Assembly: GCA_003669055.1 (NCBI GenBank)
Contig: RAYB01000046.1
Coordinates: forward strand, 1 to 34,156
Direction: 5' to 3'
Length of the DNA: 34,156 bases
Source: a bacterium 1XD21-70
Lineage (GTDB): Bacteria > Bacillota > Clostridia > Lachnospirales > Lachnospiraceae
The notes under the pieces: model-generated
Seen by the model: only the letters and a program-made list of their open reading frames with translations
Databases searched by the model: none
Told to the model about the DNA's origin: nothing
Part shown: positions 1 to 34,156 of the stretch, piece after piece
Layout of the letters: every line of letters begins with the position of its first letter
Position numbering within the stretch: the first letter of the stretch is position 1
Program-made: the position numbers and the translations under genes

Positions 1-1379
1 CCGTTTGCCAGCCTTATATTTCCCTCTCCCTGCTCCGCCCGTGCCAGACCTGCATTTTCCTCCTCCCGCTCCGCCCGCGCCAGCCCTGCATTTTCCTCTC
101 CCTGCTCCGCCCGCGCCAGCCTTGCATTTTCCTCCTCCCGCTCCTCCCGCGCCAGCCTTGCATTTTCCTCCTCCCGCTCCTCCCGCGCCAGCCTTGCATT
201 TTCCTCCTCCCGCTCCTCCCGCACCAGCCTTGCATTTTCCTTCTCCCACTCCACCCGCGCCAGCCGCAGCAGGGACTGAACCATGGTCAGGGTATGCCCT
301 GTCGTGTCATGCACCTCCTGGGCAATCCGGTTCCGTTCCTGCTCAATGGCCAGCCGCTGCGCTGCAACCGCCAGTTCCCGGCTCTGCTGCAGCCGCTCAT
401 AGTACTCCCCCACATCCGTCAGAAGGAAGGTTCCGGCGATCAAAGTTTTGTTCCGGCTTCTGCGGATATACTGCCTGATGCGGATCCTTCCCCCTGCTTC
501 CAGGGCATATTCCGCATCCTCCTCCAGCAGTTCCCGGCCTTCCTCCACTGCCAGCCCCTGGCTGGCAAGCCGCTCCCTGATCCTGGAAAAATGGTCTCCT
601 GCCTGGATCCCCAGCCAAGCGGCTGCCGCCTGATTGCAGTAAACCACCGTCCCCCGCACATTGTAAACCGCCACGCCCTCCGTGATAGAAGAAAAAATCT
701 GCCCAAAAGCCAATGCATTCACATCTAAGAAATCGTAACGCAGCACGGCCAAGAGCATCAGGAAGCTGGAGATGGCAAATGCCAGCGGCGTCAGGTCAAA
801 CGGCGTCCCCGCCAGGCCTGAGATGTATAAAATATTGAAAACCAACGGGACGGCCGCTGACAAAAGGATCACTGCCATATGCAGCGCTGCCACACGTTTT
901 TTCCGGAACTCCCGCATTACCACTGCCAAGCCGCCCAGAACACAGAGGTAAGTATAGCACATATGGATGTAAAAGACCTGCCCATATGCCACCTCATCCG
1001 CCTCAAACCGCCGGTAAAAGAGATGATGGTACTCATTGGTCAAAAATGCCAGGTAGTGCAGCACCGAAAGCCCAAACAGCAGCACCCACACAGTTCTCTT
1101 CGGGCGCTTTTGGCAATACAGGGAAGAGAAGGCCAGCCAGGCCGGCCCGATCAGGCTGATCCCCAGGTAAGAAATCCCATAGATTAGGTATTTTTCCCCT
1201 TTTGTCATCGGGAAGCCCCCGAAAAGCTGCGGTATGCACCACAGTATCACCAGGAGCTGGCAGGCCGCCAATGCCCCGGTAGTCCCATTCCTCTCTGCCC
1301 TCAGCAAAAGCCACCCGCAGCTATATGCCGAAAGCCCTACCGTAACCAGATATAGTATAATCAGCAAAATATGAGCCAT
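1..1379 (-). CDS. Sensor histidine kinase, 7TM-PAS-HisKA_3 type, C-terminus cut by window edge
   Basis: The frame opens at ATG 1379 behind a GGGGGAGGGG Shine-Dalgarno and runs without a stop through base 1, giving at least 459 codons. Residues 1 to about 220 form several membrane segments and contain LTNEYHHLFY, typical of the N-terminal 7TM region of histidine kinases. A PAS-like domain follows (about 225-330, including EGVAVYN and VVYCNQAAAAWLG). The H-box EVHDTTGHTL is typical of HisKA_3 (NarL/DegS-like) kinases and places the phospho-accepting His at residue 357. The catalytic ATPase domain must lie outside the window. Directly after the H-box helix the protein enters seven 12-residue repeats (residues about 372-455), which family members normally lack. 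The gene has its own promoter at 1403-1433. No response regulator is visible, but one could lie beyond base 1. The family call is firm; the stimulus is unknown. Confidence 0.88.
   Translation of the reverse strand, partial: MAHILLIILYLVTVGLSAYSCGWLLLRAERNGTTGALAACQLLVILWCIPQLFGGFPMTKGEKYLIYGISYLGISLIGPAWLAFSSLYCQKRPKRTVWVLLFGLSVLHYLAFLTNEYHHLFYRRFEADEVAYGQVFYIHMCYTYLCVLGGLAVVMREFRKKRVAALHMAVILLSAAVPLVFNILYISGLAGTPFDLTPLAFAISSFLMLLAVLRYDFLDVNALAFGQIFSSITEGVAVYNVRGTVVYCNQAAAAWLGIQAGDHFSRIRERLASQGLAVEEGRELLEEDAEYALEAGGRIRIRQYIRRSRNKTLIAGTFLLTDVGEYYERLQQSRELAVAAQRLAIEQERNRIAQEVHDTTGHTLTMVQSLLRLARVEWEKENARLVREEREEENARLAREEREEENARLAREEREEENARLARAEQGEENAGLARAEREEENAGLARAEQGEGNIRLAN
15..266 (-). repeat. 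36-bp in-frame tandem repeat, 7 copies, inside the kinase gene
   Basis: Units begin at 15, 51, 87, 123, 159, 195 and 231 (plus-strand coordinates), an exact 36-bp period with no spacers. Each unit encodes 12 residues of the type EEREEENARLAR. Two subtypes are visible: EEREEENARLAR in the copies nearest the H-box, and AEQGEENAGLAR or AEREEENAGLAR further on. The two end copies are degenerate. The three central units are nearly identical at DNA level, which suggests recent slippage or unequal exchange. The length is a multiple of three, so copy-number change would keep the frame. The encoded segment is a strongly charged, probably helical stretch. Confidence 0.93.
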
Positions 1380-1402
1380 ATCCCCTCCCCCATCCTACTC
1401 CC

Positions 1403-1433
1403 ATTATAGCTTTCCCCCCTGCTTTTTGTAAAG
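1403..1433 (-). promoter_or_regulatory. Promoter of the sensor kinase gene
   Basis: On the minus strand the sequence reads TTTACA (1433-1428), an 18-bp spacer, then TATAAT (1408-1403), a good sigma-A promoter. It lies in the 67-bp gap behind the upstream membrane-protein gene, 24 bp before the kinase start codon. The kinase can therefore be transcribed independently. Confidence 0.72.
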
Positions 1434-1446
1434 CTTTGGCAAAAAC

Positions 1447-4344
1447 CTAATGCTTCTTTTTCTCATAGAGAGCCGCAAACACAATCAGGCCGATCCCTGC
1501 CGTCAAAAGATATACCCACCAGGAAATGCTCAGCCAAAAACCCTTTGTCATGTAAAGTGCCACCAGAACCATGATCCCTCCTGCCGCCCATATCCACTTC
1601 CGGCAGTGCCTTGCCAGCGCCCACACAAACACTGACAGGCAGACCCCTTCCAAAATCAACGCATTTACCACCGCTGCACGTACCCAGGCATTGGCCAAAA
1701 GCGCCAGGAGACACAACAGATAGCCCCAATCCTGCCATGCGCACACAAAGTTCCCCTCCCCCTGCACGCTTGCCGTATCCCGTTTCCCCTCCCACTCATT
1801 CCAGATCCTGCCCAGCAGCCACAGATACCCTGCTGCCGGCAGCAATTTGATTTCCATCCACAGCGAGGAGGGGAATGCCACAAACGGCTGGCTCCAAAAT
1901 GCCAATACCAGCATAAACAAAGACGCAGACCGCGCCGCCCTTTTCCATTCTTCCACCGCCGTATACTGCCAAAAATACAAGCCCAAAAAGAGCAGATAAC
2001 AAAACCTCCAATAAATGCTGCACCTGCCGGCCTCCGCTGCCAGCATAAACACTGCCAGCACATGGAACCAGTCCACACGCCATCCGCCCAATACCCTCCT
2101 GTCCGGCTCACAGATCCTATAAAACCTCCTCGCACAAATCCCGGTCACAAGCAGGACGGCCGGTATGGCCAGGCACAGTTCATTCTCTGTCCATCCATGC
2201 CAGGCCTCCAGCACAGACGGCAGAGGCAGCCAGGCCACGCTGATTAACAGATGCGGCCAGACCCTTTGCCCCACATAAAACATCACATAGAACCCGCCGG
2301 ATACTGCCAGGCACAAGAGAAGTTCCCAGGCTCTTGCATCCGGGTCTGCATAAAATGCCAGCATCATAAATACTGCCAAAAAGCTGCCGCAGACATCCCA
2401 AAAGACCCGCCTGGTTCCCGGCACATAAAATCCTCCCAGCCATTTTTTCTGCATCGCCATGCACGCCGCATACATCCACACGCTCCCCGTCAGCCGCAAA
2501 GCCATACTGTTTGCAGTAAACGGCCCCATCAGGATATACACCCCCAGCATCGCATAAAAAGCTGCCAGTTCGCTTTGTATGGCTGCCCTTTTCCCATCCA
2601 CTGCCTCCTCAGAAAGCAGGTATCCGGACAGCAGCAAAAGATACGGGAACATCAGCTTCTCTTTTGAAAAACCAAACACCTGCATTAAGGTTCCCAGCAC
2701 GAGAACCGAAAAGCCATACCCTTCCTTCCTCTTCCGCTCCCAAACAGCCAGGGCGCCAAGCAGCAAAAAACCAAAAAGCCCCCTGTCCAGCCAGTCCTTT
2801 GCCAGCCATTGCCACTGCCCCGGCTGCCCGCCCAGGATCTTGCATTCCGCCCAAACCGTCAGCGGCCAGGACACCAGATACCACATTAAAAACGGCAACA
2901 CCCCATGTGCCACAGCAGAACGTTTTTTCCAAGCCGTCACCACTGCTGCCAGCAGCAGCCCCCCTGCCAACGCCTTTCCCGCATGCCCGCAAAGGACGGC
3001 ATCCCTGATATAGGCTCTGCCCCATATCTGTTCCAGGAACAGGCGGCCGTTTAACATCCCTGCATCCCACAGCAAAAATCCCAGGCAGATGCAATCGCCC
3101 TCCTTTGTCCAAAAGAAAGAGCCCCTTCGCTTCTTTGCAGCCAGGTACACGGCCGTCACGGCCTCTGCCAGCAGAAATGCCCACATTCCCTTGCTGCCAT
3201 TTCCTCCCGCATGCGCAAAGCAAAGCCATGCTGCCAGATAATGGACTGTCCCCGCCATTGCCAGGACAAAAAAAGTTTTCTGCCATCCTGGCTTCGTTTG
3301 CCTTAGCAGCACCGCACTCCCTCCAACCGCGGCTGCCAATGCCAGAGCCACCCACCATCCAAACCACCATGTCACCTGAAAAAGGCCGCCTACCGTCCCC
3401 AGGCCAACCACCAAAAAGGCAAACACCCAAAAGTGGATCTGGGCAAACAGAGGGATTTCCTCTGCCAGCATTGCTGCCAGTTTCCCCCCTGCCCTCTTTT
3501 CTCTCCTCCCCTTGGCTTTCTCCAGCCGCCATTTCCCCAAAACCAGCAAAAACGCATATCCCATCATGGCACTGGCCCATTTGCTGAACACACTCACCTC
3601 ACAGGCCAGCAGAAGAAATGTTAGATTGACTGTCATCCCCCAGCAGCACGCCTGCGTATAAATCCTGTCATGAAACCGCTCAATCCCGAAAAACAGCATC
3701 ACCACGGCCACCAGGCTCCCAACCCACAATACCCGCCACCGGTTCTGTCCGTCCAGCACGTACTCAGGCCCTAACAGCCGGAAATACGCTGCCGCCAGCA
3801 CTGCCAAAAATAGAAATATGCTCCCCAGGACATAAAGGGCATTTCCCGTCTTGTGGATATGCAGCTTCCTCTCTGCCAGGAAGCTGGTGCAAAAAAACAC
3901 CCCCGAAAAAGCCAGGACAAACAAAACTTTTGCCGGATTTGACAGCACCTGCCACGCCGTAGTGGCAAAAATCAGTCCCGCAAGCACCACAAAAACTACC
4001 CCTGCCAGCAATGCCAGGATCCCCATGTTCCCCCCTGCCGGGATCAGCCCTCTGTTATGGCAGGCCAATTTCCCCTCCGCCGGGATTTCTTTTACCGGGT
4101 CTGCTGCCTCCTGCCGTCCTTCCTCTCGCTGCCGTGCCATGCACAGGGTTCCCTGCCCCAGCACTGCCGCTGCCTTTTCCTCTTCTTGTTCCTCCCTGCC
4201 CACAAGTTCCCCGCATTCCTTAAGCTTTCCCTCCAGTTCCCGGATCTTCCTCTTATATCTGCCATTTGCAGCCCCAAGCCCCACAATAACCGCCAATTCC
4301 ACCGGCGGTGCCACCAACCACAAAAGAACCGTCAGCATCCACAT
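1447..4344 (-). CDS. Large polytopic membrane protein, unknown function
   Basis: This is a 965-residue protein. I place the start at ATG 4344 because AAGGAGG sits 6 bases upstream (4351-4357); the in-frame ATG at 4452 lies upstream of a likely promoter and has no ribosome binding site. After an N-terminal membrane segment comes a charged helical stretch (about residues 30-60, KRKIRELEGKLKE). A long series of about 25 hydrophobic segments then runs to the C-terminus, which ends in a short lysine-rich tail. The architecture resembles the poorly characterised DUF2157/DUF2339-type giant membrane proteins of Firmicutes, but I cannot confirm the family. No catalytic motif was recognised. It precedes the sensor kinase in the direction of transcription. 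Confidence 0.8.
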   Translation of the reverse strand: MWMLTVLLWLVAPPVELAVIVGLGAANGRYKRKIRELEGKLKECGELVGREEQEEEKAAAVLGQGTLCMARQREEGRQEAADPVKEIPAEGKLACHNRGLIPAGGNMGILALLAGVVFVVLAGLIFATTAWQVLSNPAKVLFVLAFSGVFFCTSFLAERKLHIHKTGNALYVLGSIFLFLAVLAAAYFRLLGPEYVLDGQNRWRVLWVGSLVAVVMLFFGIERFHDRIYTQACCWGMTVNLTFLLLACEVSVFSKWASAMMGYAFLLVLGKWRLEKAKGRREKRAGGKLAAMLAEEIPLFAQIHFWVFAFLVVGLGTVGGLFQVTWWFGWWVALALAAAVGGSAVLLRQTKPGWQKTFFVLAMAGTVHYLAAWLCFAHAGGNGSKGMWAFLLAEAVTAVYLAAKKRRGSFFWTKEGDCICLGFLLWDAGMLNGRLFLEQIWGRAYIRDAVLCGHAGKALAGGLLLAAVVTAWKKRSAVAHGVLPFLMWYLVSWPLTVWAECKILGGQPGQWQWLAKDWLDRGLFGFLLLGALAVWERKRKEGYGFSVLVLGTLMQVFGFSKEKLMFPYLLLLSGYLLSEEAVDGKRAAIQSELAAFYAMLGVYILMGPFTANSMALRLTGSVWMYAACMAMQKKWLGGFYVPGTRRVFWDVCGSFLAVFMMLAFYADPDARAWELLLCLAVSGGFYVMFYVGQRVWPHLLISVAWLPLPSVLEAWHGWTENELCLAIPAVLLVTGICARRFYRICEPDRRVLGGWRVDWFHVLAVFMLAAEAGRCSIYWRFCYLLFLGLYFWQYTAVEEWKRAARSASLFMLVLAFWSQPFVAFPSSLWMEIKLLPAAGYLWLLGRIWNEWEGKRDTASVQGEGNFVCAWQDWGYLLCLLALLANAWVRAAVVNALILEGVCLSVFVWALARHCRKWIWAAGGIMVLVALYMTKGFWLSISWWVYLLTAGIGLIVFAALYEKKKH

Positions 4345-4393
4345 AAGAACCCTCCTTCCATAACTGCTTTTTCCCCATATCCTTGACATCTCT

Positions 4394-4402
4394 ACTATAC
4401 CA
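4394..4402 (-). promoter_or_regulatory. Extended -10 promoter for the membrane-protein gene
   Basis: The minus strand reads TGG followed by TATAGT (4399-4394), an extended -10 element. No convincing -35 hexamer is present at the usual distance. Transcription would begin near 4387, inside the longer possible reading frame, which supports the start at 4344. Confidence 0.45.
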
Positions 4403-4586
4403 TCACTCCCCCCAAAGCCCCAGATACCAGCCGTCACAAAACCCCATGACATTTGTCACTATATTTCTGCCCGGTGCCCCAATTGCCTCCCGTTAATCCG
4501 GCAGCTGCGATCGGCTATGCCGCCCTTTACAGCCGGGGGATGCACTTGGTTCTCTGAGGGCAGCAAGCCCTGCAAAGCCGCAGAAA

Positions 4587-4630
4587 GGAAGGGCACAAAA
4601 ACCATCGCCTCCTGGTTTTTGTACCCTTCC
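4587..4630. terminator. Strong hairpin downstream of the MATE gene, probable terminator
   Basis: Arms 4587-4604 and 4613-4630 pair over 18 bp with a single mismatch (a G-U pair on one strand) around an 8-base loop. The stem contains an A5/T5 tract near the loop rather than a long T-run after it, so it is not a textbook intrinsic terminator. Its position, 50 bp past the MATE stop codon and before the next gene's promoter, argues for a transcription end or 3' stabilising hairpin. Nothing else in the 4345-4680 gap looks coding. Confidence 0.5.
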
Positions 4631-4680
4631 TCTCTATGCCATTTCTTCTCTGCAACGCCCCCTGCCGGGCTATCCTCCTG

Positions 4681-6039
4681 TCAGCCAACCCCCTTCCTCA
4701 GATAACTAAAATACCGATAATACACAAAAAACAACACCGTCGTCACCACCCAGGTCAAAGGATAGCTGAACATAATGGTATATATATCCCGCCGCATGGG
4801 CACTGCCACCAATACCCAGGCCACCCGCAGCACGCAGACGCCCCCGCAGCAGAGCAGCATCGGTATCCAGCAATCCCCCACCCCGCGCAGGGCGCCCGAC
4901 AAAATCTCAATCGAGACATAGGTCACATACATGGGCGACAGGTAGCGCATCATTGCCACCCCGATCTCTGATACCTCGGGATCCGAAGTAAACAGCCCAA
5001 ACCCATAGATCCCCCAGTTATAAATCACCACCGACATCAGGGCGGAGGATATCAGCGTCATGGCCATGCAGCACCTGACCCCGTTCCGCACCCGGCCCAT
5101 CTGCTTCGCCCCATAATTTTGCCCTACAAAAGTGGTAACCGCAATACCAAAAGAACTGACGATCATCCAGAATATGCTGTCCAGCTTACTATATGCCGCC
5201 CAGGCCGCCACGGCATTCGTGCCCAGGGAATTGATCGCCGACTGGATGATGACATTGGAACTCCCGTACATAACGGACTGCAGGCCTGAAGGAAAGCCGA
5301 TCCGGACCATCCTTTGCAGCATACGCCGGTCCAGGCACATCCGCCGCCATTCCAGATGGTGCATATCCTTTGTGCGCATCAGCGCCACAATCACCATCCC
5401 GGCACTCATTGCCTGGCACAGAACCGTCGCCAAGGCCGCCCCCAGCACCCCCAGCTTGCAGACCACAACCAGGACTACATCCAGCACAATATTGATCAGG
5501 CAGCTGCTGATCAGGAAATAAAGCGGGCGTTTAGAATCGCCCACTGCCCGCAGGATCGCTGCCCCTGAATTGTAAACCAAGTTTCCGATAATCCCGCCAA
5601 AATAGACCCTTAGGTAGAGGACGGACATTTCCTGTACTTCCTTTGGCGTCCCCATGGCCTCCAGCATCCAGGGAGTTAAAAAGATCCCCAGCACCATCAT
5701 CACCAGGCCCGCCAGGATGCTGAATGCCATGAAGGTATGGACTGCATAGCCAACCATCTCCTCCCGCTGTGCGCCATAATACTGGGAAACCAGCACTGCC
5801 GCCCCGGAGGACAGGCCCACAAAGAAGCCCACCACCATCTGGGTCAGCATCCCCGTTGACCCTGCCACCGCCGACAGCGCTTCCTTTCCCACATACTTCC
5901 CCACGATCATCGCATCCGCCGCATTGTACAGCTGCTGAAAAAAGGTTCCGAACAAAATCGGAAAAAAGAACAGCAGCAGCTGTTTCCAGATTACACCCTC
6001 TGTAATCCCATTTCCGTTCTCCGTTATCTGACGTTCCAT
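4681..6039 (-). CDS. MATE family efflux transporter
   Basis: This 452-residue protein has about 12 membrane segments, the usual size for MATE exporters. The N-terminal part contains LFGTFFQQLYNAADAMIVGKYVG, split here by the family pattern QQLYNAADAMIVG, which is typical of the clostridial MATE branch. The second half carries FVGQNYGAKQMGR, the matching repeat of the duplicated fold. Such proteins expel drugs, dyes or metabolites in exchange for Na+ or H+; the substrate cannot be told from sequence. The start at 6039 has AGAAAGG upstream at a slightly long spacing of 10. It lies 80 bp behind the ZIP gene with no terminator between, so the two may be co-transcribed. Confidence 0.93.
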   Translation of the reverse strand: MERQITENGNGITEGVIWKQLLLFFFPILFGTFFQQLYNAADAMIVGKYVGKEALSAVAGSTGMLTQMVVGFFVGLSSGAAVLVSQYYGAQREEMVGYAVHTFMAFSILAGLVMMVLGIFLTPWMLEAMGTPKEVQEMSVLYLRVYFGGIIGNLVYNSGAAILRAVGDSKRPLYFLISSCLINIVLDVVLVVVCKLGVLGAALATVLCQAMSAGMVIVALMRTKDMHHLEWRRMCLDRRMLQRMVRIGFPSGLQSVMYGSSNVIIQSAINSLGTNAVAAWAAYSKLDSIFWMIVSSFGIAVTTFVGQNYGAKQMGRVRNGVRCCMAMTLISSALMSVVIYNWGIYGFGLFTSDPEVSEIGVAMMRYLSPMYVTYVSIEILSGALRGVGDCWIPMLLCCGGVCVLRVAWVLVAVPMRRDIYTIMFSYPLTWVVTTVLFFVYYRYFSYLRKGVG

Positions 6040-6119
6040 AACCGCAAAACCTTTCTTGTCGTACTGTAATTATTCCTCCGGCGGCACACACCGAAAGCAT
6101 GGGATAGGATATCCCCAAG

Positions 6120-6923
6120 CTACCCCAGCATCACGTCCAAAAGCATCATGGTCGCAAAGCCCGCGACAATCCCCATGGTCGCAAAATACGGCTGTGCCTT
6201 TTGGTTCCTCTGACACTCCGGGATCAGTTCATGGACTGCCACCAAAATCATCGCACCGGCGGCAAAGGACAGCGCATACGGCAGGATCGCTTCCACATAG
6301 ACCACCAGCAGGGCACCAACCACCCCGGCTGCCGGCTCCACTGCCCCGGACGCCTGGCCCAGCAAAAAACTCTTCTTCCGGGAAAATCCTTCCCTCCGCA
6401 AAGGGATCGATACTGCTGCCCCTTCCGGGAAATTCTGAAGCCCGATGCCGACCGCAATCGTGATTGCCCCCATCAGGCTCTCTGCCAGGCAGCCTTCCCT
6501 CGGCAGGGCGCCGAAGGCAACCCCCACTGCCAGCCCTTCCGGGATATTGTGCAGCGTAATGGACAGCACCAGCATGATAATCCGGTTCAGCCGCTCATTT
6601 GCCCCTCCTGCCGAATGGTTCACCCGGCCACGGGCATAGGAAACAATCTTATCCGACCCCCACATAAAAATAGCCCCGGAAAGGAAGCCCAGCGTCGCCA
6701 CGAGATAAGCGGGCAGGCCGGACATCTGCTCGGCCTGCTCGATCGCCGGCTGCAGCAAGGACCAAAAGCTTGCGGCGATCATCACCCCGGAAGCAAACCC
6801 AAGCATCAGGTTCAGCACCTTCGGGTTCGGCGAACGGAAAAACACTACCGTCGCCGCCCCCAGCGCCGTCACGGACCAGGTTCCCAGTGTCGCCACCAAA
6901 GCCATCAATACAATATTGCTCAT
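6120..6923 (-). CDS. ZIP family divalent metal transporter
   Basis: A 267-residue membrane protein with the two signature helices of ZIP importers: HNIPEG at 125-130 and NFPEG at 164-168, with further polar residues in QASGAVEP at about 190-198. These His, Asn and Glu residues form the binuclear metal site in the family. The best match by pattern is the GufA/ZupT-like branch, which takes up zinc and other divalent metals. Start ATG 6923 has GGGAGG six bases upstream. That Shine-Dalgarno lies in the 3' arm of a strong palindrome (6928-6970), suggesting regulation at the operator or RNA level. A MATE gene follows. Confidence 0.92.
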   Translation of the reverse strand: MSNIVLMALVATLGTWSVTALGAATVVFFRSPNPKVLNLMLGFASGVMIAASFWSLLQPAIEQAEQMSGLPAYLVATLGFLSGAIFMWGSDKIVSYARGRVNHSAGGANERLNRIIMLVLSITLHNIPEGLAVGVAFGALPREGCLAESLMGAITIAVGIGLQNFPEGAAVSIPLRREGFSRKKSFLLGQASGAVEPAAGVVGALLVVYVEAILPYALSFAAGAMILVAVHELIPECQRNQKAQPYFATMGIVAGFATMMLLDVMLG

Positions 6924-6927
6924 ATTA

Positions 6928-6970
6928 CACCTCCCTGTACCCAGTATATCTGGGTATCACAGGGTAGGTG
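6928..6970 (-). promoter_or_regulatory. Palindromic leader covering the ZIP gene Shine-Dalgarno
   Basis: Plus-strand bases 6928-6944 pair with 6950-6970 across a 5-base loop. The inner 7 bp (TACCCAG / CTGGGTA) are perfect, then two small bulges (3 and 1 bases) separate two further perfect 5-bp blocks. In the ZIP mRNA the 3' arm contains the GGGAGG Shine-Dalgarno, so folding would hide it. The same core could instead be a DNA operator for a metal regulator. Confidence 0.6.
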
Positions 6971-7029
6971 CCAATTTTCCTCCTAAAACTTCATCTGGCC
7001 ACGGCACCCGCGTGCCGGCCGGATGCCCG

Positions 7030-8304
7030 TCATGCCTCGTCGATCGCTTTCCCGATATCGTGGCGCATATATTTGTTCCCGAAATCCACCCACTCCGCTG
7101 CCGCATAGGCATTGGCACGGGCTGCCTTCAGGTCTTCCCCCACAGCCGTCACGCCCAGTACCCGGCCGCCGTTGGTGACGATGTCCCCCTCCCGGCCAAA
7201 CTTGCTCCCGGCATGGAATACATAGTACCCCTCTTTGCCCGTGAACTTTTCCAGCCCGGTGATCGTATACCCCTTCTCATAATGCTCCGGATAGCCGTCA
7301 GAAGCCAGCACCACACAGACCGCCGCGTTGTCGGCAAATTCCAGTTCAACCTGGTCTAGGGTACCGTCAATACACGCCTCGAACACCTCCACAATATCAT
7401 TCTTCATCCGCGGCAGCACCACCTGGGTCTCCGGATCCCCAAAGCGGGCATTATACTCCAGCACCTTCGGGCCATCGGCAGTCAGCATCAGGCCAAAGAA
7501 GATCACGCCCTTAAACTCTCTCCCTTCTGCCCGCATGGCATCCACCGTCGGCTGGTAAATGTGCTCCCGGCAGTAGCCGTCCACCTCGTCCGTATAAAAC
7601 GGGCTGGGGGAAAAGGTTCCCATCCCTCCCGTATTGAGCCCCAAATCACCGTCCTTCGCCCGCTTGTGGTCCTGCGCAGAGGTCATGGCCCGGATATTTT
7701 TCCCGTCCACAAAAGCCAGCACGGAGACTTCCCTCCCCGTCATAAACTCCTCGATGACGATCCGGTTCCCGGCAGCCCCAAACTGCTTGTCCAGCATCAG
7801 CGCACGCACGCCGTCCCTGGCCTCCTCGCGGGTATTGCAGATCAGCACCCCCTTGCCCAGCGCCAGGCCGTCCGCCTTCAGCACAATCGGCATCTTCGCC
7901 TGCTCCAGGTAAGCCAGGGCTTCCTCGGCCGAGTCAAAGGTCTCATAGGCAGCTGTGGGGATCCCATATTTTTTCATCAGGTCCTTGGAAAATGCCTTGG
8001 AGCCTTCCAGCACCGCCGCATTTTTCCTCGGGCCAAAGGCACGCAGCCCGGCAGCCTCAAAGGCATCCACTGCCCCGGCGGCCAGAGGGTCGTCCGGAGC
8101 CACGATGGTCAGCCCGATATCGTTCTCCTTGGCAAAAGCCACCAGGCGGTCAAATTCCATCACGCCAACCGGTACGCATTCCGCCACCTGGGCGATCCCG
8201 GCATTGCCTGGCGCACAGTAAAGCTTGTCCACCTTGGGACTCTGGGAAACCTTCCAGGCGATGGCATGCTCCCTGCCGCCACCGCCAACGATCAAAACCT
8301 TCAT
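7030..8304 (-). CDS. purD: Phosphoribosylamine-glycine ligase (GAR synthetase)
   Basis: A 424-residue cytosolic ATP-grasp enzyme of normal PurD length. It joins glycine to 5-phosphoribosylamine using ATP, step two of de novo purine synthesis. The N-terminus has the typical VLIVGGGGREHAIAWK, the ATP-grasp region carries PIVLKADGLALGKGV, and later come GLMLTADGPKVLEYNARFGDPE-type metal and ATP ligands (the NARFGDPE core is clear). The start at 8304 has AGGAGG nine bases upstream. It is the last gene of the purE-purM-purN-purD series, 101 bp after purN. Confidence 0.98.
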   Translation of the reverse strand: MKVLIVGGGGREHAIAWKVSQSPKVDKLYCAPGNAGIAQVAECVPVGVMEFDRLVAFAKENDIGLTIVAPDDPLAAGAVDAFEAAGLRAFGPRKNAAVLEGSKAFSKDLMKKYGIPTAAYETFDSAEEALAYLEQAKMPIVLKADGLALGKGVLICNTREEARDGVRALMLDKQFGAAGNRIVIEEFMTGREVSVLAFVDGKNIRAMTSAQDHKRAKDGDLGLNTGGMGTFSPSPFYTDEVDGYCREHIYQPTVDAMRAEGREFKGVIFFGLMLTADGPKVLEYNARFGDPETQVVLPRMKNDIVEVFEACIDGTLDQVELEFADNAAVCVVLASDGYPEHYEKGYTITGLEKFTGKEGYYVFHAGSKFGREGDIVTNGGRVLGVTAVGEDLKAARANAYAAAEWVDFGNKYMRHDIGKAIDEA

Positions 8305-8330
8305 CTTCCATTTCCTCCTTCTGTCACAGA

Positions 8331-8353
8331 CAGGCCGGGATCACACCGGCCTG
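8331..8353 (-). other. GC-rich hairpin between purN and purD
   Basis: Perfect 8-bp arms CAGGCCGG (8331-8338) and CCGGCCTG (8346-8353) enclose a 7-base loop. No T-run follows on the minus strand, so it is more likely a processing or stabilising hairpin in the purNpurD spacer than an efficient terminator. Confidence 0.5.
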
Positions 8354-8405
8354 CACTTTGTCTTGTCCTGACTGTTTTCGCCTTTTCCCGGGAACCGGGA
8401 GACGG

Positions 8406-8993
8406 TTACGGATTGGCGATCCGGTCAATCGCCTGCGGCAGGATCACCCACTCGGCCTCCTCCATCACGCGCCGCTGCAAAATCTCCGGCGTATCGCCGT
8501 CTTTTACCTCCACTGCCTTCTGCAGAAGGATCGGGCCGGTGTCCATCCCGCCGTCCACATAGTGGACCGTCGCCCCGGTAAGCTTCACGCCCCTTGCCAA
8601 TGCTGCCTCATGGACTTTCAGGCCATAATACCCTACCCCGCAGAACGACGGGATCAGGGACGGGTGGATATTGATAATCCGGTGTTCGTATTTATCGATC
8701 ATCTGCTGAGGGATCTTAACCAGAAAACCTGCAAGTACGATCAGGTCCAGCCGGTACTCATCCACCTTTTCCACCAGCGCCTCATTAAATTGCTCCCGGT
8801 CTGCAAATTCCTTCGGCGAAATACATATGGCGTCAATGCCGTGTTTTTTTGCCCTCTCCAGGGCATAGGCGCCCGGGTTGTTGCTGATTACCACCTCCAC
8901 GGAAGCATTGCTGACCTTCCCGGCATCTATTGCATCCAGGATCGCCTGCAGGTTGGTTCCGCCGCCGGACACCATCACCCCTACCCTCAGCAT
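8406..8993 (-). CDS. purN: Phosphoribosylglycinamide formyltransferase (GART)
   Basis: This 195-residue enzyme transfers the formyl group of 10-formyl-THF to GAR, step three of purine synthesis. It has the glycine-rich phosphate loop SGGGTNLQ (9-16). The catalytic triad of the family is visible as Asn108 and His110 in INIHPSLI and Asp151 in GGMDTGP. Its ATG overlaps the end of purM by 7 bp (8987-8993), which suggests translational coupling. Confidence 0.97.
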   Translation of the reverse strand: MLRVGVMVSGGGTNLQAILDAIDAGKVSNASVEVVISNNPGAYALERAKKHGIDAICISPKEFADREQFNEALVEKVDEYRLDLIVLAGFLVKIPQQMIDKYEHRIINIHPSLIPSFCGVGYYGLKVHEAALARGVKLTGATVHYVDGGMDTGPILLQKAVEVKDGDTPEILQRRVMEEAEWVILPQAIDRIANP

Positions 8994-10018
8994 AAATCCA
9001 CTCCTTTTTCTCCTGCTTCCACCAAACCGACCACATAGGGGGTATCGCCCGCCGCTTTTATTGCTTCCAGCGCTCTTTCCACATCAGCCGGATCCACGGC
9101 AATGACCATCCCCAGGCCCATATTGAAGGTATTGTACATCATTTCTTCTGCAATATCCCCCTTCTCTGCCAGCATGCCAAAGATGGGAGGCACCGGATAG
9201 CTGCCTTTTTGGATGACGGCACGCGTGCCCTCCTTCAGCATACGCGGCACATTCTCATAGAAGCCGCCGCCCGTAATATGGCTGCACGCCTTCACGGCCA
9301 CGCCCGCGCCTTTTAACCCCTTTAACGCCTTGACATAGATCCTGGTAGGTGCCAAAAGCGCCTCCCCCAGGGTCTTCCCCAACTCTTCATAATAGGTATC
9401 TAAGCCTTCCTTGGTCAGTTCCTTCTCAAACACCTTGCGCACCAGCGAAAAACCGTTGCTGTGCACCCCGGTGGATGCCATCCCAACCAGCACATCCCCG
9501 GCCTTTAGATCCGCGCCGGTAATCATATCCTTTTTGTCGCAGACCCCGACCGCAAAGCCTGCCAGGTCATAGTCCTCCTCCGGCATCAGCCCCGGGTGCT
9601 CCGCCGTCTCCCCGCCGATGAGTGCTGCCTCCGACTGTAGGCACCCTTCCGCTACCCCTTTCACGATATCCGCAATTTTCCCCGGGTAGTTCTTGCCGCA
9701 GGCAATATAATCCAGGAAAAACAGCGGCTCGCCGCCGGCGCAGGCAATATCATTGACACACATGGCCACGGCATCGATCCCGATCGTGTCATGCTTATCC
9801 ATGATGATTGCCAGCTTTACCTTGGTCCCGCATCCGTCCGTGCCGGATAAAAGCACCGGCTCCTCCATCTCCTTGATCTTTGCCAGGGAAAACGCCCCGG
9901 AAAATCCGCCCAGGCCTCCCAGCACCTCCTCACGCATCGTCTTTTTTACGTGCTCCTTCATCAGTTCGACGGACTTATAGCCCGCCTCTATGTCAACTCC
10001 GGCTTTCTTATAATCCAT
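8987..10018 (-). CDS. purM: Phosphoribosylformylglycinamidine cyclo-ligase (AIR synthetase)
   Basis: The 343-residue length is standard. PurM closes the imidazole ring of FGAM to AIR with ATP. Recognisable stretches are GGFSGAF near residue 38, the Gly/Asp-rich LSGTDGCGTKVKLA (58-71), DAVAMCVNDI and the ATP-site GGETAEHPG, followed by GMASTGVHSNGFSL of the C-terminal domain. It ends inside the start of purN and begins 45 bp after purE, so it is in the same operon. Confidence 0.98.
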   Translation of the reverse strand: MDYKKAGVDIEAGYKSVELMKEHVKKTMREEVLGGLGGFSGAFSLAKIKEMEEPVLLSGTDGCGTKVKLAIIMDKHDTIGIDAVAMCVNDIACAGGEPLFFLDYIACGKNYPGKIADIVKGVAEGCLQSEAALIGGETAEHPGLMPEEDYDLAGFAVGVCDKKDMITGADLKAGDVLVGMASTGVHSNGFSLVRKVFEKELTKEGLDTYYEELGKTLGEALLAPTRIYVKALKGLKGAGVAVKACSHITGGGFYENVPRMLKEGTRAVIQKGSYPVPPIFGMLAEKGDIAEEMMYNTFNMGLGMVIAVDPADVERALEAIKAAGDTPYVVGLVEAGEKGVDLC

Positions 10019-10063
10019 GCTTTCCTCCTAATCCTTTGGCAGTGCAAATGCCCGCCGCGGTCC

Positions 10064-10576
10064 CTACATCTGTGCCAGGTACTCCTGATACCCCATATCC
10101 TCTAATTTTTCTGCCTTTTTTACCACGTCATTTTTCATCTCTTCGCTATAGGCCTTCAGCTTTGCCAGCAGCTGCCCGTCAGAAGCCGCCAGGATCTTTG
10201 CCGCCAGGATCCCTGCATTGGCTCCCCCATTGATCGCTACCGTTGCCACCGGGATCCCGGAAGGCATCTGTACTATGGAATACAGCGAGTCCACGCCGCC
10301 CAAGTCAGAGGTCTTCATGGGGATCCCAATCACCGGCAGGGGGAAAATAGCCGCGCACATCCCCGGCAGATGGGCCGCCTTCCCTGCCCCGGCGATGATC
10401 ACCTTGATCCCCTTGCCTTCCGCCGCCTTCGCCCACTCAAAGAAAATGTCCGGTTCCCGGTGTGCAGAGATGATCGTCATCTCATACTCAATCCCAAACT
10501 TATCCAACATCTGTGCCGCTTTTGCCATCACCGGCATATCCGAATCACTGCCCATCACAATTCCAACCTTGCCCAT
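10064..10576 (-). CDS. purE: N5-carboxyaminoimidazole ribonucleotide mutase
   Basis: This 170-residue class I PurE moves the carboxyl group of N5-CAIR to give CAIR. The active-site MGSDSD (8-13) and SAHREP (37-42) motifs are intact, including His39. It is the first gene of purE-purM-purN-purD. The usual partners purC, purF and purH are not in the window. No clear promoter is seen in the 40 bases between the ilvE terminator and the gene, so transcription may depend on read-through or on a weak promoter. The Shine-Dalgarno AAGGGG is present. Confidence 0.97.
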   Translation of the reverse strand: MGKVGIVMGSDSDMPVMAKAAQMLDKFGIEYEMTIISAHREPDIFFEWAKAAEGKGIKVIIAGAGKAAHLPGMCAAIFPLPVIGIPMKTSDLGGVDSLYSIVQMPSGIPVATVAINGGANAGILAAKILAASDGQLLAKLKAYSEEMKNDVVKKAEKLEDMGYQEYLAQM

Positions 10577-10616
10577 GGTAATTCCCCTTTCCTTCTGTTA
10601 AACTATATCCTGCAAA

Positions 10617-10661
10617 CCAAAAAACCGGTTCCAGACATATCTTATTCCTATCTGAAACCGG
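10617..10661 (-). terminator. Intrinsic terminator of ilvE
   Basis: Arms 10651-10661 and 10625-10635 form an 11-bp stem with one imperfect pair. A run of six T residues follows on the minus strand (10624-10619). It begins about 25 bp after the ilvE stop codon and precedes purE, so it separates the two transcription units at least partly. Confidence 0.85.
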
Positions 10662-10687
10662 GTCTTTCCCACTTCCGTCCACTCTTG

Positions 10688-11713
10688 TCACATAATCTTG
10701 CGGATCCATCCCTCAGGCGCTTCTACCGTCCCCATCTGGATCCCCGTGAGCGTATCATACAGTTTTTTCGTAATCTCGCCCATCTGTTCCATACCGCTCG
10801 GGAAACAGATCTCCTTCCCATGGTCCACAATCTTCCCTACCGGGGAAATCACGGCCGCTGTGCCGCACAGGCCGCACTCGGCAAAATCTGCCAGTTCCGA
10901 CAGCTTCACCGGCCTCTGGCTCACCTTAAGGCCTAAATAATGCTCCGCCACATACACCAGGGAACGCCGCGTGATCGACGGCAGGATGGAATCCGACTTC
11001 GGAGTTACCACCTCATGGTCTTTGGTGACAAACAAAAAGTTCGCACCGCCCGTCTCCTCCACATAGCTGCGCGTCGCGCTGTCCGGGAAAAGGTTCTCGT
11101 CATAGCCCGCCGCATGTGCCAATACGGAAGCATGCAGGCTCATCGCATAGTTCAGCCCTGCCTTCACGTGGCCGGTGCCGTGAGGCGCCGCCCGGTCAAA
11201 ATCACTGACACAGAGGGTCAAAGGCTTGGCGCCGCCCTTAAAATACGGGCCGACCGGGGTGGCAAACAGGCGGAACTGGTATTCCTCGGACGGCTTAACA
11301 CCGATCACCGGCCCTGACGCGAACATATAGGGGCGCAGATAAAGCGTAGCCCCGCTGCCGTACGGAGGCACCCATGCATAGTTCGCACGCACCACCTCGT
11401 CCACTGCCTCTAAAAACCTCTCCTTTGAAAACGGAGGCATCTCCAGCCTGGCCGCCGAATCCGCCATCCTCTCGGCATTCAGGTCCGGGCGGAAGGTAAC
11501 GACGCTGCCGTCCGCCGTAGTATAGGCCTTCAGCCCCTCGAAACATTCCTGGCAATACTGCAAAATACCCGCACACTCGTTTAACACAATATTAGGATCT
11601 GAGGTAAGTACTCCCTCCCCCCACTCGCCGTCCTTATAATTCGCCACATACCGCTTGTCCGTGGCACGGTAATTAAAACCGATATTACTCCAGTCCAGAT
11701 CCTTTTTTTCCAT
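10688..11713 (-). CDS. ilvE: Branched-chain amino acid aminotransferase
   Basis: A 341-residue class IV PLP aminotransferase that interconverts Leu, Ile and Val with their 2-keto acids, using glutamate/2-oxoglutarate. Family landmarks are QECFEGLKAY (about 55-64), YLRPYMFASG, and GTGHVKAGLNYA, in which Lys184 should be the PLP lysine. Later, EETGGANFLFV and the glycine-rich GLCGTAAVISPVG bind the cofactor phosphate. The length and motifs fit the group II BCAT subfamily. It has its own promoter (11759-11787), a GGAGG Shine-Dalgarno and a downstream terminator, so it is monocistronic. No T-box or leader-peptide attenuator fits in the short leader. Confidence 0.96.
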   Translation of the reverse strand: MEKKDLDWSNIGFNYRATDKRYVANYKDGEWGEGVLTSDPNIVLNECAGILQYCQECFEGLKAYTTADGSVVTFRPDLNAERMADSAARLEMPPFSKERFLEAVDEVVRANYAWVPPYGSGATLYLRPYMFASGPVIGVKPSEEYQFRLFATPVGPYFKGGAKPLTLCVSDFDRAAPHGTGHVKAGLNYAMSLHASVLAHAAGYDENLFPDSATRSYVEETGGANFLFVTKDHEVVTPKSDSILPSITRRSLVYVAEHYLGLKVSQRPVKLSELADFAECGLCGTAAVISPVGKIVDHGKEICFPSGMEQMGEITKKLYDTLTGIQMGTVEAPEGWIRKIM

Positions 11714-11758
11714 AAAAATTTGCCTCCATTCTGGTCAGTCCCTGATTCTTTGAGACCC

Positions 11759-11787
11759 ATTATAATCTCATTATGCGACAAAATCAA
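11759..11787 (-). promoter_or_regulatory. ilvE promoter
   Basis: TTGATT (11787-11782), a 17-bp spacer and a perfect TATAAT (11764-11759) on the minus strand, 45 bp ahead of the ilvE start codon. Confidence 0.85.
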
Positions 11788-11819
11788 GAACTGCTTGCAA
11801 ATTTTTCATGCCGGCCCGG

Positions 11820-12896
11820 CTACAAAATATACACGCCCCGCGAATCAAAATCCAAAAATGCCTTCTCCCCTGCCTCGTAGATCTTGCGGTTGACCGGATT
11901 GTAATCCGTGATCTGGATCTCCATATCCCCTACCATCACCTGGTAATACTGGTAGGAACCCATAAAGGTGGACAGCATCACCGTTGCCTCCAGATAGCCC
12001 CGCTCTGCCAAAACAGCCGCCTCCGGCCGGATCACCAGGGCTGCCGTATCCCCTATCTTGGCGCCGCCGAAATTGCTTACCACCAGCTGCTTGCCTGCCA
12101 CCTGGATCTGCGCCTTGTCCCCGCCCACGGACAGCACCTGGGCTTCCAGGAAATTGGCCTCCCCGATAAAGTCTGCCACAAACCGTGAATTGGGATGGTA
12201 ATAAATCTCCCGAGGCGTGCCGATCTGCTCCACCTTCCCCTTGCTCATAATAATGATCTTATCGGAAATGCTCATGGCCTCCGACTGGTCGTGCGTCACA
12301 TAGACCGCCGTGATCCCCACCTTCTGCTGGATCTTGCGGATCTCCGTGCGCATGGACACCCGCAGCTTGGCATCTAAGTTGCTTAACGGCTCGTCAAACA
12401 GAAGCACCCCCGGCTCCAGCACCAGCGCCCGCGCCAGTGCCACCCGCTGCTGCTGCCCGCCGGAAAGCTGGTTGGTCATCCGGGTCTCCATCCCCTCCAT
12501 CTCCACCAGCTTTAAAATATTCATCACCCGCTCCCGGATCTCCTCCTTCGGCAGCTTGCGGATCTTCAAGCCATAAGCCACATTGTCAAACACATTGTAA
12601 TGGGGAAGCAGCGCATAGCTCTGGAACACCATCGCCGTGTCCCGCTTGTTGGGCGTTAAGTGGTTGATCGCCTCGCCGCCCAGGTAAATCTCCCCCTCAT
12701 CCGGGCTTTCAAACCCGGCAATCATCCGCAGGGTCGTCGTCTTGCCGCAGCCCGAAGGCCCCAAAAGCGTCACAAACGTCCCCGCCTCAATATCCAGGGT
12801 CGTATCCTGCACCGCATAAAATTCTTTTCCTGTCTTGGGATCCTTATATATCTTTGAGATATGCTCCAGGCGGACTCCCTTTTTCTCTTTCTCCAT
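11820..12896 (-). CDS. ABC importer ATP-binding protein, Fe3+/AfuC/PotA class
   Basis: A 358-residue ATPase that powers the adjacent permease. Walker A is GPSGCGKT (46-53), the signature LSGGQ is at 144-148, Walker B LLFDEP at 165-170 and the switch His202 in VTHDQSEAM. The C-terminal 120 residues form a TOBE-type regulatory domain. The class includes the ferric-iron, 2-aminoethylphosphonate, sugar-phosphate and polyamine importers, so the ATPase does not define the substrate. Its ATG is directly next to the permease stop codon, with zero spacing, and it is the last gene of the operon. Confidence 0.95.
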   Translation of the reverse strand: MEKEKKGVRLEHISKIYKDPKTGKEFYAVQDTTLDIEAGTFVTLLGPSGCGKTTTLRMIAGFESPDEGEIYLGGEAINHLTPNKRDTAMVFQSYALLPHYNVFDNVAYGLKIRKLPKEEIRERVMNILKLVEMEGMETRMTNQLSGGQQQRVALARALVLEPGVLLFDEPLSNLDAKLRVSMRTEIRKIQQKVGITAVYVTHDQSEAMSISDKIIIMSKGKVEQIGTPREIYYHPNSRFVADFIGEANFLEAQVLSVGGDKAQIQVAGKQLVVSNFGGAKIGDTAALVIRPEAAVLAERGYLEATVMLSTFMGSYQYYQVMVGDMEIQITDYNPVNRKIYEAGEKAFLDFDSRGVYIL

Positions 12897-14612
12897 CTAT
12901 GCTTCCTCCCTTGCCTTGATATTCCTGCTGACACCGAAGAACCGGATCAGGGTATTCATAACCAGCACTGCCCCATAGGTGATGGCAATCAGCACTGTCG
13001 CGTAGGCACAGGCTACGCCGTAATTGCCCTTCTCTGCCTGCTCATTGATCTGGCAGGTGATCAGCAAAAAGTCCGGTGTCACCAATAGGATGATCGCCGA
13101 GATTGCCGTAATGCTGCGCACAAAGGCTGTCACCAGGCCGCTGAAAAAGGAATCCTTGATCAGCGGCAGCGTAACCGTCATAAACACCCTGGCCGAATTG
13201 GCTCCCATGTCGTAGGCCGACTCCTCGATCGATTTGTCAATCTGGCGCAGAGCCGAGATCCCGCTTCTGGTCCCGGTAGGGAGGCTCCTCACGATAAAGA
13301 CAATGACCAGGATCAGCCCGGTCCCATAAAGCCCGCTCATGATGCCGCTCCGGAACAGGCCGTTTGCATAGCCCCGGATATAGCCGATGCCCAGCACGGT
13401 GCCCGGGACTGCCATCGCCAGCATGGACACAAACTCGATAAACCCTTTCCCCTTAAACCGCTTCTTCACCACTAAGTAGGCGATGACCATGGAGAGGAAT
13501 GCCGTCAGCGGCGACGCGATCAGCGAAAGCACAAAGGAATCCTTAAATGCTTTCAGCCCGCTGGTGCGCAGCATATACTGGAACCACTTGAGCGACAGGC
13601 TGTAATCCCGCCCCCACAGGGTGAACAGTGCGCCGAACGGAACCATCACATACATCAGCACCACGAAAGCCGCTACCAAGGTACAGAATATAGTCAGCGG
13701 CACGGTCACGCTCTTATCCTCGATCAGCATGCGCATCCGCGATGCCTTTCCGGTCAGCGTTGCCGCCGTCTTCTTTTCCAGGTAATACTTCTGGATCAAA
13801 AACAGCACCACGGTCAGCGACAAAAGCACCACGGACATCGCCGCGGCCCCGGTAGAGTCGTAGGCACCGGTCACCTGCAGATAGATGGTGGTGGCGAGCG
13901 TGTCATAGGAACCGCCGATCAGCATGGGATTGGCAAAGTCCGCCACCGACTCGATAAAGGTCACCAGGAATGCATTGCCCAGGCCGGGAAGCAGAAGCGG
14001 GAAAGTCACACTGGTGAACACCTTCCACCGGGTCGCCCCCATGTCCCGCGTCGCCTCCTCCAAAGACGGGTCGATATTCTTCAGCAGCCCTTTCAGCATC
14101 AGGTAGCACACCGGGAAAAACGTCAGCGTCTGCACGATGGCGATCCCCTTCAGCCCATAGACATTGGAATCATAGATTTTTAAAAGCGAACGGGTAATGA
14201 TGCCGCTGCGCCCGAACAGCATAATCATGGACAAGGACAGCACAAACGGCGGTGAAACGACCGGCAGCATGGACACCACCGCAAACAGCTTCTCAAGTAC
14301 CTTTGTCCTCAGTTTCACATAGACCTCCACATAGGCAAACAAAAGGCCGATCGCCGTGGAAGCCAGACCCGTGATCACCCCCAGCACCAGGGTGTTTTTG
14401 AATGCTGCCTGGAACCGTTCCAGGCTCAGCACCCTCTGAAATACGGCAAGGGTCACATGCCCCTCCTCCAAAAAGCTGTCCACCAAAAGCATGAGCAGCG
14501 GGTACAAAATAAACAATGCCAAGAATACCAGCAGCACCACAATCATGCTGATCAGTATGGGATCCGAAAAAAATTTCCTGCGTTCCAGATCCGTACTTTG
14601 CCTTCCAGCCAC
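12897..14612 (-). CDS. ABC importer permease with two fused transmembrane domains
   Basis: A 571-residue inner-membrane protein made of two homologous binding-protein-dependent permease halves, each with about six helices. The two EAA loops that contact the ATPase are LEEATRDMGATRWKVF (first half) and IEESAYDMGANSARVF (second half). Fused permeases of this form are typical of the FbpB/AfuB (Fe3+-type) class, so one polypeptide supplies the whole channel. It sits between the binding-protein gene and the ATPase gene. The 199-bp gap to the binding-protein gene contains a terminator-like hairpin. Confidence 0.95.
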   Translation of the reverse strand: MAGRQSTDLERRKFFSDPILISMIVVLLVFLALFILYPLLMLLVDSFLEEGHVTLAVFQRVLSLERFQAAFKNTLVLGVITGLASTAIGLLFAYVEVYVKLRTKVLEKLFAVVSMLPVVSPPFVLSLSMIMLFGRSGIITRSLLKIYDSNVYGLKGIAIVQTLTFFPVCYLMLKGLLKNIDPSLEEATRDMGATRWKVFTSVTFPLLLPGLGNAFLVTFIESVADFANPMLIGGSYDTLATTIYLQVTGAYDSTGAAAMSVVLLSLTVVLFLIQKYYLEKKTAATLTGKASRMRMLIEDKSVTVPLTIFCTLVAAFVVLMYVMVPFGALFTLWGRDYSLSLKWFQYMLRTSGLKAFKDSFVLSLIASPLTAFLSMVIAYLVVKKRFKGKGFIEFVSMLAMAVPGTVLGIGYIRGYANGLFRSGIMSGLYGTGLILVIVFIVRSLPTGTRSGISALRQIDKSIEESAYDMGANSARVFMTVTLPLIKDSFFSGLVTAFVRSITAISAIILLVTPDFLLITCQINEQAEKGNYGVACAYATVLIAITYGAVLVMNTLIRFFGVSRNIKAREEA

Positions 14613-14705
14613 AATCCACTCCCCCTTTCTTCTATAATTTATGCACTATTTCTGCATTCTCACATAACATGTTTTTACCTTTCTGCCATACACCGATAAA
14701 GCAAA

Positions 14706-14738
14706 ATGCTGCGCAGCGCAAGGCACGCTACGCAGCAT
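14706..14738 (-). terminator. Terminator-like hairpin between binding protein and permease genes
   Basis: Arms 14726-14738 and 14706-14718 pair over 13 bp with one G-U pair and a 7-base loop, followed on the minus strand by TTTTGCTTT. This is the usual position for a partial terminator or 3' stabilising hairpin that keeps the binding protein more abundant than the permease and ATPase. Confidence 0.72.
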
Positions 14739-14811
14739 CCGTCTGTCCGGCGGCTTTCCCATGCAGCCCCCGGACGGTTGCTTTCATTTCAAAAACTGGA
14801 ATCCTTTTGCA

Positions 14812-16002
14812 CTACTCCGTCTTGAAACGGTTGTCCGCGGCGCTTCCCAGTGCCGCAAAGAAATCCTCTACATATTTGGCACTGTTTGCCTTTGCATCCT
14901 CAAAATCATAATCAATGGTATTGTTCATATCCAGCCCGAAACGGGTGGCCTCCTCCGGCTGGGTGCCATTGGAAATCACCAAAAACTGATAGGAACCTGC
15001 CTCCTTGGCGTGGTCCACACACTCCGGGGACAGTGCATACTCGATCCAAAGCTTAGCCGCATTCGGATGGGCGCAGCCGTTGAAGATCGCCGTAGCACCC
15101 ACCTCAAAGGAAGTACCGTCCTCCGGGACGATCAGCTCGATGTTGTCATATCCCTGCAGGATCTGGTAAATGCCGTCATGCAAAAAGCCGATGCCGATCA
15201 CGCACTCGCCCGGGCCCACCATCTTGGAAGGGCCGGAACCAGACTTGGTGTACTGGTTGATATTCTGATCCAGCTTCTTAAAATACTCCATGGCTTCCTC
15301 ATGGCCTCTCATCTGGATCATCGTGTTGATGACCAGCTTTGCCGTACCGGCCGTGTTCGGGTTGGACAGCATGATCAGCCCCTTGTACTCCTCCTTGGCC
15401 AGGTCGTCCCAGGTCTTCGGCGCCTCCAGGTTCAAGCGCTCAAGTTCTTCCGTGTTCACCATAAAGCCTAAGATCCCTTTGTAGATGCCGTACCAGCAAT
15501 TGGTCGGGTCTTTGTAGTCTTCGCTGATTAGATTTGCCGCATTCTCCGCCTCATACTCCATCAGCAGCCCGTCTGCCACTGCCTCGTTGTAGGGGTCAGT
15601 CGTGCCGCCGAACCACACATCCGCCGAGGGCTTCCCTGCCTCCTCTGAAATCTTGGTATACACCTCCGATGTGGAAAGCCGCTGGAATTTGGTCTTGATC
15701 CCATAGAGTTCCTCAAAATTCTTGCAGGCTAGGGACAGATATTCCTCCTCGCAGGAGCCGTACACAGTCAGTTCACCCTCTGCCTTGGCCGCCTCAATCA
15801 AAGCCTCCATGCCGCCTGCCTCCCCGGCAGCCTCTGCCTGTGTCTCCTTCTCCCCTTCGTCCTTGGCAGCCTCCGTCTGTGCCGGAGCCTGTGTGGACGC
15901 CTCGGCAGACGCCGCCGGAGCCTCCCCGCCGCCTCCGCCGCAGGCACTTAAGCCAAACGCCATCGAACATGCCAACAGTAATGCCAACCTCTTTTTCATC
16001 AT
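14812..16002 (-). CDS. ABC importer substrate-binding lipoprotein, AfuA/FbpA/PhnS-like
   Basis: A 396-residue lipoprotein. The start is ATG 16002 (or the next codon, 15999), with GGAGG five to eight bases upstream; a further-upstream in-frame ATG has no ribosome binding site. A short signal peptide ends in LSAC with the lipidated Cys at residue 21, followed by a low-complexity Gly/Ala/Glu linker to about residue 70. The mature domain contains ELTVYGSCEEEY, ADVWFGGTTDPYNEA and YTKSGSGPSKMVGPGE, the pattern of family 1 binding proteins annotated as Fe3+, 2-aminoethylphosphonate or hexose-phosphate (AfuA) binders. I see no adjacent Tyr-Tyr pair of the kind used by FbpA for iron, so iron is not proven. 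It leads the ABC operon. Confidence 0.93.
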   Translation of the reverse strand: MMKKRLALLLACSMAFGLSACGGGGGEAPAASAEASTQAPAQTEAAKDEGEKETQAEAAGEAGGMEALIEAAKAEGELTVYGSCEEEYLSLACKNFEELYGIKTKFQRLSTSEVYTKISEEAGKPSADVWFGGTTDPYNEAVADGLLMEYEAENAANLISEDYKDPTNCWYGIYKGILGFMVNTEELERLNLEAPKTWDDLAKEEYKGLIMLSNPNTAGTAKLVINTMIQMRGHEEAMEYFKKLDQNINQYTKSGSGPSKMVGPGECVIGIGFLHDGIYQILQGYDNIELIVPEDGTSFEVGATAIFNGCAHPNAAKLWIEYALSPECVDHAKEAGSYQFLVISNGTQPEEATRFGLDMNNTIDYDFEDAKANSAKYVEDFFAALGSAADNRFKTE

Positions 16003-16074
16003 GCATTCCTCCCTTATGCTATAATATCTTGCCGCGGTATCCAAAACCAGGAAAACCCTGCAACCGCTTATGCA

Positions 16075-16083
16075 ATTATACCA
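16075..16083 (-). promoter_or_regulatory. Extended -10 promoter of the AfuA-like ABC operon
   Basis: On the minus strand TGG is followed by a perfect TATAAT (16080-16075); the -35 region is only T-rich. An imperfect palindrome with TGCA ends lies just downstream near 16059-16074 and could be an operator, but it is weak. Confidence 0.65.
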
Positions 16084-16143
16084 CACAAAGAAAGAAATAA
16101 AAACCCTTTCCTGTAAATTTCACCCAAATTTTATCCAGGCTTC

Positions 16144-16605
16144 CTACCGCAATTTTTCTTTGTAATCCCGCTCCACTTCTCGCTTCTGATCCTTTTTGGC
16201 AATGTCAGCCCGCTTGTCATAAAGTTTTTTGCCCCGTGCCAGGCCGATCTCCACCTTCACCAGGCTCCCCTTAAAATACACCTGCAGCGGCACCAGGGTA
16301 AGCCCTTTCTCCCGGATCTTCCCCTCCAGCTTGTTGATCTCCGACCGGTGCATCAGAAGCTTTTTGGGGCGCAGGGGATCCTTGTTGAAAATATTGCCCT
16401 TTTCATAGGGGTTGACATGCATGCCGAATACATATACCTCCCCCTTTTCGATCCTCACAAATGCCTCTTTGATGCTGCATTTCCCCATGCGGACCGACTT
16501 GACCTCCGTCCCAAACAGTTCAATGCCGCATTCAAATTTCTCGTCGATAAAATAATCATGGTACGCCTTTTTGTTATTGGCGACCAGCTTAATACTATCC
16601 TTCAA
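16144..16605 (-). CDS. smpB: SsrA (tmRNA)-binding protein
   Basis: A 153-residue protein of full SmpB length. It brings tmRNA to stalled ribosomes during trans-translation. Diagnostic stretches are [11 protein letters not shown] near the start, [19 protein letters not shown], and the basic C-terminal tail [18 protein letters not shown] that enters the empty mRNA channel. Its start codon overlaps the end of rnr by 11 bp, so translation is likely coupled. The tmRNA gene often follows smpB, but I see no tmRNA in the 140 bp before the next gene. Confidence 0.98.
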
Positions 16606-18766
16606 TGTCCTCTTTTCCTCCCTGGCCTGCTACCACAAAATCAATCGTCCGGTTCACGCGGTCACAGCCTGCCACAAAGACCGCAACCTTTTGCCCCAGG
16701 CGGTAGGTTTTCCCGGTCGTCTCCCCGCGCAGTTCCATCTCTTCCTCATGGAACACATAAAAATCACCGTGCAGGTCATTGACAGAGACCATGCCCTCCA
16801 CCGTGTTGGGCAGCTCCACATAAAACCCATGGTTGGTGACGCCGCTGACCACTCCCTCAAACATCTCGCCGACCCGTTTTTCCATGTACTCGCATTTCTT
16901 GAGTTTCACGGTCTCCCGCTCTGCCTCCTCTGCCCGCCGTTCCATGGCAGAGCACTGCACGGCAACCCCAAGCATGATCTTATGATAATGGGCAACCCTC
17001 TCTTCTGTCAAGCCGCCATGGAGATTTTCTTTGATAATCCGGTGGATCTGCAGATCCGGGTAACGCCGGATCGGGGAAGTGAAATGCGTGTAATACCGCG
17101 CCGCCAGGCCGAAATGCCCGCTGCACATGGGGCTGTACTTTGCCTGCTTCATGGAACGCAGCGTCAGGCGGCTGATCAAGGCCTCCTCCTCGCTTCCGTC
17201 AATCTTGGCCAGCAGCTTCTGCAGTTCCTTGGGATGGACTTCCCCGTTCTGGAAATGGATCGCATAGCCGAAATTGTTGATAAACATTCCCAGCCGCTTC
17301 ATCTTCTCCGGGTCAGGGTTATCATGGGTGCGGTACAAAAACGGAAGTTCCTGCCAGAAATAATCCTCGGCGATGGTCTCATTGGCCAACAGCATAAAAT
17401 CTTCGATGATTTTCGTGGCCGCATTGCGCTCATAGGGCTTTACCTCCAGGGGCGTCCCCTCCTCATCCAGCACAATCTTCGTCTCCGGAAAATCAAAGTC
17501 AATCGACCCGCGCTCCTTGCGCTTCCTCCGCAGGATATCTGCCAGTTCCTTCATCCGGTCAAACATTTCCACAAAACCGGAGTATTCTTCCATCATGGCC
17601 GGATCACGGTCAGTGACAATCGCATTGACTGCCGTGTAGGTCATGCGCCGGTCAACCCGGATCACAGTCTCTGCAATCTCATGCCCGACCACCCTTCCCT
17701 GGGTATCGATATCCATCAAACAGCTCAGCGCCAGGCGGTCTGCCCCTGCATTCAAAGAACAGATTCCGTTGGAAAGCTTATGCGGCAGCATCGGGATCAC
17801 CCGGTCCACCAGATAGACACTAGTGCCCCGCTTCAATGCCTCCCCGTCCAGCAGGCCGTCCTCTGCCACATAATGGGTGACGTCCGCAATATGGACTCCC
17901 AGGCGGTAGCCAAACTTCTCCCGGCTGAGGGTGATGGCATCGTCCAAGTCTTTGGCATCTTCCCCGTCAATGGTCACTGTCTGCCAATCCCGCAGATCCA
18001 TCCTGCCCGCCGTCTCTTCCTCCGTCACTTCATCCCTCATCCGCGCCGCCTGGCGCATCACCGGCTCCGGGAAACCCTCCGGCAGATCATATGCCCTCAC
18101 CAACGACAAGATATCCACCCCCGGGTCATTGGCATGGCCTAAAATCTCCGTGACAACCCCCTCCGGGCTTTTGCCCCCGGCACCGTTTGCCCCTTTGCCT
18201 GCACTGCCGTAATCGGTAATCCGGGCTACCACCTTGTGCCCGTCCACTGCCCCCATATCCTTGCCCTGGGGGATGAAAATATCCTGCCCCAGTTTCCGGT
18301 TATCCGGCACCACAAAGCCATAATTCTGGCTTTTCTGGTAATATCCCACCACTGTCTGGTTCACCCGCTCAAGCACCCGCGTCACCGTCCCCTCGGCACG
18401 CCTGCCCCGCTGCGGCGGCTCCACGCTCACCTGTACCCGGTCCCCATGCATGGCGCCCCCGGTCCTGCCTGCCGGGATAAATACATCCTGCTCCTGCCCC
18501 TCTGCCGCCACAAACCCATACCCCTTCGCGGTTCCGGAAAATACCCCCGCCAGCACGGATGCCTCCGGGATGCTGTACTTCCCTTTCTTTGACACAGCCA
18601 GCTTCCCCTCGGCAATTAGCGCCTCTAACACCTCCTCCAGTTCTTCCCGCCGCTCCCTGGGCACATCCAGCAGTATCGCCAGTTCCTTTAGCTTCATCGG
18701 CACATAGGCCGGGTCGCCGATTGCAGAAAGCAGCTGCTGCTTCCTCTCTCTCATCAAATTCTCCAC
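16595..18766 (-). CDS. rnr: Ribonuclease R
   Basis: A 723-residue 3'-5' exoribonuclease that degrades structured RNA and works with SmpB/tmRNA in mRNA quality control. An N-terminal winged-helix region precedes two cold-shock domains (GYGFVAA at about 83; NYGFVVPD at about 148). The RNB catalytic domain carries [11 protein letters not shown] (about 267-277), with the metal-binding aspartates. The S1 domain near the C-terminus includes [17 protein letters not shown] choose GTG 18766, seven bases after AGGGG. ATG 18754 behind GGAG is also possible. The longest frame, from 18832, starts inside the secG terminator loop and is rejected. Confidence 0.95.
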
Positions 18767-18802
18767 AATGTCACCCCTCTCATTTTCCATAGTCCCATAG
18801 AT

Positions 18803-18838
18803 TAAAAAACAGAAAAAGCACCCTTTCATCAAGAGTGC
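18803..18838 (-). terminator. Intrinsic terminator after secG
   Basis: Arms 18831-18838 and 18818-18825 form an 8-bp stem (one G-U) with a 5-base loop, followed on the minus strand by TTTTTCTGTTTTTT. It lies about 50 bp after the secG stop codon and before rnr. Some read-through must feed rnr-smpB unless rnr has a promoter I cannot see. Confidence 0.85.
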
Positions 18839-18891
18839 CTCATCCTACCGTAACAGAAAAACCAACTGCCCCGGCCTTTGCTGCCTATGCC

Positions 18892-19125
18892 TCAAAGCAT
18901 ATTCAGAACCAGAGCCAGTACCATGAACAGAACTGCAGCTGCCTTCGTGAACTTTTCCAGGGTCCCTTCCATGGAACGCCCTTTATTCTTGCCCCAATAG
19001 CTGTCAGCCATACCGCTGATGGAGCCAAGGCCTGCGGACTTCCCTTCCTGAAGTAAGATAATCACAATTAACGCCAGGCAAATAAGCGAAAAAATCACCG
19101 ACAGAATCACTTTCAGCATATCCAT
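18892..19125 (-). CDS. secG: Preprotein translocase subunit SecG
   Basis: A 77-residue membrane protein with two hydrophobic helices (about 5-25 and 58-77). Between them is the SecG signature QEGKSAGLGSISGMADSYWG and a KNKGRSMEG loop. It associates with SecYE to assist protein export. ATG 19125 is only three bases from AGGAGG; ATG 19119, nine bases away, would give 75 residues. Related SecG proteins align best with the longer form. It has its own promoter and is separated from eno by the unusual palindrome interval. Confidence 0.95.
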   Translation of the reverse strand: MDMLKVILSVIFSLICLALIVIILLQEGKSAGLGSISGMADSYWGKNKGRSMEGTLEKFTKAAAVLFMVLALVLNML

Positions 19126-19151
19126 GCACCTCCTAATAGTCAAACAAGACC

Positions 19152-19180
19152 AGTTTAGCATAGATTGGGGGAAATGACAA
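19152..19180 (-). promoter_or_regulatory. secG promoter
   Basis: TTGTCA (19180-19175), a 17-bp spacer and TAAACT (19157-19152) on the minus strand, 26 bp ahead of the secG start. It lies between the first giant palindrome and secG, so secG need not be read through from eno. Confidence 0.75.
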
Positions 19181-19220
19181 GCGTTTTTTCCGGGTTCTTG
19201 AGAAGCTTGGCGAGAGGTCC

Positions 19221-19475
19221 GCCTGGTGGAGAGGGGGAGGGGGTGCCTGGCAGGGAAGGGGGTTGGCGGCGTGCGGTTTCGGGATGTAAGAGGTTCTAAA
19301 AACTTCCGGGTTTTGCTAAAAGCGAAACGAAAATGCATAAACTCGCTTCGCTCAGACAGTATGCATTTTCGTTCCAACGCAAAATCCGGAAATTTAAGAA
19401 CCTCTAACATCCCTGCAAATGCAGCACCGCCAACCCCCTTCCCTGCCAGGCACCCCCTCCCCCTCTCCACCAGGC
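19221..19475. repeat. Giant palindromic element, copy 1 (255 bp)
   Basis: Outer arms 19221-19268 and 19428-19475 are perfect 48-bp reverse complements. Inside, an asymmetric unpaired zone (left 12, right 14 bases) leads to an inner stem that starts with GGGATGT (19281-19287) / ACATCCC (19407-19413). It continues, with small bulges, to a terminal ATGCATA/TATGCAT stem and a loop containing CTCGCTTCGCTCAG. No stop-free frame with a recognisable product spans it. The core is the reverse complement of the core of copy 2, while the outer arms are unrelated to those of copy 2 apart from the GCCTGG...CCAGGC ends. The 5' outer arm has tracts of 5, 5, 3 and 5 G residues. Confidence 0.93.
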
Positions 19476-19534
19476 TTCTGTACCGGCCTGTGCTTTGTCT
19501 TTGCAAAATGGGAACCAGATGGGATAGATGGCGG

Positions 19535-19563
19535 TTTCTTTGTTTTGGGAATCGTGGTAAAAT
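19535..19563 (+). promoter_or_regulatory. Possible promoter for the small plus-strand gene
   Basis: TGG then TAAAAT (19558-19563) forms an extended -10; TTTCTT (19535-19540) lies 17 bp upstream as a weak -35. It is 38 bp before the proposed GTG start and immediately right of palindrome copy 1. Confidence 0.45.
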
Positions 19564-19600
19564 AAAAGATAGAATGAGAAATTGGGGGTGATTGGGTGGG

Positions 19601-19876
19601 GTGAAGTTTGTATTGGATACAAAGTATTCAGAAAAGGAGTTGGAATTTATGAACAGGCATCATTGTGAGATATTGCCTGAAATCAAATTATCAAAGACCA
19701 ACTTTTCTAAATACGAAACGCCCCGCCGAATGTTAAAATACGGCGGTGTTTATGTTGCTGAAATTTTTGATGATGAAAGCAATAGACTTGTGTGGGCTGT
19801 TTTATCAAAAAGGAAAGGCATTTATCACTTTTCCGCCTTTTTTGATAGTTTAGATATGCTGGAACAAAGCTTATAA
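19601..19876 (+). CDS. Small hypothetical protein between two giant palindromes
   Basis: A 91-residue reading frame and the only convincing plus-strand gene. I do not recognise the family. I place the start at GTG 19601, nine bases after GGGGGTGA; TTG 19592 is possible but sits directly on that Shine-Dalgarno. The protein looks soluble, with an N-terminal charged stretch (TKYSEKELEFMNRHHCE), a central ETPRRMLKYGGVYVAEIFDD and a C-terminal aromatic segment GIYHFSAFFDSLDM, compatible with a small alpha/beta fold. No signal peptide or membrane helix is present. Base composition is visibly more AT-rich than the neighbours, which suggests transfer. It is bounded on both sides by inverted copies of the palindromic element. 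Confidence 0.65.
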   Translation: MKFVLDTKYSEKELEFMNRHHCEILPEIKLSKTNFSKYETPRRMLKYGGVYVAEIFDDESNRLVWAVLSKRKGIYHFSAFFDSLDMLEQSL

Positions 19877-19959
19877 TTGAATTGCCCACATCTTCCCAAG
19901 ATCCCCTTAGATTCCCAGATACGCCGCAACACCCAAATGGTAACCCTTGCCAAGGACCA

Positions 19960-20227
19960 GCCTGGGAGAAAGGGCAGGGCGGCAGGGGCTTTGGGATCCA
20001 CAGAGGCTTGCCTGGCGTGCATTTGCAGGGATGTTAGGGGTTCTTAAACTTCCGGGGGTTGCGTTGAAACGAAAATGCATACTGTCTGAGCGAAGCGAGT
20101 TTATGCATTTTCGTTTCGCTTTTAGCAAAACCCAGAAGCTTTTAGAACCCCTTACATCCCGAAACCGCACGCCAGGCAAGCCTCTGCGGATCCCAAAGCC
20201 CCTGCCGCCCTGCCCTTTCTCCCAGGC
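19960..20227. repeat. Giant palindromic element, copy 2 (268 bp)
   Basis: Outer arms 19960-20020 and 20167-20227 are 61-bp reverse complements with a single mismatch. The core (about 20021-20166) matches the reverse complement of copy 1 at about 94% of aligned bases, with a 3-base gap. The unpaired ATTTGCA on one side and GAAACC on the other are identical in both copies. In the inner stem an A-T pair of copy 1 is replaced by G-C in copy 2. The 5' outer arm contains four G tracts of three or more with short loops (19964-19987), a canonical quadruplex pattern. It begins 17 bp after the eno stop codon, so it would form part of the eno 3' UTR. Confidence 0.93.
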
Positions 20228-20244
20228 GTACCCTCCCCTTCAGA

Positions 20245-21556
<1,312 letters not shown>

Positions 21557-21648
21557 ATGGCCGTTTTCATGATTTCCTATACGTGGTGCAAGAGCCGCCT
21601 TGTTTGTATTTTTTGTTTATCCGGCCTTGCCGTCTGTTATAAAACCCG

Positions 21649-24069
21649 TTATGCCCGCAGTTCAATCCCCAGGCCTTTCAGCCCGTTGAGGATCTTCTTC
21701 ATCGTGGCATTCACTTCATCGTCCGTCAGGGTATGGTTCTTAGCCCGGAAGGTGATGGAATACGCCACGGACTTAAAGCCCTCCAGGATCTGGGATCCCT
21801 CATAGATATCGAATAGCGTGTAACTCTCGAGCATCTTGCCGCCGCGCTGGGCCAGGACATCCTCGATCTGCCCCACCAGGATCCTTTTGGGCACTACCAT
21901 GCTGATGTCCCTCGTTACTGCCGGGTATTTTGCAATCCCTGTATACTTCCTGTCAAAGTCAGCGAACGGGATCACTAACGGCATATCCAGCACCGCCACG
22001 TAGGTGCGTTCCCCAATCTTATAATTGTCCGCCACCTCCGGATGGACCTCTCCCAGATATCCGACCACCTGCTTTTCATATACAATATCAGCCTTCCTAC
22101 CCGGATGCAGGTACGGGCGGGCACAGCCGGGGTCATAATGAACCTTTTTCACCATCCCCAGCTTGTCAAACAGTTCCTCTACCACGCCCTTCATGGTATA
22201 GAAATCGCCTTCTCCGTACATGCCCAAGGTAAACTGCATCCTCTCATCCGGCAGTTCGCGAAGCGGCAGTTCCTTCGGCAGGTAGATATTTGCCAGTTCA
22301 TAGAGTTTTACATTCTTGTTTCTTCTATTATAATTGGTGGACAGCGATGTCAGCAGGCCGTTCAGGGGCAAAGTGCGCATGATGCTGAAATCCTCACCCA
22401 GGGGGTTCAATATCGTCACTGCCTGGCGCAGCTTGTCGTCCTCCGGCATCAGCAGCTTATCAAACACCTTGGGACTTTCAAAGGAATAGGTCATGCTTTG
22501 GCTAAAGCCGGAGAACTCTGCCACTTCACGGGCAATCTCCTCAATCCTCAGCTTATAAGAAAGCTTGCCTGTGGTCGCCTCCCCGGACGGCAGCGTGGTT
22601 GGGATATTGTCATACCCGAAAAACCTGGCCACCTCTTCTGCAATATCTGCCAGGCAGCTTAAATCCTGGCGGAAGGTCGGGGCAATGACTTCCTGCGTCT
22701 CCTCGTCAAAGCCCAGTTCCAGCATCCGGAAATACTGCTTCATGTCTGCCGCGGCAATCTCCGTCCCCAAAAGGCTGTTAATCTTATCCGCATCAAACTT
22801 GATCCGTACCGGCTGCCGTTTCTTGGGATAGATATCTACGATGCCGCCCACAACCTCCCCTGCCCCCAGTTCTTCCACCAGCTGGCAGGCACGGTTGATC
22901 GCCGCCTCGGCGTTGTTGGGATCCAGGCCTTTTTCAAACTTGCCGGAGGCATCGGTCCTCAGCCCGACCTTTTTGGCTGATAAGCGGATATTGGTACCGT
23001 CAAAGCAGGCCGCCTCAAATACCATCGTCTTTACATCATCCGTGATCTTGGAATTCTCACCGCCCATGATGCCGGCGATGCCGACCTCCTTCTCCCCGTC
23101 ATTAATCATCAGCACCGTGCTGTCCAGCTTGCGTACCTGCCCGTCCAGGGTCTGGAACTCATCCCCGTCCTTCGCACATTTCACCACAATCTTATGGCCT
23201 CCGATCAGGTCATAATCGTAAGCATGCATGGGCTGCCCATACTCCTCCATCACGTAGTTGGTAATGTCTACCAAATTATTGATAGGGCGGATGCCGCTGG
23301 CAGCCAGCCTGCGCTGCATCCATTCCGGGGAAGGAGCCAGCCTGATGTTTTTTACCATACGGGCACAGTAGCGTGGGCACAGGCCTGCATCCTCAACCTC
23401 TACCGTCAGGTAATCGTGGATATCCTCGCTGTTGCCGGTTGCGGTGACCATTGGAGGGCAAAATTCCTTTCGGAAGGTAGCTGCCGCTTCCCTGGCCAGG
23501 CCGACCACGCTATAGCAATCCACGCGGTTGGAAGTAATCTCATACTCAAAAACCACATCGTGCAGCCCCAGCACCTCAACGGCGTCCGCACCTACCGGCG
23601 TATCTCCCGGCAGGATGTAGATCCCCAGTTCCGGGGCATCCGGATACATTTCCCGGGAGGAGCCCAGTTCCTCAATCGAGCACATCATGCCGTCCGATTC
23701 GATCCCCCTCAGCTTTCCCTTCTTAATCCGGATCCCGTCCTCCGGCAGAGGGCCTCCGTCATGGCCTCCCGCCACCTTGCCGCCGTCGAGCACGACCGGC
23801 ACCTTGTCCCCTTCCTTCACGTTGGGGGCGCCGGTAACGATCTGGATCCGGCCGGTTCCGATATCCACCTGGCAGACAATCAGCTTGTCTGCATCCGGAT
23901 GGCGTTCAATCTTCGTGATCTGGCCGACCACGATCTTCTCTAAATTTTTATCCAGGCACTGATAGCCCTCTACCTTGCTCCCGGACAAGGTCATGGCATC
24001 GGTGTACTCCTGCGCCGTGGCCTCAAGATCCGGGACATATGCTTTAATCCATGATAATGCGGTATTCAT
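21649..24069 (-). CDS. pheT: Phenylalanine-tRNA ligase beta subunit
   Basis: An 806-residue subunit of the (alpha-beta)2 PheRS. Order of domains: an N-terminal EMAP-like tRNA-binding domain (about 40-150, including GQITKIERHPDADKL), the B3/B4 editing domain, the B5 domain, a catalytic-like core with VARFFGYDNIPTT, and the C-terminal anticodon-binding FDX-ACB domain (from about residue 710, KYPAVTRDISMVVP). The length is typical of long bacterial PheT. It follows pheS by 65 bp and shares its T-box-controlled transcript. Confidence 0.98.
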   Translation of the reverse strand: MNTALSWIKAYVPDLEATAQEYTDAMTLSGSKVEGYQCLDKNLEKIVVGQITKIERHPDADKLIVCQVDIGTGRIQIVTGAPNVKEGDKVPVVLDGGKVAGGHDGGPLPEDGIRIKKGKLRGIESDGMMCSIEELGSSREMYPDAPELGIYILPGDTPVGADAVEVLGLHDVVFEYEITSNRVDCYSVVGLAREAAATFRKEFCPPMVTATGNSEDIHDYLTVEVEDAGLCPRYCARMVKNIRLAPSPEWMQRRLAASGIRPINNLVDITNYVMEEYGQPMHAYDYDLIGGHKIVVKCAKDGDEFQTLDGQVRKLDSTVLMINDGEKEVGIAGIMGGENSKITDDVKTMVFEAACFDGTNIRLSAKKVGLRTDASGKFEKGLDPNNAEAAINRACQLVEELGAGEVVGGIVDIYPKKRQPVRIKFDADKINSLLGTEIAAADMKQYFRMLELGFDEETQEVIAPTFRQDLSCLADIAEEVARFFGYDNIPTTLPSGEATTGKLSYKLRIEEIAREVAEFSGFSQSMTYSFESPKVFDKLLMPEDDKLRQAVTILNPLGEDFSIMRTLPLNGLLTSLSTNYNRRNKNVKLYELANIYLPKELPLRELPDERMQFTLGMYGEGDFYTMKGVVEELFDKLGMVKKVHYDPGCARPYLHPGRKADIVYEKQVVGYLGEVHPEVADNYKIGERTYVAVLDMPLVIPFADFDRKYTGIAKYPAVTRDISMVVPKRILVGQIEDVLAQRGGKMLESYTLFDIYEGSQILEGFKSVAYSITFRAKNHTLTDDEVNATMKKILNGLKGLGIELRA

Positions 24070-24134
24070 GTATCATTCTCCTTGTTTATTCTTATTATTC
24101 CTTGATGATGGCGGCAGCTTTGCCGTCCCGGCAC

Positions 24135-25154
24135 TTAAAACTGCTTCAAAAACCGGATGTCGTTCTCGTAGAGCAGCCTCATATCATCAATTTCGTACTT
24201 GAGCAGCGCAATTCTCTCCAAACCCACGCCAAAAGCAAAACCCGTATATTCTTCCGGGTCAATGCCGCACATTTCCAACACATGGGGATGGACCATGCCA
24301 CACCCTAAAATCTCAATCCAGCCGGAGCCTTTGCAGAACCGGCAGCCCTTGCCCCCGCACTTAAAGCAGCTGACATCCACCTCGGCGCTTGGCTCCGTGA
24401 ACGGGAAATGGTGCGGACGGAATTTTACCTTCGTCTCCTCCCCGAACATCTCCCTCGCAAACTCTGCCAGAGTCCCTTTCAGGTCGGCAAAGGTGATACG
24501 CTTGTCAATCACCAGCCCCTCTACCTGGTGGAAGGATGGGGAATGTGTCGCATCCACTTCGTCGGAGCGGAACACCCGCCCCGGGGCAATCATCCGGATC
24601 GGCAGCTTTCCTTCTTCCATGGTACGTGCCTGTACCGGGGAGGTCTGCGAGCGGAGGCAGATCTCGGGGTTGATGAAGAAGGTATCCTGCTCGTCACGTG
24701 CCGGGTGGTTTGGCGGGATGTTCAGCTTGGTAAAATTATAATCCTGGTACTCCACCTCCGGGCCTTCCACCACCTCATAGCCCATCCCCACGAAAATGCG
24801 CTCTACTTCCTTGAGAGCCACCATATTCGGGTGGCTGTGGCCTATGTTTGCCTTTGCTGCCGGCAAGGTCACATCGATGACCTCCCTCTTTAATTGTTCC
24901 TCCCGGACTTTCCTGGCCAGCGCTGCCTTCGTCTCCTCTAACTTCAGTTCAATCAATGCGCGGGCATCGTTGACCAACTGCCCCACCTTGGGGCGGTCTT
25001 CCGGCGCCACGTCCTTCATGCTCTTTAAGACGCTCGTCAGCTGTCCCTTCTTTCCGAGATATGCCACCCGGATATCATTCAGCCTCTCCAGCGCATCCGA
25101 CGCTTCAATCTGCTTAAGCGCCTCCGCCTTAATCTGTTCTAACTTCTCTTTCAT
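24135..25154 (-). CDS. pheS: Phenylalanine-tRNA ligase alpha subunit
   Basis: This 339-residue class II synthetase subunit charges tRNA-Phe. An N-terminal coiled-coil (about 1-90) precedes the catalytic core. Motif 2 lies in GRVFRSDEVDATHSPSFHQ, preceded by RSQTSPVQAR. Motif 3 is near the C-terminus (GFAFGVGLERIALLKY). A cysteine-rich CFKCGGKGCRFCKGSGW segment sits just before GMVHP, as in many bacterial PheS proteins. It is the first gene of pheST. Confidence 0.98.
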   Translation of the reverse strand: MKEKLEQIKAEALKQIEASDALERLNDIRVAYLGKKGQLTSVLKSMKDVAPEDRPKVGQLVNDARALIELKLEETKAALARKVREEQLKREVIDVTLPAAKANIGHSHPNMVALKEVERIFVGMGYEVVEGPEVEYQDYNFTKLNIPPNHPARDEQDTFFINPEICLRSQTSPVQARTMEEGKLPIRMIAPGRVFRSDEVDATHSPSFHQVEGLVIDKRITFADLKGTLAEFAREMFGEETKVKFRPHHFPFTEPSAEVDVSCFKCGGKGCRFCKGSGWIEILGCGMVHPHVLEMCGIDPEEYTGFAFGVGLERIALLKYEIDDMRLLYENDIRFLKQF

Positions 25155-25572
25155 GGTTTCCTTCCTCTCTGTTTATTCTTCGGGACTGCCTCCTAGGACC
25201 ACTTCTGCCCCTGACCTAAAAACGCATAAAAACCGCCTCTCTGTCATCCTCTCCGGATCACAAAGGGACGGTCTTTTCACCGTGGTACCACCCTAATTCC
25301 TGCACCGGGCACACAACTCCCCGCAGGCACTCGTTCACGCGTAACGTGCGCAACCCGGCACCGCCTACTCCCGCTGCCGTCCGATGCTTTGGCGCGGCGG
25401 TTTCTGCTATGCGGCTCCCATGGGAACTTCACGGAATTGTCTGAACCGGGAGGGGCTTTCAGCCGGCGGCCCTTCTTCTCTGGCGGGAAACAATCCGCTA
25501 TCAGTGTGCCGACCGTCCGGCGGCCAGTACACTATGCATGATCCTTGCCTTTTTCTCTTTCTTTGAAGCTTA
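25155..25572 (-). promoter_or_regulatory. T-box leader of pheST with intrinsic terminator
   Basis: The 418-base leader holds a classic T-box sequence, AGGGTGGTACCACGG (25294-25280), used to form the antiterminator when uncharged tRNA pairs through its acceptor end. Directly downstream, arms 25255-25272 and 25232-25249 make an 18-bp imperfect terminator stem followed by T-runs at 25231-25218. The upstream part (about 25300-25560) is highly structured, consistent with Stem I. I could not fix the specifier codon with certainty; TTC triplets are present in the region near 25428-25442, and Phe is expected from the genes controlled. Confidence 0.93.
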
Positions 25573-25578
25573 TAGTAC

Positions 25579-25607
25579 ATTCTAGCCACTTCCGGGGGAA
25601 AAGTCAA
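25579..25607 (-). promoter_or_regulatory. pheST promoter
   Basis: TTGACT (25607-25602), a 17-bp spacer and TAGAAT (25584-25579) on the minus strand. The -35 overlaps the stop codon of the preceding hydrolase gene. Confidence 0.82.
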
Positions 25608-26383
25608 GGATTTTTTGGTTGGCTGTGTGCTGGCAAATGCCTGACCCACTCAGCCGCCTCCTCCAGCAGCCCTTGGTAATTTTCTAATACCGCTGTGTGC
25701 CCAATTCCCCAAAAAACGGTTGCCGGGCAGCCGCCCAGGTCATTTTTTAGAATGGCCATCGATTTTTTGGTAATCACGCGGTCTTTTTGGCCTAATAACA
25801 GGGTTGCTTGGGCACAATATGCGTTTGCCGGGATCCTTTTGCTGTCGAAGATGAGTTCAAACAGAGCCCGGGCGGCTGTCTGGGGGTCGGCTTTCCTTAC
25901 ATCCGTTATCAGCTGCCGGTCCATCGCCGCGAAACGGTTGACCGTGGGGAGGGAAAACAGCTGGATCAGGTAACGGCAGCCAGACAGGGGGCATTGGAGC
26001 AGACGGATCCCTGCTGCCGTAACCGGATATAAAACCAAGAAAGGCTTTAGGTATGGCAGGCCATGGTATACCGGGCTTAGCAGAAGGAGGCTGGTACTGC
26101 CCAGGGCTGCTTTGAGCGCTATGTTTGCGCCCATGGAATGGGCTATGATCCCGTCAAAAGCATGCTCTGCCAGGTATTGCCTCATGTCATCCTCATAATG
26201 ACCCAGGATATTCTTTTTGTACTTGGCGGGGGTATCCCCGAATCCGGGGAACTCATAGAGTTCTATGTGGCAGGGGCATTGCTGCTCCAGATCCTTCTTT
26301 AATTGCCGATAGCGCATGGCTGAATGCATCCAGCCATGCGCTATTAAGATTCTCTTTTTTTGTTGGTTTTGTTGGGCGGCCAT
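25604..26383 (-). CDS. Alpha/beta hydrolase
   Basis: A 259-residue single-domain hydrolase, probably cytosolic since no signal peptide is present. The N-terminal strand leads to the oxyanion motif HGW at 16-18. The nucleophile elbow is AHSMG with Ser83, the acid is Asp201 in GQKDRVI, and His229 lies in GIGHTAV, so the catalytic triad is complete. The family covers esterases, lipases and peptidases, and the substrate cannot be assigned. AGGAGG stands five bases before the ATG. It follows the glycosyltransferase gene by 25 bp with no terminator, so the two form one unit. Confidence 0.9.
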   Translation of the reverse strand: MAAQQNQQKKRILIAHGWMHSAMRYRQLKKDLEQQCPCHIELYEFPGFGDTPAKYKKNILGHYEDDMRQYLAEHAFDGIIAHSMGANIALKAALGSTSLLLLSPVYHGLPYLKPFLVLYPVTAAGIRLLQCPLSGCRYLIQLFSLPTVNRFAAMDRQLITDVRKADPQTAARALFELIFDSKRIPANAYCAQATLLLGQKDRVITKKSMAILKNDLGGCPATVFWGIGHTAVLENYQGLLEEAAEWVRHLPAHSQPKNP

Positions 26384-26408
26384 CGGTTCCTCCTGAACTG
26401 GTTTGCCA

Positions 26409-27125
26409 CTATTGGAGCGCTACCATCTGTGCTGCTACAGTCTCTGCCTCTTCCTCAGAAAAGTATCCGCATGCCTTCATCCGCCTCAGCACCTGCATTT
26501 GCCGTTTCTCTGCCAGTTCCTGGCTATTGGTCGGTGCGTAGCGGCTGGGTGCATTGGGGATGCCTGCCAGCAAAGTGCTCTCATATTGGCTCATCTCTGC
26601 CGGTTCCTTGCCAAAGTAGCCGCGGCTGGCATCGCCTGCCGTGTAGTAGCCGTCTCCGAAATAGATGCTGTTTACATAGAGTTCCAGGATCTCTTCCTTG
26701 CTATACTTCTCTTCCAGTTCCAGGGCTACAAATACCTCGGCCGCTTTCCTGGCCAGTTCCTTTTCCTGGGTGAAATATAGGTTCTTCGCCAGCTGCTGTG
26801 TGATGGTGCTCCCGCCTTCCACATAACGCCTGGCCTGGATATCGTGCAGAACCGCCCTTGCGATGGCGATGGGATCCAATCCGAAATGCTGGTAAAACCG
26901 GTGATCCTCCACCGATACCACTGCATCCAGGTACACCTGAGGCAGTTCCTCCAGCTTGGTGTATCCTTCTTTTGCCCGGATGGAATCCACTTTATCCTCC
27001 AAGCTTACCGCTGCTACCGCTTCCTGGTATCTCTCATAACCCTGGCTGGCAACGGTGAAACCGGTCAGCAGCATCACACACACAGCAAGTAAAACGACAG
27101 ATCGAAAAATTCTCATAAGCTTCAC
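26409..27125 (-). CDS. Monofunctional peptidoglycan glycosyltransferase (GT51)
   Basis: A 238-residue membrane-anchored enzyme that polymerises lipid II into glycan strands. One N-terminal helix (about 5-27) is followed by the GT51 domain. The catalytic Glu73 is in VSVEDHRFYQHFG, and GGSTITQQLAKNLYF (104-118) is the second signature. The later motifs ALELEEKYSKEEILELYVN and YFGDGYYTAGDASRGYFGK are intact. The protein ends about 40 residues after YESTLLAGIPNAPS with no transpeptidase domain, so it is an MtgA-like monofunctional enzyme rather than a truncated class A PBP. I choose the GTG at 27125; the upstream TTG lies in the promoter. ATG 27116 is an alternative. Confidence 0.9.
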   Translation of the reverse strand: MKLMRIFRSVVLLAVCVMLLTGFTVASQGYERYQEAVAAVSLEDKVDSIRAKEGYTKLEELPQVYLDAVVSVEDHRFYQHFGLDPIAIARAVLHDIQARRYVEGGSTITQQLAKNLYFTQEKELARKAAEVFVALELEEKYSKEEILELYVNSIYFGDGYYTAGDASRGYFGKEPAEMSQYESTLLAGIPNAPSRYAPTNSQELAEKRQMQVLRRMKACGYFSEEEAETVAAQMVALQ

Positions 27126-27158
27126 GGTATCACCGTCCCTTCTATTTTTGATGGTACC

Positions 27159-27167
27159 AGTATACCA
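27159..27167 (-). promoter_or_regulatory. Extended -10 promoter of the GT51 gene
   Basis: TGG followed by TATACT (27164-27159) on the minus strand, 33 bp ahead of the GTG start. No clear -35 is present. Confidence 0.55.
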
Positions 27168-27224
27168 CAAAAATTTTCTAAAGACTTTAATGATACCTTA
27201 GAAAATGCTGAACATTTTCCGACA

Positions 27225-27254
27225 ATTATAACATTATTCTTACGTTTGTGTCTA
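27225..27254 (-). promoter_or_regulatory. Second, upstream promoter of the GT51-hydrolase unit
   Basis: TAGACA (27254-27249), an 18-bp spacer and a perfect TATAAT (27230-27225). Just downstream, GAAAATG/CATTTTC arms (27201-27219) form a small hairpin in the resulting leader. Confidence 0.6.
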
Positions 27255-27269
27255 TATTGTAAAAATCCG

Positions 27270-28319
27270 TCATTTTATCACAATCGCCTGAGACAAATGC
27301 CTTGGCGTATCGGCATTCAGGCTCTTTTTTTCTGCCAGGTAGTAGCCCATCATCTGGCCGATGAATCCGATCATGGCCGCATTCTGCAGGCTGTCATACC
27401 CGTAATCCAGATCCAATGTATAATCCGCATCTGCAAAGCATTCTGCCGCCCGCGGCCCCACTGCAAGCGTCACTGCCCCATACGTTTTCATCTCGGAGAG
27501 AAGTTTGGCATCCCCTTCTATGGTCTCTTCATTTCCCAACAGTATAATCATGGTCTTGTCATCCACCAGGCTCATGGGGCCGTGGCGGTATTCGAGCGTG
27601 TAATAGGCTTCGGAATTGCTCAGGCTCATCTCCTTCATCTTGTTCATGCACTCATTGGCAATCCCGTAATTGATTCCCTGGCCCAGGGTGATGAACAGTT
27701 CCCTTTCCGGATGCTCGCTTACAATCTTCTTGGCAATATCATCGGTTGCTTTTAAGAATTCTTCTGCCTGGTTTTTATAATTCTCCATCTGCCGGATCTT
27801 CTCCCGCTTCCCTCCGGCATAAAACGCCAATACCACTGCCAGATACACCATGCTGGTAAAGGAGCGGGTCATAATCACGCTGTCCTCTGCCGTCTCCGGG
27901 GACAGAATCATATAATCATTGTATTTTGCACTGTCGGGGTCACAGGTGATGGCCAGCGTTTTGACGCCTGCAAAGCTTCTCACCTTATCGATCGCCATCC
28001 GCACCTCTGTGGTATAGCTTTTTCTGGTAATCGGCAGCACCAGCACTTTCTTTCCCTTCCCCACATAGGCCTCCGGGAAATAATACAGTTCCGAGCAGCA
28101 CATTCCCTTTGCGGGGATTTTTGTACACGCCGCAAATGCGTGGGCCGATGCCTGTGCCAGATACAGGGAAGTTCCGCAACCGGTAAATATCAGTTCCTCG
28201 TATTCCTCTGCAAACACCTGGTCCAGCACCTGGTAAATCCCTTCCAGCGAGTCGTTGATCGCCTGAAAAGATACCGGCTGCCCGTACATCTCTCTGTAAG
28301 TCTGTTCGCTGTTTTTCAT
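27270..28319 (-). CDS. SIS-domain sugar-phosphate isomerase/deaminase (AgaS/FrlB/GlmS-like)
   Basis: A 349-residue cytosolic protein with two SIS domains. The first phosphosugar-binding motif is TGCGTS (46-51). The usual RSGxSxET of the family is altered to TRKSYTTE (about 98-105). TRSFTSM follows, and the second domain has EYRHGP (243-248). The C-terminus ends in DTPRHLSQAIVIK, very like the GlmS tail. Members remove or isomerise the amino group of sugar phosphates, for example GalN6P deaminase (AgaS) or fructoselysine-6-P deglycase (FrlB). The exact substrate is open. ATG 28319 is ten bases after GAGGAG. It is the last gene of the LacI-linked sugar operon. Confidence 0.85.
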   Translation of the reverse strand: MKNSEQTYREMYGQPVSFQAINDSLEGIYQVLDQVFAEEYEELIFTGCGTSLYLAQASAHAFAACTKIPAKGMCCSELYYFPEAYVGKGKKVLVLPITRKSYTTEVRMAIDKVRSFAGVKTLAITCDPDSAKYNDYMILSPETAEDSVIMTRSFTSMVYLAVVLAFYAGGKREKIRQMENYKNQAEEFLKATDDIAKKIVSEHPERELFITLGQGINYGIANECMNKMKEMSLSNSEAYYTLEYRHGPMSLVDDKTMIILLGNEETIEGDAKLLSEMKTYGAVTLAVGPRAAECFADADYTLDLDYGYDSLQNAAMIGFIGQMMGYYLAEKKSLNADTPRHLSQAIVIK

Positions 28320-28439
28320 TTCTTCCAATCTCCTCTTTCCTGTTTCTTTCTGGTTGTTCCTGTCTTTTTGTTCCTGCCTGTCTCTGTTTCTCTTTGCTCC
28401 TTCCCGTCCGCAGCTGCCTGCCTTCCAGCCAAAAGCTGC

Positions 28440-29297
28440 TCAGACCGCCTTTCCCTCTGACCCTGCCAGGCGAATGATCTTTTGTACATCCTCCTGCAGC
28501 TTTTCATTGGCAAACCGGGACAGTTTCCACGAATGGCCCTGGTGCTCCAGGGTTTTGAGACCTTCCTCATAGTGTTCCACATATTTGTACCGGATCTCAG
28601 TGCCAAAATTAATCTTTGCCACTCCCATGCGGATCGCATCGCGGACGATCTCCTCCTTCATTCCCGTACACCCGTGAAGCACCAGGGGGATATCCGTGAA
28701 TTGCCGCACAGCCTCAAGAATCTCCAGGCGAATGTCCGGCTCGCCTTTATAGTAGCCATGGGCATTGCCGATGCCGATGGCCAGGGAGTCCGGCTGGCAG
28801 AGTTCCAGGAAATGCCTCACTTCTTTTGGGTTTACAATGTTTTTATTTTCCATCGCTGCGCCCATGTTGTCCAAGCGCAGCAGTTCCCCCACCTCTGCCT
28901 CCACCGGCACGCCGAAGCATTTTGCCACCTTTAAAACTTCATTGGTCATGCGGGCATTTTCTTCTATGGGCTTTGTGGAGCCGTCAATCATCAGAGAAGT
29001 AAAGCCCAGCTTCAGCGCCTCCATGCAGATGTCGAATCCGTCCCCATGATCGAGATGGACAGCTACTGGCACAGACACCTTGGCTGCACACCATTTGCAT
29101 ACATTTACAAACCAGTCATGGCCGGAATAGGCTCCTGTATTGACATAATGAGCCAGCATGACCGGGGATTTCAAATCCTCTGCCGCCTTGCAGATGGCCC
29201 AGATGATGTCGTAATTGCCGCCCTGGGTATTGACCGCCGGCACCGCATAGCCGTTTGCCGCCGCGTCCATGAGCATTTTTTTACTTGTCGTCAGCAT
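28440..29297 (-). CDS. Class II ketose-bisphosphate aldolase (FBA/KbaY/GatY family)
   Basis: A 285-residue zinc-dependent aldolase expected to split a ketose-1,6-bisphosphate, or a related sugar phosphate, into dihydroxyacetone phosphate and an aldehyde. AVHLDHGD places the catalytic Asp83 and Zn ligand His84. Further motifs are SLMIDGSTKPIEEN, EAEVGELLRLDN, GIGNAHGYYKG (Zn His) and LHGCTG (Zn His). The last is LHGGSG in most members, so two phosphate-loop residues are changed here. ATG 29297 follows GGGGG; a longer frame upstream is basic low-complexity sequence without homology features. It lies between the permease and SIS genes of one operon. Confidence 0.92.
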   Translation of the reverse strand: MLTTSKKMLMDAAANGYAVPAVNTQGGNYDIIWAICKAAEDLKSPVMLAHYVNTGAYSGHDWFVNVCKWCAAKVSVPVAVHLDHGDGFDICMEALKLGFTSLMIDGSTKPIEENARMTNEVLKVAKCFGVPVEAEVGELLRLDNMGAAMENKNIVNPKEVRHFLELCQPDSLAIGIGNAHGYYKGEPDIRLEILEAVRQFTDIPLVLHGCTGMKEEIVRDAIRMGVAKINFGTEIRYKYVEHYEEGLKTLEHQGHSWKLSRFANEKLQEDVQKIIRLAGSEGKAV

Positions 29298-29431
29298 ATT
29301 ATCCCCCTTATTCTTATCAGCGCTTTCGATGCCGCCCCGGCTCTGCCTTTTCTCCTGGCTTTTTTGAATTTTGTCCGGACTTTGCCGGTTCCTTTTCCTG
29401 TCAGGCCTGCGGCGGATCATCTTTAAGGCTG

Positions 29432-30277
29432 CTATCCTTTTACTGCTCCTGCCACCAATCCCTTGACCATATATTTCTGGAAAAAGAAGAACAGGAACAT
29501 AATCGGAAGAATCCCTACTACGGAAATCGTGTTGACCTTCGACCAGTCATAGGATAATTCTCCCAGATACCGCAGAGCCACACCTGCTGACAATGTCCGC
29601 AGGCTGTCATTTTGAATCAGCGTGACGGCATGCAGGTAATCATCCCAGGTCATCAGAAACGCATAAATCCCTACTGCCACCATGCCGGATTTTACCAGCG
29701 GCATCACAATCTGGAACAAGGTCTGCATTCTTCCTGCCCCGTCCACAATGGCGGCTTCTTCCAGTTCTCTGGGGATTCCGTCAAAAAAGCTGGCCATCAG
29801 GGTGATGGTAAAGGGCAGCATTGCCGCTGTCAGTGCCAGAATCAGCCCCGCCCGGGTATTAATCAGATGAATCTTGCCTAAAAGGTCATACAGGGAGATC
29901 ATCCGGCTGACAATAGGAAACATCTGAGCCGAGAGAAACGCCGCCACAATCCAACGGTTCCATCTGATCTTGAAACGGGACAGGGCATAGCCGGACATAA
30001 TGGCCAGAACCAGCGTTACCGCAGCCGTAACCCCGGACACGATAAAATTGTTTTTATAGTAAATAAAGAAAAAGTTATCCTCTGTGAACAGGGAAATATA
30101 GCTGTTCCCGGTGGGCGCTTCCGGCACCATGGTGGGCGGAAAACGGTAGGCTTCCATATTCGTCTTAAAGGAGGTCATCAGCACCCAGTAGAGAGGAAAC
30201 AGCAAAAACAGCAGGATCACCGCCAGAATCAGGTATTCCATCATAACCCAGATCTTCTTTTTTCCTTTTGCTCCCAT
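29432..30277 (-). CDS. Carbohydrate ABC transporter permease, MalG type
   Basis: A 281-residue permease with six membrane segments. The EAA loop EEAAIVDGAG (173-182), which docks on the ATPase, is followed by FQIVMPL. The N-terminal LFPLYWVLMTSFKTN is characteristic of the MalG/CUT1 class for oligosaccharides, polyols and glycerol-phosphate. AGGAGG five bases upstream overlaps the stop region of the preceding permease gene (9-bp gap). No ATPase gene is in the operon, as is common for CUT1 systems that share an MsmK-type ATPase encoded elsewhere. Confidence 0.95.
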   Translation of the reverse strand: MGAKGKKKIWVMMEYLILAVILLFLLFPLYWVLMTSFKTNMEAYRFPPTMVPEAPTGNSYISLFTEDNFFFIYYKNNFIVSGVTAAVTLVLAIMSGYALSRFKIRWNRWIVAAFLSAQMFPIVSRMISLYDLLGKIHLINTRAGLILALTAAMLPFTITLMASFFDGIPRELEEAAIVDGAGRMQTLFQIVMPLVKSGMVAVGIYAFLMTWDDYLHAVTLIQNDSLRTLSAGVALRYLGELSYDWSKVNTISVVGILPIMFLFFFFQKYMVKGLVAGAVKG

Positions 30278-30286
30278 AGCTGCCTC

Positions 30287-31240
30287 CTAATTCATTTCCA
30301 CGTCTTTAAAGACGCGGTTGTACACAAATACCACCACGATCATCAGCAGCATCCACACGGTTGTCACTGCAGCGCCGCTTCCCAGGTTGTTGGAGACAAA
30401 TGCCTCCCGGTAACTCAGGATTGCCAGCGTTGTGGTCGCATTGTCCGGGCCGCCGCCGGTCATCGTCCAGAACAGCGGAAACTGCTTGAAATTCTCAATA
30501 ATGGCCATGGATACGGTGATTTTAATCACGCTCATGATGCTGGGAATCGTGATATAGGCAAACCGTTTCACTCCGTTTGCCCCGTCAATGGTAGCTGCTT
30601 CCAGAAGGTCTGTAGATACATTGGTCAGCCCGGAGACCAAAAGCAGGGTGGTCAGGGGAATCTGTTTCCAGAGCGCTGCGACGGTAATCCCCAGCAGTGC
30701 TGTATCGGGATTATTCAGGATCGCAAAATCGGACATTTTCCCGCCGCTGAATATCCCTACCAGATATTTTAAAAGGCCGTACTGGGGCTGATACATCCAC
30801 ATCCAGATCAGGCCGGATATGATGGTGGGAACCACCCACGGAGCCATCATGATGCTGCGCACGAACCGGGTAAAGCGGATGTCTGAATTCAAAATCAGCG
30901 CCAGGACCATTCCCAGGACAAACTGGGCAATCACCACGGCGGCCACAAAGGCCAGGGTGTGGGATACGGCCATCCCCAGCCTGCCGCTGTTAAACAGCTT
31001 GATATAGTTCTCAAAATTGTTCCAGCTTCCCGGCGTGCCGGAAATAATATTTTTTACCTTAAAGTCCAGGAAGCTTTTCACCACGGAATCTGCCACCGGA
31101 ACAAGAATAAAAATAACCGTTATCAGAACGGACGGGAGCAATAATGCTCCCGCAAAGATCCGGTCATTCCGTTCCCTGGCAGTCATGGGGATTCTTATCT
31201 GTGCATGTTTTCCCATAGTACACCAGTTATCCTTTCCCAT
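30287..31240 (-). CDS. Carbohydrate ABC transporter permease, MalF type
   Basis: A permease of about 317 residues with six membrane segments and an EAA loop LEAATIDGANGVKRF (213-227). PWVVPTIISGLIWMWMY is typical of CUT1 MalF partners. It forms the channel with the MalG-type protein. The start is uncertain: 31240 has AAAAAGG only two bases away, while ATG 31216 has AAAGGA about 13 bases away. The difference is eight residues. It follows the binding-protein gene by 87 bp. Confidence 0.93.
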   Translation of the reverse strand: MGKDNWCTMGKHAQIRIPMTARERNDRIFAGALLLPSVLITVIFILVPVADSVVKSFLDFKVKNIISGTPGSWNNFENYIKLFNSGRLGMAVSHTLAFVAAVVIAQFVLGMVLALILNSDIRFTRFVRSIMMAPWVVPTIISGLIWMWMYQPQYGLLKYLVGIFSGGKMSDFAILNNPDTALLGITVAALWKQIPLTTLLLVSGLTNVSTDLLEAATIDGANGVKRFAYITIPSIMSVIKITVSMAIIENFKQFPLFWTMTGGGPDNATTTLAILSYREAFVSNNLGSGAAVTTVWMLLMIVVVFVYNRVFKDVEMN

Positions 31241-31327
31241 TGCCTTTTTACGTTTTGCCTCTGTCTGGCAGCCATTCCCTTAAGCGGCCTTAAGGGCGGC
31301 TGCCCTGCCAAATCTGATCCGCCTGGT

Positions 31328-32692
31328 TTATGGAATCACATTGGCGGCTGCTGCCTCAAATTCTGCGATGGCAGTATCCACATCCTTGCCGCTTAACGTA
31401 ACTGCCTGAGCCAGGGTACACAGTTCCAGGTTCAGGTCTGACAAAGTCGGAATAAAAGTAACCGGCTTTACCTTTCCCACGGAACCGGCGGCTCCTGCCA
31501 GGAGTGCGGAATCCTTTACCACCTGCAATTCCTCCATGGACTGCCTGGACGGATATGCCGGGGTTACGCTCTCAAAATACTCGGAAATCTTCTCTTCGGA
31601 CAGAATAAAGTCTACCAGCTTTGCAGTCGCTGCTTTTCTTGCCTCGTCATTGTTCATCACCATCAGGGTTCCTGCCTGGAGCACAGACTCGCCGCTTCCG
31701 CTTCCGCCTGCCAGGGGAGCCGCAGAAGCAATAAAATCAGCCGCATCAGGATTGATGGATTTCACGCCGTTAAAACCCCAGGACTGGTCATAATACATGG
31801 CCAGCTGCCCCAGTGCAAAAAGGTTCCTTAAGTCTTTCAGCTTGCTGTTTTCCGGATTATAGCCGCTTTCATGGAGTGTCTTCCACATGGCCACTGCATC
31901 CTTGAAACCCTGGTCGATTGCCAGGTTCCCGTCTGCATCCAGCACGGTTCCCCCGAAATTGTGGACGGAGGAGGTCAGGCACGCGCCGGATACCGGTACG
32001 GAAGCTGTGGTCAGGCCAAAAGCGTAGACTTTATTTCCGTCCTCTGTGGTCAGCGCTGCCAGCTTGGGAGCCATTTCCAGCATTTCATCATAGGTGGCCG
32101 GCGGAGCCTCCGGATCCAGGCCTGCCTTCTCAAACAGGTCTTTGTTGTAGTACAGCAAAAACGGGGAAACATACATGGGAACTCCGTATGCCACGCCGTC
32201 AATGGAGCATGCCTCCAGAATGCTTGGATAAATGTCTGCCATCAATTCGCTGCTGAGCACATCAGCGGCCGGGGCTGCCATCCCGGCTTCTACCATGGTG
32301 GGAATCCAGTCCAGTTCTCCATACATCAAGTCAACCATGTCCCCGCCGCCTGCCATATTGATGACCGTATTGACGATCTCACCATAAGGGGCTGTCACCA
32401 GTTCTACGGTAATATTGGGGTTTTCTGCCGCAAATTCTTCCAGAAGCTGATTCCAGTATACATCATAGCCTGCCTCCAGGACTGCGTAGTTTGCGAACTT
32501 GATGGTAACCGGCTCTGTAATCTCCACATCAGCCGGAGCCTTTGTCTCCCCTGCTGCCTCTTTTGCCGGCTCTGCCGCCTGCGCCGGAGCCGCTGTGCTC
32601 TGCTGTGCCTGTCCGCCTCCTCCGGAACATGCCGTGGTAAGCCCCATAAGCGCTGCCGTCACCAGTGCCATTGTCTGTTTTTTCATCTTCAT
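31328..32692 (-). CDS. Carbohydrate ABC transporter substrate-binding lipoprotein (CUT1)
   Basis: A 454-residue lipoprotein. The signal peptide ends in LTTAC, with the lipidated Cys at 22, followed by a Gly/Ala/Gln/Glu linker to about residue 55. The mature domain is a family 1 extracellular solute-binding protein: ITVELVTAPYGEIVNTVINMAGGG near the N-terminal lobe, YGVPMYVSPFLLYYNKDLFEKAG, and later DQSWGFNG and MNNDEARKAATAKLVDFI. I choose ATG 32692, with GAGG five bases upstream; ATG 32686 is also possible. A LacI-type operator lies upstream at 32771-32784. It is the first gene of the sugar operon. Confidence 0.93.
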   Translation of the reverse strand: MKMKKQTMALVTAALMGLTTACSGGGGQAQQSTAAPAQAAEPAKEAAGETKAPADVEITEPVTIKFANYAVLEAGYDVYWNQLLEEFAAENPNITVELVTAPYGEIVNTVINMAGGGDMVDLMYGELDWIPTMVEAGMAAPAADVLSSELMADIYPSILEACSIDGVAYGVPMYVSPFLLYYNKDLFEKAGLDPEAPPATYDEMLEMAPKLAALTTEDGNKVYAFGLTTASVPVSGACLTSSVHNFGGTVLDADGNLAIDQGFKDAVAMWKTLHESGYNPENSKLKDLRNLFALGQLAMYYDQSWGFNGVKSINPDAADFIASAAPLAGGSGSGESVLQAGTLMVMNNDEARKAATAKLVDFILSEEKISEYFESVTPAYPSRQSMEELQVVKDSALLAGAAGSVGKVKPVTFIPTLSDLNLELCTLAQAVTLSGKDVDTAIAEFEAAAANVIP

Positions 32693-32717
32693 ACCTTCCT
32701 CTCTCTTTATTCTTATT

Positions 32718-32723
32718 TTTATA
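32718..32723 (-). promoter_or_regulatory. Possible -10 of the sugar operon
   Basis: TATAAA (32723-32718) lies 25 bp ahead of the binding-protein start. The -35 match is poor, as expected if the promoter is activator-dependent or weak. Confidence 0.35.
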
Positions 32724-32740
32724 CAGAATTCTCTGCACAT

Positions 32741-32754
32741 CTACATGTGTGTAG
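32741..32754. promoter_or_regulatory. Short palindrome, possible auxiliary operator
   Basis: CTACATGTGTGTAG has 5-bp arms CTACA/TGTAG and shares half-site bases with the clear LacI operator 17 bp away. It overlaps the expected -35 area of the sugar operon. Confidence 0.35.
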
Positions 32755-32770
32755 AAAAATCTCCGCAGTG

Positions 32771-32784
32771 TACACTCGTGTGTA
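32771..32784. promoter_or_regulatory. LacI-type operator O1 of the sugar operon
   Basis: TACACTCGTGTGTA is a near-palindrome with a central CG, as usual for LacI-family sites. It differs at one position from the site at 33900-33913 in front of lacI. Confidence 0.75.
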
Positions 32785-32791
32785 TATTGGT

Positions 32792-32822
32792 AAAAAGGGA
32801 ATGAGCACTAAATTTCGTGCTC
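32792..32822 (-). terminator. Terminator of the lacI-type gene
   Basis: GAGCAC (32822-32817 on the minus strand) pairs with GTGCTC (32808-32803) across an 8-base loop, followed by ATTCCCTTTTT. It lies 44 bp after the regulator's stop codon and separates it from the sugar operon. Confidence 0.72.
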
Positions 32823-32865
32823 ACAATCCTTTTATGCCTGCGCAGCTGCCTAAAATCCTTCCCTG

Positions 32866-33876
32866 TTACGTACTTCCTCTCTCAATCAATACGGTCTCAA
32901 AATTCTGATCCTCCGGCTGGCTTCCGGCAATCATCTGTGTCAGCATATCAATGGCGGCCTTGGCGATCTTCTCCTTCTTCATCCCGACTGTGGAAAGCCC
33001 GGGAGTAATCAGCCGGCTGATGCTGGAATCGTCAAAACCAATCACCCGAAGCTGCTCCGGCACCCGGATGCCGATCTGCCCCGCCGCCGTCATGGCAATA
33101 CAGGCCAGCATATCGTTCCTGCCAAAAATCCCATCCACCCGGGAACCAGTCCGAAGGCGCCTCTTGACCTCCTCTGTCAGCTCCTCCTGGCTGCGGCATC
33201 CGCAGACCACACTGTCCGGCCCCACAAAAAACCCGTTCGCTTCCATCTCATCTACAAAACCGCTAAACCGCATGTCATCCGGCGGGCTGATATGCCCCCT
33301 GGCGCTGATGCGATCCACATAAACCACATTCCTGCAGCCTCTGCCAATCAAATGCCTCACTGCTTCCCTGGCGCCTGTATACAGCCCGGTTCCCAGATAA
33401 GCCACCCGATCCACGGTCTTTTGGTGCCGCCACCGGCGGAATACCACCACCGGGATCCCTGCCTGGCTAAACTGCTCCACATACTCCGTGGGAAAACTTG
33501 CCGAACTGACAATGATCCCGTCAAACTGTCGGCTGATCACCTGGGAGATGAACTCCGGGGTGTTGCGGTTGGAGCACAAAGAGATCAGATACCCCGCATC
33601 GTATGCATATTTGTCCATCTCACTGACAATGCTGCTGAAATACTCATTAGTAATGTGGTCGGCAATGAATATGATCTGGTTGCTCCGCTTCCCCTTCAGG
33701 GCACGCGCCACATTGTTGGGGCGGTAATTCAGAGCCCGAACCGCTTCCTCTACCCTCTGCCGCTTCTCTTTCGCCACATAACGGTTGTTGTTGATCACAT
33801 AGGATACGATCGTCTCGCTGACCCCCGCCAGCTTTGCCACATCTGCCCGTGTGACCCGCTCTCTGGTCTCGCCCAT
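32866..33876 (-). CDS. LacI family transcriptional regulator
   Basis: A 336-residue repressor. The N-terminal helix-turn-helix (TRADVAKLAGVSETIVSYVINN, about 9-30, given here by its ends TRADVAKLAG and VSYVINN) and hinge helix YRPNNVARALKG (51-62) are followed by a periplasmic-binding-like effector domain. GFDDSSISRLITPGLSTVG near the C-terminus is typical. ATG 33876 stands ten bases after GGGAG; the upstream TTG has no ribosome binding site and lies next to the operator. It should control itself and the downstream sugar operon through the two matching operators. The inducer is unknown. Confidence 0.94.
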   Translation of the reverse strand: MGETRERVTRADVAKLAGVSETIVSYVINNNRYVAKEKRQRVEEAVRALNYRPNNVARALKGKRSNQIIFIADHITNEYFSSIVSEMDKYAYDAGYLISLCSNRNTPEFISQVISRQFDGIIVSSASFPTEYVEQFSQAGIPVVVFRRWRHQKTVDRVAYLGTGLYTGAREAVRHLIGRGCRNVVYVDRISARGHISPPDDMRFSGFVDEMEANGFFVGPDSVVCGCRSQEELTEEVKRRLRTGSRVDGIFGRNDMLACIAMTAAGQIGIRVPEQLRVIGFDDSSISRLITPGLSTVGMKKEKIAKAAIDMLTQMIAGSQPEDQNFETVLIERGST

Positions 33877-33899
33877 TTTAATCGTTCTCCCATTCAATA

Positions 33900-33913
33900 T
33901 ACACTCGTATGTA
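33900..33913. promoter_or_regulatory. LacI-type operator O2, autoregulatory
   Basis: TACACTCGTATGTA matches O1 at 13 of 14 positions. It lies just downstream of the regulator's -10 (33922-33927), over or right after the start of transcription, the classic position for repression. Confidence 0.75.
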
Positions 33914-33921
33914 CTAGCTAT

Positions 33922-33950
33922 AGTTTACAACAAAGGAATGATATTGTCAA
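33922..33950 (-). promoter_or_regulatory. Promoter of the lacI-type gene
   Basis: A perfect TTGACA (33950-33945), a 17-bp spacer and TAAACT (33927-33922) on the minus strand. Confidence 0.85.
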
Positions 33951-33958
33951 TATGTTTT

Positions 33959-33975
33959 ATGCAATTTTATTGCAT
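33959..33975. promoter_or_regulatory. 17-bp palindrome upstream of the lacI-type promoter
   Basis: ATGCAAT, TTT, ATTGCAT is a perfect 7-bp inverted repeat whose edge is 8 bp upstream of the -35. It could bind a second regulator, but short AT-rich palindromes arise easily by chance. Confidence 0.4.
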
Positions 33976-34156
33976 TTCTATAACGATTCTCTTCTTCCTC
34001 TTTGTCCCCTGGGCATATCAATGCCTTTTTTTGCTTATCCGGTACAAGAGGGCATGCCTTGAAGGGGCGCCTCCTTGTACCCCCCCCCAAATCTGTTCAT
34101 GGCTAATTAGATGTAATCAAAAAGCGGAAAGGAAAAGCACAATCCAGACAGAACCG
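33976..34156. other. Intergenic end of the window with a hairpin and C9 run
   Basis: No supported gene. Bases 34041-34053 (GGTACAAGAGGGC onward) pair with the GCC...CTTGTACC region ending near 34082, about 11 of 13 bp, followed by nine C residues (34080-34088). Neither strand has a T-run after the hairpin, so I do not call it a terminator. A 17-codon minus-strand frame open to the window edge could be the tail of an outside gene, but this is not supported. Confidence 0.4.

Follow-up and report, generated by a model that had tools for sequence, protein, structure and literature searches.

We analyzed a 34,156-nucleotide stretch of DNA (hereafter, the window) from the Lachnospiraceae bacterium 1XD21-70, in which two giant palindromes lie between eno and secG, and the best explanation in full is probably that they are two copies of a family of MITE-like, non-autonomous elements of the Lachnospiraceae; that this family is a mobile one is very likely. 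Each copy would form one giant hairpin, in which conserved unpaired bases (the terminal and internal loops and isolated A·A mismatches) would be embedded in a freely drifting stem, and the element would occur either singly or as inverted pairs with their GGTAC feet outward, one such pair being that between eno and secG. In relatives, its insertion duplicates 8 bp of the target, and the transposase is probably provided in trans by IS66-family transposons with matching ends. A change in one arm would be copied to the other, the most likely route being a template switch at the hairpin when the DNA is replicated. Selection would retain the unpaired core, which is probably required as a DNA structure for mobility or persistence. 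This reading keeps the interpretation given in the initial annotation insofar as it concerns a non-autonomous mobile element inserted between eno and secG as an inverted pair, and abandons its suggestions of an RNA pair and of a cargo-bearing cassette. The features of the locus, in coordinates of the window, are the following.

20245-21519, minus strand: eno
About 18892-19125, minus strand: secG
19216-19220, plus strand: left foot of copy 1, GGTCC, a variant form (most copies have GGTAC)
19221-19475, plus strand: copy 1, whole giant palindrome of 255 bases, with outer arms at 19221-19269 and 19427-19475
19272-19423, plus strand: core of copy 1 with the conserved loops, 152 nt, covariance model score of 168.9 bits
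19342-19359, plus strand: terminal loop of copy 1, CTCGCTTCGCTCAGACAG, conserved across 44 cores
19476-19959, no strand: AT-rich spacer separating the palindromes, 484 bp, 39.9% G+C
19592-19876, plus strand: 94-codon open reading frame (ORF) with a TTG start; GTG at 19604 is also possible
19960-20227, minus strand: copy 2, whole giant palindrome of 268 bases, inverted relative to copy 1, with outer arms at 19960-20029 and 20158-20227
20018-20169, minus strand: core of copy 2, 152 nt, covariance model score of 162.9 bits
20082-20099, minus strand: terminal loop of copy 2, a match to the loop 18-mer
20228-20232, minus strand: foot of copy 2, GGTAC, read from the sequence

The outer arms of copy 1 (49 nt) are 100% complementary and those of copy 2 (70 nt) are 93% complementary. 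The two copies are mutual inversions over 172 nt at 91%, and their 152-nt cores, taken from the plus strand for copy 1 and from the minus strand for copy 2, share 94% identity, which bears out the earlier description of two giant palindromes with homologous cores in opposite orientation. By contrast, the outer left arms of the two copies are 64% identical, a value equal to the maximum of 300 shuffles (mean of 54%), and the outer stems are thus nearly unrelated. Perfect 16-mer inverted-repeat seeds located at most 400 bp apart are confined, across the whole window, to the eno-secG interval, and the loop 18-mer, with up to 3 mismatches allowed, occurs twice in the window, with a chance expectation of 0.03. 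Elsewhere in the window (12897-16086), there are ORFs resembling, by eye, an ABC transporter permease and its substrate-binding protein.

Comparison with other genomes of the genus indicated that the palindromes were inserted into the eno-secG neighborhood. All 24 genomes contain an eno match, with SecG being adjacent in 12 loci, including that of the window. In the 11 relatives, the gap between the two genes measures 59-137 bp in eight cases and 211, 314, and 401 bp in the genomes G008, G013, and G022, respectively; that of the window is about 1.1 kb long. The element is absent from the gap in 10 of the 11 relatives, and the longer gap of the window is therefore derived, in agreement with the proposal that the palindromes interrupt this neighborhood; the interval, for which a comparison of relatives had been recommended, is not an ancient, fixed part of the locus. 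The gap of G022 contains a centre-deleted copy of the element. The gap of G013 (L170) contains an unrelated small palindrome, GGTTACGTTCACAGGTACCCTGTGAACGTAACC, which makes the eno-secG gap a site hit more than once by palindromic elements.

The core recurs widely. A query with the 172-nt core against the window's own genome returned 27 rows, which collapse to 23 distinct places after merging of split and reverse-strand rows, and 80 distinct places, counted by hand, were found in 58 sequence stretches of the congener G022. A covariance model was built from the 39 distinct copies of alignment A1 (40 rows, the row for copy 2 of the window duplicating copy 1) and matched 10 of the 24 genomes of the genus, including the window's own, with no match in the remaining 14. 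The carrier genomes contain at least 129, 102 (G017), 45, 20, 11, 5, 4, 2, 2, and 1 matches, both strands taken together. In a sample of 397 genomes and 334 genera of the bacterial family, 38 genomes from 33 genera gave a match (E-value of 1e-6); with at most 7 candidates scored per genome, this survey measures presence rather than copy number. Thus, the search of other genomes proposed in the initial annotation established that the core is not unique to this locus. An exact 47-letter pattern was found in 4 stretches of genome contigs from two organisms, a result that is no measure of range. The element had no match in the plasmid search, and the exact loop pattern had none among viral contigs; the phage search yielded one weak match to the core (76% over 76 bases), located at positions 3486-3561 of MT837089.1, an unannotated faecal phage record.

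The elements are 250-340 bp long and contain no transposase gene, yet in relatives they carry the hallmarks of transposition. In a number of copies from the genomes G407, G093, and G022, the palindrome extends into GTTACAGTTCAC-, GTTACTGTTCAC-, or GTAACAGTTCAG-type ends, and the element ends in relatives are of the type GTTAC(A/T)GTTCAC or GTAACAGTTCAG, or else GTTACTTTTCACGGGGTG. Among the 27 copies with both terminal repeats, which include core-deleted forms, the flanking 8-mers match at 7 or 8 positions in 21 (17 of them perfectly), compared to none of 2000 shuffled pairings, and 2 of the six misses match after a one-base shift. This count supersedes a first, looser scan, which returned duplications in 26 of 134 cases versus 6 of 665 controls, several of the hits falling inside palindrome arms. 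Three centre-deleted copies, of 238 bp (L260), 202 bp (L251), and 91 bp (L261), are flanked by perfect 8-bp duplications, evidence of internal shrinkage of the palindromes as well. In L111, a nested insertion was considered as proof of an empty arm and set aside, as the partner arm is not intact; only its target duplication was used. Copies with a core score below 130 were excluded from the duplication count, the scan for GTTAC-type ends, the analysis of gene orientation, the comparisons of arm identity and arm change, and the count of outer-stem mismatches. In a stricter scan of 55 scored copies of G022, 6 had both ends, 14 had one, and 35 had none. GTTAC-type ends were found in none of the 22 scored copies of the window's genome, in which direct repeats flank 8 of 20 copies, versus 312 of 2000 controls, and are mostly G-rich and inconsistently placed. 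Neither GTTAC-type ends nor a target duplication were found for the window copies, and the mobility is hence established for their relatives; the window copies presumably arrived in the same way. The multiple copies, the patchy presence among species, and the 8-bp target duplications in relatives uphold the earlier suggestion of a non-autonomous mobile element. Two other short palindromes of G407 (L250 and L253) have GTTACAGTTCAC or GTAACAGTTCAG ends and different insides; several element types may share one transposase.

The inverted arrangement seen in the window also recurs. Of 24 pairs of neighboring copies within 800 bp of each other, the window included, 22 are oriented plus then minus and none minus then plus, nine of the paired stretches having been selected as close pairs; in stretches chosen for single copies, the same order is found for 12 of 13 neighboring pairs.

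In kind, the family is a MITE. Its members are short, present in many copies (23 places in the window's genome and 80 in the stretches of G022), and without a transposase gene, and in relatives they have terminal inverted repeats and a target duplication (21 of 27). Bacterial MITEs such as QMITE2 of Coxiella, as far as described in the available text of PMC10969869, are likewise short and intergenic, with many copies, no transposase gene, terminal repeats, 8-bp duplications (matched here by those of the relatives), and a stable hairpin spanning the whole element. Unlike in those MITEs, the unpaired bases rather than the stem sequence are conserved, the arms evolve in concert, one core is associated with several kinds of ends, and the window copies have no GTTAC-type ends. 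What is unusual is the combination of a whole-element hairpin, conservation restricted to unpaired bases, concerted arm evolution with no RNA signature, and several ends per core. A literature search covering titles and abstract starts of open-licence papers returned no description of the hairpin family, and the available text of the MITE review PMC10969869 contains none of the terms IS66, Clostrid, or Lachnospir.

The anatomy of the hairpin was examined in alignment A2, in which 65 rows were reduced to 44, one per place, and fitted to the structure of the model. In these 44 cores, 34 of which come from outside the genus, the unpaired bases hold and the paired bases differ almost everywhere, with 1586 of 1712 cells still paired. 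Conservation is highest in the terminal loop, AACTCGCTnCGCTCAGACA, followed by the internal loop TGCTAAAAGC opposite AACGCA and the TTCTAA/CTAAGAA step; it is lower in the GGTTTCGG/CTGCAAA loop, which forms the base of the core. The commonest mismatch is an isolated A·A (34 in the 44 cores and 134 in congeneric copies). Most scored copies of the genus have a stem foot of the form GGTAC-GCC...GGC-TG, and GGTCCGC variants of the foot occur in another genus. A second, diverged hairpin type, with the feet GGTACGCTCTGGAAA and TGGTATTTACCAGCC, is present at six loci of G022 (L048, L052, L087, L111, L123, and L137); it frequently pairs in inverted orientation with the first type, and the outer stretch GTTACTTTTCACGGGGTGGGG is common to both.

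Outside the core, the stem changes rapidly and in a paired manner. The identity of the outer arms averages 84% where the cores are 95-100% identical and falls to 55% at 80-85% core identity, shuffled arms giving 49%. The outer stem is therefore carried along when the element moves and diverges quickly afterwards. Derivation of the outer stems from the target site was ruled out, because recent copies have common outer stems even where their sites differ. In 13 pairs of very close copies from G022, with 0-2 differences in the core, there are 15 paired and 14 single-arm differences at 494 stem positions, although independent change of the arms would predict only about 0.03 paired ones; in successively more distant copies, paired and single-arm differences number 296 versus 128, 705 versus 234, and 1349 versus 261. 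These comparisons involved copies of equal length with no more than 20 left-arm differences, excluded the 8 core-proximal stem positions, and drew on pairs that share copies. Within the core, both bases have been replaced in one or more copies for 29 of the 39 base pairs. Among strict nearest neighbors (28 copies), single-arm differences outnumber paired ones (35 versus 19), and newly arisen mismatches are thus not corrected at once. Overall, the data agree with a process in which a mismatch appears in one arm and is subsequently transferred to the opposite one; template switching acts in this way and is likely the main cause of the arm complementarity. Near-simultaneous matching changes in both arms have been attributed to template switching in RNA genes, as argued in the available text of PMC8794818, and template switching is also named in the available portions of PMC7202029, PMC3820800, and PMC8604942. 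Such changes are the likeness between those template-switch hairpins and the present family; the difference is that PMC8794818, in the text available, concerns RNA genes, whereas the element described here consists of long DNA palindromes with no sign of selection on RNA.

Pairing might instead be kept by selection alone, with no copying from arm to arm, in which case the element would still be a MITE. The unpaired bases of the core are clearly constrained, so selection does act on the structure; the excess of single-arm differences among nearest neighbors (35 versus 19) is compatible with it, and strong selection for pairing could yield the same long-term pattern as template switching. We consider selection alone rather unlikely, though a serious contender, given that the very close copies have 15 paired and 14 single-arm differences where independence predicts about 0.03 paired ones and that the G·T intermediate shows no excess over A·C. 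With dozens of long palindromes in a single genome serving as natural replicates, and a conserved core as the reference for measuring arm-to-arm conversion, the pairing and survival of long hairpins in bacteria become directly testable.

The candidates for a mobilising enzyme come from relatives. In G022 (L280), an intact 494-aa single-ORF gene of the IS66 family lies between GTAACAGTTCAGCCTT repeats; it matches PF03050 with 65.7 bits (cut-off of 23.1) and the NCBIfam IS66 model with 136.7 bits, below the cut-off of 180, and the transposon is flanked by the 8-bp duplication AATTTTTT. A relative of this transposase, 33% identical, is encoded in G098 (L286) by a transposon that has GTTACTTTTCACGGGGTGGGGAA at both ends, with 23 nt identical, and no target duplication. 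The first 21 nt of the G098 repeat are present at ends of G022 hairpin elements, and its first 18 nt, with up to 3 mismatches allowed, recur at the ends of some twenty of them. The single-ORF IS66-family transposons, which we take to be the ISBst12-like subgroup, thus resemble the hairpin elements of relatives in their terminal repeats (GTAACAGTTCAG... or GTTACTTTTCACGGGGTGGGG) and in the 8-bp duplication, and differ from the hairpins in carrying a gene. From these shared ends we infer, with a slight preference over other possibilities, that IS66-type transposases mobilise the hairpins in trans. A transposase of the L280 type was found in 2 of 20 genomes searched; PF03050 had matches in 6 of 7 genomes searched and none in the window's genome (G000), a pattern that loss of the helper after spread of the element would explain. 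Three further candidates were rejected: a three-copy insertion sequence of G093 (L282-L284), the ends of which are unrelated; a 2.5-kb segment of G407 between two GTTAC-like sites (L247), with metabolic-looking genes and no transposase; and the contig C63, with copies at both ends, which upon reading contains cobalamin-type genes.

The hairpins also share with REP/REPIN sequences, as presented in the available text of PMC12306157, PMC8266576, and PMC3733652, an extragenic location, a foot tag, and inverted pairs. Most scored copies have a tag-like foot (GGTAC or GGTCC) preceding the hairpin, the inverted pairs have their feet outward, and the copies of the window's genome, which encodes one Y1_Tnp protein, have no GTTAC-type ends, as might be expected of giant REP/REPIN-like elements, that is, GGTAC-footed hairpins that a Y1 (HUH) transposase would move in single-stranded form and as inverted pairs. 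Such a mode of movement is nevertheless improbable. Y1_Tnp is present in 6 of 10 carrier genomes, but no match to it (PF01797) was found in the other 4, including G017 with its 102 model hits, and it is present in 11 of 14 non-carriers; mobilisation by a Y1/RAYT protein was rejected on account of these 4 carriers. Furthermore, the 8-bp duplications observed in relatives do not fit the Y1 (HUH) mechanism. Finally, the elements, at 250-340 bp, are about ten times longer than REPs, which measure 20-40 bp according to the available text of PMC3733652, and the ~250-bp hairpins with GGTAC/GGTCC feet depart from the REP definition of 20-40 bp and a GTAG or CGTC tag.

The strong covariation combined with conserved unpaired bases is reminiscent of an RNA family and could reflect a structured non-coding RNA, or a pair of RNAs, under selection and dispersed by chance or transposition. 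RNA selected on one strand should favor G·U over A·C. However, in a comparison confined to the hairpin elements themselves, the cores contain 31 G·T and 30 A·C among 1712 cells (44 cores) and the outer stems 43 and 53, respectively, in 84 of 87 copies (the misparsed L013, L028, and L115 being dropped); isolated mismatches of the two types number 21 and 16 in the 44 cores and 63 and 93 in congeneric copies. Because G·T and A·C are about equally common, nothing points to selection on RNA. The window contains no Rfam family at the gathering score, and seven loci returned only sub-gathering matches, to 8 microRNA families and 1 UTR family. Relative to genes, there is no clear orientation preference, with 67 co-directional, 23 divergent, and 13 convergent arrangements at 103 places, based on rough ORF calls. 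The structured RNA pair envisaged at the outset is thus very improbable. Ordinary transcription terminators or chance palindromes can be practically dismissed: intergenic hairpins are common, and 230 of 250 palindromic RNA candidates of a microbiome survey were predicted to form terminators (available text of PMC8040213), but homologous cores recur at 80 places in one genome, the unpaired bases are conserved over many genera, convergent gene pairs are not favored (13 of 103 places), and the 8-bp duplications refute this explanation for the family.

The MITE-like family represents an abundant mobile element of some gut Lachnospiraceae for which there is no Rfam family at the gathering score and provides a warning to RNA searches, as the covariation in these hairpins does not demonstrate a functional RNA. 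As to the role of the core, a tentative possibility, somewhat less probable than its opposite, is a hairpin machine operating at the DNA level: mobility or persistence would require an extruded single-stranded hairpin recognised by its unpaired bases, which would be the loop AACTCGCTnCGCTCAGACA and the internal loops TGCTAAAAGC/AACGCA and TTCTAA/CTAAGAA, and the stem would serve as a sequence-free ruler renewed by template switching, the module being carried by chassis with differing ends across many Lachnospiraceae genera.

The 94-codon ORF between the palindromes has a G+C content of 34.4%, compared to 39.9% for the spacer and 54.3% for the window, so that the gene is AT-richer than its surroundings, as initially described. 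Searches of Pfam and PHROG returned no family for it, and no match to an NCBIfam model exceeded the cut-off. Full-length homologues with 63-65% identity are present in two other genera (G158 and G299), and the ORF is therefore a real gene. It was found in 3 of 397 genomes, including the window's own, and none of the 23 congeneric genomes contains it. In the loci of ~3.3 kb read around the homologues in G158 and G299, there is no core of the element, and the notion of a composite cassette with a cargo gene accordingly finds no support: the gene is real and scattered, a passenger or neighbor of one pair rather than recurrent cargo. Beside the homologue in G299 (L288, 1952-2239) lies an ORF resembling, by eye, a DinJ/RelB-type antitoxin.
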